Below, piece after piece: positions 1 to 64,000 of a stretch of 64,000 nucleotides of DNA; the stretch's first letter is position 1; every line of letters begins with the position of its first letter. The translations under genes and the position numbers were made by a program. The DNA lies in NCBI GenBank assembly GCA_004519485.1, contig CP038110.1, positions 372,001-436,000 of the forward strand, read 5' to 3'. Below the pieces are notes generated by a model. That model saw only the letters and a program-made list of their open reading frames with translations. It made no database searches and had not been told where the DNA came from. This stretch comes from Nannochloropsis oceanica (lineage: Eukaryota > Sar > Eustigmatophyceae > Eustigmatales > Monodopsidaceae).

Positions 1-628
1 AGTTGCGCCTCCAGCTCCATTACTGCCACTTTATTACCATCGCCCTCTTCACACCCATCCTCACTGCTGCTGCTGCTACTGCTGCTACTACTACTACCAT
101 TACTCTTCAGCAGCTCCGCCAACAGCCGTCGCACCGGACGGGCGGCCGTCCCACAACGCCTATTCCTACCGCTGCTGCTGCTGATGCTGTTCGCATGACT
201 CCCAAGCTGAGACAAGTCAAAACACCCAAAGGCACTCACCAACAGTCGTTCCTCTTCCTCTGCCGCAGGTACTGCCCCTTCCTCCTCTTCCTCCTCCTTC
301 ATCTCTGTCTCCTTCCCTTCCTTGTCTTCAGTTTTCGCTGCGGTTTGTTGGTCTTGCTGACGTTGCTGCATCTGCTGCTCCTTCTCTCTCTCCACCTTCT
401 CCCGCTGCTGCTGTATTTGCAAAACTAAGGTCCTTTCCTTTTCCTTCTGCACTTTTGCCCACACCTCTTGTGTGATACTCTCCTTCAACTTCCCCTCCCT
501 CTCCTTCCTCCGCCTCTCCTCTTGTTTTCTGTCCAGTTCGGCTTCTTTCCTCTTTTCCTTGCGCAATTTATTCGTCGATATCGGCCCAGAGAGAGGCGGG
601 CCACCACTGGTAGGCCCACCACCACCAC

Positions 629-679
<51 letters not shown>

Positions 680-3600
680 GAGTCAAGAACTGATTCATTG
701 CCCCCTCCTTCCCTGGCAGCGGCGATGCGCCCTTGAGAGACGAGGACAAGGCAAAACTCACTTCTCCTCCTCTACTACCATCACCACTCGGCGAGCCCTG
801 CACCGACATCCGCCCTCCCTCTCCTCCTCCTCCTCCTCCTCTTCCTAGATCCAAGTGCGGTTGCCCAGCTGTTAGTGCTGCTGCTGCCATGTTGGCCCGT
901 CGTTGTCTCTCATCCTCGGCCCTTAGAGCCTTCAATTGATCTTTCAATTCGGCCTGTCTCTCCACATTCTCCGCAATCCGTAGGTAAACCAAGGGCAGCT
1001 TTTCGTCCAATTTCCTCTGCAGCAACCTCGCCGCCTCGCAGATCATCTTCGAAATCGGAATGATAGCCTCCGTCACTGAATTAAACTGCAAAGCATTCTT
1101 ATAAATCAACCGTATATCCTCTACCACCTGTCCAACCCTCACTCCCCCCTCCCCCGAATCCAGTCCCTTCAAGATGTCTCGAAAACAAATGGGCCGGGCT
1201 ATGACCCGATAGTAATGCGCGTTCTCGCTCCGGTTCACCTCGTCCGTGAAGAAATCGCCCACCCTCTTCTCCTTCTTCAACTGTCCGATCAGTTCCCTCA
1301 TCTCCTGATACGCAAACTTCCCTACCCCTCCCTCCCCCCCGCCGTTCGTAGCCAGCTGCCTCGACGCCTTCTCCTGCACCCTTTTTCGTACCTCCTCCCT
1401 CCTCTTCACAGTCAAAGTCAACCTTCCCTCCCCCTCCTTCTTTTCCTCATCCTCCTCCTCATCATCATCAAGCAACGGGAGGCTCTCCAAAGCTAGTCTC
1501 CGCAAATGCCTCCTTACATACCTGGAGACAGCTACCACCTCCTGCTCATAGGGCGTCCTCGCACCATCATTAAACTCAATCGCATTCCTAAAAATCAGAT
1601 CCACATCCCCCAAAAACGCCTTCGGACTCCCATACGAATGTCCCCTTAACTGCATCCTCACTGTGGACGTATCCATCGGCTTCTGGATCTTGGCCAGATA
1701 AATATCCGCTATCTGCGGGTAGCTCACCACAACAGGTTTATCAAAATTATAGCGACTCCCCATTCCCCCCCCCGCCTTCTTGCTACTCTTCCCAGGAGTC
1801 TGCCCGAGGGCCTGTACCAACTTAATAATCTTGTCCAAAAACCGCGCGCAATCCATCTCCCATTCAGGGCCCTCCGGTCCTCCCTCCCCACCTCCTCCTC
1901 CTCCTCCCCCCCCCCTGGGACTGCCAAAGCCACCACTTTTCTTCTTCTTGCTGCTGCCCACCCCCCCTCTTCCTCCTCCAACTCCTACTCCTACTCCTGC
2001 TCCGTCTACAACTCTTCCTCCCTTCCTTTTATTCAATGGACTCCTCTCCTTCTTCTTCGGCTTGCCCGGCCGTCCTCGTACAAACACATCACTTCCATCA
2101 TTCCCACTCTCCACCCTCATCATCGGGAACGAAGGTGAAGATGTGGGGGGAGGGGCAACAGTCAGCAGAGGAGGAGAAGCAGCAGTAGAAGCAGCAGCAG
2201 GAGTAGGGGCGATCTTCAAACGGAATGTTCCTCCTCCAAGAGTAGGCGGTCGATTCAACCCTGCCGCCCCCGCTGCAGTACCAGCAGTAGCAACAGTAAG
2301 CCCCCTAACCCCGCCACTTTCTTCTCCTTCTCCTTTTACCCTCATTTTCTTCATCTTCGCCGTTGCTGCCGCCGCCATAGCAGCAGCAGTGGCCGACAAA
2401 GGCATACACTCATCGTCTTCCACCCCTCCTCCCACCACATCTTCTTCACCAAGCTTCCGCTTCTGCCCACCAGGAGACTTATTGAATACTCCTAATGCCG
2501 GCTGTTTCAGTGTGACAACGCCCCTTCCTCCTCCTCCTCCTCCTCCTCCTCCTCCTCCTCCTGATGGAGATGACTCGCTCCGCACTGACAGCTTCGCCAG
2601 GGGCGATGCAGCCGAGGTCGAGAAAGAGGATGATGGAGGGGACAACTCTAGCCCTCCCCCCCGCGGCTTCACGGCGACCGAAAGCTTGGGCGAGCTAGAC
2701 AAGATCGGTTGTCCTCCACCTCCTCCTCCATCTCCTCCTCCTCCACTTCCTACCACGGAGAGCACCGGTATGGAGCTGCTGCTGTTACTGCTCTCTTCCG
2801 GAGGAGCGAGGACTAAACCTGTATGATCTTGGCCCGATAAAGCTGTCCGCACGGACAGATTACTACTGCCAATACTGCTACTTCCCATGCTACCACCTCC
2901 CGTCACTATCTTTAACCGTGGACCTCCTACTCCTACTCCTATTCCAGCGGTGCTGCTGCTCTTGCTCGTGCTCAGGCGCTCCTCAGAGGAGGAAAGGATG
3001 GACATCGAACTGCTGCTCCCACCTCCCTCCTTAGATTGCGGAGAACTGGAAGGCCCTCGAGGATCGGCAGAAAGAGATCTCTTCAACTGAAGCTTCTTCG
3101 CGCCCCCCCCTCCTGCCTCCCTGCCTCCTTTTTCTCCTTCTCCATCGTCTTTAGTTGAGATCGAGAGGAGGCGGGGCATACCGGTAGACAAGAAAAGAGG
3201 CCCTAATGACGGTACAGCTGCCGCGGAGCTTATCGACTTCAGTCGTGGCAACTCTCCTCCTCCTCCTCCTCCTTTTCCAAAAGGAGCAAGGCTTAGCACC
3301 GGCAGTTGCTGTTGCGGCTGCTGCTGCTCCCCGCCGGTACCGCCACCATAGGAACCCAGTCCAGGCACATTAGTGGTTGCTAGCCTAGTAAGAGAAAGTT
3401 TATTGTCCTTCGGCAGCAAGGCTACCTTCCCCGGTGGAGGGTGAGCATCATCATGGAACGGTAACCTCCTCTCCCTCCACGCCTCAGGCAAGAGCCTCCC
3501 CGCAACTTCCTCCAGCAGCCCCAACCCTCGTTCTCCCACCGCTACCATGGCCATATCGCCCTGAATCGTCCAAAATTCAACGCAATTCTTGAACACCGCC

Positions 3601-4157
3601 TCGGCTTTGGCCAGGAACTCGGAGGGGCTTATCCCATCCTCTAGCACCTCGCTCGTTAACCGCCCCATGTCCATCGGGAAAGCCACGGCCTGAACATACT
3701 CCGCCCTTAGTGAAGGATCCATCAAACTCGTTTCAATACGCGCCCAGAACATTCGCAATTCGGGGTTGTGAATCACAAGCGCTTCAAGTAGGTCCAGGCA
3801 AGTATAAGTTTCGGTAGGGAGGGGAGGAACGCCTAACCAGGGCTGCTCCCGCATGTCCTTGTCAATGGCATCAAGGAGCTTGCGAGCCTTGATACGATAA
3901 GAGGCATTACCCTCTTCAATGCAAAATCGGAGACAATTACTCGCAGGGCGACGCAGAAGTCGAACAAGAGCAAAGGGGGAGGTGATCTCTCCGCCTTTCA
4001 AGGCCCTGTCTGCCATGACCAAGTCGTAGGGGTTTTCCACTCGGTCCACATAGGCAATTAAACCCACCAACAAGTCCTTGCTGGAGGCAAAGGTGCGTTG
4101 GGTCCGCTTGAGCCCAGCGACGATCTTGATGCAGGCATCCTTGGTGTTGGGGTCCAT
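1..4157 (-). CDS. Bromodomain protein, partial at its 3' end (at least 1385 aa)
   Basis: One frame stays open on the minus strand from an ATG at 4157 to the left edge, so the C terminus is missing. Three bromodomain-like regions can be seen. The first, around residues 130-200 (FPMDM near residue 162), ends VFKNCVEFW and has Trp where the acetyl-lysine-binding Asn usually sits. The second, around residues 815-880 (KPMDTSTV, then LIFRNAIEFND), and the third, around 950-1020 (DIRLIYKNALQFN), keep the Asn. Between the first and second lie about 600 residues of Gly/Ser/Pro-rich linker. After the third come poly-Ala and a charged, Glu/Lys/Arg/Gln-rich coiled-coil-like stretch. Known bromodomains read acetylated histones, so a chromatin role is likely. 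GTGAGT-like sites (for example near 240) could be introns. It is divergent from the RNA-binding protein at 4937. I am sure of the family but not of the exact orthologue. Confidence 0.8.
632..676. repeat. (CAG)n tract coding for poly-Ala in the bromodomain protein
   Basis: About 15 CAG units on the plus strand read as GCT (Ala) codons in the minus-strand bromodomain frame. The tract is in frame, so length changes of whole units would be tolerated. Confidence 0.8.
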
Positions 4158-4214
4158 GTGTGTAGAACGTGCAGGGGGTGCAGGTTTAGCCGTCGGTGAG
4201 ATAACACGCAAGAC

Positions 4215-4275
<61 letters not shown>

Positions 4276-4936
4276 ACCCGCCACTCACAACAAGGAGGAA
4301 TGGCACAGGACCACCGTCACCACCACCACCGCCTCCATGGAGCAAAGGTGCTCTTTGCTTGGCTTGACAGCCAGATGAGGGCCGCCGCTATTGATGATCG
4401 AGCGGCGAGATGACAAGGTTGCCGTTGCTCGCAGGAGGGACTGACCCAGGACGAGGAAATAAAACGTGCCCGTGCAAGCAGAAACTGTGCATAAATGTGG
4501 AAGAAAAGCGATGAGCTTGTGTGACGATAGGATAACGGTCAAGAAGGAGGCATTACCAAGTGCGAGCCCTCTCAGGCTTGATTTCTCGCCGGGGCCCGGG
4601 TGCGTCTCTCGCGGAAGAAAGAAGAAGGAAGAACGGTCGCTGGCTTTGTCACTGCATGCTGCATCCACGTCCTTTTCCACCGTGCCCCCCAGCAGCATCA
4701 CCACTTGTAGAGGCGAAAGCGTTCTCTGCTGGCAGTAGGCGGAAGGGTTGGATCGTTGGGCTGCAAGTGTTGCCCAAACCTCGCCCTTCGCAGGCCCTCC
4801 TTCTCTGCATGACCCCTGCCTCTGATTCCCCACATCCACACACACCACAGCCACACAGGCAAGGCATCACGAGCAACGCGCCCAGGCATCAAAGCAGGCG
4901 CGCACTTTACCTAACGGCAGCAACAGCAGCAGCAGA
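4158..4936. other. Divergent intergenic region, bromodomain / RNA-binding protein
   Basis: A 779-bp head-to-head spacer that should hold both promoters and 5' UTRs. Apart from the (GCT)20 tract I see no TATA box or conserved element that I can defend, and the reading frames crossing it look non-coding. Confidence 0.5.
4216..4275. repeat. (GCT)20 microsatellite upstream of the bromodomain gene
   Basis: Twenty uninterrupted GCT units start 59 bp upstream of the bromodomain start codon. On that gene's sense strand this is (AGC)20, probably in the 5' UTR or promoter. The plus-strand poly-Ala reading frame through it is judged a shadow. Confidence 0.85.
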
Positions 4937-6280
4937 ATGGCGGACGCGTACGGCAGTGAACAGCAATCTTCAGGCTACGGGGAGACAGGGAATGGAAGCT
5001 CGGCGACCCCCCCTCAACGCGAAGGCGCCGGCACCGGCAACGCCGGTGGTGCTCAGGGGGAGTTCAACAACCCAAACAAGATATTTGTAGGGGGGGTGGC
5101 TTGGCATACGACCGAGGAGGGCCTGTCGAACTACTTTGGCAAGTACGGGGAGCTGGTGGACGTGGTGTTGATGCGGGACAGGAACACGGGCGGGCCCCGC
5201 GGGTTTGGCTTCGTTTCGTTCGCCACGCCAGAGGCCTTGGAGGCTGCCGTGGCTGAAGCGCATATCTTGGATGGGCGCAATCTAGACGTGAAGAAGGCGG
5301 TGCCTCGGGAGCAGGCCCCCGCGCCAGTTCGTGCCATATGGGGGGGCACAGGCGCCGGTCCCCAGAAGCAGTTTCAGGATATCAAGAAGGTTTTTGTGGG
5401 TGGGCTATCACCTGAGGTGACTGAGGAGGCTTTCAGGGCATACTTTGACACATTTGGAGAGATTACTGATGCCGTGGTGATGATGGATAGGACCACGGGG
5501 CGGAGTCGTGGATTCGGCTTTGTGACCTATGCGGAGGAAGCAGCGATGAAGAAGGTATTGGCGCAACCACATGAGATGGACGGTAGGCCGATGGATGTAA
5601 AGAGGGCGGAGCCCAAGATTCCAGATGGGGGTAGGGAAGGTGGGTATAGAGGAGGGGGAGGAGGAGGGTATGGGGGAGGAAGGGGGGGGGGAGGGGGCTA
5701 TGGCGGGTATGGAGGTGGAGGGGGCTATTCTGGAGGGGGATACGGGGAGGATAGGGGAGGATACATGCCGTACAGTAGAGGAGGGGGGGGATACGGAGGA
5801 GGAGGAGGGTACCCATCGTATCGAGGAGGGGGGGGGTATTCAGATCGGGGAGGACCAGTAGGGTACTCAGGTGGCGGCGGTTACAGCAGCGCGTCGCGAG
5901 GCGGAGGGCGAGGAGGGTACGGTGAATATGCTGGATACGCCGGGGGAGGTGGGGGAGGGGTGGGGGGTGGATATAGCTCTTATCCTTCGCAGGGTTACGG
6001 TGGCTATCCGTCGTCGGCGCACGCTCCAGGGTACGGTGGCTACCCCTCGTCCTCCTCTTCCTCCACTGCTCCCTATGCTCATGGCGGGTACAGTGCGGGC
6101 CCTGTTGCTGTTGGTGCTCCGGCGTCGGGGTCGTACAACGGGCATGGAGCGCAGGGTTACCACGCTGGAGGAGGAGGAGGAGGAGGAGGAGGGGGAGAAG
6201 GTGGGGCGAGCGGGTACGCGCCGCATCGTGGGCAGCACGCGCACCAGGGACGGGTGGAGAGGAGTCACCGCCCTTATTGA
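4937..6280 (+). CDS. Two-RRM, glycine-rich RNA-binding protein (hnRNP A / Musashi / DAZAP1 type)
   Basis: Single-exon gene of 447 aa. RRM1 spans about residues 47-120, with RNP2 KIFVGG at 48-53 and RNP1 RGFGFVSF at 88-95. RRM2 spans about 150-225, with KVFVGG and RGFGFVTY (191-198). The remaining half is Gly/Tyr/Ser/Arg-rich, with RGG- and GYGG-type repeats and a Tyr/Ser-rich stretch near 345-400. This is the usual layout of hnRNP A/B, Musashi and DAZAP1 proteins, which bind mRNA in splicing, transport or translational control. The low-complexity tail suggests condensate formation, which is inference. The start follows a CAG-rich leader and opens MADAYGSEQQ. Purine-rich GGA codons make long antisense frames, which are shadows. 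The family is certain; the orthologue is not. Confidence 0.93.
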   Translation: MADAYGSEQQSSGYGETGNGSSATPPQREGAGTGNAGGAQGEFNNPNKIFVGGVAWHTTEEGLSNYFGKYGELVDVVLMRDRNTGGPRGFGFVSFATPEALEAAVAEAHILDGRNLDVKKAVPREQAPAPVRAIWGGTGAGPQKQFQDIKKVFVGGLSPEVTEEAFRAYFDTFGEITDAVVMMDRTTGRSRGFGFVTYAEEAAMKKVLAQPHEMDGRPMDVKRAEPKIPDGGREGGYRGGGGGGYGGGRGGGGGYGGYGGGGGYSGGGYGEDRGGYMPYSRGGGGYGGGGGYPSYRGGGGYSDRGGPVGYSGGGGYSSASRGGGRGGYGEYAGYAGGGGGGVGGGYSSYPSQGYGGYPSSAHAPGYGGYPSSSSSSTAPYAHGGYSAGPVAVGAPASGSYNGHGAQGYHAGGGGGGGGGGEGGASGYAPHRGQHAHQGRVERSHRPY

Positions 6281-6782
6281 GTGGAGAAATAGAGCCATGG
6301 AGGGAGGAGTGGCACGTGTTGGAGGAATCCCTGAGACAGGAGGAAAAGTAGTAGGGAGGAGTTTGAAACGTGGGAGGGAGGGAGGAGACATAAGCGAAGG
6401 GAGGGCTTTAAGTAAAGAATATATTTTGAGCACTGCTGTCATTGCTGCTGCATTCAGAGGTAGGGAAGAATGATAAGGAGTAATCAATGGCGGAAGTCGA
6501 CGAAGGTTACGATGCATGCATTTTGAACTCACAGAAACGGCGGCAGCAGCAGCAGCAGCAGCAGAAAGAGGGAAGAGCATGAAGAAGGGAAAGAAATAAT
6601 GAGAGGAGGAGGATGAAAGAAGAAAGCTACAAAAAACAAAAAAGCATGGAGCTAGGGGTTACTCTACTAAGGAGTTTCGTCACTGCAAACTATTTCCTAC
6701 ATTCCTTCCGTCTCCTCCAACCCCAGATGATACATTTCCGACCTCAATCCTGCTGCTGACCTCAAATACCACCATAAATCTC
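6281..6782. other. Convergent intergenic region
   Basis: A 502-bp tail-to-tail spacer holding the 3' UTRs of the RNA-binding protein and the adrenodoxin reductase. It contains a short CAG repeat near 6541-6564 and purine-rich sequence. No gene seen. Confidence 0.5.
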
Positions 6783-8429
6783 CTATCTAGTCGCTATCAG
6801 CACAAGCTCTTGTGCGTCAATCACCTTCTCCCTTGGTTTTCCCTTCGCCGCCCCTACCATGCACTCATATGCATCGATCTTCTTGTACCCTTGCCAAGTC
6901 ACCACCTCCTCCACTTTCTTCCTCCCCGCCTTGGATAACACCTCCAAGAGCGACGACGAGGAAGAGGATGCAAGGTTCAACCTACCCTGTACCGCGTCCT
7001 CCACAATGGAAGCCACTGTTTCCCGTGCGTCGTAAATGTTTGTATTCACAATGCCGGTCGGACCCCTCTTAACCCACCCGGTGCAATACATCCCAGGCAC
7101 AACCTCCCCTGCTACTGGAGCCGATACTGCTGGTTCCAGTTTTCCTGTTTCTGGTGATATCTCAACCAACACCCGTCCCTGACGATTCGGGACCACCGCT
7201 TTTTTATTATCAAATGGTACTCCTTCCAGAGGCCGGGATTTGTACCCAATCGACCTTAGCACCAAATTACACGGTATCTCAATTACTTCCCCCGTCCCCG
7301 CAGCCACGATCCGTCCCCCCTCCCCCCCTTCCTGTTCAAGCCGTGCACGTTCGAAAACGATGGACCCAACATGGCTTGGTCTTGCTGGGTCGGGTAGTAG
7401 CGCCTTGGGGAGGAGCAGGAATCGAAGGACAACAGTACGTCCAGCTGCTGTTGCTGCTTCTGCTGTTGCTGCAGGAGCAGGCAAGGATTCCACCAGGTCT
7501 GCCAAGCGCTTGCGAGGACGGGATTGAGCGAGATTGGCGATGGTAAATGGTGTGAGACCTTGCATGACCTCCTCCGGAGGGACGACCAACGTGGCTCCTG
7601 CTATCCGGGATAGCTCTCTCAATTCTTTTATGGTAAACGCTGCTTGTCCATGCCCTCGCCGTCCGATCACAGACATGGTGGTAAGTTGACTCTGTTTTAG
7701 TACCTCCAAGGCATGCTCACAGATATCACTTGACGCAAGGTCCGCCGGTTGCTTGACGAGAAGACGGGCACAATCCAAGGCCACGTTCCCCTGCCCCAAC
7801 ACCGCGGCCTGCGCGCCGGGCTGGGCAAGAATGTCACGAAGCATCGCTGTCAATTTCTTGTCAGGTGCATAATCAGGATGGCCGTTGTACCAATTGACAA
7901 AGGTTCGGGCACTGACCACACCTTCCAAGGTGTCTTCGCCTGGGATACCCAATGTGCGGTCCTCCGACGCTCCGTACGCCAGCACAACAACGTCATAAAA
8001 CGCACGCAGTTCAGCCATCCCTACGTCTTGCCCCACACGGATATTGCCAAAGAAATGAAAACGTCGGTCTTCTGCTACCTTTTCGAAGTCTTTTTGGACC
8101 GACTTGACCTCGGGATGGTCGGGTGCGACGCCCGTTCGGACAAGCCCAAAGGGCGTGGGCAGGCAGTCGATCATCTCCACCGTCGCGCTTTGCCCCAGCT
8201 CCTTGAGCAGGTACTTGGCAACGTAGAATCCTGAAGGTCCTGCACCCACGATACCCACACGACGGATGCTGACAGCAGCGGGCGCTGAATCGGAAGTGGG
8301 AGAGGTCGTGGAGAAGGAGAGGTGATGTAAAGTTGCGGCCGGGTAGGCAGATGATCGGGACGACGACATTGACAGGACCAACTTTCTGCAGACATCGCCA
8401 CGCCGAAGGAGGGCGCGCATGTTCATCAA
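6783..8429 (-). CDS. FDXR: NADPH:adrenodoxin (ferredoxin) reductase, mitochondrial
   Basis: Intronless gene of 548 aa. After a Ser/Arg-rich leader of about 55 residues, consistent with a mitochondrial presequence, the FAD-binding motif VGIVGAGPSG lies at about 58-67. The NADPH-binding motif VLGQGNVALD follows near residue 210, and the family's C-terminal signature GWVKRGPTGIVNTN near 455. Known members move electrons from NADPH through FAD to a mitochondrial [2Fe-2S] ferredoxin, supplying Fe-S cluster assembly and, in some lineages, P450 or haem A synthesis. Length fits the family plus targeting sequence. Starts at 8429, 8426 and 8420 are all possible; the first is used here. Its partner ferredoxin is not in the window. 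The call is firm. Confidence 0.95.
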   Translation of the reverse strand: MMNMRALLRRGDVCRKLVLSMSSSRSSAYPAATLHHLSFSTTSPTSDSAPAAVSIRRVGIVGAGPSGFYVAKYLLKELGQSATVEMIDCLPTPFGLVRTGVAPDHPEVKSVQKDFEKVAEDRRFHFFGNIRVGQDVGMAELRAFYDVVVLAYGASEDRTLGIPGEDTLEGVVSARTFVNWYNGHPDYAPDKKLTAMLRDILAQPGAQAAVLGQGNVALDCARLLVKQPADLASSDICEHALEVLKQSQLTTMSVIGRRGHGQAAFTIKELRELSRIAGATLVVPPEEVMQGLTPFTIANLAQSRPRKRLADLVESLPAPAATAEAATAAGRTVVLRFLLLPKALLPDPARPSHVGSIVFERARLEQEGGEGGRIVAAGTGEVIEIPCNLVLRSIGYKSRPLEGVPFDNKKAVVPNRQGRVLVEISPETGKLEPAVSAPVAGEVVPGMYCTGWVKRGPTGIVNTNIYDARETVASIVEDAVQGRLNLASSSSSSLLEVLSKAGRKKVEEVVTWQGYKKIDAYECMVGAAKGKPREKVIDAQELVLIATR

Positions 8430-8828
8430 AATGCTGTTGGGGCGCGGCTGTGGTTGATGATGCCGACAAGGACGAAGGACACGTGAGTTTGGAAAACCAT
8501 GTGGCTATCAGGTCCATAATCTCGATCGAGAAGTCGCGCAAGCATCCTGTACGTGTCCGGAGACGTCTGCCGTGATATCCGTTTGTTCGTTGTTCGTCAT
8601 GTGCGTTAACTTGCCACTGCCCCCTCTTCATAAATTTTTTGCGTTTGAACGCGTGAGTCACGTGTACATATATGTTCAGAGGTGGTAAATCAAACGCACG
8701 AAGCATCGCGTGTCTAGAACACCATGCAAAATAGAAAGAGTCCAAGCCTCGGTGTTTCGTATCTCGTTTGCTTCTTTTTTTACAAAAATCGGCCCCCACT
8801 TCCTTTCTGTCTGTTTTAGTTCCTTCCC
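8430..8828. other. Intergenic region between two minus-strand genes
   Basis: A 399-bp spacer holding the 5' side of the adrenodoxin reductase gene and the 3' UTR of the PrmA-like gene. The frames crossing it are shadows or low-complexity reading. No gene seen. Confidence 0.5.
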
Positions 8829-10365
8829 TCATTCCTCGAACACCACTGGCTCGTTATTCCGCGTCCCTACTAATAACGCCCACTCCCCCATGCTATTCGC
8901 TTGATGTATATCGGGAAAATAACGCCGATACGCCTCCATCACACTCTCGGCCTGCTCAACCAACAACCCCGCCAACACCACCTTCCCTCCAAGCTTCGTC
9001 AGACCCGATATTTGCTTCGATAGTTCAATCAATGGCCTCTTCAGTATATTGGCGAGCATCACGTCCGTTGGAGCTATGTTTACCTCTTCCATTTCCATTT
9101 CCTCCTCCTCCTTCTCGTTCCCAGCCGGTCGCACTACCAAAAACTTTGCGCGAGTGTCCCCATCTTTTTTTCCTCCTAACTTCTTCTCGACTGGCAGTAA
9201 AAACACGGTCTCCAATCCATTCATTGCTGCGTTACGATAGGCACTTTGAATCGCAAAGGGATCGATCTCCACGCCTACCGCCGTGCTGGCCCCAAACATC
9301 AACGCAGCCAACGCCAAAATCCCACTCCCTGCTCCGTAATCACACACACTCACCTCTCTCCCACCCGCTAGAGCGTGCTGTTCTAGCCATTCCTGTAGCC
9401 ATGCACAGCACATGTGCGTCGTCGGGTGTTCTCCGCTGCCAAATGCCGCCCCGCCTTCCAAAGTCATCACCTTCATCTTCTTCTCCTCAGAGAGAAGAAA
9501 AGGCGCCATGTCCTCCTCATTGTGCCATGTAAACTTCACCACCAGACGGTCGCCGAGGAGAATGGGTTTCCATCCTTCCTGGACTTCTTTTTGCCAGTCG
9601 CGGTCAATGATCCGCTCAAGGCGGTATTTCAAGGGGTAGGTGTCGCAAAGCTCAAAGGCCGCTTTGACTAGGGCCTAATTTTGTGTGATGAAGAACGAGA
9701 AGGGAGGAGGAGAAACGCTCGAATGTAGGAGCAGGAGAAAAGAGATAGAATAAAATTCGGGAACAAGTGCAAACATGCGACACAGCAATCAAGCACGCAA
9801 GAAGAGACCAAAAATGTAACCAGGTCGCCCTCCCTCTCCCTCGCTTCTGGAAGCTACGCACCAGCACTCCACCCACGTCCACCTCAAGCCCATAATCCGC
9901 CATGACCAAGCTCCGATTCCAGATCTTCTCACTACAAGCTGGTTCTCCATGCTCTCCAAAAATCGGTGTCTCGTCCTTTGTGTCCTTGGCCGCATCCTCT
10001 ATCTGGCTGCTGTACGCCCCTGTCTCGAGCAGCAGTTCACTCAGCAGCCATGGATCAATGACCATCTTGTCCTTCTCGTAGCAGTCGAAGACAATGCGGA
10101 CAAGATCACTGCTCTCGGTGCCTGCCCAAGGCTCGACCCATCCTTCGTTGGCCTGGAGCGTGGCAACATCGGCCTCCTCGTCTGCGCTGCTGCTGCCGTG
10201 CAAAGGAGGAGTTGAAATGGACCTTAGGGATAGCCGACGCGTTGGCTGCTTTGAGTGATGTAGTCGAAGGCAACTGCTGGTGTGTAGGTGTGGTAGAAGG
10301 AAGGCGTGTGTGCTCGTGATGGCTAGAAGCAGCAGCAATAGCGCAGGTTTCCGGCTGCGAGGCAT
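8829..10365 (-). CDS. PrmA-like ribosomal protein L11 methyltransferase, plastid-type presequence (449 aa, two exons)
   Basis: Exon 1 is 10365-9862 and exon 2 is 9674-8829. The 187-bp intron starts GTGCGT, ends TTAG and is phase 0. Exon 2 carries the PrmA core: AAFGSGEHPTTHMC followed by the SAM-binding CDYGAGSGILALAAL and VEIDPFAIQSA. Bacterial PrmA trimethylates ribosomal protein L11; eukaryotic organellar homologues are presumed to do the same. The N terminus is a hydrophobic signal peptide running LLLLLAITSTHA and then FLLP. This Ala|Phe junction followed by a Ser/Arg-rich stretch is typical of heterokont plastid import, so plastid L11 is the likely substrate (inference). The weakest part of the model is the exact donor, since GTG triplets nearby offer alternatives. 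Confidence 0.87.
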
Positions 10366-10709
10366 ACTTTGGTTTACCCACCTATTTCTTGTTAACTGTT
10401 TCCCCCTCCCCCGCCCGTTCCCACACCGCCCACTGCAGCCGCGCCGCTTGCAAGTATTTTTCTGCGTGTGAAAGTAGACGAAGTACAGTCAATAAACGTA
10501 AATGTGCCTAAACGTGGCTAGCGGCGAAGGCCTGTGTGCGGCCATGAAATGTCTTTCCTTGTATCCATGATCTAACCCGCTGCGCCACACCAGACATGCA
10601 CGTTCTCACACACCGGGAACCACATCAATTTATAAACCGTGGACAGGTAGCCACCCACGCCCTCGTCGTTGGTTTTTTTTGTTTGGCAGGGTTGCTTCGC
10701 TTGGCCATC
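10366..10709. other. Divergent intergenic region, PrmA-like / PRP4 kinase
   Basis: A 344-bp head-to-head spacer. An in-frame ATG at 10596 would lengthen the kinase by 38 residues, but the 10710 start (MTKEASSEQD) looks more like coding sequence. A tRNA-like stretch near 10535-10595 was considered and rejected. Confidence 0.5.
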
Positions 10710-12154
10710 ATGACGAAGGAGGCATCATCAGAGCAGGATCTGCCCCTTCCTCCTTCCCATCACGCGCCCCCCACACCACCGCCGCCACCGCCGAAGGAGG
10801 AGGAGGAGGAGGAGGAGGACAAACGGAAGAGGGGCAGGAGCAGCAGCGTGGACAGCGTGGACAGCGTGGACAGCTTGGGGCGGATCAAGAGGCGGCGGGT
10901 TAGGATAGGCAACGGGAGTGACGATGATGAGGATGAGGATGACGACGATCTGGAGAGGAGACGGGGACGGCGCGGACGCAATGGTGGAGTGTGGAGAAAT
11001 CGCAGCCGCAGTCGTAGTCGCAGCCGGGAGCGGCGAAGGACGAACGAGAGGGACGATGCTGTCAAAGGCTCTTTGCGGGAGGACAAGAAGAAGGAAGAAG
11101 AGGAGGAACCGGAAGGAGGGGCGACGATGCCTTTGCCACCGCCTTCTGGAGTACCGGACACCCGCAGTGCCGTCAAGATCTTTGCGGACGCTCCTCCGTC
11201 GGAAGTAGCTCTGGCTCCACCCCCTCCTCGGCGTCGGCGACGACCAGATGCCAAGAAGCCAACGACCGCGGCTACTGCTATTACTACTGATGCTATTGCT
11301 GCCGCTGCTGCTCCTGTCCCCACGCCTGTCCCCGGGTCTATCCCTTATGTACCAACAGCACCAGTGGCATCAACAGGCACGTGTACAGCAGCCGCCATCT
11401 CTCCCTCCGAGCAGCAGCAGCAAGAACTCTCTTCACTCTCACCAAAAGGAGGCCGGTCTCAACGAGCACCTGTATCCCCAACGCGAGGAAAGCGACCGCC
11501 ACCACCACCAGCAGCAGCGGTTCTACCTCTTCCTACGCGTCCTCTCCCTCAGGAAAAGAGAGAGGAGGAGGAGGAAGAGGAGGATGACGACTTGATGTTT
11601 GAAACGGAGAAGGAAAGGGAGGAACGAGAGATGGCCGAGCGTCGAGCAAGGCGAGAAAAGATGCTCGCTCAGTTTGGTGGTGCTGACGTAACTGCCAGAG
11701 GAGATGAAAAAGATAGGTCAGGAGGAAAAAGCACTAAATGTCCTCCTCCTTTGGTGTTGAGTCCTGCGGTGCCGACTTGTTCGTTGCCTACTTTAGTCCA
11801 AGAGAAAAAGGAGAAATGGCATGCTGGTACTGCTACTGCTGCTGTCCCTGCAATGGCATCTGCAACTGCTGATACCGCAGCTGCTGCTATCGCACCGCCA
11901 GCAGGGAAGAAAAAAACGAAGGAAACGGAGAAAGAGAAAGAGGAGGCCATGAGAATATTCCTAGCTGAGACTCGCCGTCAGGTGGAAGATGCCTTGGGAG
12001 GAGCAGGCGAGCTGATGATGGAGGACGTGGAGGAGGATGAGGAAGAGAGGAATGAAGGGACAGACGGTGCAGATGAAGTGATGAAACATGAGGAAGAGGA
12101 GGAGGACGAGGTGGAAAAGGAGAAAGGCGTCGGTGCTGCTACTGTCGCTGCTGA

Positions 12155-12189
<35 letters not shown>

Positions 12190-14236
12190 GTGGAGGGGCT
12201 GTTGAGCTCGATATTTTTTCGGCCGAGGGTGCGTCACGTACGTTGCTTGGCTGGACAGCTGGTTGGGTCCATCCCCCTCCATCCTTTCCTTCCTGTCTCC
12301 TTTGCTTTGTGTGCTGTGGGGGGCATGATACATGGACATACTTGGGCCGTTCGGGCGTTCGGGCGGAGCCTGCGTGCTTCGTGCCTGGTCTGCGGGTCCC
12401 GGCGTTTGACACACACCTACCCTACATCTTTTTTTCTCCTCATATCGTGTGCAAACATCTTGTCTCATCCATCCATCCATCCATCCATTCATCCATCCCG
12501 CCTTTCCTTCATGACCGCCACGTCAGTGACAGGTCTGACTCAATCCCTTCTCAAGGACGGAGGGACCCGTGGCGGGCTCGGCGCCTTAGGCAAAGCCGCG
12601 CTCAAAGAACAGAGGGATGCAGAGGGATACCTCTCACACAGGGTGGGGGAGATTCTGCATGGACGGTACAAGGTACGGATGCAGAGAGGGAGGTGGTGAG
12701 GGACGGAGTATGGGAGGGAGGGGAGAGTGTGTGTGTGAGAGACCCCTCCATTCTAATACCCATCTTGGCTCGTTGTGCGCATATATGCGCATGTCCCTCG
12801 CTGGATGTGGTTTCGCTTTCGGAGGACAGTGTACTGCATCGCCTGCTTTTCAGCTGGGTCATTCTTTTCTCTTACCCACGGGAAGAGGAAGAGCACTGGC
12901 TCAGCGGTTGGATTAGGGTTTGCGAAACTTTTGTTTTATTTGTGTTGTCCAAATTTATTTCGATCAGACTAGTGTATCATGTGTTCATGCACGTGTTGAT
13001 ATGCTTATTTGATGCATTTCACGCGCAAGTTCAGGTTTATCAAAAGCTGCGTATCCTCGCCCTGTCCCATACATACATCCTGTCTAGATCCTGGGCACCA
13101 AAGGCCGCGGAATCTTCAGCTCCGTCCTCCTCGCCCAAGACGAACAAGCCCAAGCCAAGCTTCCTCTCCGTCCATCCGGCCTTCCTTCCCTCCCTCACTC
13201 CCCCTCGACAGTGGCCATCAAGGTCTTGCGTGGGAATGAGTTAATGCTCCAGGCAGGGATGAAGGAGGCCGCCATCCTTCGCGACCTAACCCTTGGGGAC
13301 CCTAAGAACCAAGGGCATATCGTTCGATTCCTTGATGACTTTAGGCTAGGTGAACACGTGTGTGTGGTGATGGAGGCCATGCACATGAATCTACGCAAAC
13401 TCCTTAAGACGTATGGGGCGTCGCAGGGGTTGGCCGTGAAAGCAGTTTTGTCCTACACACAGCAGGTAGGCGATACGTAATCTTTCTCTTTGTAAATAAT
13501 CAGGTTATGCACCTAATCTCATTTCTCCCCTCCCTCTTCACAGCTTCTCATCGGCCTGGCCTACCTCCAGCAAAAAGGCATCATCCACGCAGACCTCAAG
13601 CCCGACAACCTCGTCGTCAACAGCAGCATGTCCCTTCTCAAAATCTGCGATTTCGGTTCTGCGCTCCGCGTGCACGAAATTAACGATAAAGAAGAAGACT
13701 CTCTCGCGACCGTTCCGTATTTGCAATCACGTTTTTACCGCGCACCTGAGGTTATGTTGGCTTTGCCTCCCCGAGGAACGCCTATCGATATGTGGTCAGC
13801 AGGAGCCAGTATGTTCGAGATGTACACGGGTAGGGTCTTATTCGACGGCCGGAATAATAATGAAGTTCTGATGCAGATGATGGAGGTCCGGGGAGGGTTC
13901 AGTAAGAGGGTCCTGAAGAAATGTGTGAGCTCGATTAGAAAGAAGCATTTCGATGAGGACGGGATGTTCTTACAGAGAGAATTAGCGGAAAGAGGGGAGA
14001 GTGTCCGGAGCGTGCCCCCTCCTACTGTGCCAAGAAAGCAACTAGGAGAGTTGTTGTGTTCGCCGAAGGTGTGGGCCAAAATGCCTGCTGAGACCAGAGG
14101 GGGGGTTACACTGTTGAGATTTGTTTTAGAGCAAGCATTGGTGTTGGATCCGAGCAAACGGGCGACGCCATTGCAGGCGTTGCAGCTCTTCAAGGAGAGG
14201 AGTGGAGGTGGGGGAGGAGAAAGGGGAGGGAAGTGA
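10710..14236 (+). CDS. PRPF4B: PRP4-type pre-mRNA splicing kinase (911 aa, four exons)
   Basis: Exons are 10710-12228, 12527-12672, 13088-13465 and 13544-14236, with phases 1, 0 and 0 joining cleanly. The first 500 residues are low-complexity, Glu/Lys/Arg/Ala-rich, with an RSRSRSRSRERRR stretch like SR splicing proteins and a poly-Ala run. Exon 2 carries the PRP4 junction motif DAEGYLSHRVGEILHGRY, and exon 3 the glycine loop LGTKGRGIFSSV and the lysine of VAIKVLR. Exon 4 has the atypical catalytic loop HADLKPDN (Arg of HRD replaced, as in known PRP4 kinases), DFGSA and SRFYRAPE. Known PRP4 kinases phosphorylate PRP6/PRP31 in the tri-snRNP during spliceosome activation in the nucleus. Introns 1 and 2 (298 and 415 bp) are long for this window. 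Kinase identity is firm. Confidence 0.92.
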
Positions 14237-14740
14237 GAAGATAGATTGATGTATATTGAATGAGTAGTTGATGTGGATTATAGAAAGAGGAAGGCTTGCC
14301 ATTGGTGGCGCTGAAGCCGCTTTAATGGGGTGGTCGCGCGGCAAGGTTGGATACGCTCTAAGAAGGGGAAGGGGCAAAGCTGAAGGATTAGACAGCAATA
14401 TTGTAATGATAGCTGTAGAGACGACAATGGATAGTTGCAAGAACTAAATTCAGAAAGCAAAACTTCGCAAAATTGCTCTTCTTTTGCGCTGTGAAGGGTG
14501 GGGAGGTTTTGAGTGCCTGCGGGATTGTCCACATCGCAACAGCCAAGGCGCAAAAGGTAAACAAGCGAGCCTTCTACGAGTAAATGAAACGTTTGTGTGA
14601 GTCGCAGGTGTATTGTGTATAGCTATCGAGGTGGGCCGTTGCTGCCTCTCCTCTCGGTGTGTGTATTTACCACATCATCCTTGCTGCCTAGCATGACGAC
14701 GTGACAACGATATTCTCATACCACACATGCTGCAGGCGGC
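14237..14740. other. Intergenic region between two plus-strand genes
   Basis: A 504-bp spacer with the 3' UTR of the PRP4 kinase and the promoter side of the nucleotidase gene. Antisense frames here are shadows. No motif I can defend. Confidence 0.5.
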
Positions 14741-16654
14741 ATGGGACCAATGCTACGGCGTTTGGTAAGAAGGGCAGGCACGGCCTGGGGTGCCGGAAAT
14801 GGCAGCAGCAGCATCCGCAGCCCATTGTGCGGCGGCTATTTGTCGCGACCCCTTCCGACTACCATGATCAGCAGCGCCCCCAGCACCAGCACCAACACAG
14901 GCATCAAAATTGGCAGCAGTATCCCCAGTCGTGGGGGATTTATTTGGCTGTCGCGGTCTTTGTCGTCCACCGCACCCACAAAACACAAGAAGCATACCCC
15001 TCAGCCCTTGAGCAGCATCACGCACCCACACCCGCGAATAAATCGGCTGCTGCGCGAATATCTGGCCAAGATGGAAGAGGGGCCACCGACTTCTAATTCT
15101 CTCCAGCCGCCTGGCCAGGAGCAGCAAAAAATACCCCGGAAGGACCGTATATTTGTCAACAACGCAATCAACTTGGGCAAGGTGGACGTCTTAGGCTGGG
15201 ATTACGATTACACGCTCGTGAGTTATACCGACAAGATGGAAGGCCTTATATACAGCATGGCCAAGGATTATCTGATCGAGCACTCGGGCTACCCTACGGA
15301 GATGAAGACTCGTCGCACGTACGACCCGCACTTTGCTATTCGCGGCCTTGCCGTGGACATGGATCGAGGGTGGCTGCTCAAGCTCAGTTATATCAACCAA
15401 ATCGCGCTGCGGACTGTTTTCAATGGCCGACAGCGCTTGACAAAGCAAGAGGTGTTGGCTGAGTACGGGGACAGCTCTCACATCTCGCCACAGTACCGAA
15501 ACGAGCACTTGAAGCCTCTTCTTGACTTGTTCTCCATGTCGCTGGCCTGCCTGCTCGCCGATGTCCTCGACTATTTGAACAAATTAGACATCCACCACGA
15601 CCGCCGCGCCGTCGTAGAAGACGTAATGAAAGCTATTAACCACGTGCACTTGAGCGGAAACATGCACAAGGAAGTGGTCAAGGACCCGCCCACCTACATG
15701 ATGCCCTCGCCCCACTTACGCGAGACCCTGACACGCTTCCGCGACGTGGGCAAAAAGCTATTTCTGTGCTCCAACTCCAATTACGAATATGTGTCGGGGG
15801 GGCTTCGATTCCTGATTGGAGATGATTGGCAGGAGTTTTTTGACGTGGTAATCGTGAGCGCGGACAAGCCGGGTTTCTATACCTCTGATCGACCATTCCG
15901 TCAGGTGGCACAGAGCACGGGCAAGATTCGGTGGACGGAAGTGACCACGCTGGAGAAAGGCAAGGTCTACTCACACGGCTCTTTGGATGGCTTGACAAAG
16001 CTGACGGGGTGGATGGGCCCGCGAGTGCTGTATATTGGGGATCAGATTTGGGCGGACTTGGTGGGGGCTCGGCGGAACCAGGGGTGGCGCACAGGAGCGG
16101 TGATTCGGGAGTTGGACCATGAATTGCTTGTGCAGCAATCGACAAAGTACCGGGCGCATGCCCATAAGGTGATAACTGTGACGGAGCTCTTGCGCTTGGT
16201 GCAAGAAGATATGGAGAAGATTCGGAGTGAGGCAACAGCAGCGGCGGCGAAAGCGAAAGTTGCAGAGGGTGGGAAGGTGGGAGGGGCGGCGCCGTATTTG
16301 TTGCAAGAAGCGGATGTTATTGTCTCGGATGGGTTGGAAAAGTATTTGAGGCATCTCCAGACAGAAATGTCCAAGATGTTCAATGGTAATTTCGGCTCTG
16401 TCTTTCGGGCAGAAGGAGAACCCACATTGTTTGCGTTTTCGCTACGGCGGTACGCGGATCTGTATTTGAGTAAGCTCGAGAATTTTCGATTTTACTCGCC
16501 CATGCATCGTTTCTACCCTCAACGAGGGATTTCAATGCCGCATGATCCGTACATTCCGGCAATCACCCGCCCGCCTCCCTCTGCGGTGGAGGAGGAAGGG
16601 GGTGGAGGGCGAGAAGGAGTGGAAGAGTCGAAAGGTTCAGAGGAGGGGAGGTAA
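14741..16654 (+). CDS. HAD-superfamily 5'-nucleotidase-like protein (NT5DC type), 637 aa
   Basis: Single exon. The HAD nucleophile motif is GWDYDYTLVSYTD, with the two aspartates at about residues 154 and 156. It is followed by the family's EGLIYSMAKDYLIEHSGYP-like block, then KKLFLCSNSNYEYV (HAD motif II, a Ser/Thr-type loop) and VLYIGDQIWADLVGARRNQGWRTGAVI (motif IV). This order is that of NT5DC / IMP-GMP-specific 5'-nucleotidase family proteins, which hydrolyse or are presumed to hydrolyse nucleoside monophosphates. The first 100 residues are Arg/Ser/Thr-rich, with LVRRAGTAWGAG near the start, and could be a mitochondrial presequence (inference). The C-terminal tail is Glu/Gly-rich. The true substrate cannot be read from sequence. 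Confidence 0.9.
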   Translation: MGPMLRRLVRRAGTAWGAGNGSSSIRSPLCGGYLSRPLPTTMISSAPSTSTNTGIKIGSSIPSRGGFIWLSRSLSSTAPTKHKKHTPQPLSSITHPHPRINRLLREYLAKMEEGPPTSNSLQPPGQEQQKIPRKDRIFVNNAINLGKVDVLGWDYDYTLVSYTDKMEGLIYSMAKDYLIEHSGYPTEMKTRRTYDPHFAIRGLAVDMDRGWLLKLSYINQIALRTVFNGRQRLTKQEVLAEYGDSSHISPQYRNEHLKPLLDLFSMSLACLLADVLDYLNKLDIHHDRRAVVEDVMKAINHVHLSGNMHKEVVKDPPTYMMPSPHLRETLTRFRDVGKKLFLCSNSNYEYVSGGLRFLIGDDWQEFFDVVIVSADKPGFYTSDRPFRQVAQSTGKIRWTEVTTLEKGKVYSHGSLDGLTKLTGWMGPRVLYIGDQIWADLVGARRNQGWRTGAVIRELDHELLVQQSTKYRAHAHKVITVTELLRLVQEDMEKIRSEATAAAAKAKVAEGGKVGGAAPYLLQEADVIVSDGLEKYLRHLQTEMSKMFNGNFGSVFRAEGEPTLFAFSLRRYADLYLSKLENFRFYSPMHRFYPQRGISMPHDPYIPAITRPPPSAVEEEGGGGREGVEESKGSEEGR

Positions 16655-16960
16655 AGGAGGAGTAATACGTTTTGATACTGTACATTTATTTGTCTGTGCA
16701 TCTGTGTACAATGGCAGTCCGTGCAAAAAGGAGGCATTGGTGTGCGGAAGGATCATCTTGGGTCGCGGCGCTGAGAGATGGACTGCACAAAAATAAGGAA
16801 ATTAAAGAAATGTATCAAAGTTCATATTCAATCTTATTTTTCTTTGGAGTGCGTGCTGTCCCTTGTCAAACAATCTTTGAAGACCGACAAGCATTGGGAG
16901 GCGCATTCGCAGGGACGACGCCACGATCAGAATTAGAGGCGCAAAGAGAAATCAATAGAC
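16655..16960. other. Convergent intergenic region
   Basis: A 306-bp tail-to-tail spacer between the nucleotidase and the decayed ankyrin gene, AT-richer than its flanks. No gene seen. Confidence 0.5.
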
Positions 16961-17721
16961 TTAAGCCTCACAAACAAAGATTGATACTGCCATATATGTA
17001 TAGCCCACGGCATTGATTGCTTGACCCTTGCAATTGTACACACCCAGTGATGCCCTGCACTTAAGTGTGTAGCCCGTGCGGTCCAGCTTGTTGACATGCC
17101 CGGGGTTGTCTACCACCCACTGCCGCAAGTCGGACTCGGAGAAAATGCAATAACCGGGGTGGTCGTAGCTGGGTGGCACAGCATGGCCATAGGTCCACAG
17201 ATTCACCACTGTAGATGTGGAATCACTCCATTGGCATAGGAGATTCGGATCAGCGCCAGCCTCCAAAAGCAATTCGGTAATGCGTCTCCTCTCGTGAAGG
17301 TTGATGTCGAGGCGCTCACACACGAGATGAAGGGCAGTCACGTTCATCCCCAGCTTCTGCGTCATAGCGTCCACCAACGCTTTGAATCGCGAGTCTTTCA
17401 AAAGGATTCCAATACATCCTACATCTCCGTGTAATGTTTGCCACATTAGCACGGTCAAACCATCCTCAATCACCACTGAGGGGTTTGCTCCGCGGGCGAG
17501 CAGCACGGCCATGACATCCACACTCCGCGTAAATTGGGAAGGCGTTCGAGCAGAGGATAGTGGCCATAGATGCTAACGCCCTATTTATCGATGGGCCAGG
17601 CAACGACGGCTGAGTGGCCCATCCGGACGGCCGCAAGGAGGACAGTGCGCCCCCGATAGTCCACCTCGTGCATGCTGTCAGGGTTGTCGATCGCCCACAG
17701 CCGCATCGCGTCATCCCTCAT
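16961..17721 (-). pseudogene. Decayed ankyrin-repeat gene
   Basis: An ATG at 17721 opens MRDDAMRLWAIDNPDSMHEV, followed by an ankyrin-like helix pair (GRTVLLAAVRMGHSAVVAW). It then meets an in-frame TAG near 17581. Similar ankyrin sequence resumes at once in another frame (VSIYGHYPLLERLPNLRG), and then in a third (DVMAVLLARGANPSVV, TALHLVCERLDI, LLLEAGADPN), running to a stop at 16961. At least one stop and one further frame change are therefore needed. No GT..AG intron of sensible size joins the parts, so decay is the simplest reading, though an assembly error cannot be excluded. The terminal segment (VDNPGHVNKLDRTGYTL) echoes the N-terminal one (AIDNPDSMHEVDYRGRT), showing the protein was built of repeats. 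Ankyrin repeats mediate protein binding; no specific function can be given. Confidence 0.65.
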
Positions 17722-18496
17722 CGTGCTGAAGTCCAATTAAATTACGTCCGTCATAGTTAGCGGCTGTTCTGTGATGCTTTTTTTTAATACGTTGTAAGGA
17801 CGGACTAAGTCTGAGTAAGACGAAAGAGAAGGAAAAAAGAGCTCCCGCTAACTGCCAAGGCTGGCTTCTCTAACGTCTTGCCACTAAAAAAGCCTTCACC
17901 TTTTCTTTAATTTATTTCTTTTCAGCAAGAAAATACGTCATAGTAATCAAAAGATGCTCATGTGCAACCAATTAGGGGACAGTCAAAAGGACAGAGGGTG
18001 CGATTGGATTGGGAGTCGATTCGAGTGAGCACCGGGTGAGACGTGAGACTCGAATTCAAATTTGAAAATGACCCTCCCCCTAACCCCCATCCCCCTTTAA
18101 ATACCACTTAGCTGCGCTTCGCTGTGCCTCGATGTGTGCTATGATCATCTATTGCTTGTTGGACGCTTTATCTTGATAATTATTTGAAAGCTCGTCAAAT
18201 TCACTTTTTCGGTTTCTAGGGTTTTGGTGTACGAGGGCAAGTGGTCAGCGGAAGACTTTCCTCATCGCCATTTTTGCGAGAAACTTGAATCAATTCGTAC
18301 ATTAAATCTGTGCAGAGTCGTAAGTTGTTGAAATCCGAATTTAATAGGCACCGATTCATGGAATTTACCGATCGCGCTTTTCTTCTTTGTTCTCTGTCCT
18401 CTCCTTCCTCGTGGCAAGGTGACTCCACTTCCTCCTCATCCACCAACAAATGAATGTCCTATAGTCCTTCATCTCACTCCTTAGAAATTTCACTCC
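17722..18496. other. Intergenic region, AT-richer
   Basis: A 775-bp stretch between the decayed ankyrin gene and AspRS, with T- and A-rich runs unlike the surrounding polypurine DNA. A short minus-strand frame (18216-18449) has no recognisable product and is left out. Confidence 0.5.
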
Positions 18497-20341
18497 TTAA
18501 GGCTCACACCTGTTCGGATCTCGGGGGAACATAGACGCCTTGCGTACATTATCCAAGCCCAAGTACAAAAACACCACCCGCTCCAACCCAATCCCCGCCC
18601 CGCCATGCGGTGGGACACCATGCCGAAATGAATTAATATAACTCTCCAACGGCTCCACTGGCACGCCCTTGGCTTCAATGGTCCTCGTCAACAACTCGGG
18701 GTCATGAATTCGCTGAGCACCACTACAAATCTCCTGCCCCCTCAAAAACATATCGTACGAATTACTGAATTTTTCATTCTCCGGACATGGCATGGTGTAA
18801 AACGGCCGAATCGCCGAAGGGTATTTGTCCAGGATAAAGAAATCTGCGCCATACTTCTTCTTCACCAATTCGCCCAGCTTCAATTCCTGCGCCCCGGTCA
18901 AATCGTCGTAATCATCCACGTCCTCCATTCCCCCTTCGCCCCTCAATAAGCTCATCGCCTCGGGCCAGTGCAATACACACGGGTCGTCGGTGAAAGCCAC
19001 GGGCTCCGATGCGTACTGTTCTCTAATCACCGCCAACTCCTTGGCCCACCTCTTCTCCAGTCCCTCAAAGATGTGCTTAAACATCCGATGAGTCACGAGC
19101 AATACCTCGTTGTAATGTTCTTCGATCCCCATCTCGAGGTCCAACCCGGTAAACTCACATAGATGTCTGCGGGTATTACTGTTCTCAGCCCTGAAGACGG
19201 GCCCTATCTCAAACACCCTCCCCAAATCCGCACTCATCGCCATCTGCTTATAAAGCTGCGGAGACTGTGCCAAACACGCAGGACGCCCGAAGTAATCCGT
19301 GCGAAATACTCCCGCCCCTCCCTCGCTCTCCCCCCCAATCAGCTTCGGCGTGTGGATCTCCACGAAACCCTGCTCGTACAGGCTCTCCCGAAACAACTGA
19401 CAAATCCCCGACTGAACCCTCATAATACAATTATTCGCCGGTACCCTTAAATCCAACCATCGATTGTCCAACCTTAGTTCCTGTCCTATCCGCGGGAAAG
19501 GTCGCTCGGTCCCCTGACTGGCCTCCACCTCGACCTCGGGTCTCCCGGCATCCTCCAACTGAAAAGGCAGAATCGCACCAGCATCCGAGACAACGTACAC
19601 TCGAGAAATCGATAATTCAACGTCATTGACCGAACAACTCTTCACGTTGGCTGTTGCCAAGGTCCCCTGTATATCCACCACTGTCTCACTCGTCAGCCCC
19701 CCCATGAATTTGAGCATGGCCTTGCTCCGCTCCGGGTCACTTTTATCCTTAAAATAACATGCCTGGAGAGTATCAAAAGGGCCCTGTCTTAAGACAATAA
19801 AGCATGAATTTCCTTTTGCACGCACGTTTCCGATCCGTGCACGGACCCACACCACTTTCCCTGCGTCGGCAGCGCTGAGTTTGTTCATGTCTTGGAAATC
19901 GCGGTGCAGCTCTGTTTGCGACATGATGCATGTATACTTCCCCACAGCCGGCACGGCATTCTCCCCCTGTGTAGGTAGGTCCGATTGGGCGTAGCTGATT
20001 TCGGGGAATGCAGCCGTAATTGCGGCAGGGGTGTTGCTGGCGAGGGGACTCGTGCGACGGGTAGGCTGGCGGGGGGTGCTTCGGGAGGGTGTGTTAGAGG
20101 TGAAAGGACGGAGAGTTGGTCTTAGTGCTGCTGGGGTAGTGGGTCGGATGAAGGTAATAGCGGTGGTGGTGGAAGTGTGGGGTCTTCTGCGCATTACCGC
20201 CAGAGTATTGCGCACGGCCACAGTGCCCAGCATGGTGGTGAGGAAGAGGACGATACTTGAGATAGGGAAAGGACGACGACGAGAGCAGCAGCACTGGGCA
20301 GGATGGCAGCCGGGAGAGGAGGAGAAGTAGACCATCAGCAC
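18497..20341 (-). CDS. DARS1: Aspartyl-tRNA synthetase, cytosolic/archaeal-type class IIb
   Basis: Single exon of 614 aa. The OB-fold anticodon-binding domain starts at about residue 160 (KVVWVRARIGNVRAKG). The class II catalytic core follows, with motif 2 FRAENSNTRRHLCEFTGLD near residue 380 and motif 3 GAGIGLERVVFLYLGLDNVR near residue 580. The C terminus MFPRDPNRCEP is typical of AspRS. The enzyme charges tRNA-Asp with aspartate using ATP. The roughly 140 residues before the conserved MSQTELHRDFQDMN are Thr/Arg/Pro-rich and look like a targeting extension. The ATG at 20233 (MLGTVAVRNTLAVMRRR) may be the real start for an organelle-targeted form, and the internal Met near residue 140 for a cytosolic form. 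Dual targeting is inference; the enzyme identity is firm. Confidence 0.94.
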   Translation of the reverse strand: MLMVYFSSSPGCHPAQCCCSRRRPFPISSIVLFLTTMLGTVAVRNTLAVMRRRPHTSTTTAITFIRPTTPAALRPTLRPFTSNTPSRSTPRQPTRRTSPLASNTPAAITAAFPEISYAQSDLPTQGENAVPAVGKYTCIMSQTELHRDFQDMNKLSAADAGKVVWVRARIGNVRAKGNSCFIVLRQGPFDTLQACYFKDKSDPERSKAMLKFMGGLTSETVVDIQGTLATANVKSCSVNDVELSISRVYVVSDAGAILPFQLEDAGRPEVEVEASQGTERPFPRIGQELRLDNRWLDLRVPANNCIMRVQSGICQLFRESLYEQGFVEIHTPKLIGGESEGGAGVFRTDYFGRPACLAQSPQLYKQMAMSADLGRVFEIGPVFRAENSNTRRHLCEFTGLDLEMGIEEHYNEVLLVTHRMFKHIFEGLEKRWAKELAVIREQYASEPVAFTDDPCVLHWPEAMSLLRGEGGMEDVDDYDDLTGAQELKLGELVKKKYGADFFILDKYPSAIRPFYTMPCPENEKFSNSYDMFLRGQEICSGAQRIHDPELLTRTIEAKGVPVEPLESYINSFRHGVPPHGGAGIGLERVVFLYLGLDNVRKASMFPRDPNRCEP

Positions 20342-20767
20342 TTAGTGCGCGACGATCCCATGCAATGGTGAGGGCTGCCTGTACGGTAGGGAGGATGTAT
20401 CTTGCTTGATAAGGTGGGTGCTGCGGGTTTAAGAGTAGTGCTGGAGGTGCGGTCGAAGCCCGGGCGGCTTTTCTGCCACTTGCTTGCCTGCCACTTCGTC
20501 CGTCGTCTGAAAGACGTGAACAACGTGATGGGGTGTGGCAAGGGTGCGTAACTGTGTGCTTTACTTTGCAAATGAAATGGTTAGTGCGTCGCCTCAAAAT
20601 ATCGCACGTAACCTCCTTCTTCTCCTCTAACAAGGTCGCGCTAGTCGCCTCAGGAGTCCACCCATCCCTCAACACAGCATCTGTGTCGTCCCCCGCCTTC
20701 CCCCGCAAGACGCATCTAGCTGTCCCCGTCCCCACACTTTACACACATTGCACAGCTCCAAGTAACT
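20342..20767. other. Divergent intergenic region, AspRS / short-chain dehydrogenase
   Basis: A 426-bp head-to-head spacer, about 534 bp if AspRS starts at 20233. Antisense frames here are shadows. No defined element seen. Confidence 0.5.
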
Positions 20768-22072
20768 ATGGAAATCAAAACCACCGCCTTCTTGGTTGCC
20801 CTCCTGGCCGCCTCGCCCTACATTTTGGAGCTCACGACCCGCGCTGCCTACCCTGTGCCCGCTCCCGGCGGTGGCGTTGTCTTAACTGGGGCCTCGACAG
20901 GTATCGGCGCACACGCTGCCCACAGCCTGGCCGAGGCTGGCTTCTTGGTGTTCGCTGGCGTACGAAAAGAGGCGGACGGGGAAGCACTCAAGGCCAATGC
21001 TCCTACCCCGGAGGCCCGTGAGCATATTGTACCGATTATACTTGACGTGACGAAGCAAGATCAGATTGATGCGGCTGTGAAGATCGTCAATAGCACATTG
21101 ACCGCCAAAGGGGGGGTGCCCTTGGTAGGTTTGGTGAATAACGCAGGGGTTGGAGGAGGGATGAAACCGGTAGAGTTCGAGAATATGGAGGATTTGAGGA
21201 ATTTGTTTGATGTGAACTATTTTGGGGCTGTCTCGACGACAAAGGCCTTTCTTTCCCTCCTCCGTGATGGAAAAGGAAGGGTGATTAACATCAGCAGCAT
21301 GGCTGGGCTGTTTTCCGCACCCATGATGATGAGCTATTGCGGGAGTAAGTTTGCATTGGAAGCCTTCTCGGATACGTTGAGAGTGGAGGTGCAGAAGCAT
21401 GGTGTGTCGGTCTCAGTGGTAGAGCCCGCCTATGTCCAGAGTGCCATTTTCGGTAAAAACGACGCGGCAATGGCGAAAATCAAGGAGAGGGCTGGGTCGC
21501 AGGTAAGTGTATGAACGTGTCTGTGTGGCCAAATCATCTCGCTTGAATCTTACTTGGGCTTTGCTTTTGATTGTGTACCTGTAACTCAACCTGTGTGTCT
21601 CTCTCTCCCAACTCACCTAATTGCCTACCTTCTCCTCACTCCCTAACTCCCTCCATCCTCCTCACTCCCTCACTCCCTCCCTTTAACCACTCTGCTTCCT
21701 CGAAGATCGATAAATTGTATGGGCACGTCAGTGCCCGCCCCGAGTACTTTCAACAGTGCGTGGCCAAGGCCAGCCCCCCGTCTGTGACGAGCGACGCCAT
21801 ACTGCATGCACTAACCTCGAAGTACCCACAGACCCGCTATGTGGTGGCCAATGTAGACGGTACGTCGAACCCCCTCTTTCTCTTCTTTCCCTCCCTCCCA
21901 CTGTATTTCGAGAGACACACTCTCCCTCCTCTCACAAACACCTTCTCCATTTTTCTTTCCAGGGAAACCAGCCAAGGTACTCGGGTGGGTGGTGTGGTTG
22001 CTGAATGATCGATTGAGGGATAGGATGGTAGTGCGTAGCGTCATTGACAGGTCCAAGGCGCGGCGCGTGTGA
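20768..22072 (+). CDS. Short-chain dehydrogenase/reductase, membrane-anchored (332 aa, three exons)
   Basis: Exons are 20768-21502, 21706-21859 and 21963-22072, with donors GTAAGT and GTACGT and phases 0 and 1. A hydrophobic N terminus (FLVALLAASPYILEL) suggests a signal anchor. The classical SDR signatures are present: NAD(P)-binding TGASTGIG at 40-47, LVNNAGVGGG, the catalytic Ser of INISSMAG, and YCGSK with Tyr at residue 190. The family oxidises or reduces alcohols and ketones using NAD(P)(H). The overall pattern resembles 17-beta-hydroxysteroid or retinol dehydrogenase-like SDRs, but the substrate cannot be assigned. The C terminus is basic (VIDRSKARRV) and predicted by splicing only. 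The acceptors lie in pyrimidine-rich CTCCCT tracts. Confidence 0.9.
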
Positions 22073-22622
22073 GGGGGCGAAGGAGGGGGGAAGGAAGGCC
22101 TAGAATGTGGAGGGGGAAGACCAGTAGAAGGAGCAGGAATGAGAGATGGAGAAGCAATGTAGACAATCACAGGGAAGGGAAAGGGAAATGGGTGAAGATG
22201 GAATAAGATGGAATGGGAAAATGCCAGACGGGAGCAACGAGAGAGGAGGCTAGGGAGGAGAAATGACACGCTGAGTAACGCGGACATGTGCAGCAACGGG
22301 AATGAAAGGAGGGATGGAGGGAGGGAAGAGGGGAGGGGGCGTGGGTCAGCGTGTCGACCAAATTCAATCGGCGGATGTGAAAAGAAAGAGGAAAATGGAA
22401 TTGAAATGCAATGCAGGAAGAGGGAGAGTGGGCGAGAGAAATAGAGAAAGTGAACACATAAAAACACGCAGAAACACACACAAAGCGATGACACAGAAAC
22501 ACCACAACTTCAACATCCAACCAAGCAATGCCCGCTTTCTATGTATGCATTTAAGAATGACACATTCGACACATTGTTTCTTCCGCCTCGTCCATTTCCT
22601 TTCTGCTATGCTACAGGTGCAT
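22073..22622. other. Convergent intergenic region, purine-rich
   Basis: A 550-bp tail-to-tail spacer dominated by GGAGG/GAGAA sequence on the plus strand. The frames crossing it are composition artefacts. No gene seen. Confidence 0.5.
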
Positions 22623-25600
22623 TTACAAACCCAAGGAGGAAGAGCGAACGTAATCAAAACCATCCCACGCCCCATCATCCTTGTCCTTCCATTCTCCCTC
22701 TTTCCTTCTGCCCCTCCTCCCCCCTTCTCTCACCGTCCCGGCCCCGCACATTCCCCTCACCTTCCCAAACGCAGATCCACACATCATCCCTCCCTCCTTA
22801 CCCCCCCATCCCTCTCCTTCCTCCTCCTCCACCTCCTCCTCCTCCTCCTCCTCCTCCTCCTCCTCCTCCCTGAACACCACCTCGCTGTGCCTCATTCTCC
22901 CCTCCGTATACACCCAAGAAAAACATCGGGTGTCTTCCTGCCCCCTCACCACCGGCACATAGGGAGCCTCCACCTCCTTCCTCTCGATCTCCTCCCAGTT
23001 TAATCCAGCGAAAAAGGAATGCTCTTTGAGCCTCGCCACACCACCTAGGCGAGTGTCAGGGTTTTTATCAAGGAGGGCGAGAATGAGAAGACGGGCTGAG
23101 GGGCTGAGGGAGGGGTGGAGGGAGGGAGGGAAGGCGCAAATGTTTCGGAGGGTCTCGGCGGGAGAAGGAGGGAGGGAGGGAGGGAGGGAGGGAGGGCGGG
23201 AGGGCGGGAGGGAGGGAGAAGTGGAGGGGGGTTTGAAGGGGTGTTTGCGGGTGAGCATTTCATGGAGGCAGAGACCGAGGCACCACCAGTCGACGGGGAG
23301 GGAGTGACCCTGGTTGAGAAGGAGCTCTGGGGAAAGGTATTCGTTGGTGCCGCAGAAGGAGTGGGTGCGGTAGAGGTGCGAGGAAGATGGAGGGAGGGAG
23401 GGGATAGAGTAGGCGGTTGTCGCTCGAGTGGGAGGGGGAGGGCGAGAAGGAGGAGGGAGGGGAGGCAGAGGAGAATTGCCGTCACCGACAGGTGGGGGAG
23501 GGAGGGTGTGGGCTCCATAGTGGGGCAACTCCAGAGAAATGCTGTCATTTGTCTCGCTTAAACGGTGAGTGTCATGGATGTCCGAAAAGAGGAAGGAGGA
23601 GGAGGAGGAGGAGGAGGCTGCTGCGTTTGCTGCGGCTGCTGCCGGGAGAGCAGCAGCAGCGGTGCGAGGAGCAGCTGCTGCAAAGGGAGGTGGGGGAGGG
23701 GGTGATGGGTTTCGATCCAGGAGGGATGATTCAGGGGCGAGACCATCTCTGTCCGAGGAGCAGGCGACGTGGTCGTGGTACTGGTGCAAGGACGAGGAGG
23801 AGGACGAAAAGGGCATTGATGCTGATGCTGTCACTGCTGCTGCTGCAGGAGGAGGGGTAGCAGCAGCAGCAGCAGCAACAGCAACAGCAGGCGCCGAAGC
23901 AGCCGGCACTGGTACTAGCCTCGCAGCTGCTGGCTCTCTTACTGCTGCAGCTGCTGCCACTATATTGACCCCTGCACCTTTTCTCTCAACGTCAGCCCCA
24001 TTATCCTCCGCTGGATCATCGCGTCCATCGCCACAACCTCCTTCCCTCCGCATCACATCCGACAGCTTCGCGTGCCAATCCCTCCCCATTACCGCATTCT
24101 CCGGCTTTGGATCCCTATTAAGCGCCCAGCTTCTTCCCTCCCCATCACCCCCTCTTTCATCCACGAGTGAGTGCAACGGCGGCTCGCTTACAAAATGCCG
24201 CGCCAACCCCAAATCCGTTAACTTCACATGCCCATCCCTCCCCATCAATATATTCTCCGGCTTTAAGTCTCTGTAAATAACCCCTTTCCCATGCATGTAC
24301 TCAATCGCCAGTGCAATTTCTGCGACATACACCCTCGCCGCCTCCTCCTTCATCTTGCCCTCCCTCCTCATCAAGGTGAAGAGATCGCCTCCCTGGCAAA
24401 AATCCAGGCCAAGGTAGACTCTCGTGGAGGTATGAAAAGCGAAGTGCAAAGTGACAATAAATGGGTGCCGGAAGAGGGACAGGGTGTTCTTTTCCGTCAA
24501 GGTGCGCTCGATTTGGTTGCGCTTGGAGAGGTCGGATTTGAGGAGGACTTTAAGGGCGTAGACAGGGGGTTGTTGTGAGTGGGGGGAAGGTGGGGGGGGG
24601 GGGAGGGAGGTATGCGGAAGGAAATAAAGAGGAGGAGGAGAAAGAGGAGGACGGAGTCTGGTGCAGCTGCTGCAGCTGCTGCTGCCCGGGCGCAGGGCCA
24701 GGGCGACGGCGACGCACTAAGTAGACTCTACCGAAGCCGCCTCGGCCGATGAGGGAAATCACGTCCAGGTCCTTCAGGCTCACTTTCGAAGTCGGAGGGG
24801 GGGGGGGGGGGGGGAGGGAACAGGGGCAGGGGCCGGAGAAGCGACTGCTTCTTGTTCCTCCTCCGGCATTTGGGATGGTGCCGGCAGGTCTTGCTCCTCC
24901 TCTTCCTCCTTCCCTTCCTCCCTCCCTAGAGACAGAGAGCTTCCTCCAGGGCCACCAAAGAGGAAGGAGGCAAAGGAGGAGGACGAGGACGAGAGGGAGC
25001 ACGGCGCCGTTTCAGCTGAAGGGGAAAGTTGCTGCTTCTCTTCTTTTTCTGCTGCTGCTGCTGCTGCAGTAGCAGCAGCATGTTTTGCACGTCTGCCCAT
25101 ACTGCTGTTGCTCTTGTTGCTCGCCATCACCATCCCTCGTGCCATCAATACCCCTCTCCTTCCGGTCCTGGCTCCCCTCTCCCTCTTCTCCTCCTCCTCT
25201 TCCTCCTCCTCCTCCCTCCTCCTTCTCCTCCTCTCCTGTCTCTCCGCCCCCCATGCCCTCCACGCCGCCTCGTGCGACATCACCAACCCAACCCACCCAC
25301 CCCCCTTCCCTCCCTCCCTCCCTCCCCGCCACCACTTCGAGCCCTCCTCCTTCCCACCATTCATCTGACAAATCACCGTCAACACACATTCCTCCTCTTC
25401 CTTCTCCTCCCATCCTCCCTTCCTCCCTCCATGGGAAGAAACCTGCGCGAGAGAACCCTTCCCCATTTCCGCCCTCCCTCTCTCCCTCCGTAAGGGACGT
25501 AGGACGTAGAGCAAAAGGAGGACCTCAGCCGGCGTGTGGGTGGCTGGAGGACCGCCCTCTACCCGCGTATGCCTCACGCTGATTTCGTACACATACAGAG

Positions 25601-26407
25601 CCTCCTCGCTCGAGTCAAAGAACGAATCTTGCAACAGGCACGCTTCCCACACACGGGGTAGAGGGCGAGGACGAGGGATGGATGGAAGGAGGGGGGAAGG
25701 GGAGGGGGACGACAACGAGTGGGCCGTGCGGTAAATGATGCGGGTGGTGTTCACAGGAGACTGTGACATGCTCTTCACCCCCTCACCCTTCCCCCCTCCT
25801 CGGATTCCGCGGCAGCGCGGCTCATGTGCGTCTATGGCCTCCAGCAACCTTGCAACCTCGGCACCGCAGGCCTGGCAGCGCGCCACTTTATAATTACAGG
25901 CGGTGGCGGCGGCAGTGGCTGCTCCTCCTCCTCCGCCTCCTCCGCCTCCTCCTCTTCCTTCTCCTCCTCCAACTCCTGATTTTGCCTCCGCTCCATCTGC
26001 TCCTCCTGCAGCTTCGGATGCATCCCCTCCTCCTTCCTCCCTTCCTCTCCCTCCTCTCCCCAGTAGGACGTTCCTGCACTTCACCAGATCTGGTAGCTCC
26101 TCCACCACCATCCCGTCCTCAAAGCCCGCTTCGGCCCCCCCCTTCCTCCCTCCCTCCCTCCCGCTCCTTCCCTCCTCCTTGGTGGGATAAACCTCGTACA
26201 GTTCGTGAAGGAAAGTTGACGGAGAACACGGGATGACACCAACGGTTTTGGTGATGGGGGAGAAGGAGCCTAACGGTTTCGAACGGGTGTAGTGCTTGGT
26301 GAGATGAGACGTGGAAGAGGGCGAGGAAGGGAAGGAGGACGGGGACGACGGCGACAACGACGACGACGAACCTCTGTCGCTAAACTTTTTAAGCACTTTT
26401 CGTGTCG

Positions 26408-26440
<33 letters not shown>

Positions 26441-27534
26441 TGGTGGTTTTTGATTCTTGGAGGTGCCACCCGGGGGCGTTACGCTTGCCGACTTGTCGGA
26501 CGCGCTCACGGAGTTTGAGTAAGGCGATGGCTTGGGCAATAGCCGTGGGATTGGTATTGACGCCTTGAGAGGGTGAAGAGAGGGAGGAAGGGAAAGGCGG
26601 GGAATCGCCTGCAGCTGCAGGAGAAGGAGGAGGACGAGCAATTATAGGATGTATGGAAGGAGGAGGAGGGGGAGGAGGAGGGTCGAAGGCAAAGGCCTCT
26701 TCGATCTCTCTGGCCAATGCCATGTCCAACACGAGGGAATTGTGTGCAGTGTGTGCAGGAAAGGCCCAGCGTTTCCTCCCCCGTACCCTCCCTCTCTCCC
26801 CCCCCGCTTGAAGTCGTGCGGTGAACGATGACAGAGAGGGAAAAGAGAAGGAGGATGGGGATGAGGATAGCGGCAGCCCTCCCTCTCGCCAGGCAGCATC
26901 CTCCACGTCACATGTAAATTCATAAAGCAGGTATGCATCAACCATGTGCTTAACTGCCTCCTCCTTGTCTCCTCTCTTTCTCCCTCCTCTTTTTCTCTCA
27001 AATGACGCCGATTCGTCTACCGCACGGACGAAACCCAAAGCAATCATCTCATCGCCCAGTCGCGTTGCTTCCCCTCTTGACGAAGCATACCCCTTGTTGT
27101 GTATCCACGACACAGCCTCGCCGCCAATGAAGCAGGAAGGGAGGATGGTCTTGGTTTTCGGTTTCTTGCGGTTGCGGATCTGAAGCGGAGAGGGGTGGTA
27201 AGGGAACACAGTGGATGAGTCATGAGAGAGGCAAGAATTTATCATAGCATTTCGCTCTCCTATTGGATCCTTTCACTGCATCACGAAGAAGAAAGCTATA
27301 GGGTCAGGGGTGCTTCTACGCACAGACATGCTGAGCTGTTGATCTCGAACTGCCACCTCTCTCCTTTCCCAGTAGCCTCACCTCTAAGGCCAAATACATG
27401 TGAGCTGCCACCTCCTCCACATACACAGGCTCGTAACATTGCCCCCGTCCTCGTGCCCGCCGCCGGCCCGTGTGTTGCGCGCTGGTAGCGGTGGTGCAGG
27501 CAGCAGGAACAATGCGGGAGGCGGAGCTGGCCAT
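22623..27534 (-). CDS. DEP-domain AGC protein kinase with interrupted activation segment
   Basis: The proposed start is at 27534 (MASSASRIVP), with an intron at 27381-27180 (GTGAGG..CAG). The DEP domain follows (SCFIGGEAVSWIHNKGY..RGEATRLGDEMI..YLLYEF). Next come long low-complexity stretches and a possible START-like region (SPSTFLHELYEVYP, ALYVYEISVRHTR), which is weak. The kinase starts at about 24780 with DVISLIGRGGFGRVYLV, then VYALKVLLK, the catalytic loop YRDLKPENILMG, DLG, and SPELLLNQGHSLPVDWWCLG, and ends in an AGC-like tail with poly-Glu. The reading frame changes at a G18 run (24797-24814) and again at a G12 run (24592-24603). Neither gap has splice signals, so homopolymer miscalls or real lesions are likely. 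Between DLG and the substrate loop sit degenerate repeats of kinase motifs. Family assignment is good; exact structure is uncertain. Confidence 0.7.
22831..22870. repeat. (CCT)n tract coding for poly-Glu in the AGC kinase tail
   Basis: CCT units on the plus strand read as GAG (Glu) codons in the kinase C-terminal tail, interrupted by one ACC. Confidence 0.75.
23167..23218. repeat. (GGGA)n tract inside kinase-domain coding sequence
   Basis: A tetranucleotide repeat read on the minus strand as a Pro/Ser array ([10 protein letters not shown]) between the MLTRKHPFKPP segment and the helix that follows. Because the unit is four bases, only length changes of three units keep the frame. Confidence 0.75.
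24592..24603. repeat. G12 homopolymer at a kinase frame change
   Basis: The kinase glycine-loop frame and the VYALK frame differ across this run, and no AG acceptor lies near it. Confidence 0.7.
24797..24814. repeat. G18 homopolymer at a DEP-to-kinase frame change
   Basis: The DEP-side frame ends in poly-Pro at this run, and the kinase-side frame emerges from it also as poly-Pro. A length error of one or two bases would join them. Confidence 0.75.
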
Positions 27535-27962
27535 GATTCTAGGAATGGAGATGATGCTACGGCGGCATGGTCGTGCGGGATCAAGCGTTGGGATACCTGG
27601 CTTGTTGATCTATGGTTGGGGAATAGGGGTAAGGGAGTGACCATGTTGTCAAGGCGTGAATGTATGGGCTAGTTTTGTACCGGCAAGGCAAAGAAGGCTG
27701 CAAAGGACACGTCGGCTGTGACTTTTTGAGGCATATTTCATCACATGGTGTTGGGAGGTGGCGGGCAGCAGCCAAGTTGGAAGCACGCACCGAAGCACAC
27801 ATTGCACACGCCCCTTTCCCTCGGACCGAGCCTCCTTGTCGCCCACTGTAAGCTTTTCAATGGGACATTGACATGGGAAGTGTGTCGCTTTCGTCTTTCT
27901 CTTTGGCTTGACGCATTTTTATGCAACCGTCCCCCACTCCCATCGTACAACAGAGCGCACAA
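27535..27962. other. Divergent intergenic region, AGC kinase / IscA
   Basis: A 428-bp head-to-head spacer. The kinase start is not certain and its frame stays open upstream of 27534 for at least 20 codons, so part of this may be coding. Nothing else seen. Confidence 0.45.
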
Positions 27963-29379
27963 ATGCATCGTCCCTTCGCCTTGTTCTCAGTCGGCCATGC
28001 GAAGGCCATGTTAATGCTACTCCTTGGCGTCCTAGCCACGACGCAAGCATTCCTCATCCCCTCGGCGCCCTTCACCTTGTCATCGTCGACGTTGGCGCCA
28101 TTGTCTTCAGGTACGGTTTTGGCCCTCTATCCTGTACTGCGAATCGGAGGCTTCCCCGCGGCGTTTGTCGTCTCGCTCTCCTCTCCTATCCTCCTTTGCT
28201 TGTTTTTCCCCACGTGGTGTATGGTAGCATTCCAGGTCTTATGAAAGGGCGTGCGCTTCCCGCTGTCGTCTCTGGCAGTGTGTGGGAGAGATGGGCGACG
28301 GCATCGCCTGCTTGAGACACACAAAAGGGGTCGGCGTATTTCCTCTCCCTCTGCTCTTTCCTCCCTCCATTTCTTTTCCCTCTGTCGATTGCAGCTCATG
28401 TTATGCTTGAATGCGATGTATTTGCGAGTATGTAGACGCAGTCACTGGGATTAATTGGGAGGGCCAGGCTAGAGAAGGCGGTTATTCACCCACTCTTTCC
28501 AAAACAGCAGCAGCTGCACACAAGGTGGCAAAGGCCATCGCCACGCCCAGGACTCAGCGGGGCAAGCTGTTTGCGGATGTAGCAGGCACGTTGGAGGGGG
28601 AAAGAGGGGAAGGGAGGAAAGTCCAAGGGGAATGCCGTGGAGATAACGAAACAGGACCAGCAACAAGCAGGACGGACGACTGCTGCTGCTACTGCTCTCT
28701 CTCTTTCTTTCGTTCAGGTCCTTGTCTGCGATGAATTCCGTAGATCTACCATATTCCTTTACACTTTACTATCTCACTCTATCTTTTCCACACTCCTTCC
28801 CACTGTCCCCCTCCATCTCTGCAGAAAAAAACGAGGGAACCGTCGAGGTGGCTGAGCGCGTCATCACTGTGTCCGACTCCGCTCTCGAGCATTTGAAAGA
28901 CCTTCGCACAAAGCAAGGCGTCGATCACCTTTATCTTAGGATGGGTGTCCGATCGGGTGGGTGCTCTGGCATGTCGTATGTCTTAGATGTGATGAAGAAG
29001 GAGGTACGTGCTCTGTTGCGTCCTATTCCTCCTTCCTTCCCTCCCCTCCCTCCCCCTCATTTTTGTGCTGCTGCTGTTGCTGTTACTGACTTCAAAATAT
29101 ATATCTTTCAAATAATTGACGACTTAAAGAGTGATTGGTAATGGAGACTGACCCTCATCCCGAACCTCCCTGCCTCCCTTCCGTCAGGACGTCACGGAGG
29201 AGGACCACATCGAGGCGTACGACGAACACGACTTCTCCTGCGTCGTCGACCCCAAGAGCCTGTTGTATTTGTTTGGCCTGCGTCTGGACTTTAAGGACCA
29301 ATTGATTGGGGGGGGCTTTGCGTTTCTCAACCCGAATGCCCAGGAGAGCTGTGGGTGCGGGTCCTCTTTTGGGGTCTAA
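27963..29379 (+). CDS. IscA/SufA/HesB-type iron-sulfur cluster carrier, plastid-type presequence (198 aa, four exons)
   Basis: Exons are 27963-28110, 28508-28585, 28825-29003 and 29188-29379. The N terminus is a signal peptide (LMLLLGVLATTQA|FLIPS) with the heterokont Ala|Phe plastid-import junction. The mature part is a classic A-type carrier (VITVSDSALEHL.., MGVRSGGCSGMSYVLD, and C-terminal NPNAQESCGCGSSFGV). The three conserved cysteines (SGGCSG and CGC) bind the Fe-S cluster or iron. Plastid SufA/IscA proteins pass clusters from the SUF scaffold to apoproteins such as those of photosystem I. The second intron appears to start GC rather than GT (GCACGT at 28586), the only donor nearby that keeps the frame. 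The fourth exon supplies the CGC motif. Family certain, exon 2 boundaries good but unproven. Confidence 0.9.
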
Positions 29380-29393
29380 GGAGGAGGGTTAGT

Positions 29394-29429
<36 letters not shown>

Positions 29430-30676
29430 GCAGAACACATAGAAGAAAGGCGAGAGAAGAGAAGCCATGAGGGGGTGACAAGGCATGTACATTGGTGTGA
29501 CTTTTCGTCTTATATCGTTACTCAGGACAGGGGAAGTGCCGCTCGCTTCCCCTCCAAGCAAGCAAACACTAAGAACAAGGACCAAAATGACTTCAAAACC
29601 CGTAACAGAAAAAAGAAGTAGGAAAATAAGTGAGGTGGTCAACAAAGAAGAGAAATATCCAGCTGTCGTGTGGAAAGATGAATGGCTTCCGGTGCACAAC
29701 ACGCAACGCTGTGTCTTCAAGCTTTGTTTGACGACGAAGATGGTTGTAATTTCTTTTTGGTCACCTCGAATAGGAACAAGTAGACGGGAGAATTGAGCTC
29801 CCTTCTGCCTCTCACCTCAATCTGATCGTTGGGTTTACCTTTCTTTAGTTCTCCCACTTCCCCTCAGCCTCGTCGGTGTCGTTCTAGGTGGTAGTAGTGG
29901 AAATGATGAGGAGGGAGAGGGAAGGGCGGGAAGAGCAGGGGAGATAAATGGCTTTTCTTGTTTCACAGGCTTCTTCGTCATCATCTACTTTCCCCTCCTC
30001 TTCACGAATATCTCTCTACTCGCTTTTGTTTTTCCTGGGCGTATTATCGCCTTGCGTCAAGCATCTCTTCTACTTTACTGCTGCTTGCTTTTCCTGCTCT
30101 ATTCATGAGTACAGTTATACATCAAAATATTACTATAATGCATATAAATATAATAGAATATCATTCTAATATGTGTATGCATAAAAAAATAAAAAGTGAC
30201 CCTGTAAGTGAACGAATTCACGAGACAGGATGAAGGTCTATATCTCACAGAAAGGTTCTACCGTCCTCTTCTAAGATGGCGACGAGGCCCCAACATACAC
30301 ATGAATTTTCATGTATTCAATCTCTTTCTCTGTCCATCTCATCCCCTTGCTCTCTCCCTCCCTCCCTCCCTTCACCCTATTTTGCGTCTAACGGGGCACA
30401 CAAGCACACGGGCATTTCTGGATGAATTTCATCACCCTGAAAGTTTTAGTGTATGTCCGTGTCCATCGCCCTCTCGCTTTCCATTCCTTGGCGGGTCCTC
30501 CATCTATTGATACACAGCCTCGTTCCATCCATTCCTCCCTCCTCGCTTTCTTCTTTTTACCTATGTCTCTCTACGACGCTCGGTCGTTGTTTGTCGTCTC
30601 CCTCTTTCACTTCGTTGTGAATGTCCTTGTCTCTCGCTTCTACCATCTCTTTTTGATCGTTGCTGCCTCTCTGACG
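29380..30676. other. Convergent intergenic region, 1.3 kb
   Basis: Tail-to-tail spacer with the 3' ends of IscA and the elongase. It has an AT-rich core near 30120-30200 that includes a small perfect hairpin (TAGAAT-ATC-ATTCTA). Short frames here show no family resemblance. No gene supported. Confidence 0.5.
29394..29428. repeat. (AGC)n tract in the IscA 3' UTR
   Basis: About 11 AGC units begin 15 bp after the stop codon at 29377-29379, so they are probably transcribed but not translated. Confidence 0.75.
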
Positions 30677-30836
30677 CTATTCTTCTTTCCTAGACTTTCC
30701 TCCCCTCGTGGCTGTCCTCCTTCCCACCCCTCCAGCCGCCGGAGCTGTTCCTGCCTCATTATTCTCCCCCCGTCCCAACTCCTTCCATTTTCTTCTTGAC
30801 GACGACGACGACGACGACGATGACGACGACGATGAC

Positions 30837-30875
<39 letters not shown>

Positions 30876-32095
30876 TTCAAAATGGACGGCCAGAAACGCT
30901 CCATGAAAAACAAGACGAAGAAGTACAGGTAGGTCGCGTACATCCCCGCGCACCAGGGAATCATATCCCGAACAACTCCGCAGGAAGGGTCACGGGCGTA
31001 GAGGAACGAGGCGATGGTGATACCGACCCCGGCAAGCATCTGCGATATTTGGGCCATGGTGATCCACATAGGGCTGGAGGGAGGGAGGGAGGGAGGGAGG
31101 GAGGGAGGGAGGGAGGGAGGGAGGGAGGGAGGGAGGGAGGGAGGGAGGGAGGGTGGGTGGAAGGAAGGGGGATCCTTGTGGAAATGAATGACGCAATGAA
31201 GGGAAGAAGGAGAAAGGGAGGGAGTAAGGAAGAGCGAGAGGGAAAGAAGGGCACATACTTGAACCATTTCGGCCAGAGCTTGATCTCCGTCAGGAAGTAG
31301 TAGGAGTACATGACGGCGTGCACGGAGTAGTTCATGGCGACGAAATAAATGCCGGGATTGCGAGCCGAGTAGGAGAACCATGTGTAGAGGAGCACCGTCA
31401 CGTGGTGGTACCTGTGGTGAAGAGTCGGGACGAAGAGAGCGACGAGTGGAATAAGTATGGTGATATTTCGAATGCTTTTCCCGCCCGCCATCCCTCCATC
31501 CCTCCCTCCCTCCTCCCACACGTCTTCCTCACCAATGCAGAAACATAGGATTCTTCCCCTTCAACACCAAGATCATCGTGTCCACCAATTCAAAGACCTT
31601 GGAAACCGTAAATAGCATCACCCACATCCCCGCCGCCCCATCACCATACCCCGCCGTATCAGGCGGCTCGCAAACCGTCCCCCTGAAATTCTTATGCGTG
31701 AACATGAACAACAGATGCGGCACTACGCGCAAGGTACCTAGAATGGAAAACGACGCCAGGAAAGCATTCCAGAACGCTGGGAATCGTCCCAGATTCACGG
31801 GTCCTTTGCCCTCAAGCTTCCGGCGTTCCACGTATTTTCGGCCTTCGATCATGAAGGAGAGGTACAGAATGGTGGCAATTATGGGCAGCCAGGTGTTGTC
31901 CCGGATGATGCGATACGATTCCTTCACATTAAATTTTTTCTCAAACTCGGTATAGAGCGGTTCAAGGACTGGGATGGATTGAAATACTTGCACGAACCGC
32001 CGCGGGTTCAAGGGGTCGCGAGTGATATACTGGCTTGTTTTGTAAAGAGGGGTGGGGTCTTGCCATAGCCACGGGGGTAGTGACATTGCCGACAT
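30677..32095 (-). CDS. ELO-family very-long-chain fatty acid elongase (370 aa, three exons)
   Basis: Exons are 32095-31533, 31411-31259 and 31073-30677. Donors are GTGAGG and GTATGT, both phase 2. The first junction completes the Trp of the histidine box HWYHH (the HxxHH motif), so the splice is well supported. Other ELO signatures are [17 protein letters not shown] before the box, [17 protein letters not shown] after it, and [10 protein letters not shown]. Several hydrophobic segments make it a multi-span ER membrane protein. ELO proteins catalyse the condensation of malonyl-CoA with long acyl-CoA; in algae they serve PUFA or VLCFA synthesis. The chain preference cannot be read here. The tail carries about 26 consecutive Ser, encoded by a GAC/GAT-complement repeat, followed by basic residues in place of the usual short lysine tail. 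Confidence 0.93.
30798..30873. repeat. (GAC/GAT)n tract coding for poly-Ser in the elongase
   Basis: About 25 units on the plus strand read as TCG/TCA (Ser) in the elongase C-terminal tail. In another frame they would read poly-Asp or poly-Ile, which are shadows. Confidence 0.85.
31077..31153. repeat. (GGGA)n tetranucleotide repeat in elongase intron 2
   Basis: Nearly 20 units of GGGA fill the 3' half of the 185-bp intron. On the sense strand they form a long CCCT pyrimidine tract immediately before the CCAG acceptor, so they may serve as the polypyrimidine tract. Confidence 0.85.
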
Positions 32096-33916
32096 GGTGT
32101 CTGTTGCAGCTGCTGCTGCTGCTGCTGATCACGGTGATCCTGTCAATGCTGCTATAGTGATGCAACAATGCTAGTGATGCTCTTGCTTGTCGCTGTCGCA
32201 AAGTGTGGCCGTGTGAGCGCGTCGGGGCGGTTGCTTCTTCAGATGCACTCCGGCGGCTCCGCTTATTCCTCCTGCAGGGGCTGCCTCTGCAGCTTTTCCG
32301 GTAACCCTGCGAGTGTGGAGTGTTAGGGAAATTGCATCAGATTTGACGGGCACAGAATCAGACGGCAAAGCCGAGGAATATGACGGGTGTCGGTTGCTAT
32401 ATTGCAATAGTCGTATCCAGGCCGTAACAGAACGCAGTGGTGGGAGTGTCTGCACTTGTGCTTGTCCGAATTGGGGGCAGAGAGGTGTACGACATACCTT
32501 GATTTCTACGAGTGGGCAACAGTGTCTTAATGTGAGGCAACTACAAGGAGGAGGAGCTGAAAGAGACGAGCCACTCCGCCCGACCCAAAAGGTGGTGCGT
32601 GTTCCGATTGGAAAAACTGGCCCATGTTATTTTTGGTTTTTCTTTCTTTTTTTGAGTGCAAAACCGGAACGGCGTGCGCTTTGCGCTTTTTGTTTCTAAC
32701 TAAACTTGCCTTGCATCGATCCGCCTGCTTTATTTTGCGTGACCCTATCGCCGCTTCCTCTCCGCTCCTAAGCAGCTTCCTTCTGCGGCACACTCGACTT
32801 GGCCACGTCCTCTATCCCCAACTATGTGGCTCATGAAAAAAGATTTTCGATTGTTTTTGGGATGAGCCTTTTATGAAAGAAATGTACCAATTCTTATCGT
32901 GATTGTATTTATCTGGTGGTGCGTATGCTGCGTGGTCATCATGGTCTCGATGGAGAAGCCCCTGCTTTGTTCCCTGGCTGCCGAAGAAGGCGAAGAAGAA
33001 TGCCTCTTCTTTATTTTCAAGCTTCAGCAAATGTTGGGCGGCATCCCACATGATCTCTTTTCTTTTAAGCGTTGCTCATAACTATACTTTAGAGTAGGGA
33101 CTTGGACATTGGCGGAAAAATATTCCACACCGTACTGTGCTATTTCATTTATCATCACTCTTTTCATAGGCGTCTCTTTGGTATTTCTTGTTGCAGCTGT
33201 CTATACTCTTGTCTTAAAAGGAAAAACTCCAAAATGAAAAGGTTTTTTATTCTTAATTGATCCTGATCAGAGAAATATCTGCATTTGCTTGTTTGCCAAT
33301 TATCATTCGTCCTAGAGGAGAAAAGTGTGGCCCCTCGCGAGGTGAATTGGGCATGAGTGCGATTTGTCTGAGAAATTAACGACGTGAAAGTTGCATAGTG
33401 TTGATCTTTTCTGCAAGCGAAGTCCTTCATTAAAGCCCTCAACAGGCTGGAGGAAGTGATACCATGGCAAATGTACCCACGCCCTTGACCTCTTGGCGGC
33501 ACGCAAGGCTCATCAAGTATGGCTTTTGAGAGCGTTTCTGTGAGATCATATGGGGGAATAACTCGCTGCAGTATCTGGTCTCTGAACCATTATTCATCCC
33601 AATTTTGTACTTCTAGTCCGTCTCGTGAGTTAGTGAGGTCGTGAAATACGGGGTGAGATGGTGGCGAGGTGGAAGGTCGAGATCATCCTCTGCCGAAGGT
33701 GTGGGGCACACATTCGTTTGCTCTCCCCCCATACACGGTACACCAAAAAATATACCTTTAACCTACACATACACCCATGCACAGGCCACAAACAAGATAT
33801 ATACCAAAGCCTCGGCGGGCTGGCCATGGACCTGGCTCGCTAAAACAAAACCCGCGACGAAGGCGGCCCACAGCAGCATCAACTTGAACGCCCACGCGCC
33901 TGCACCCACCACCAAG
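32096..33916. other. Divergent intergenic region, 1.8 kb
   Basis: The longest non-coding stretch in the window, between the elongase and the aspartic protease starts. It begins with a short GCT repeat near 32108 and becomes AT-rich around 32620-33450. Reading frames (for example 32313-32699 +) have no recognisable product. It may hold an upstream exon of the protease carrying its missing signal peptide, but I cannot place one. Confidence 0.5.
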
Positions 33917-36674
33917 ATGACCATTACCATTCCCTTGCGACGCCGCGCCTCTGCTCGCGGACGTCGCCGTCGTCGTCGTCACCGCATTCCTCTTTCCTCC
34001 CGACCACAACCCCAGCAGGGGGATCGCTGGCTCCAAGAAGGCGAATCCAGCCCACACCTTCCTCCCTCTACAGCCTACTCCTTGGTAACGACAGGGGGGA
34101 GTCATTTCCTAACCCTAGCCGTAGGGACGCCACCACAGCCACAGGCCGTCATTGTGGATACGGGTAGTACCTTAACGGCATTCGGGTGTGTGCCAGGGTG
34201 CGATTTTGGGTGTGGTACCCATACTTACCCCTTTTTTGCGTTGGACAAGAGTAGTTCGGCGCGGACGCTGACGTGTGGGGAATGCGGGACACAGTGCTTA
34301 GATGATAAATGTCTAGTATCCCAAAGATACTCGGAGGGGAGTTCGTGGCGGGCCTTTTCGGTGGAGGATCGCGTTGGCTTGATGGGGATGGGAGGGACGA
34401 GGAGTGCCGGCCAGCAGCAGGCTGACGACAGTGCTGCCAGCGGTGCTAATGACACAATTCCGTTTGTGTTTGGATGCCAGACCAAGCTCACGTACGTTTT
34501 CAAAAGGCCTACTTCAAGTGGATTCAGCTTATGTACACTGCATTGGTTTGTCGCACTCACCTATCTTTTTTCCTCCCTCCCTTTCCTCTAGAGGCCTCTT
34601 CGTCCCCCAGAAAGAGAATGGCATCATGGGTCTGTCCCGCGGTCCGGAAAATTTTATCTCACGACTCAAGGCTGCTGGTAAAATTCCCCGTGCATCATTT
34701 TCCATATGCTTCGACGAAGACGAGGAGGACGGAGGGAGGATCATGATTGGGGGTGGTGGGGGTGGGGGGGAGGAGGAAGGGAAGGCGGAAATGAAGGAGG
34801 AGGGATATGTCTTCGCCTCCCTCACTTCTTCTCCAAATGGATGGTTTCTCGTCGATCTCGCTGGTCTATCTCTGGGTGGGCGACCACTCTCCTCCCCCCT
34901 CCCTCCCTCCTTGCCTTCGTCTTCCTCTTCCCCTCCTGCTCTAACCCTTGAACGTCGTCGACATGCCTTGCTAGACTCAGGAACTACAGATACCTATCTC
35001 CTCCTCTCTGACCTCCCCTCCTTCTCATCCCTCTTCAAGCAAGCAACAAATAACAAATTGGAGTTCAATTCAGATGCTTCTTATCATCTCTCTCTGCACG
35101 AAATACTTCTGTTGCCCAGCCTGGAAGTGGAATTCAGGAAGGAGGAAGGGGAGGACGGGAAAGAGGAAGGGGTGGTGAAATTAGTGATACCACCATTGTC
35201 TTACATGGAAGAAATAGGCGTGAAGGGCCAAGAGAAGGGAGAGAAGGAGGAGAGCATGTGGGACGGAGGGAGGAGACAAGGGGTGTGGGTGCCGAGGGTG
35301 TACTTTACGGAGAGGTCGTTGATAATCTTGGGGTCCAATGCGATGAGAGGACACGATATCCTTTTTGATATGGAGGGAGAGAGGGTTGGGCTGAGGCGGG
35401 TAGTTTCTTGTTCCTACAGAAGATATAAGGCGAGAAATGGAGGAAGGTGTGCGGAAATGTGCACTGCTCCTGTCACTGGCCGCGGTGGCTCGGTAACTGC
35501 CGTCTGTGGAGTGGATGGAGAGAGCTACGGGTCTACTTGCGAGGCTGCATGTGTGTTGGGAAGCAGTGGAACTGGCAGCAACAACAGGATTTATAGCAGC
35601 AGTAGTAGTAACTCTAGCAGTATCGGAAATGAAGCGACGGATACACTGCTTCTTTGGGATGATGGACCTTGCCCTTCCTTTCAACAGCAGCAGCAGCAGC
35701 AGCAGCTTCAGCAGAGAAAGGAGGAGGACGAGGACGTCCAAGCTGCTATAACAGTCGCTCGACGCCAACAGTATCGGTCCCTGCTCTTTTCGGGTGCCCC
35801 CGGATGCATCGAGATCGCACGTGCCTTGCTGTTGCGTCCGAAGGCGGAAGGGAAGGAGGGAGGGACGGGAAAAGATCTCCCTTCTCCCTCGCTTATGTGC
35901 AACAATCCCTGCTTCGAAGCTGCCCAGTGGATAAACCAACAAGAAAATTCAGCAGCAGCGACAGCGGCGGCATCGACATCGGCATCAAACTCATTAGTGG
36001 AACACCTTCCCCTCGATTTCTGCGCGCGAAATCACGAGGGGAAATACTGCCAAGAAATCTACACTACCATTCTCCATACGAACAGCGTATCGTTTTCCTC
36101 CTCCTCCTCCTCCTCCTCATTCTCTGCCTCTTTCACTACATCCTCGTCCAGTCTATGCCAGGCACTCCAAAACATGGGCTGCTGCTTCCACCACCTTCTA
36201 CCCCGTTTTGCCCTCTCACAGAACACCACCACCCATCTCCTTCACTCTTGCCCACCTCCTCCGTCCCACCTTCATGCCTGCACCTCCCCACCAAGCGCAC
36301 TCTTCCGTCAAAACCCCTCCTCCTCTGCCTCCTCCTCTTCCTCCTTTCTTGCTTGGTGTAACAGTCTCTCGGCGGCAGAGTTGGTTCTTGTTAGCAGTTT
36401 TAGTCTACTCTCTTTACTTTTACTTGTTGTCGCGAGTCGATGGACCCATACCCTGGCCTTACCCTTGCCTTTAATTTCAAGGGGAGGAGATCAATGGCGG
36501 CAACAACAGCAACGGCATCAGCAGCAGCAGCAACGTCGACGTCTTGCTACTGCTCGTACTGTTGAGGAAGAAAAGAAAAAAGTAAGGGGAGGAGATATTG
36601 GAGAGCGGGCAAGGCTGACGATGACGCCAAAGGAAATGGTTGAAAAGAATTATGAGACCGTCATCTTTGTATAG
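33917..36674 (+). CDS. Pepsin-like aspartic protease with Kazal-like module and C-terminal membrane segment (885 aa, two exons)
   Basis: Exon 1 is 33917-34491 and exon 2 is 34592-36674 (GTACGT..CTAG, phase 2). The two catalytic Asp motifs are VDTGSTLTAFG (Asp81) and LDSGTTDTY (Asp320), with normal spacing. The flap-side NGIMGLSRG and the late SLIILGSNAMRGHDILFD match A1-family proteases. A Cys-rich block follows at about residues 478-512: CAEMC..VCGVDGESYGSTCEAAC, the spacing of a Kazal/follistatin-like domain. Another Cys-bearing region comes next, then a single hydrophobic segment (ELVLVSSFSLLSLLLLVVA) and a Gln/Arg-rich tail. This suggests a type I membrane protease of the secretory pathway or cell surface. 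No signal peptide is visible at the chosen Met, which begins with an Arg-rich stretch, so a 5' exon may be missing. Confidence 0.85.
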
Positions 36675-37793
36675 GAGCATAAACTGTAAGAAGGACAAAA
36701 AGAACGAGTAAGTCAGAAGAAATAAAGCAAAACATTGTGCAAGTCTTTTTTTGTTGTACTGATTCCATTTGATGAGTATCCGGCTCACTACAAATCATTC
36801 ATATTTCCCGCCGCCTTATGTGGTCGTCTCTTTTTCCCTGTAAAAATTGTGTTCCCCCTTCTTTCATGCGTATTCGCCCTTGTCGCTTGTATTACCTTCA
36901 GACATTCACCGTGCAGAATACACACAAACACACATACATACACATCCAAATCGTCGTACCTCTTTTTTCTCGACGTTTCAAAGCTTGAATTCAAAAACAT
37001 TCATGGGATAAGAGGGGCTTCCTGGTCAAGGAAATTTTGTTTTAAAGGTGCAGCCGTCACGCGCTGGCCCCGGGCAACTATGAAGGACGGCGGCGGTGCG
37101 AGGCATGATGGCTTTGCCCTGCTGCTTTTGCTTCGCTGCTTGAACTTGTTTAAGCTGCTGAAACAATTTCTGATGCTTCTATTGTAGGTCCTCTCGCTTT
37201 TGTGGGTTGTATCGATGTCTAGCTGGTTTGTATTTTTCATATTCTTAGTTGCCCCTCTTTCCATGCTGATAGTCCCCATTCGTTTATCTTTGGTTGTGTT
37301 GCCGGTAGTGAGAATCAGCCGATGATTTTCAAAAGAGCTCGCTAGGGCTCTTATTATACTGTGAAATACTGTCTCTCTACGTTGTACAGGCAAGGCCGGG
37401 GGTTACATAGGTACGCGCACATCTCAGTCACTCATGCATGCCTTCGTCTTTCCCCACCCCCACCCCCCCACTTCCAGTCTTTGCACCTCTCTTCCCTTTT
37501 ATTCATGTTCGCCCATCCACTGTGCCATGCACTTTTCTTTCTGTATGTCTCTCTTTCTTGCATTCTCTATTCCCTCGTCCTCTCTCGTGGCCATCTTTGA
37601 TCTCTTCAACGTTCTCGTCCTGTACACATATCTGTTTCTGCTTCTGCCTTCCTCTTTCATCTCTTCAATCCATCCCTCTTTAATCTCTCTCTTCATGTCT
37701 ATCTCGTAGCCGCTTGCTCTCACACATTCTTTTTCCTCTATCCATGTATGTACACTCTTTTCCGCGCTCCTCACTTGTTGACACATGCTGTTT
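36675..37793. other. Convergent intergenic region, 1.1 kb
   Basis: Tail-to-tail spacer between the protease and the low-complexity orphan. It includes the possible coding relic listed separately and T/C-rich sequence around 37440-37700. No firm gene. Confidence 0.5.
37026..37244 (-). other. Possible coding relic or 3' exon, basic and Gln/Lys-rich
   Basis: In one minus-strand frame a basic segment (EYEKYKPARHRYNPQKREDLQ region) is followed by a TAG at 37181-37179. It continues in the same frame with KHQKLFQQLKQVQAAKQKQQ, then a Cys-containing end (SCPGPARDGCTFKTKFP) before a stop at 37028. Both halves have the same Lys/Gln bias. It could be a decayed gene, or an exon whose acceptor is the ATAG itself. 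I recognise no family. Confidence 0.2.
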
Positions 37794-38707
37794 TCAACTC
37801 CGTGGACCAAAAGAAGCTGCGGCTGCGGCGGCTGCAGCCGCAGCCACAGCCGGCCCAGCAACTGGAGCACGGGAGGGAAGATGCGCAATGATGCCATGAA
37901 GGGGGCGAGAATGAGAAGGAGGACTCAAAGGCTTCGAAAGAGGGATAACAGGAGGAGGTGAAGACAAAGAGCAGTACCCGGTATCGATACAGGAGGAAGG
38001 AAGAGGAAGAGGATATATGCGTGGGTTGGTGCTGGCATGCTGATAGGCATGAGAGACAGAGCGGGCGGAATATGGGCAGGAAGAAGCGAGGTGGATTTGC
38101 TGCTGGTGGTGGTGGTGGGTAGAAATTATAGAGATATAAGGAGGAGTAAGGGGGGGGTAGGAGGAGGGGGAGGGCAGGTAAGAGGAAGGGACAGACGCTG
38201 AAGCAGGAGTGGGGGGGGAGGGGAAGAACTGCTGCTGCTGATACTGTGGCTGTTCCTGCTGATAGTACCGCTGCTGCTCCTGCTGATGCTCCTGCTGCTC
38301 CTGCTGCTCCGCTTCAGCTACTGGTCCCTCATCGATGCTCCCCCAATCATCACAATATTTCCGGCCGTCTTCCTTCCCTCCCTCCTCCTCTCGTCCGTCC
38401 TCCACCGAAATGCTGCCCCTTACCCAACGCGCGGCCATCCGTGCCTCGGCTGCTCTCTTGCGTCGTCCTTGGCCACGGCGGCCCCTGCGAGTCTGACGCC
38501 TTGCACGCGGTATTCCTCCTTCTCCTCCATCCTGCTGCTTCTGCTCCCCCTGCTTCTGGAGTTTCTTGATCTGCTGCTGCTCCTGCTGCTGGTACTGAAT
38601 GTATTGCGGCCATATCTGTTGTCCTAGTAGCTCATTCATCTCTTCTGCTGCCGTTATAGCTGTTGCTGCTCCACCGTGTACACGACAAGAAAAATTTGCA
38701 CTCATCG

Positions 38708-38750
<43 letters not shown>

Positions 38751-40571
38751 TACCGCGGAGGGAGTGTACCCGGAAGAAAGAGAGAAAGTGTTAAATGGTT
38801 TAGTTGAAGCGAGCCTCGTGCTGCTGCTGTTGCTGCTGCTGTTGTTGAAAGACCCGACAAAGGTCATCTTCGCCAACCTATCGGATAACTTTTGCAGACC
38901 CACGGTGCTGCCATCACCATCACCACCACCACCACTAGCAGCAGCAGCACTGGCAGCAGCAGCCGAAGCAGCGGCCGTCAGATCAAATTCGGAAGAACTT
39001 CCTGCGGCCGCAGGTAGGGGGAAACAGGAGTAGGAAGAGATAGAGGAAGGAGAGGTGACAACCGAGGTTTGACCCCAAGGAGAGGTGCTTAGCATTGATC
39101 GCGTCGCGCCTTGGTTCGTGCTACTGCCACCGACCGGAGAGAAAGAAGCAAAAGAAGAGGAAGAAGAAGTATTAGTACTGTTAACACTACTGCTGCTGCT
39201 GCTAGTCCACAAGGAAGCCGTGGCAAAGTAGTCGTGCGGGATATAGCCGTCAACGGAAGGCGACAACAATGTGAAGGCTGAGAAAGATGGCTCCCTCTTG
39301 CACACGCTACTATCACTCCCCTCCTCCGCCCACCAATTGCCCTCGTCCGTCAATCCTTCCTTCCCTTTCTCATACTCCTCTTCCTCCTCCTCACTATCGA
39401 AAGCATCGCCGTTGTGGGGGCCTAGGCCCTCCTTCCCTCCCTCCTTCACTTCCTCCTCCACTTCATCATCCGACTCAATCAAACGAAGCACCTCGGCCTT
39501 CACCCTTTGCATGGTTTGACGCTTGTCCTGCATTTGAAGTCGCGTCTCGCTCTGTTGTTGCTGCTGCTGTTGCTGCGGATTGATACTCTGGTGTTTTGGG
39601 GAGCAATTTATCGGCGAGAAAGGGGTGGTAGAGGAGGAGAGGACCGGGAGGGTTACGTCAGGGTGGAGGTGGGAAGTAGGAACGATGGAGGGCAAGCCCA
39701 GCACCATGGCTGATGTGTCGTCGTGCCGCTGATGCAGATCGACAATCAGAGAGGGTGATGTGGTGGTGTTGCTGCTACTGCTGCTGCTGATGTTGATCGC
39801 TGCGGTGGGTGTCGTTGACTGTGGCAGCTGTGCGGCATGGTGCAATAACACGCGGGCGAGCTCCTCCTTGGTCATGAGGGCGAGAGTGGCGCCACCATTC
39901 TCCCCCTCTTTCTTGCCACCCTGCGAAATCGTGTTGCTCATCTTGCTGTCGCTGCTGTCGTTGATCGGGTGCACAGCCTTGACCACCAAAGCCTCTAGCT
40001 TGATAAGCCCGCCAGTGCCCAGCAAGGCGCGCGGGCTCGGGAGGAAATGCCCTGTGCTGTTGCTGGTGCTACCACTGCTGCTGCTACCACTACAACTGGG
40101 ACTAGCATCATCAATGAGATCCACATCACTGTACGCGATATATGTCGTCGTCATCGTTGCGCCTGGTGGTGCTCCAGGCATCTCCCCGGCACCCGTTGCT
40201 GCGGCAGCAGCAACTATCTGGTTGTCTTCTTCAAGCGAAGAGAGAGGACCGCTAAATGTGGCCACAACGCCCGGGTTGGTCCAACCGAAGACATGAGAGA
40301 GGTGTGTTTTTTGCATCAGGGTCAAATTATAACCGTCTCGACGCTGGCCCCCATAGGAAATGGGCTGCATAGCCGCGAAGGCGCCGGGGGTGTCGCCGTC
40401 CTCTTCATAATGGTCCATCAAGGCCTCCACATCACGTTGACTACAGAAGGGCCAAGGGTGAAGAAATAGGGCGGACGACATTAGCTTATTGCTGGAAAGC
40501 GTGATCCCTGGGATGTGCTGTGCGACGATTGCGGCTAGAGGGTCAGTGGGAGGAGCAGATGCAAGGATCAT
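37794..40571 (-). CDS. Low-complexity protein of unknown function (925 aa)
   Basis: A single minus-strand frame stays open for over 3 kb. The chosen ATG at 40571 gives MILASAPPTDPLAAIVAQHI; the frame reaches an upstream ATG at 40829, but that extension looks like UTR. The N-terminal 130 residues are the least repetitive (SALFLHPWPFCSQRDVEALMDHYEEDGDTPG, then GWTNPGVVATFSGPLSS). The rest holds poly-Ser, poly-Ala, poly-Gln, acidic stretches and a basic patch near ARRQTRRGRRGQGRRKRAAEAR. The end is Gln/Tyr- and Pro/Ser-rich. The mixture resembles intrinsically disordered transcriptional regulators, but no DNA-binding domain is visible and I assign no function. It is divergent from the AlkB-like gene. 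Length alone argues against a chance frame. Confidence 0.6.
38715..38749. repeat. (GCT)n tract coding for poly-Ala in the orphan
   Basis: About eleven GCT units read on the minus strand in the orphan's frame as AGC-phase codons giving a poly-Ala/Ser-type run. One of several trinucleotide arrays in this gene. Confidence 0.6.
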
Positions 40572-41116
40572 GGGCCGGGCCCACCACAAAAATGCAGCGC
40601 TCAGAGGCCCCCGTACATGCGCCCTGTCTGTGTGGTGTGGTGTGCGGATTGGTGCTGTGCAAATGAATGGCATGCAACAGCATATTTTTATCAAGGCGCT
40701 TGGCTGGTGAATGCGACACCGCCGGATAGAAGGAGATATGAATAGGGGCCCATACAAAAAAGAGGAATCCGGCAAGCTGAGAGCCTGGTGTAACTTCTTT
40801 TGACAATAAGAAGGCGTATACAGTGCCAAGTCAGACTGTCCGTGAATCTCTAGTGCAGGGCAACGAAGCTGAGAAGAAATTGCTTCGTGGCTGCAGGCAT
40901 GGGTCCTGGGTATGACCCTGCCCCCCGAGGTGCATGCATCGAAGTCGATTTTTTGGCTCGGACCCAGTGTCCTCGCATCGGCGTAGCTTCGTTTTTCCGT
41001 TCCAATTCAATACGGGGGGATTTTTGATTTGTGTATGCTCAGGGTGTTTAAAGGGTTTTTGCCAAGGCAGGCAGTGCTTTGCTTGCTGTGGGTGCCGCGA
41101 CGCCAGTGTTGAAGAG
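40572..41116. other. Divergent intergenic region, orphan / AlkB-like
   Basis: A 545-bp head-to-head spacer. Both flanking frames remain open into it, so either start could be further upstream. No regulatory element that I can defend. Confidence 0.45.
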
Positions 41117-42668
41117 ATGGCGACACCACTTGTGATGATGGATGCGCTAGAGAAGCGGATATACCCCGTTATTCGAGAAGCAACAACCAGGGACCACGTG
41201 CCTTACAATGCCCTTCTTGCTCATCACAATGTTCCCAAACACACATTCCACAGCCCCCCACGCCATTGCATCTGGTACGAACTCCCCACCACCAGCCACA
41301 AGCACGCCACGGTGTTGAGAGATATCCAAGGGTTTGCCGCAGAGTTCTCGTGCAGCAGCACGTACCGGACCATGGCCAGATCTCTTATGGTGGCCGTCAA
41401 GGCCCTAAATCAGGCGCAAATTACCCTCAGAACCGTGAGTACTCATGCGGCTTCAGTGTCTACAAACACCGTTGCCGGCAAAACCAGAGTACTTAGCAGC
41501 ACTGCGACCCCCACTCCTGTTTGCGACACAACTACTACTCCTTCCTCCCCAAAAAAGGTCTCCTGGCTTAGCGCCCTTTTTGGTGACAGTGGCTCGTCCC
41601 AGCCTAAGGTGCATCGCCCCTTTGGTGTCCACGAAAAGGCACACTTGAAGTTAGCTACGCGCAAAAAAGACAAAGTCATGCAAACCAACCCCGGAGCACG
41701 CGTTGAGCCCGAATTTCTCCCTGAAATCGAATCACATAGGTTGGTAGAGGAAGCGCTCGACGTAATTAAGAAGTATGGGATTTCGCATGTGAGTGAGGAG
41801 CAACGGATTGAGATGGCGCATCAGCTGAAGCATTTTCCTTTGCCGAAGGCTGACTTGAAGGAATTGGTCAATATGCAGCGTGTCACGGGGGTAAGTGCTG
41901 CATACGAGGTGGATAGAAAGATAGAAAACACGAAAAAGGGAGAGTGTGTGTGGCTAGAGGCGCTATGGATAGGATAGCAACGGCTTGATTCAGGACTCAA
42001 CTTCTCAATTTTCTCCTCCCTTCCTTTTCACCCTCCACTTTCCTCCCTCCCAGCGCTTCGAAGACGCCGCTCAAACCCTGGCTCCTTGGGGGTACGGAGA
42101 CGACTTCAACATTGAACAGGTTCCTCCCGCGCTACGCAGCATGCTTGAGCGCATTCAAGCCTCACCGCATTTTTGTTTGGGAAAGCCCCGGGATATTACC
42201 TTGAACCATCGCGAGAATTATTTCTATCGTCTAGACCCTCATATTGACCCTGTCGATGATGGGGGAAATGTCTTCATCTTGGGGCTGTTGTCAGGGACGG
42301 TCTTGACCTTATCGCCGACCAGTAGAACAATGCACCCGGATCAGCACAAAGCGATGGACCCAAGAAGAGTGGCTGAAGTGTCGTGGTTACCTGGGAAGGA
42401 TATTGATGTTGACTTGCCTGCACGGACCTTGTTGCATTTGAGTGGTGATGCGCGATATAGCTGGTGTCATGGCATACGTCTAGGGGTGACCCATCCGCAG
42501 ATTGAGGATTACTATTTGGGGGCGGAATTACCAGAAGAGGCAAGAGTGCTGGGGGGAGAGCAGAAGGGAGAAGTCCCTTTGTGGGATTGGTGGGGGAACA
42601 TGAAGAATTTGAGACGACGGGGCCCGGAACGACTGAGCATTATTTTTGCCTTCTCGGATCCGGAATAG
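41117..42668 (+). CDS. AlkB-like 2-oxoglutarate/Fe(II) dioxygenase (462 aa, two exons)
   Basis: Exons are 41117-41890 and 42054-42668 (GTAAGT..CCAG, phase 0). The catalytic fold is in exon 2: NYFYRLDPHIDPVDDGG gives the HxD iron ligands (His321, Asp323), and YSWCHGIR gives the distal His397. The closing RRGPERLSIIFAFSDPE has the Arg that binds 2-oxoglutarate in AlkB enzymes. The family oxidatively demethylates nucleic acids or proteins. The first 258 residues have no recognised domain except a helical, charged part (VEEALDVIKKYGISHVSEEQ). Several ALKBH proteins act in mitochondria or nucleus; location cannot be read here. The frame is open upstream of 41117 to 40934, so the start is provisional. 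A similarity to ALKBH7-type proteins is possible but not shown. Confidence 0.82.
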
Positions 42669-43103
42669 AATTGAGAGGGCAGCGGACTCGGTGTGTGCAC
42701 TCGTAAGTGTAGAAAGAAAGTGAAAAACATTGAGAGTGTTGGTTCTTCTATTATTCGTCTTTTCTCTCTGTGTAACGTCTTGCTGGCTGTGCAATCGTCC
42801 TTCATTCAGCAGGAGCTTCGATGCTATAGAATATTTGCCAAGTTGCACTGAAACGCAGGTAGCTAGCTACCCGGATTTTCCTTTGCGTCTTGTTTACGGC
42901 ACAACACAGACCGATGACCCACTTTGAACCCTTACCACACCACACTAACATACAATGACAGGCCAGGCCTTGTTAAGCGCGCGGTTTTCGCCTTTCGAAG
43001 CAAGCACCCATACACGTACGACAATATATTCACACAGCCAAAACCTCCTCACTCTCATAAGGCGTCTATCCCCTCTACGCCCCTTCAGCACCCGTCCAAA
43101 ACA
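42669..43103. other. Intergenic region between two plus-strand genes
   Basis: A 435-bp spacer with the AlkB-like 3' UTR and the promoter side of the coiled-coil gene. No gene seen. Confidence 0.5.
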
Positions 43104-43946
43104 ATGGCCGGATGTCGTGCCTACACCGAACTGGAAGCGGAAAAGCTAACTTGTGAAATTGTGGAGCTCGAGAACTCAGTCATGCATTTGGTAAGTTTGC
43201 GATGGTGTCCTGGGGTACTACGAGTGAGGGCGGTTTGGGGGGAAGGAGAAATTGTTCTTTCCTAACTATTTGCCTTGCGTGGCAATCTATCCAAGACATG
43301 GACGCTCTCTAAATCGATCACGGAAGTTACTCGCGGCAAAATGTTGATATCCGCGGACTGCCGTGCATGTCTGTATCGTCTGTCTCATGTCTCCTCTTGT
43401 GCGGCGGCCAGCATGTCGTTTGCGCCACCCTCGAAGGGCGGTTTCGTACCTTACCTCACGCTGCGACACTGCCTATATTTGCCCCCACTTCTACCGTTTG
43501 TATATACCCATTATCGCTACCTATATGTACACTCCCTCTCCGTACGAGTCAATGTTCATCTTCTTCCCCACTACAAAAACAAACAGAAACGCTCCAATCA
43601 AGAACTCACCGACGCCCTAGCCTCCTCCCCAGAAGATACCGACTTCCAAGAGGCCATCAAAGAAAATACGGGTGTTATCCAGAGAAAGGAAAATCTCCTC
43701 GAAGAGCTGAAGAAGGAACTATGTACCCACAAAAGCATGCTCGTCACGGCCTTGGGCGCAGCAGAAGCCCGGCAGCTCCCTGCGGCGATAGCGATTGAAA
43801 ACGAGGCGGCAGCATCAGGTAGGCAAGCAGCTTCAATAGCGACAGAGGCAGCACGTGCAGCGCAAGCAAGAGCAGCGCCCAACCAAGCTACGCCGGACCA
43901 GCAGCAGCCCGAGGAAGAGGGAAAGGAAGGTGGGGTTTACCTTTGA
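43104..43946 (+). CDS. Small coiled-coil protein (148 aa, two exons)
   Basis: Exon 1 is 43104-43190 and exon 2 is 43587-43946, phase 0 (GTAAGT..ACAG). The joined core, VELENSVMHL + KRSNQELTDALASSPEDTDF and then EAIKENTGVIQRKENLLEEL, is a regular amphipathic coiled coil with Asn at repeated positions. It looks like a conserved small eukaryotic protein, but I cannot name the family with confidence. The C-terminal 65 residues are Ala-rich and then Gln/Glu-rich. The splice is well supported, because heptads run through it without a break. The 396-bp intron is long relative to the gene. No catalytic residues are seen; a role as an assembly or adaptor subunit is inference. Confidence 0.75.
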
Positions 43947-44174
43947 GGACCATGTTAAAAAACGAAAAGCGAATACAAAGAAACCAAGTGAGAAGATGTC
44001 AAACAGTATATGAAAGCACGCCGCTGAACTCAGCCAATCCCGTCGTACTCAAGCGTCTTTCTTTCCTTCTATTATGTCATTACGTCTCAAAGGCCATCTC
44101 GCCCAGAGCATACCCCCAACCTATTCCCATGATATCAGTTCTTCACTCTTTCTTCCGCCTTAATGTCTTTGATC

Positions 44175-44999
44175 TTACTTTTCAAGAATTGCCTTCATAA
44201 AGGTAGTCGCGTCTCGCATCTCTTCCGGAGTTGCCCCATGATCCAGGCCCCTGTATGTCTTAAATGTGTAATCCAACCCAAGCTCCTTCATTTTCTCCGC
44301 ACTATGCTGCCCCCACTGGTACCTCACCACACCATCCGCATCTCCATGCCCATGGAAATAGGCCATGCTCTTCCCTGTCTCTGTCAATGCTGCGGGGTAA
44401 TCCGCCTTGAGGGGCAACCACCCCGATAAAACCACAGCTCCTCCCAACTTCACCTTACTACGCAATGCCACATGCAGTGTCACGGCTCCCCCTTGCGAGA
44501 AACCACCCAGAATGATTCTCTCTGCCGGCACGCCTGCTGCCATTTCACCCGCAACGATGCCTTCGATTCTCTTCTTTGCTTCTTCAAACCCCACCTTATC
44601 CTCGGGGCTGCTCTCATCCAAACCATTGATATCAAACCAACCTGGCATCGGAAAGCCTCCATTCAAAGAAATGGGGCGGGTGGGGGCCGTGGGAAAAATC
44701 AAACGGGTCGAAGGAAATAGGGCAGGATTAAAGGCGCCTGACCATCCTTCCCCGCTGTCCCCTAGTCCGTGCATCCACACAATTGAGGATTGGGCTGGTC
44801 CGGCAATGGGGTTCAGTGTCACGCCAGCGCCGCCATAATTGTCGTTTCGCGAAGCTTTGTGTGTCATGCTGGAAAGTCCGCGAGTGCGTGAGTTGGCACT
44901 AGGCGTGATGTAGGCGAAGGCGAGGCTGGCCGTGCTGTTGGAGGCTAACACAGAGATGCAAAGAGCTCGGCGGGCGCTGCGAGACCACGAGAGGGTCAT
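44175..44999 (-). CDS. Acyl-protein thioesterase / carboxylesterase (LYPLA type), 274 aa
   Basis: Single exon. An alpha/beta-hydrolase with the oxyanion-side WMHGLGDSGEGW, nucleophile GGFSQGGAV, catalytic Asp in HGHGDADGVV and His in GLDHGATPEEM, all in LYPLA1/APT order. Such enzymes remove palmitate from proteins or act on lysophospholipids. The start at 44999 (MTLSWSRSARRALCISVLAS) gives a signal-peptide-like leader with ASLA|FAYITP, again an Ala|Phe junction, so plastid delivery is possible. The Met near 44867 (MTHKASRNDNYGG) would give a cytosolic form of normal length. A longer frame reaches 45173 but reads as UTR. It is divergent from the plastid-type gene at 45412. The enzyme class is firm; location is inference. 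Confidence 0.92.
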   Translation of the reverse strand: MTLSWSRSARRALCISVLASNSTASLAFAYITPSANSRTRGLSSMTHKASRNDNYGGAGVTLNPIAGPAQSSIVWMHGLGDSGEGWSGAFNPALFPSTRLIFPTAPTRPISLNGGFPMPGWFDINGLDESSPEDKVGFEEAKKRIEGIVAGEMAAGVPAERIILGGFSQGGAVTLHVALRSKVKLGGAVVLSGWLPLKADYPAALTETGKSMAYFHGHGDADGVVRYQWGQHSAEKMKELGLDYTFKTYRGLDHGATPEEMRDATTFMKAILEK

Positions 45000-45411
45000 C
45001 CACCAGGGCAGCCAAAGGAGGACCACGGAGCAGGGTCTGTGTTTTTGTAAGTAATGTGAACGTGGTAATTGTGGGTGTGCAGTGGGGTAGCCATGACGAA
45101 AGCGCCTCCCGCCGCCTCGCTGAATGCTGATGACGACGCCACTCCGCGCCAACGGCAATTCTGTCCGTGTCAAAACCCCCTTTTATTTGCCCTCGAACTA
45201 GATGTCTACACAATGTGCCACCAGACTGCACACAGTAGCTCGCCACGTATTTCTCATCGAAAATCTGCCTGCGACGCACCCGCACTTATATTGATCGCGG
45301 AGTCTCAATCTGCTCTACAACGCAAGGCAGGGCGGCAGAAGACGAAGGCGGCAGAATTGCTTGACATCTGATGAACACCATATTCCAACCAAACACATAG
45401 GCCGTGTCAAT
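45000..45411. other. Divergent intergenic region, thioesterase / Rossmann-like
   Basis: A 412-bp head-to-head spacer shared by two genes that both have plastid-type leaders. No specific motif supported. Confidence 0.5.
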
Positions 45412-46653
45412 ATGCCATTGTCAGTGCCAGCGTCCTCATTCCTTGTGCTGGTCCTTGCCACTATCCTCCCCTTCCTTTCCCATGTCCAAGCTTTTTCCTC
45501 CCCCAGCCGGCTACCCTCGCAGCACTCTCCATATGACCGCCGTCCCCCTACTATTCCGCCTTCTAGCCCCGCCACCGAAGACCGCGGCAGTAATTTGTAT
45601 CGACCGCTCAATCCTCTGCTGGGACCAGGAAGCCGAGTGGCGATTGACGGCGCCGATGCCCCTGGAGAGAGCAATACTCTCGCGAGGCTTATTACAAAGA
45701 AGCTATTCAAGTCACAAATGAGGCCTTATTTACTTGTACCCTCCATGGACAAAGTGCCCACAGGCCTAGGATTTGATCAGTATAAGGGGCTAACTCGTTA
45801 CTTATGCACGGCAGCGGTGGATGAGAAGAAAGGGGGGGATGGTAAAATACCTTTGGAGATTGATGGGTTAGTCTTATGCTCGGAAATGGGGTATACTTCC
45901 AAGCAAGTTCGCGAGCTGCTGGAACGCGTAGAGGATGAGGAGGGGGACAAGGACAAGAGGGAGACAGCTGGAGGGACAGGGGAGAAAAAGGGGCTGAAGA
46001 GGGTGGTGATGTTGTCGAGCTTGGGCGTGATTCGACGGGAGGATGTCATTTGGAAATTGAAGCAGTTTGGGGTGGACCTGGAGAAGAGGGTGAGTTAAAT
46101 CCGTGGGTGGAGGATGGGTGGAAAGGATGGCAGGAGAGTAGCACTTACAAGCTCGTGAATGTTGTGCTTTTTAGGACGTATTTCTATTCATCGCACACGC
46201 CGCTCATCTTCCTTGTTTCCTCCCTCCCTCCCTCCCCCTCTCGTTCCAACCCAAAAAAAGTACCAAGCCGAGCAAGAGCTCATCTCGCAAGCCCAACGGC
46301 GCGGTTTCACATATACCCTCATTCGGGTAGGACCTTTGCGAGGCGGTGGGGGTGATGAAGGCCTGGGATTTGAATTCTATGACCACCGGTCATCTTCCAA
46401 ATTTCAAACTCTTTTGAAAAATCCTCTTTCCGTCCTGGATGATAAAGACGAGCACTTCGATGCGACCAAGCGAGGCTTTACTTTCTCCTACGAGGATAAT
46501 CTTGTCTTTGGCGACACTGGGAGAATTCTAGCGGCGGAGACGATGATTAAGGCCTTGGGGTCGGCGCACGTTGAGGACGTGGCGCTATCACTGGTGAGTG
46601 AACAGGGACGGACATGGCCAAACTTTCAGGTGGCGCCCTGGGACTTGTTTTAA
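45412..46653 (+). CDS. Plastid-targeted atypical SDR / Rossmann-like protein (356 aa, two exons)
   Basis: Exons are 45412-46089 and 46261-46653 (GTGAGT..AAAG, phase 0). The leader FLVLVLATILPFLSHVQA|FSSPS is a signal peptide followed by the heterokont Ala|Phe plastid motif. The body resembles NmrA/atypical SDR proteins: GLKRVVMLSSLGVI in the usual active-strand position, then YQAEQELISQAQRRGFTYTLIRVGPLRGG, where the family has the Lys/Glu helix and the IIRPG-like loop. The glycine-rich dinucleotide motif is not recognisable; the matching place reads VAIDGADAPGESNTLARLI. It may therefore be a non-catalytic or NAD-independent relative, like some thylakoid assembly factors. That is inference, and no substrate is assigned. 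The acceptor sits after an A-rich run, weaker than others here. Confidence 0.78.
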
Positions 46654-47491
46654 GCGGTGGGTAGGACGGGAGGAAAGGCGTCTTTTTCTACCACACTCAT
46701 AGTTAAGAGGACGAAGATGAGCGGAGGGGATGAGGAACGAAGGAAGATACATAGCGCGTTGGATGCCGTTCCAGGTGCGCATTTTTGGGGGGGTAATTGA
46801 ACCGTACAGGCGGGTGTCTAGGTGTCTGCGTATCTGTGCGTCTGTCCAATGTTTGGATGTGTGTAATTGTGTGTAAGAAGTGTGTTTTACTGAGATGCTG
46901 CTTGTCTGTAATTCTCTATTGGGTGTTCCCGATCGTGTACATCCCCTGTGAACCCCAAAAAATGAAAAGACAGAGAAGGGCGAACCACAAGCAGTAGAAT
47001 CCATACGTCGAAAAAAACCAAAGGTTTCTCTCCAGAAGTAAATAAATGGTCAGGGTAGGAAGGCGCCGAGAAACTGATAATATAAAAAGGGAGAGGCAGA
47101 GACGGACAGAGGCTATGTTTGATATAAAAAGAATTAGAGAAAATCAGAGAAACAGAAAGAGACACCAGAGAGGGTCAGAGCGAGACAGAGACGTAGAAAG
47201 AGACTATGTAGAACACGAACGCGCTAATTTGCAGGTAAAGAGTGTTTTTTTTTTAAACGAGAAGGAAGACCCCCCAAAAAGAAAGGAACTGATATGCGAG
47301 AGGCGACAAGGAAGGCCTGCGAGACAATAACCGCACATCCATGCAAGCGCAATATCCTTCTACATAAATTTCTCTTCTTTCTTTCTCTTTCTTCCTCAGA
47401 CTGCTGTTTCACCGAGAAACGGCATTCCCTTCGCACGCACACAAGCTCCATCAGGAAATATCCCCTTTAATCAATACTGCCGCCTTTATCC
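46654..47491. other. Convergent intergenic region, 0.8 kb
   Basis: Tail-to-tail spacer with AG-rich sequence around 47070-47210 (GAGA/CAGA runs). Short frames match nothing. No gene supported. Confidence 0.5.
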
Positions 47492-48283
47492 CTACTCCTC
47501 GGCTGCCGCGTCTGGTACCTGCACGCCACGCAACGGGTCCTGAAAGAGCGTAGAGAGAGTGTGTGTTTTAGTGGTGTAAAATCAAAGAGAAAGGGGGTGT
47601 ATGGGTGTTGGAGGGAAGGGGAAAATGAGCCTCTCAAGCCTCGCGTAGCCTTGTCCAGCATCCCGGACATGGGAATGACTTAAAAGACGCATCGCTTTCA
47701 ACCGGACCGCATGCATCAATCTTTTATTTTCTCCTTTCCTCCTTTTCGCTCTCCTTCCCTCCATCCTTCTCACCTTCACCAGCTTAAGGTACTGGCCGAC
47801 AATGTCGGCGCAGTCATAGTAGTGAGTCACGGGGTGCTCCCGTTGGCACCATGAGACCTTCTCACGCAAGTTCTTCACCATCTCGATGGCTATGGCCTCT
47901 TCCCGCGCACTTTGTTTTTATAGGTGTGAACGTATGTTGATTTATGGGAACATGTGGGATGGCGGCGGCACGACGCCCAGAGAGAGGTGAAGCTAACGTT
48001 TTCGTACTACCTACGCAGAATCAAAGGGCTCGCTATACCAGCTACATGAGACGCACGACAAAAACAGACTCATGGCGCAACGTACTAACAGACTATTGGT
48101 GCAGCGTGAAATGGCAATCACGCACACGTCCAAGGCGTCTCCTTGCTCCTCCTCTCGCCATACATGCAATACCTCATCAACGTACCGTGCCTCGCGTCCC
48201 TTGACCCAGGCGACGACGTCCTTCCGTTCCTCCCGTGCAGTGTGCTCCCGGGCCGGCAGCACCACGTCAGACTTCTTTCCCAT
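47492..48283 (-). CDS. Conserved-looking small protein of unknown function (113 aa, three exons)
   Basis: Exons are 48283-48126, 47909-47774 and 47539-47492. The donors are GTGCGT (phase 2) and GTGAGA (phase 0); the acceptors are AAAG and TCAG. The protein starts MGKKSDVVLPAREHTAREER and is charged and largely helical. It carries EVLHVWREEEQGDAL and a central Cys/His stretch, CQREHPVTHYYDCADIVGQY, with two Cys eleven residues apart. The look is that of a small organellar assembly or respiratory-complex subunit, but I do not recognise the family. The model depends on three inferred splice sites that all keep frame. It is divergent from the TMEM242-like gene, itself linked to complex I assembly, which is suggestive only. 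Confidence 0.6.
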
Positions 48284-48643
48284 GGTGCGGGTTGCTATGA
48301 AGGAGTGGTAGAGATGGGAAAGATGGCTGAGTGCATGAACGTGATAATCCTGGGTAGCCGAGTGGGTGCTTTCTCGTCGTGTCCGATGCACAGCCCGGGC
48401 AGATGCGGGACCAGCCGAACCCGAACATCACCACGACGAGGATCATTTTGTGAAGATCCTGATGAGTGAATGGGAGCTTGTTGGAGTGGGGGTCGCTATA
48501 TGTAGGCAAGAAAGCAAGCAAAACTTCCTCTTGGCTCTCGATGATGAGCGATGCGTGCAGCATGAGTGAGATGGTACAGGAACCCAAAAGCATTGCTTTT
48601 GCCACATTTCTGACCACACACGTAATTGTCCCCAAATAGGACT
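48284..48643. other. Divergent intergenic region
   Basis: A 360-bp head-to-head spacer between the 113-residue protein and the TMEM242-like gene. No element resolved. Confidence 0.5.
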
Positions 48644-49567
48644 ATGGGTACGACCACCAGTAGCCCCAGTACCGCTTCCAGCAAGTATGGAGCAACACTG
48701 TTTACTGAGCCTTTGGAATTTACTCCAACAACTCATGCCTTAGCAACGAACTCCCCTCCCTCCTCCTCGTCCTCCTCCTCCTCCTCCTCACCACCACCAC
48801 AAGAGCCATCACCACCACTCCGCAACTCGTCCATGCCTTCCTACTGCCTCTTAGTCATATCCTCGATAGGTGTCATGGGCTGTGGTGCGGCTGCGGGCAT
48901 GTACCGGGCCAAACACAGCACCGAGGGGACTGAAGACTGGCGGAAGCTGCCTCCAAGTCAGCAGGTCAAACACTGGAAAGTGTACGTATTTTGCCAAGGA
49001 AGATGTGAGAGTAGGGTTAGAGAAAAGAAAGGAGAAAAGGGTTGAAAAGAAACGAGACGAATTTTCCATTCTCGTAGCCTGTCCTTGAATTTACATATCA
49101 CCCATTCAGCCTCCCTTCCCATACACAGAGACCCAAACAGCCACTTTAATCCCACCCGCTTCGCGGCCAAGGCCCTTGCGGTGGGTACTGTTTTGTGCCT
49201 GAGCGCTACGGGTGTTGCTGCTTTCGCGTTGGGACGTGTATTGAACATTAGCTCCATCGATGAGTTCGTCAGTAAAATGCGCGTGTGGGCGCCCGCGAAA
49301 AAAAGGGAGTTGGAGGCATGGTTACATATCAAACCAAACCCAGTGGTGGAGGTGGAGAGGAGGCATGTGGAGAAAATGACGTATGACGAGGAGATAGAGT
49401 ATTGGGGGGATATCTTGATGAAGGAGGAGAGGGAGAAGAAGGTGAGAGAGATAGCAGAAGCAGGAGCAGTGGGTGTTGCAGGAGGGGTTCGCTCTATCAA
49501 AGAAGGGAGGAAGCAGCAGCAACAGCAGCAGCAGTGGTGGAGATGGCCTTGGCGGACGAAAGGATGA
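48644..49567 (+). CDS. TMEM242-like membrane protein (258 aa, two exons)
   Basis: Exons are 48644-48981 and 49129-49567, phase 2 (GTACGT..ACAG). The first membrane segment is YCLLVISSIGVMGCGAAAGM. The second, after FNPTRFAAKALAVGTVLC, is LSATGVAAFALGRVLNISS, followed directly by IDEFVSKMRVWAPAKKR. This order, including the Phe-x-x-Lys-Met end after the second helix, resembles TMEM242, a mitochondrial inner-membrane factor reported to help complex I and ATP synthase c-ring assembly. The match is by eye and moderate. The N terminus is Ser/Pro-rich with a (TCC)n-coded Ser run. A C-terminal extension of about 70 residues ends in poly-Gln and Trp/Arg-rich sequence, which TMEM242 lacks. Confidence 0.68.
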
Positions 49568-50122
49568 TTTGAAAAAAAGGGGCGACGGATTAGTAGGTTT
49601 GTTTATAGATATGTGTGAATACAGGAAAAGGAGACGAAAAGGCTTAGGGGAGAGTTCTCAATGGACGTAGTCCTATGTAGGCAAAACAATGACAAATGAA
49701 ATTAAAGTTATGAGAGAATCAAAGGACAGATAGAAAGATAGAAAGAGAGATCATAGGATGCATTAATGTTTCCAATGCCTTGAAACGAGATCTTCATCGT
49801 TGTTGACTGCTGGGTTGGGTCGTTCTTTTTTACTTTTAACCCTATTCAATGCCCCAGGGCGATGTTCCCTACAACATACAGGTGTGGAGAAAGATTATTT
49901 GGAGAAATGGGTTTGAAGCCAGCGAAATTAACTCGTTGCTAGCGAAAGCGAAAACGAAGCCCTTTTTCAGATGGCGCGTGGAGGAGGGAGGGAGAGGGAC
50001 CTGTGTGTGTGGACCCGCGAGGCGAGGACCACCTGGGAAAAAATTATGTGGTCTGGTCATAAAATATTGATACTCTTGTTCCTCCCCTCCCTCCCTCCCT
50101 CCATAAATCCATCCCTCTTCCT
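49568..50122. other. Convergent intergenic region
   Basis: A 555-bp tail-to-tail spacer, AT-richer around 49680-49850. No gene seen. Confidence 0.5.
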
Positions 50123-52769
50123 TCACCTCGCCAACGCCTTCTGCAACTGGAATCTCAGCTCCCTCACCTCCTTCTCCAAGCCCGCCCTCTCCCTCGCCCA
50201 CATCTTCCCCCTCCCCCTCCACTCCGCCTCCCTCCCTCCCGCCCTCAACCCTTCTTCCTTCCATACTCTTTCCCTCCTCTCCATCTCCCCGATCATCCTC
50301 TGCTGCTCCTCCACCATCACAAGCAACGACGCGCACTCTCCCTCCTTACTTTCCTTCCCCTCCAGCTCTACCTCCAATCTTTCCACCTCCTCCTGCAGAA
50401 CCATCACTTCCTCCCTCAAGGCCTGCCCTTCCTGTGCGATTTTCCTCAGCCGTGTTAATTCTTCCGTCTGTTGCTGCACAACCAACGAAGCCTGCTCGGT
50501 GAGCTCATGCTGATGCCTTTGGAGTGACGAAATCGCTTGTTTTTTCCTGTTGTTGTCGTCGTGTGCCTGGTGAAGGGCCTTACGGATCGCTCGGAGCTCC
50601 TGTCGTTGCTCATTGCCGGTGCTCTTCAACTGATTGATTTCTAAAGGGAGGGAGGAGGGGAGAGAGGAAGTGAGGAAGTGGGGAAGGAAAGGGCTTCAAG
50701 AACGTTAAGGTGGCGCAAAAAGGAACCTCCTTCTTTCATCTCAATATCAATGGTTTCCCCATCCGCACACTTCTACCTTCCCTACCTTCCCTACCTTCCC
50801 TCCCTCCCTCCTTCCTTCCCTCCCACACATACCTTGTTTCGCCGCCGCAAATTTTTGCAACGCTGTGTCCAATTGCCCTTCGAAGCCTATCATTTTCTGC
50901 AACCACACATCCCTCTCCTTCCTCCTCTCCTCCTTGATTATCCCTCGTTGCTCCTCCAGAATCTCCAATACCTTACCCTCCGCACCCTCCGCTCTCGCTC
51001 TCATTTCTGCTACCTGAGCGCACAAGAGCTCATTCTCTTCCCTCCATGCCTCGCTCTGAATCAAGACCTCCGCTTGTTCTGTCATTATCCTCTCCATGTC
51101 CCCTCTAATCTCCTTTAGTTCCCTCTCCAATCTCGCATTATTCGCCTCCAAAACCGCCTCCCTCTGCTTCCCTTCCACCTCCCCCTTCCTCAATCGCACC
51201 ACCTCCTGCCGCCTTTCCTGCTGCACGCGCTGCTGCTGCTCCAGCTGTCGCTGCAGCAATTCGTTCTCCTCTTGCAAACGGGTGAGATCAAGCTGCTGCT
51301 GTTGTACTCGTCGAGTCAACAACACGGACGCTGAGGATGAGGAAGGGAGGGAGGAAGGGAGGGAGGACGAGGCGGTGCTTCGACCCAAAAGCCGGGTCAT
51401 TTCTTCTTCGTCTCCCTTGTCTTCTTCCTCCTCTTCCTCCTCGCCCCCTCTTTTCCAATCGTGATAGAGCTGTTCCTCCTGTTGCTGCTGCTGCCGTTGC
51501 TTCTGTAGCTTCGCTGCACGTTTGGTACTCCTGCTAGTCTCAGCAGTGGTAGGAGCAGCAGAGGCAAATGCTGGCTTCGCATGCAGGCGCGAAGAGGGGG
51601 AGGATGGATAATGAGATGTGAATGATGGTAACGAGGCGTGAAAGATTTGAGTCGGTTTCGAAATGGTAGTGGTGGTGGTCGTGGAGGAGGAGGAGGAGGA
51701 GGAGAAGGAGGGCGAGGAGGAGGAGGAGAAGGGAAGGAGAGCAGGGGCCGAAGCAGCAGCAGCAGGAGTGGCAGCAGTGGGAGAGGAGGAAGAAAGTTGC
51801 TCCGTCATCCTTTGGAGTAGGTCAAGATTTCCTGCCTGTTCTCTACGTTCTCTTCCCCTTGCTTCTCCGCCTCCTCCCGATGCTGCGCTATTTCCAAGGC
51901 TTGTACCTCTTTTTCTGCGGCTGGTGAATCCGAAAGGGTCGCCGCTCCTTACTTGAAATGATGTGCGACGGTGGATGGAAGGGGAGGAGGAGGCCATGGA
52001 AGGGTGGAAAGAAGTAGAAGAGGAGGAAAAAGCATCGGACGCAGCCATGGATGACCATTGGATTGCTTTGGCACCGCTGATCCTGCTGCTGCTATTGCTT
52101 GCAGGCGGAGGAGGAGAAGGAGGATACGGCAAGGTGGTCCTATCTTTGGAGCCTTCGTACAAAACGGCATCATACCGTCTTTCTTCCCCCTCTCTTTTAT
52201 TCAGCGGTGGCTCGCGTCTACTTTCCTCAACTCTTCTCCCCTCTGGGCCCTTCCGAGCAGTCTGTCGAGTTTCACTCCCATTCGCTTGGCTCTCCCCTGA
52301 GCCTCTTTGCAACGCGTCTTGCACCTCCTCCAATTCATGCGTGGCGGCCTCCAGTCGCAAAGAAACCCGCGCAGAACTATGCTCAAGCTCCTCCTCCTGA
52401 TTCCACTCCTCCTTCTCGTGCGCCAACGGCAGTGGTGGCTCTTGCTGCTCCTGTTGTTGCTGGTGCTCTGGGAGCTGCTCCCGCTGATGCTGATACTGAT
52501 GACTGCCGCTTGAAGCCAGAGCTTCCCCCAACTCCCGGTACTCTTCATCTTCCTCCTCTTCCTCCTCTTCATACTGGCGGGCCGTTGTCAGGAGCTCCTC
52601 GTCCTCGTGGTCGTGGCTGGTTTTGTGGCCATGGCCATGTTGGGGGTTATTAATACCTAACGTGATGATTGGCGCAAGAGTGGCTCACTTACCTGTTAGT
52701 CCTTGGGTTATCGAACGGTGATGACCTTGAGAGATTTTTCCGGTCGTCGTGCTCCTCGTTCTCGTCCAT
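50123..52769 (-). CDS. Long coiled-coil protein (792 aa, three exons)
   Basis: Exons are 52769-52693, 52616-50833 and 50640-50123, with phases 2 and 1. The joins are MDENEEHDD..NPRTN into SHDHEDEELL, and AAAKQ into EINQLKS. An acidic N terminus and a Ser/Pro-rich, disordered middle (about residues 140-330, with poly-Ser) precede a continuous coiled coil. The coil runs from RRVQQQQLDLTRLQEENELL through exon 3 to LEKEVRELRFQLQKALAR. The Glu/Gln/Arg/Leu heptads resemble centrosomal, golgin or myosin-tail proteins, but no diagnostic domain is present, so no function is given. The upstream acceptor near 52650 would introduce a stop, which favours the CCAG at 52618-52617. It is divergent from the SfsA-like gene. 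Confidence 0.75.
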
Positions 52770-53179
52770 ACATCTGTGGTGGTTGTTGTGGGTGCTTTGG
52801 GTCAGAAATGGGCATAAAGCTGTTGGCCGCCTCCATTTTCTGGCGATGGTGCATCCCCATGCCTCCGGCTGCGCCTCACACCATGCACGCCACCACCACA
52901 TGTACACGCACAGGTCCCTCGTGAATGCACACAGCGTCACCGCGAGGGTCTTGTTGCTTCCATATCGCAACCGCCATCATTATCCTGTCCCGCGTCGTTG
53001 TGCTCAGGGCGTTCTTGCTCGGCGTTTCTTCAGGTACGCGGGGGCTTACGTGGCAAGTGGAGGAGGAGAGGTCGTCTCTTTTAAACTATCAGTGCTGATT
53101 GCGCCTACGTCCCTTACTTACAGTCCAACGCTCGTCATCACCGTCGTCGTCGTCTGCAGCAGCAGTAGCCTTCGCAATC
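52770..53179. other. Divergent intergenic region, coiled-coil / SfsA-like
   Basis: A 410-bp head-to-head spacer. Frames through it lack family resemblance. No regulatory motif supported. Confidence 0.5.
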
Positions 53180-54676
53180 ATGCCCAAGAGGTTTAAAGCC
53201 AGCAGCGGCGGCAGCAGCGGCAGCACCAGCATCAGCACCAACACCAACACCAACACCAACACCTCCATCAACAACAACAACGGCGGCGGTGACGATTCCA
53301 TATCATCGTCTGCGGTATCCTCGTCGCGGCGGCGCAAGCATGAGATTGTATATGGTGCCGTTGTACCGAAAGCTCTTACCTTAGCAGCCAAGCAAGCCGC
53401 TGCGTCTGGTGCTGTAACCTCTGCTGTAGCGAAAGAGACGGCGCTTGCGACGACGACTAGAAGGGCAAGGGCTGTCGAGAGCACGACCAGTGACGCTGCG
53501 TCCATGTCTACAGTTTCCCGTAGTGCTGCTCCAAAGCGCGCCACCACTACCTCTGCCTCAGCTTCTTCCTCTCCAGCCACTGCAGCTCCTAGCAGTACCT
53601 CTACGACCACAAAGACCCCCAAGAAAAAGACGCAATCCGCCAGCACTTCCTCCATGTCCACTACTACTGCTATTACTACTGCTACAACAGCTACTTCAAC
53701 CACAACTGCCACTCGCAATGCCACCAGCACGAGTTCCAAGAAAATAAAAACAATTCCGCTTCCCGTCCCCCCAGCTATCGCCGCCGCCGCTCTCGCAGCC
53801 GCGCGTGCAAACGCCGCCGCTGTTTCCAACACCCCCATCCTCCTCCACACACTTCCCAAATTGTATTTCGCCACGGTTGTGCACCGTCCATCGAAAGTGT
53901 GTAAATCGCCTTACCTCTGTGATATCCAAGTGAAGGGTCAGACATCCCTCACCATGGCACACACCCCCTCCCTCGGGTGCTCTGGCCTAGTATCACCGGG
54001 CGCTGAGGTTTTGGTCAGTGAGTCCACCTCCAAATCGAGCACTACCAAATCAACGCATGTGCTGCATCATGTCGTGAAGAGAGAGGATGATGGGACGAGC
54101 CACTGGATTGGCACGCACCCCATGACGGCCAACATCTTGGCAGAAGCCTTGTTGATTGGGGGGCATGTTTTTCCCAATCTCCCACCTGTGGAGAATGTGC
54201 AAAAAGAAGTTACCATGGGGAATTCTCGCTTCGACTTCGTGGTTACGCATAGTGATGGAAGTTTAACTGTAGTCGAAACGAAAAATGTCCCTGTTGCGGA
54301 TAACTTCGATGGAACGAAAAAGGAACGTGCCGCGCTCTTGGCAGCGTGTGAGGAGGCTCCTAATGCATATGGGAAGGTGGCCATTTTTCCTGATGGGTAC
54401 AGGAAGAAGGTGGCAGACCCTGTGTCTCCTCGTGCATTAAAACATGTTCAGGAGTTGGAGTTGATTGCCCAGGAAGGAGGAAAGAGGGCGTGTCTTTTGT
54501 TTGTTTCCCAGCGGACAGACGTGGCGTCGTTTGTGGTGGCCTCGACCGATGTGCAGTATCGAGCGGCGGTGCAAAAAGCGGCGAACAATGGAGTGGTTCT
54601 AAAGGCTTTCAGTGTGCGGTGGGATGGGGCGACTGGTCGGGCGTACTTGCACACAGAACTTCCGATTGTGTGGTAA
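53180..54676 (+). CDS. SfsA-family protein with a long low-complexity N-terminal extension (498 aa)
   Basis: Single exon. The C-terminal part, from about residue 230, follows the bacterial SfsA pattern: YFATVVHRPSKVCKSPYLCDI (the RYKRFLADV-like start), PSLGCSGLVSPGAEVLVSES, HPMTANILAEALLIGGHVFP, and the nuclease-like core EVTMGNSRFDFVV..VVETKNVPV. The core is followed by SPRALKHVQELELIAQEGGKRACLLFVSQR. The Asp and the Glu-x-Lys of the core match the SfsA PD-(D/E)xK-type fold. Bacterial SfsA was named for sugar fermentation stimulation and binds DNA; its role in algae is unknown. The start at 53180 gives MPKRFKASSGGSSGS and a Ser/Thr/Ala-rich leader with scattered basic residues, possibly organellar or nuclear. 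A bacterial origin by endosymbiotic or lateral transfer is inference. Confidence 0.85.
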   Translation: MPKRFKASSGGSSGSTSISTNTNTNTNTSINNNNGGGDDSISSSAVSSSRRRKHEIVYGAVVPKALTLAAKQAAASGAVTSAVAKETALATTTRRARAVESTTSDAASMSTVSRSAAPKRATTTSASASSSPATAAPSSTSTTTKTPKKKTQSASTSSMSTTTAITTATTATSTTTATRNATSTSSKKIKTIPLPVPPAIAAAALAAARANAAAVSNTPILLHTLPKLYFATVVHRPSKVCKSPYLCDIQVKGQTSLTMAHTPSLGCSGLVSPGAEVLVSESTSKSSTTKSTHVLHHVVKREDDGTSHWIGTHPMTANILAEALLIGGHVFPNLPPVENVQKEVTMGNSRFDFVVTHSDGSLTVVETKNVPVADNFDGTKKERAALLAACEEAPNAYGKVAIFPDGYRKKVADPVSPRALKHVQELELIAQEGGKRACLLFVSQRTDVASFVVASTDVQYRAAVQKAANNGVVLKAFSVRWDGATGRAYLHTELPIVW

Positions 54677-55259
54677 GGGGTGGGGTGATATGTAGAATAT
54701 GATCAATCACCTTTGCATGTTAAGTATTGAAGGAAGAGAATGTGTGGTATACTGACGGAAGAGCTGCTATCGAAAGGTGGCAGTGTTGCAAGAGTTTGGG
54801 AGAGTTTGGGATAAGAAGCCATGTTGAACAAAACAAAAACCTCACACAATTGCGTTACCGCGCGTTTCTTCTCTGAGTTGCAGTGCTCTGACTGAGTTTT
54901 TGGGACCCTTACATTTGCTTTTTGGTCTTGCTCCTTGTTGTGCCTAGAATTGCTAGATGTGGGCGAAGCGCGGCGCTGCATTTAGAACGCGCTGGTCAGA
55001 GTGCAGACCAACCTCCCCATCTCCTCATCCCTCTTCCACCTCATCACACCATCAATTCCATGACCACTCGAGCTTTGGGACATCGCAGCAACGAGGTGGT
55101 TAGTGTGGGAACGGAATTTGCTCTACTACTTGAACCAGTGGACAAGATCATCGAAAGTGTCTCTCACTCAATCTGTCTAGTGGCAGACTCAGCGAGAAAA
55201 TGGATGGATACTCACACGCACCCCCAACCCACATCCTCCTCACAGTGACTCTCCCAAGA
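54677..55259. other. Intergenic region between two plus-strand genes
   Basis: A 583-bp spacer with the SfsA-like 3' UTR and the aminopeptidase promoter side. A short frame at 54922-55248 shows no family resemblance. No gene supported. Confidence 0.5.
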
Positions 55260-57068
55260 ATGCTCTCCCGGTCGCCCCGGTGGTGCGTTACGACAATGAT
55301 GATAACGCTTTTGCTGCGCTCCACCTCAGCTGGGATGGCCCGCCGTGGTGCTGGAGCCGCTTTCATGGCCCCCTCAGGCGTTATTTTCCCTCCCTTGGCG
55401 ACCACAACCACGACTAGTAGCCGCACTCCATTCTCGTCTCCCTCTGCTGCCCTGCCGGCGCGTCGTGGAGGTGCGGCGATGTGGCCTTTCTCGAGCGCCA
55501 CCCGTCTGTTTTCCACCACCAATGCCGACACAGGCATCTCCTGGCGTACCCAAGCCCCGAGCGTCGCCAAGCTCGAGTCCCTGGCCGGCATGGGCGACGC
55601 TACCTTCAAAGTCGACTTACTTGTGCTCCCCGCCTTTCAGCCCGAAGAGGATGGGGAGGATGTCCAGTTGGCTGTGGATACCCAACCCATTCTGGCTGCT
55701 TGGGATAGTGCCTTGGGTGGCGCCATCGCCGACCTCGTCCAAACTAAGGACTTCAAGGGCAAGGCTGGCTCGGCCGCACGTGTCCGCCTTGGCAATAATT
55801 CCGCGGTTAAGAGCTTGACATTAGTGGGAATGGGTAAGAAGAGTCAATTCAAAAGTGCACGTGCTATGGGACCGGCGGCCGCTACGGACATAAAGGCGGA
55901 GAAGCCGAAGACGGTTGCGGTGGTGCTGCCCGGAGGAGATTGTTTGGGTGCTGTAGCGGAGGACATGCTCTCAGGTCTTTATTTGGATAATCGGTTCAAG
56001 ACGGGGGAAGGGGTGGAAAAAGCGGCCATGGTTGAGAAGCTGTCGTTTTACGGGGTTGAGGCGGGGAAGGATGCGGAGGGGGCCTTGAAGAAGGCACAGG
56101 CTTTTTCGGAAGGCGTGAGGTTGACCAAGGACTTGGTTGGGGCACCTGCGAATTACGTGACTCCTCAGGCATTGGCGGAGACGGCGCGAAGCATCGCAGG
56201 GGAGTACGAAGGGTGGAGTGTCAAGGTGATGGGACGGAAGGAGTGTGCTGATTTGAACATGGGAGCGTATCTTGCAGTGGCTCAAGGCTCGATGGACCCC
56301 CCTGAATTTATCCATTTGTCGTACAAACCTAAAGGAGAGGCGAAGAAGAAGTTGGTATTGGTCGGGAAGGGATTGACCTTCGACAGTGGAGGCTACAACC
56401 TGAAGGCAGGTGCTGGGTCCATGATTGAGTTGATGAAATTTGATATGGGAGGGGCGGGGGCTGTGCTTGGAGCAGCGAAGATCCTTGCAGGTTTGGCTCC
56501 GGAGGGAGTGGAAGTGCATGTGATTGTGGCGGCGTGTGAGAATATGATTAGCGCGCAGGCGTACCGGCCTGGCGATATATTGAAAGCATCGAATGGAAAG
56601 ACAATTGAGGTATTGAACACGGATGCCGAGGGAAGGTTGACATTGGCAGACGCCTTGGTATACGCCGAGAAACTCGACCCGGACGCGATTGTTGATGCGG
56701 CAACTCTCACTGGTGCGTGTATCATTGCGCTAGGAGGGGAATACGGTGGGATGTGGACTGGGGATGATAACTTAGCTGCTGCCCTCGAGGCAGCAGCGAC
56801 GACGAAGGGGGAGAATTTCTGGAGGATGCCGCTGGCAGAAGAGTATAAGCCGAACATCAAGAGTGAGATTGCGGACTTGAAGAATGTGGGCGGAAGGGAG
56901 GGGGGCTCCATCACGGCGGCGTTGTTTTTGCAGGAGTTTGTGACGAAGAAAACGCCGTGGGCCCATTTGGATATTGCGGGGCCTGTGTGGAACCCGAAGA
57001 AGGGGGGGGCGACGGGGTTTGGTGCTAGAACGTTGGCGCAGTGGGTGTTGTCGCAGGCATCATTGTAG
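55260..57068 (+). CDS. LAP: M17 leucyl aminopeptidase, organelle-type leader (602 aa)
   Basis: Single exon. The start at 55260 gives MLSRSPRWCVTTMMITLLLR; an in-frame ATG at 55200 adds 20 residues. The catalytic domain has the M17 motifs in order: LVLVGKGLTFDSGGYNLK (metal-binding Lys near 370 and Asp near 375), MKFDMGGAGAVLGA, and the signature NTDAEGRLTLADAL with Asp455 and Glu457. These residues hold two metal ions, and the Lys/Arg pair binds bicarbonate. M17 enzymes are hexamers that release N-terminal residues in peptide turnover, and plant forms are plastid-located. About 100 residues of Ser/Thr/Ala/Arg-rich leader precede the N-terminal domain, consistent with mitochondrial or plastid import. 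There is no clean Ala|Phe junction here. Identity is firm. Confidence 0.95.
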   Translation: MLSRSPRWCVTTMMITLLLRSTSAGMARRGAGAAFMAPSGVIFPPLATTTTTSSRTPFSSPSAALPARRGGAAMWPFSSATRLFSTTNADTGISWRTQAPSVAKLESLAGMGDATFKVDLLVLPAFQPEEDGEDVQLAVDTQPILAAWDSALGGAIADLVQTKDFKGKAGSAARVRLGNNSAVKSLTLVGMGKKSQFKSARAMGPAAATDIKAEKPKTVAVVLPGGDCLGAVAEDMLSGLYLDNRFKTGEGVEKAAMVEKLSFYGVEAGKDAEGALKKAQAFSEGVRLTKDLVGAPANYVTPQALAETARSIAGEYEGWSVKVMGRKECADLNMGAYLAVAQGSMDPPEFIHLSYKPKGEAKKKLVLVGKGLTFDSGGYNLKAGAGSMIELMKFDMGGAGAVLGAAKILAGLAPEGVEVHVIVAACENMISAQAYRPGDILKASNGKTIEVLNTDAEGRLTLADALVYAEKLDPDAIVDAATLTGACIIALGGEYGGMWTGDDNLAAALEAAATTKGENFWRMPLAEEYKPNIKSEIADLKNVGGREGGSITAALFLQEFVTKKTPWAHLDIAGPVWNPKKGGATGFGARTLAQWVLSQASL

Positions 57069-57275
57069 ATCGAGAGCAGGGAGGGAATGGAGGGGAGGAG
57101 CGCGGGGAAAAAGGACAAAAATTGATGGCACATCATGCGGGTCGAAGGTATTCTCATTTGTCCTCGTTAATCTTAATGTGCTGGTTTCTACGTTGAGTTT
57201 CCTTCCTTTTTTTCTGTATGTCTCAAACCTCTGTCTATTTAGACAGCCTCTGCTATCTCACTATCTCAGCTTCGT

Positions 57276-57800
57276 CTATTTTTCTCCTACGTCCGAATGC
57301 CCCAAATCGCGACCAGGATTGATTACGTCCCGCACCAGCTGCTTGACCTCTTTCGCTTCGGGAAAACGACCCTCCGCCTTGCGAGCAAACAGCAACCGCT
57401 TATTGAGTCGGACTTCGAAAGTCCCCGCCGGGTGTTTGACAGGCTGGATGGCTACTTCGTGAAGCTCGTCTTGGAAGGTCGTGAGAAGCTCTTGGGCAAG
57501 CCAAGCAGCCCGGAGCATCCACCTACATCCAATACAATAGCTGATTTCTACCCTATTGTATCCTTGTGGTATGGGGAGTTCGACGCGAGGTTGTAGTGAC
57601 AGCTGCTCAGGGTTTGGTGAAGAGAAGAGGGTGGTGCTGGTGGTGATGGTTGTGTGCAGGAGGTTGGAGTGGCGGGGGGTGGCAATGGGTCTTGCATAGA
57701 TGGTGGCTGGGACGCCGGAGAGTATATTGAATGCACTGTCATCGTATTGTGTGATTGGGGGTTCACCACTTTGAATGTGAGCTTTGGCCTTCCTGTGCAT
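57276..57800 (-). CDS. SelW/Rdx-family thioredoxin-like protein, Cys form (174 aa)
   Basis: Single exon. From about residue 83 the sequence is RVEISYCIGCRWMLRAAWLA, then GTFEVRLNKRLLFARKAEGRFPEAKE, closing VRDVINPGRDLGHSD. This is the bacterial-type Rdx/SelW domain, in which a CxxC (Cys89, Cys92) replaces the CxxU of selenoprotein W. Members are thought to act as small redox proteins. The 80-residue N-terminal extension is Thr/Ser/Pro-rich and may target an organelle or include UTR. No upstream ATG gives a cleaner start. It lies tail to tail with the aminopeptidase, 207 bp apart. No SECIS-like element was sought because no TGA codon is needed. Confidence 0.87.
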   Translation of the reverse strand: MHRKAKAHIQSGEPPITQYDDSAFNILSGVPATIYARPIATPRHSNLLHTTITTSTTLFSSPNPEQLSLQPRVELPIPQGYNRVEISYCIGCRWMLRAAWLAQELLTTFQDELHEVAIQPVKHPAGTFEVRLNKRLLFARKAEGRFPEAKEVKQLVRDVINPGRDLGHSDVGEK

Positions 57801-58276
57801 CCTTGTGTCATGGCAGTGTCATGATGGGTCAAAGATTAAGGCAAGGGAGTAAGCTCATCTTACCTAGACTGGTGCAGAAGGATGAGAGTCAAGATGGAAA
57901 CACAGGAGAGAGACAGGTGAGGACGATGCCAAGGTGGTCGCAGCATGATCTACCTGTGTATTTAGAGTGTAGAGGGTGAGAGACAGTAGTCAGAAGAAGA
58001 CATGCCCGTTCAATATTTGCCCTGCCGTTGGAAATGGGCCGAGGGGTGTGAAACCGACTCATCCGCGCTACTCCCACATGCCCAAAAAGTATGCTTTTGG
58101 AATCGCACAGCGCATAACTCACTTCCAATTGTCTATATGGATTTCTCACATTTTGCAAACAGGCAGGCCGGAGACATTTGCCTTCATCGCAATACGGCCC
58201 GCGGGGCCTGGGTCTTCCCATCTCCCTCTCTGTTGCTCTCCTCTACTCCTGCTCTAACGTGTTCCAATCGTAGAAC
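57801..58276. other. Divergent intergenic region, SelW-like / PIEZO-like
   Basis: A 476-bp head-to-head spacer. It may include an unseen first exon of the channel gene. No motif supported. Confidence 0.45.
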
Positions 58277-61200
58277 ATGTTTTCTGCATCGCCCTTGCTC
58301 CTGGGCCCGACCAGTAAGTCGTCAAGAAGCAAGGGCGAGCTAGAGCCAGCAGAGCAGGGTGCTGATCCTGCCCCTGCACCAGGCACGCACTCGCTCGCCC
58401 ACATGCTTGGGCTGCAGACGCCCCAAACCGGGGGAAATGCCAAGGAGGAGGAGATTTCGTGTTGCAGTAAATTGGTTGTGAATGAATTCCTCGTGCTCTA
58501 TATGGCGTTGGCATATGGTGAGTTCGTCTGGATGGATGGGGTTGGCATTGGGAGTGGGCATGTGTCTTTGTCGTCTTCCCATGTCCCCGCAATCCCACTC
58601 TTCCAACTTACAGGATCCACGTGTAGGGTCAGTACGTTCAAATGTTGCTACCCTAGCACTTTCCCTGATCGATCATTTCCCTCCCATCCAATGAAACCAC
58701 AGCCTCCTTCATTGGCCCCATCAATGTGCTGAGTTTCGTCTACTTCATTTGCCTCCTCGTAGCGACCCCCCTCTACGCTTACTCCCGCTGGGTGCCTGTT
58801 CACGTCCGCAAGCAATTCAGTTTATTCCTTATAGGAATATCGGTTTTCTTTTTACTCTTCCAAAGCGCTGTCGTCATCGTTGAGCTCGTCAACCACTCAT
58901 CCACCGACTCCCCCTCCACCAGTACCCGCGTTTTCATGGAAGCCATGAGCATTCACAGTCAGATCTCCTTCCTCCTGTTCAGCTTTCTCACCCGTGATAT
59001 TGCTGTCCTTCTAACGGCTGCCCTGGTCGTTCAGGCTCTCAAAGCCAAGCAACGACAAGACCTCGCTCACCTCACCCCCAAACCAGCCACCCCCATCAAG
59101 CTGCTCTCCAAGGATTCCTTCATCGAACACTATTGGCGGAGCGCCAGTCTCGTCCTTCTGGTATTTGCCGGGGTCGTCTACCCTTCCCTTCTTTCCATGC
59201 CCTTTTACCTGGCCTATCTTATAATCTTTGGTGCCTGGTCACTGGATGTCTCCGGCCAGCGCTGTAGCAGTGTTGTCATCAGCAGCAGCACAGGCCCAAG
59301 GAGCTCAAGGAGAAGCAAATCTTCCCGTCTCGATGGGATCTGGGAGATAGGCTTGGCAATGGCAGGAACAGTATATGTAGGGGCATATCTCATGATCATC
59401 TACCTGTTTCAGATGGCCGCAGTCGCCCGAAGAGTCAACGTGGCCGACTACCGTCAATACGGCCTCATGAACGTCGTCCTCCCTAACTCATCCTCTACTC
59501 CTCTTCGGTCATCCCAAATGGCAGTGTTCGTTCTGCATATGTGTGCCCTCGGCCTGTTATACATGCTCTCTGCTTCCGTCATTACCACCAAACTCTTATG
59601 CCTAGCAACAGGGGCAGCTGATGACACCTCGTCCGTAGCCGCTCTTCAGGTGCAGCCCGATTCGGACCCGGTAGGGTTAGAGCCCAATGATGGAGATGAC
59701 GATGATGAAATCTTGCCGCCTGTCCAGAGCTCATCCGTTAGCTATATTAGCAGAGATAGCTATGTGAGCAATGAGTTGCCTGCGGCGATGGGGGCACTCA
59801 CGGCGGGAGGAGGAGGAGGAGGAGGAGGAGGAGGAGGAGCAGGTGCAGGAGGAGCAGGAGGAGCAGGAGGAGCAGGAGGAGCAGGAGAAGCAGGCATGCG
59901 GACATTCCAACCTTGGTCGGTTGCAACTTCGACAGCCTCCTTTGTGACCAGTACTCAAGATGAACTATTTTTCTCTACAAAGATGGGAAGTATGTGCTCT
60001 ATCGACGAGAATAGCACTGCTGATGATGATGCTGGTACTGCTCCAACCACTACGTCTTCGAGTGATTCGCAATTGTTCGCGCAATGGCTAGTGGCTAAGT
60101 ACGGACTCTACCTCTGCACTCTTGTCTACATCATCCTGGCACTACAACGTCCCACTGTCTTGGGCTTTGTGTTCATGGCTATCGTCATGGTAGGGGCAGT
60201 GCTACCCGACTTCGTCTTTCGAGCCTGTGCGCCTGCCCTCTTGGTCTACACAAGTGGGTACGCCGCAGCTGTCTACTGGTTTGGGTCTGTGGCGATTCGC
60301 AACAATTATTTTGGGGCAGATGCCGATAAGCTTTTGAAGCCGATTGGCCTTGTGATCGTGGATCCTTTTTTGAATGGGTGGCTCGTTGCGGGGATTCCTT
60401 TGTGCATGGTGACTTTGCTGGGGTTTACGTGGCGGTACCGTGAGAACAAGACAACCGTGACATCAGCAGCGGCGGCATCGGTGCCGTCGGTACGGTCGCC
60501 GGCAGCGGTCCCCCCGGAGGAGAACCCTCCCTTACGTGAGTGGGTCTTATACTTGGAGAATTACCTTGTCGCGCATAATGTGGGCCTCTATATCTGCCTG
60601 AACCTATGCTTTGCCGTTGGGGTCTCTCACATTGAAATCTGGCATTTCCCCTTTATTTTTGCTGCGGCCATCATAGTGGTCTTCCCCATCACGGCACCGT
60701 ACTTATGGATTCTAGTCGTAGGCTACGCGCAGAGCTTTATCCTCTACCAGTACTGGCGACACTTTCACTCACGAACAGATTTTGGTATCAGCGACATGGT
60801 TTTGCCCGTAATATTCTTTGTCTTTGCCTGCCGGCAGTTCCTGGTCTACACACAGAAATTTCGAATGTCATGGGGCGCCGGTATAAATACAGCTGCAAGC
60901 AGCCCGCGAGGCCCTCGGCCGACCTCGCGACAGATTCGAGCCGTGATGAGCGTAAATGGGGCATTGTACGTGACCAAAATTGTGTTGCGCCTGGTTCTTT
61001 TGGGTGTTATTTGGCATTTAGCCTTTCACTCGCCGTTGACGGTATTCTCGATCGGATACATGATCTTGTTGGCTATTATGCCTCTTGCATTCGTCGTCTC
61101 CGATTCGTACCGCACCATATCGCGCCACGTGTTCCCACGCCTCTTCCGAGCCATGGCTGTGTATGCCGGCATCGTGCTCTGCTTAGTCCACATATTTTGT

Positions 61201-64000
61201 GCGGATGGGCTAACGGGCATCTCGTTGGACGATTTCATTGGCGGACGCCTGCGCGATGGTAATGCACCGGAGGAAAAGAGTAGAGCCAAATCATTCATGG
61301 CCTTAAACTGGGTTGTGCAATTTTTGGCCGTCACTCAGACGGAAATTCTTCGGCGCCAGGGTGTGAATTTGCGGCAACAATTCAGCAGGTCCCCACTACT
61401 TGTGCATGCGCTTAAACAGGTGCTACCTTTCGCACTGGCGATCGTCACTTTTTCGTTTACGTGGGAGTACATAAGCTTGTTTGGTTTGTTGGTCCTGTAC
61501 TTAGGTATATTGAGCGCGGTCGCGGGCCGTAAGGTGACGATCATGTGGCGACTCACCGTGGTCGTCTCGCTCCTGGTGGCGCTAGCCATTGCAATCTTTG
61601 ACTTTAGATACTTCGAGTCTTATTCCTTCATACCAGCGCTTTACTGGGTTGGATTTCGACGTGGTGAGTATGTACCCAACCCAGATGTGTCCCGCAAGTC
61701 CGCCGTCCCCAAAGCGGCCAAGGGGTGGGTCCTGAGCCCAAGCGCTGAAGCCTACTTAGTTATCGCGTTCTTGGCAGCATTGCAATTTTTCTATACGATG
61801 CCAGGTCCCGAGGACGCTGATGACGAGTCTCCGGCCCGTTTAGGGTGCAAGCAACAGATGACAGGCGACACAGCTTCGGCACGAGCGGCCCCAGCCGGTG
61901 CAGGTGATCTGACCCCCACAAGCAAAGACGTGACTCCCAAAGGAAATGACGCTGACAGTGATGAGGCGGTCATTGACAACTTGCCTGTACTCGCGCTTGG
62001 CGTGACTTCCATCATCAAATTGCTCCGTGGTGCTGTTTCTGCTCCACCAGTGGCGGTTCCGGCATTGACTTCATTTTCAGGGACGAAATCCGCAGACGTC
62101 GACGCTACTAGATCCTCAGCACCATCGCCATCGGCCGGAGCGGAACAAAAAGCAGCAACGAGTTGCCGAGCCTGCCCCCTGCCACATTCTTTGCACCAGG
62201 TGCTAGGACGTTTGCTGATCAATCTATACCGATCGCTGGTCGCACTCTTTCTCATGATTATGTCAACCTGCATAGAATTTTCGTTTGAGTTTTGCGTCAT
62301 TTGGGCCGTTATTGCGGCCTTATTCCACGCAGATTTGGTTTCCTTGCTCTACCTCGGCTTCTTCGTGGTGTTGGTGAGCCTGCCGCGGTCTGTGCTCCGA
62401 TACTGGTGGAGGGTGGTCGTCCATGCTTTAGTATTCTTGGTCCTCGCCGAGTATATGTTCATTCTTCGCCTGCCGCCTGATCTTGTCTCGGTACCGCGCG
62501 CCGGCTCTGCAGCCGGCGAATTTTTGGGTACCCGGCAATGCTCCATCTTTGCGCAGTACATGAACACTATGGGGGAGGTTACTCCCTACTCCTACGGGCA
62601 ATGGTTTGGGCTCTGTATCACCGATGACCTGCTGGTTGTCATAGATTTTGTGATGCTTATGCTGGCGATCGTCCAGAACAAGCGGTTTAAGGCGGATGCT
62701 TGGAAGACGCTACGCATCGACAAGCCTTTGTTTGCGATCCTGATTTTGGCCAAACCCAATTCAGAGAGGCCCCCTGACGCGGACGCCACTACCAACGGCC
62801 TTTCTGTCGGGCGGATTCTCGTCTTGCAATATACGGGCTATGTGATCATGTTGACAGTGGTGATTATGAGCACGCTGACTTTCAACATCACGAGCTTGGG
62901 CTATCTCCTACTTGTCGCACTCATGGTGCAAACCCATGCGCAGGAAGGGTTGCTGACGGTACGACGATACATGTGGACTCTCCTGGCTGCCTATGCGTGG
63001 CTCTGCTTGACGCTGCGCATTATGTATCAAATTCCGGGTTGGCCAACGAGCTGGAGCACAGGTTCGGGGCCGGTGCTTTTGGGCTTGCGCAAAGTCTACA
63101 GTTCGGCACACAGCAACGCCGAGTATCCGCCCGAAATGATCTTTGACACTGTAATCCTGATTTTGATTGTAATTCAGCGCCGCATCTTTTTATCCCCCGA
63201 CTTTCAAAAGGTCTTGGACGAGCTGTGGTACGCGGAACAGTATGTCCATGTCGCCCACGGATGCCACGTTGTGAATCAGTTAGAAAAAATCCGGGAGGAT
63301 GCCATGGTCCGCATCCGAACCCAAATTAAGACTATGTACGAGCAGCTTGACACGGTTGCACGGACACGCATGGCGCAAGCTGGCGATAAATTTTGGGAGG
63401 ACTACTTATTCAAGAACCGCAATGCCGCGACCTTTTCTTCCGGCCAGTATATCGGCGGCAGCACTGACGGCTCTGTGGACGCTGACCCGGACAAAGATGA
63501 CGACAGCAACGAAGGCGACCAGGCCAGCCAGCCGTTGTTGTTGCGGAAGCACAAGGCTGAAATCCGCGAAGATGCCTCCACATTAGTCTCACTCTGTCGG
63601 GAGCTTTCGGTGGCCACAAGTGAGCAAGACTCGCTTCTATCTGGGGCACAAGAGCTCGAAAGGGCGGGGTCGGACAGACCGACCACAGCGTCTTCATCTG
63701 TATCATCACGCACATCGCACACACGGCGTTCAGCATCGTCTCCATCATTGCCCATCGCTGGAACGAGGCGACGACCGGGTACCATCGGGACCATCGGTAT
63801 GAGTTTGGCAGACAATAGCATGGGGCAGCCATTGATGAGTGGCGAGGGCAGAACAGGGGATAGAACTACCAGAACGGGAACCCATATGGACCCCAGCTTG
63901 TCACTCATCACGCCTATAGCTTACGCATCCTCGTCGGGCAGGATAATGAGCCACAAGGCTGAGGACCACGAAAACGGCTCCGAAGGCTGCGATCAGCATG
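58277..64000 (+). CDS. PIEZO-like mechanosensitive channel, partial at its 3' end
   Basis: Exon 1 is 58277-58517. After a 185-bp intron (GTGAGT..ACAG, phase 1), one frame runs open from 58703 to the right edge, about 1846 residues so far. It is a very large membrane protein with dozens of hydrophobic helices arranged in groups: VLSFVYFICLLVATPLYAYS, LYICLNLCFAVGVSHIEIWH, FLMIMSTCIEFSFEFCVIWA and others. Soluble loops rich in Ser/Asp separate them. FLSPDFQKVLDEL, WYAEQYVHVAHGCHVVNQLEKIRE and the charged helix after it resemble the beam region of PIEZO proteins. A poly-Gly/Ala loop lies at about 59812-59890. PIEZOs are trimeric cation channels opened by membrane tension. The pore end lies beyond the window, so the assignment rests on architecture and partial motifs. 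Confidence 0.72.
59812..59890. repeat. GGA/GCA repeat coding for poly-Gly/Ala in the PIEZO-like loop
   Basis: About twelve Gly codons followed by Gly-Ala-Gly-Gly repeats in an extramembrane loop; in frame with the flanking coding sequence. Confidence 0.8.

Follow-up and report, generated by a model that had tools for sequence, protein, structure and literature searches.

In Nannochloropsis oceanica, a gene for an AGC kinase carries an open insert of 269 aa within the activation segment of the encoded enzyme, and each edge of this insert holds a degenerate counterpart of the kinase motif that adjoins it. Along the coding strand, the intact catalytic loop (L) was followed by an altered loop (L'), an altered T-loop/P+1 segment (P') and the intact T-loop/P+1 segment (P), the same order as described in the original prediction made from this DNA. 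Judged by their sequences, both inner stretches are copies of the gene's own motifs. We favor, with a probability of roughly 0.6, the reading that the insert of this AGC kinase underwent two edge duplications, and that the inner copies drifted neutrally and have no role of their own. In several lineages, long activation-segment inserts have a regulatory role in AGC kinases, and their origin is seldom visible. Readable decayed core copies at the insert edges would make growth by edge duplication datable, and testable in relatives. A further caution is that a plain motif scan might count RDxKPEN twice in one kinase, the degenerate copy included.

The kinase gene and its reading frames

The window, i.e., the whole 64,000-nucleotide stretch analysed (G000:C13:372001-436000), had a GC content of 0.538 and belongs to a genome of 29.26 Mb in 32 contigs. 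The kinase open frame (22623-24716, minus strand) encodes 697 aa, which comprise most of an AGC kinase domain (from VYALKVL onward), the insert, the C-lobe and the C-tail. This frame matched Pfam PF00069 (E=5.9e-50). In a PDB sequence search, its top matches were RSK/S6K chains, and the best 60 of the 2195 matches were RSK, S6K, SGK, AKT and PKA chains. The kinase catalytic residues and an AGC-type sequence were found in the frame. The Lys of YALKV, the Glu of RTLTEKN, YRDLKPEN, DLG, SPE and DWW, to which the usual roles in kinases are assigned, were all present. The kinase core looks complete from VYALKVL on, with a C-lobe that looks intact.

A second open frame with a DEP domain (24780-27272, minus strand; 830 aa; PF00610, E=4.9e-11) lies upstream. 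Order and strand suggest that this frame is, very likely, the N-terminal portion of the kinase gene. The DEP match ahead of the kinase (26994-27185, minus strand) was the only one found in a six-frame search of the genome. The glycine-rich loop IGRGGFGRVYLV sits in a third frame, apart from the 697-aa and 830-aa frames. Poly-C tracts of 18 (24814-24797) and 12 (24603-24592) nucleotides, both on the minus strand, are located near the two N-lobe frame breaks. These breaks may reflect wrong homopolymer lengths, variable tracts, unrecognised splicing or a damaged gene. A Pfam scan of the three frames of the gene, as delimited here, returned DEP and kinase-type families only. Between the DEP and kinase domains, a CxxC...HxxxC stretch (CQACGAEVARLLEAIDAHEPRC; 25877-25812, minus strand) was noticed, which had no Pfam match.

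A 269-aa insert in the activation segment

The insert (23382-24188, minus strand; frame residues 177-445) is located between DLGLARHFV and SHLYRTHSFCGT. The alignment with PDB kinases stopped at residues 176-178 (DLGLARHFV) and restarted at residues 445-446 (SHLYRTHSFCGTNEYLSPE). Ala, Pro and Ser were the commonest insert residues, and short tandem repeats were found within the insert as well as in other parts of the gene. There was no in-frame stop in the insert, and the other two sense frames had 7 and 12. Only 0.0005 of the dinucleotide shuffles of the whole insert were stop-free; most of this signal came from the first half (0.0037), and the second half alone was unremarkable (0.09). Synonymous codon choice in the Ala-rich part scored -0.155 in the open frame versus 0.202 in another frame, in a test that was trained on 17 loci with 2420 codons and was weak, for the C-lobe too.

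When the insert was compared with its own genome, 16 matches were obtained at E<=1. The best match outside the gene (G000:C11:1086703-1087374; E=7.1e-8; 34% identity; query 46-269) lies in a 1786-aa open frame, and perhaps reflects nothing but a shared low-complexity Ala/Ser/Pro composition. The distance from loop start to GT..PE was 308 residues in the kinase studied here. In a set of loci from this genome, GT..PE was recognisable for 5 of the 11 catalytic-loop matches read on the plus strand, 39-109 residues past the loop start, and the longest of these five spans belongs to a PDK1-like kinase, in which an acidic, low-complexity insert is likewise present. The 269-aa insert is thus of a familiar type but large, and the decayed core copies at both of its edges are the unusual part.

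A degenerate copy of the catalytic loop

The intact segment L, from the catalytic loop to the Mg-binding motif, reads YRDLKPENILMGRDGHVKLTDL (24275-24210, minus strand), and the degenerate copy L' reads NRDPKPENAVMGRDWHAKLSDV (24119-24054, minus strand). The offset from L to L' is 156 nt, which equals 52 codons, without gaps and in frame. The two segments were identical at 48/66 nt and 14/22 residues. L was placed at 127,870 positions over both strands of the window; 48/66 or more was reached by L itself and L' alone, and the next placement had 34/66. The protein score of the pair was 74, whereas 5000 shuffled inserts gave at most 31. A degenerate loop copy 52 codons past the intact loop, as originally predicted, is thus well borne out; the two 62-nt blocks on which that prediction was built do align ungapped at the offset of 156, with loop coordinates that were 6-10 nt off. 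L' has Asn, Pro and Trp at the positions of Tyr, Leu and Gly in L, and its retained residues are R, D, K, P, E, N and the second D.

When the DNA of 24040-24300 was searched in the entire genome, the self-match was the only one. We also scanned for 60-nt near-repeats at most 1.5 kb apart, low complexity excluded, in 191,161 bases, which comprised the window and 37 own-genome loci, several of them overlapping the kinase gene and one another. Eight rows reached at least 40/60, and with the threshold at 38/60 the number was 14. Of the eight, five were the L/L' pair, seen via overlapping loci, and three came from tandem kinase domains on contig 4. When 18 catalytic loops, L included, were compared, L' was nearest to L (48/66) and then to a PDK1-like loop (40/66).

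A degenerate copy of the T-loop/P+1 segment

At the other edge of the insert, the intact T-loop/P+1 segment P (23381-23295, minus strand; SHLYRTHSFCGTNEYLSPELLLNQGHSLP) has the core TNEYLSPELLLNQGHSLP (23348-23295), and the degenerate copy P' (23585-23499, minus strand; SDIHDTHRLSETNDSISLELPHYGAHTLP) has the core TNDSISLELPHYGAHTLP (23552-23499). The 18-residue piece to which the prediction had pointed was weak alone: the cores of P and P' agreed at 31/54 nt, another site of the window reached 32, and the protein score was matched by 4 of 5000 shuffles. Over 29 codons, however, P and P' agreed at 50/87 nt (next placement in the window, 46) and at 11/29 residues. The BLOSUM62 score of the 29 residues was 47, compared to 28 for the next best in the six frames of the window, which confirms a degenerate P+1 copy ahead of the intact one. 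A Smith-Waterman comparison of residues 446-497 with the insert, L' removed, returned this 29-residue alignment with the score of 47, compared to 22.8 +- 3.5 for shuffles; the score was matched by none of 1000 full shuffles and none of 2000 shuffles of 30-aa blocks. When all kinase parts were used as the query, the observed score of 55 was reached in 1 of 1000 full and 2 of 1000 block shuffles.

In DNA, a stringent Smith-Waterman search scored P' at 20, below a low-complexity match at 22, and under lax scoring the P' score was matched by 19 of 1000 shuffles. The codons of P and P' agreed at 13/29 third positions and 20/29 second positions. An old divergence would explain the poor DNA alignment of P'. 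On these scores, P' is a copy that is clear in protein and weak in DNA. Against P, the score of P' was 47, and against nine other P+1 segments of the genome it did not exceed 6, so that P' resembles residues peculiar to this kinase gene. P' carries R, L-S-E, S and L at the places of the SFCGT Ser, FCG, the Tyr and the SPE Pro in P; of these residues of P, the SFCGT Ser is presumably a phosphosite. The DNA scores and the 18-residue piece would be compatible with P' being a chance likeness and L' the sole duplication, since the stringent search misses P'. We nevertheless regard such a coincidence as quite improbable, because in six frames of 64 kb nothing else in protein came near P', no block shuffle reached its score, gene, frame and place all match, and the likeness is confined to residues that are common with P and absent from the nine other P+1 segments.

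Origin of the copies

Two sources of the copies were rejected. A copy from a paralogous kinase was ruled out for the loci compared, in which L' and P' were nearer to their own partners; the 17 other loops and 9 other P+1 segments compared are a minority of the 142 kinase matches of one search or the 79 of another. A tandem duplication of a loop-to-P+1 unit, or of the whole kinase domain, predicts the order L-P-L-P and not L-L'-P'-P. Among 600 pattern matches on viral contigs, no orthologue was found, and the 583 pattern matches on genome contigs included at least 10 loci, all with bacterial record titles.

The decay of the copies was simulated by allowing only synonymous changes in the outer copy and any change except stops in the inner copy, and each run was continued to the observed number of differences. 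At kappa 2, the identities expected at the three codon positions were 16.5, 17.0 and 14.6 for the L pair (14, 19 and 15 observed), and 18.2, 18.0 and 13.8 for the P pair (17, 20 and 13 observed). The expected number of identical residues was 11.6-12.7 for the L pair (14 seen) and 10.3-10.8 for the P pair (11 seen), and neither pair departed from drift. Neutral decay fits the codon-position patterns of both inner copies best, as far as these sequence comparisons indicate. For kappa 1-4, the fitted number of events per site and branch was 0.29-0.30 (5-95% interval, 0.20-0.41) for the L pair and 0.54-0.55 (0.40-0.74) for the P pair. A direct test of the unequal identities of the two pairs gave P=0.062. 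The flanks of the copies were unlike; in four comparisons, the score was reached by 219, 222, 59 and 260 of 1000 shuffles. There was no indel inside either copy, an absence that is partly built in because ungapped blocks were sought. The probability of no indel over approximately 63 modelled substitutions was 0.042, 0.002 and <0.001 at indel/substitution ratios of 0.05, 0.1 and 0.15, respectively. That neither copy contains a stop is, taken alone, hardly informative (P=0.24).

These results favor two separate local duplications, P first, over a single nested copy. We propose that one in-frame local duplication occurred at each edge of the insert, each copying the adjoining kinase DNA. The earlier event would have duplicated approximately 87 nt of the T-loop/P+1 region, giving P' and P, and the later one approximately 66 nt of the catalytic-loop region, giving L' from L. 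The copies contiguous with the folded core, which are the first L and the last P, would have remained under selection. The other copies would have joined the insert, been freed of the folding constraint and drifted. If only the core-contiguous copies are kept and the insert-side copies decay, the order L-L'-P'-P arises without any nesting event. The inner copies would have stayed in frame because they are translated. Hence the insert may have grown in part by duplicating its own edges. L' and P' would be non-catalytic, most likely without a role of their own, and in all likelihood remain as harmless by-products of local duplications. By analogy with other AGC kinases, the entire insert may serve as a flexible linker or as a docking or phosphorylation region.

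The original prediction placed an altered copy of the activation segment within that segment itself. The layout is as it was described, and a single event is probably not its cause. A whole activation segment copied into the activation segment would give the nested order L-L'-P'-P at once and would account for both edges of one insert being hit. In addition, L/L' was the only complex local repeat of at least 40/60 in the scanned bases besides the tandem kinase domain pair, and the test of unequal identities between the pairs reached only P=0.062. However, the fitted ages are approximately twofold apart with intervals that barely touch, the likeness stops at the two blocks, and nesting is superfluous if selection keeps the core-contiguous copies. 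We therefore hold one nested copying event to be unlikely, and two edge duplications remain the preferred history.

Splicing of the insert

The best in-frame intron candidate within the insert (24191-23781, minus strand; 411 nt) has a GTAAGC donor at 24191 and the acceptor TTGCACCAG ending at 23781, and its removal would excise L' and spare P'. The donor lies within one codon of the end of the kinase likeness. Weaker in-phase acceptors (60% pyrimidine) end at 23553 and 23529, and their use would take part of P' too. The candidate had no stop in frame 0 and 6 and 8 stops in the other frames, and 0.0037 of its shuffles were stop-free. Codon choice scored -0.053 in the open frame versus 0.119 in another frame, by the same weak test. 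Two further arrangements were rejected. A single in-frame intron that spans the entire insert is excluded, since no in-phase acceptor with at least 60% pyrimidine was present between P' and P; mutually exclusive exons were discarded because no acceptor with at least 60% pyrimidine was present between L and L'. In the window, a gene named short-chain dehydrogenase-like from its translation (about 20763-22000, plus strand) has apparent introns beginning with GTAAGT and GTACGT, which guided the reading of splice sites.

Part of the insert could thus be an in-frame intron or exitron, in which case L' would be either a relic within an intron or a segment included at times, and P' would still be translated unless one of the weaker acceptors was used. 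The GTAAGC donor at the end of the kinase likeness and the in-phase pyrimidine-rich acceptor speak for such an element, and codon choice in the candidate does not favor the frame. N. oceanica introns are reported to average 230 bp, with 1.7 per gene (PMC3499364), and exitrons are described as favoring disordered regions, approximately half of them being multiples of 3 nt in length (PMC4484396). On the other side, the candidate is open in frame to an extent that few shuffles match, its donor TTT|GTAAGC lacks the G that precedes GT in four donor-like sites chosen by eye, the insert cannot be wholly one such intron for want of an in-phase acceptor from P' to P, and L' is free of indels. We consider a spliced segment a minority possibility of some weight, and an insert that is translated throughout is still preferred.

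Constraint on the inner copies and predicted structure

The original prediction had left three readings of the duplicated segment side by side, namely a pseudosubstrate-like insert, a regulatory loop and a neutral duplication. Neutrality fits best, from the codon positions, and what supports a decoy is weak and post hoc. A functional decoy would imply that L' and P' mimic parts of the active site and act as competitors of those parts or of substrates, by autoinhibition or as a pseudosubstrate. The retention of the seven residues R, D, K, P, E, N and second D in L' had P values of 0.001-0.01, and that of R, D, K, N and D had P values of 0.028-0.042, both sets having been chosen post hoc; D, K, N and D alone gave 0.055-0.078. 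The residue differences were as neutral decay predicts when L is constrained (P 0.12-0.31), and purifying selection on L' was rejected. When all change was assigned to L', residue retention had P values of 0.02-0.07, which, like the values for R, D, K, N and D, are a mild sign of constraint. Furthermore, P' is devoid of the likely phosphosite, FCG, the Tyr and the Pro, and the insert alone gave no kinase match in PDB sequences or Pfam and was predicted with low fold confidence. We consequently judge a functional decoy very improbable. A more elaborate conjecture is that the insert keeps copying the core at its own edges and that the inner copies are retained as competing loop and P+1 decoys, as a switch between true and false motifs, or with the false loop spliced out, and we would give it hardly any credence.

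An AlphaFold2 model was computed for residues 50-589, insert included, with 10 bacterial kinase rows. The mean pLDDT was 59.2 and the pTM was 0.52. As far as the activation segment, pLDDT block means of the kinase core were mostly >90, and the 10-residue block means of L were 93-95. In contrast, the pLDDT was <50 at model residues 128-166, 177-367 and 378-403, which make up most of the insert. L' (model residues 151-172) was drawn as a low-confidence helix with pLDDT blocks of 35-47, and P' (model residues 329-357) was without structure, with blocks of 29-36. The intact P had low pLDDT at its start (32-60), which then climbed to 87-89. The low values in the insert are weak evidence of disorder, since hardly any rows of the alignment covered it. 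With the insert included, as had been envisaged in the original prediction, the fold prediction was thus confident for the core and gave weak support to disorder of the insert. In this model, the insert is probably disordered and lacks the appearance of a folded decoy.

Comparison with other kinases

Greatwall/MASTL is an AGC kinase with a non-conserved activation-segment insertion of approximately 550 aa, in which phosphorylation by Cyclin B-Cdk1 is described as activating (PMC11961639). A long activation-segment insertion, of 269 aa here, is common to both kinases. However, no MASTL chain was among the best 60 of the 2195 PDB matches, in what was a best-match test and not a tree. Unlike Greatwall/MASTL, the kinase here is nearest to RSK/S6K and has self-copies at the insert edges and a DEP domain. 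The yeast NDR-like AGC kinase Rim15 is reported to have a 188-aa insert between subdomains VII and VIII with a 14-3-3 binding site, and a CCHC zinc finger in front (PMC1479807). The CxxC...HxxxC stretch at 25877-25812 is perhaps similar to this zinc finger. The PAS and receiver domains of Rim15 were not found in the Pfam scan of the three frames; a DEP domain is present instead, in addition to the self-copies.

The plant AGCVIII kinases (PINOID, D6PK and the phototropins) are characterized by a VII-VIII insertion of 36-118 aa and a DFD motif (PMC3499706). In some of these kinases, the insertion is reported to direct the protein to the membrane or the nucleus (PMC3499706, PMC10881395), and D6PK is described as using it for membrane polarity (PMC10881395). 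The kinase here has DLG and 269 aa, versus DFD and 36-118 aa, and lies outside this definition. In the heterokont Phytophthora infestans, DEP is listed in five AGC/TKL kinases (PMC3019232); no insert is mentioned in the excerpts of that report. Insertions in long exons are reported to encode mostly unstructured regions, half of them arising from changes in tandem repeats (PMC12457776). Here, by contrast, parts of the folded core were copied, and they lie inside the activation segment of an enzyme. Among the open-licence papers retrieved, judged by title and opening lines of the abstract, no report of degenerate kinase-motif copies in an activation segment was found, nor did a search return any literature on the Nannochloropsis AGC kinome.

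Two further kinase loci were noticed. A second kinase-domain match in the window (13208-14185, plus strand) contains three TAA, which probably lie in introns. At G000:C4:344580-346476, two tandem kinase domains approximately 1071 nt apart both have HRDLKPEN, and their loops are alike at 45/60 nt.
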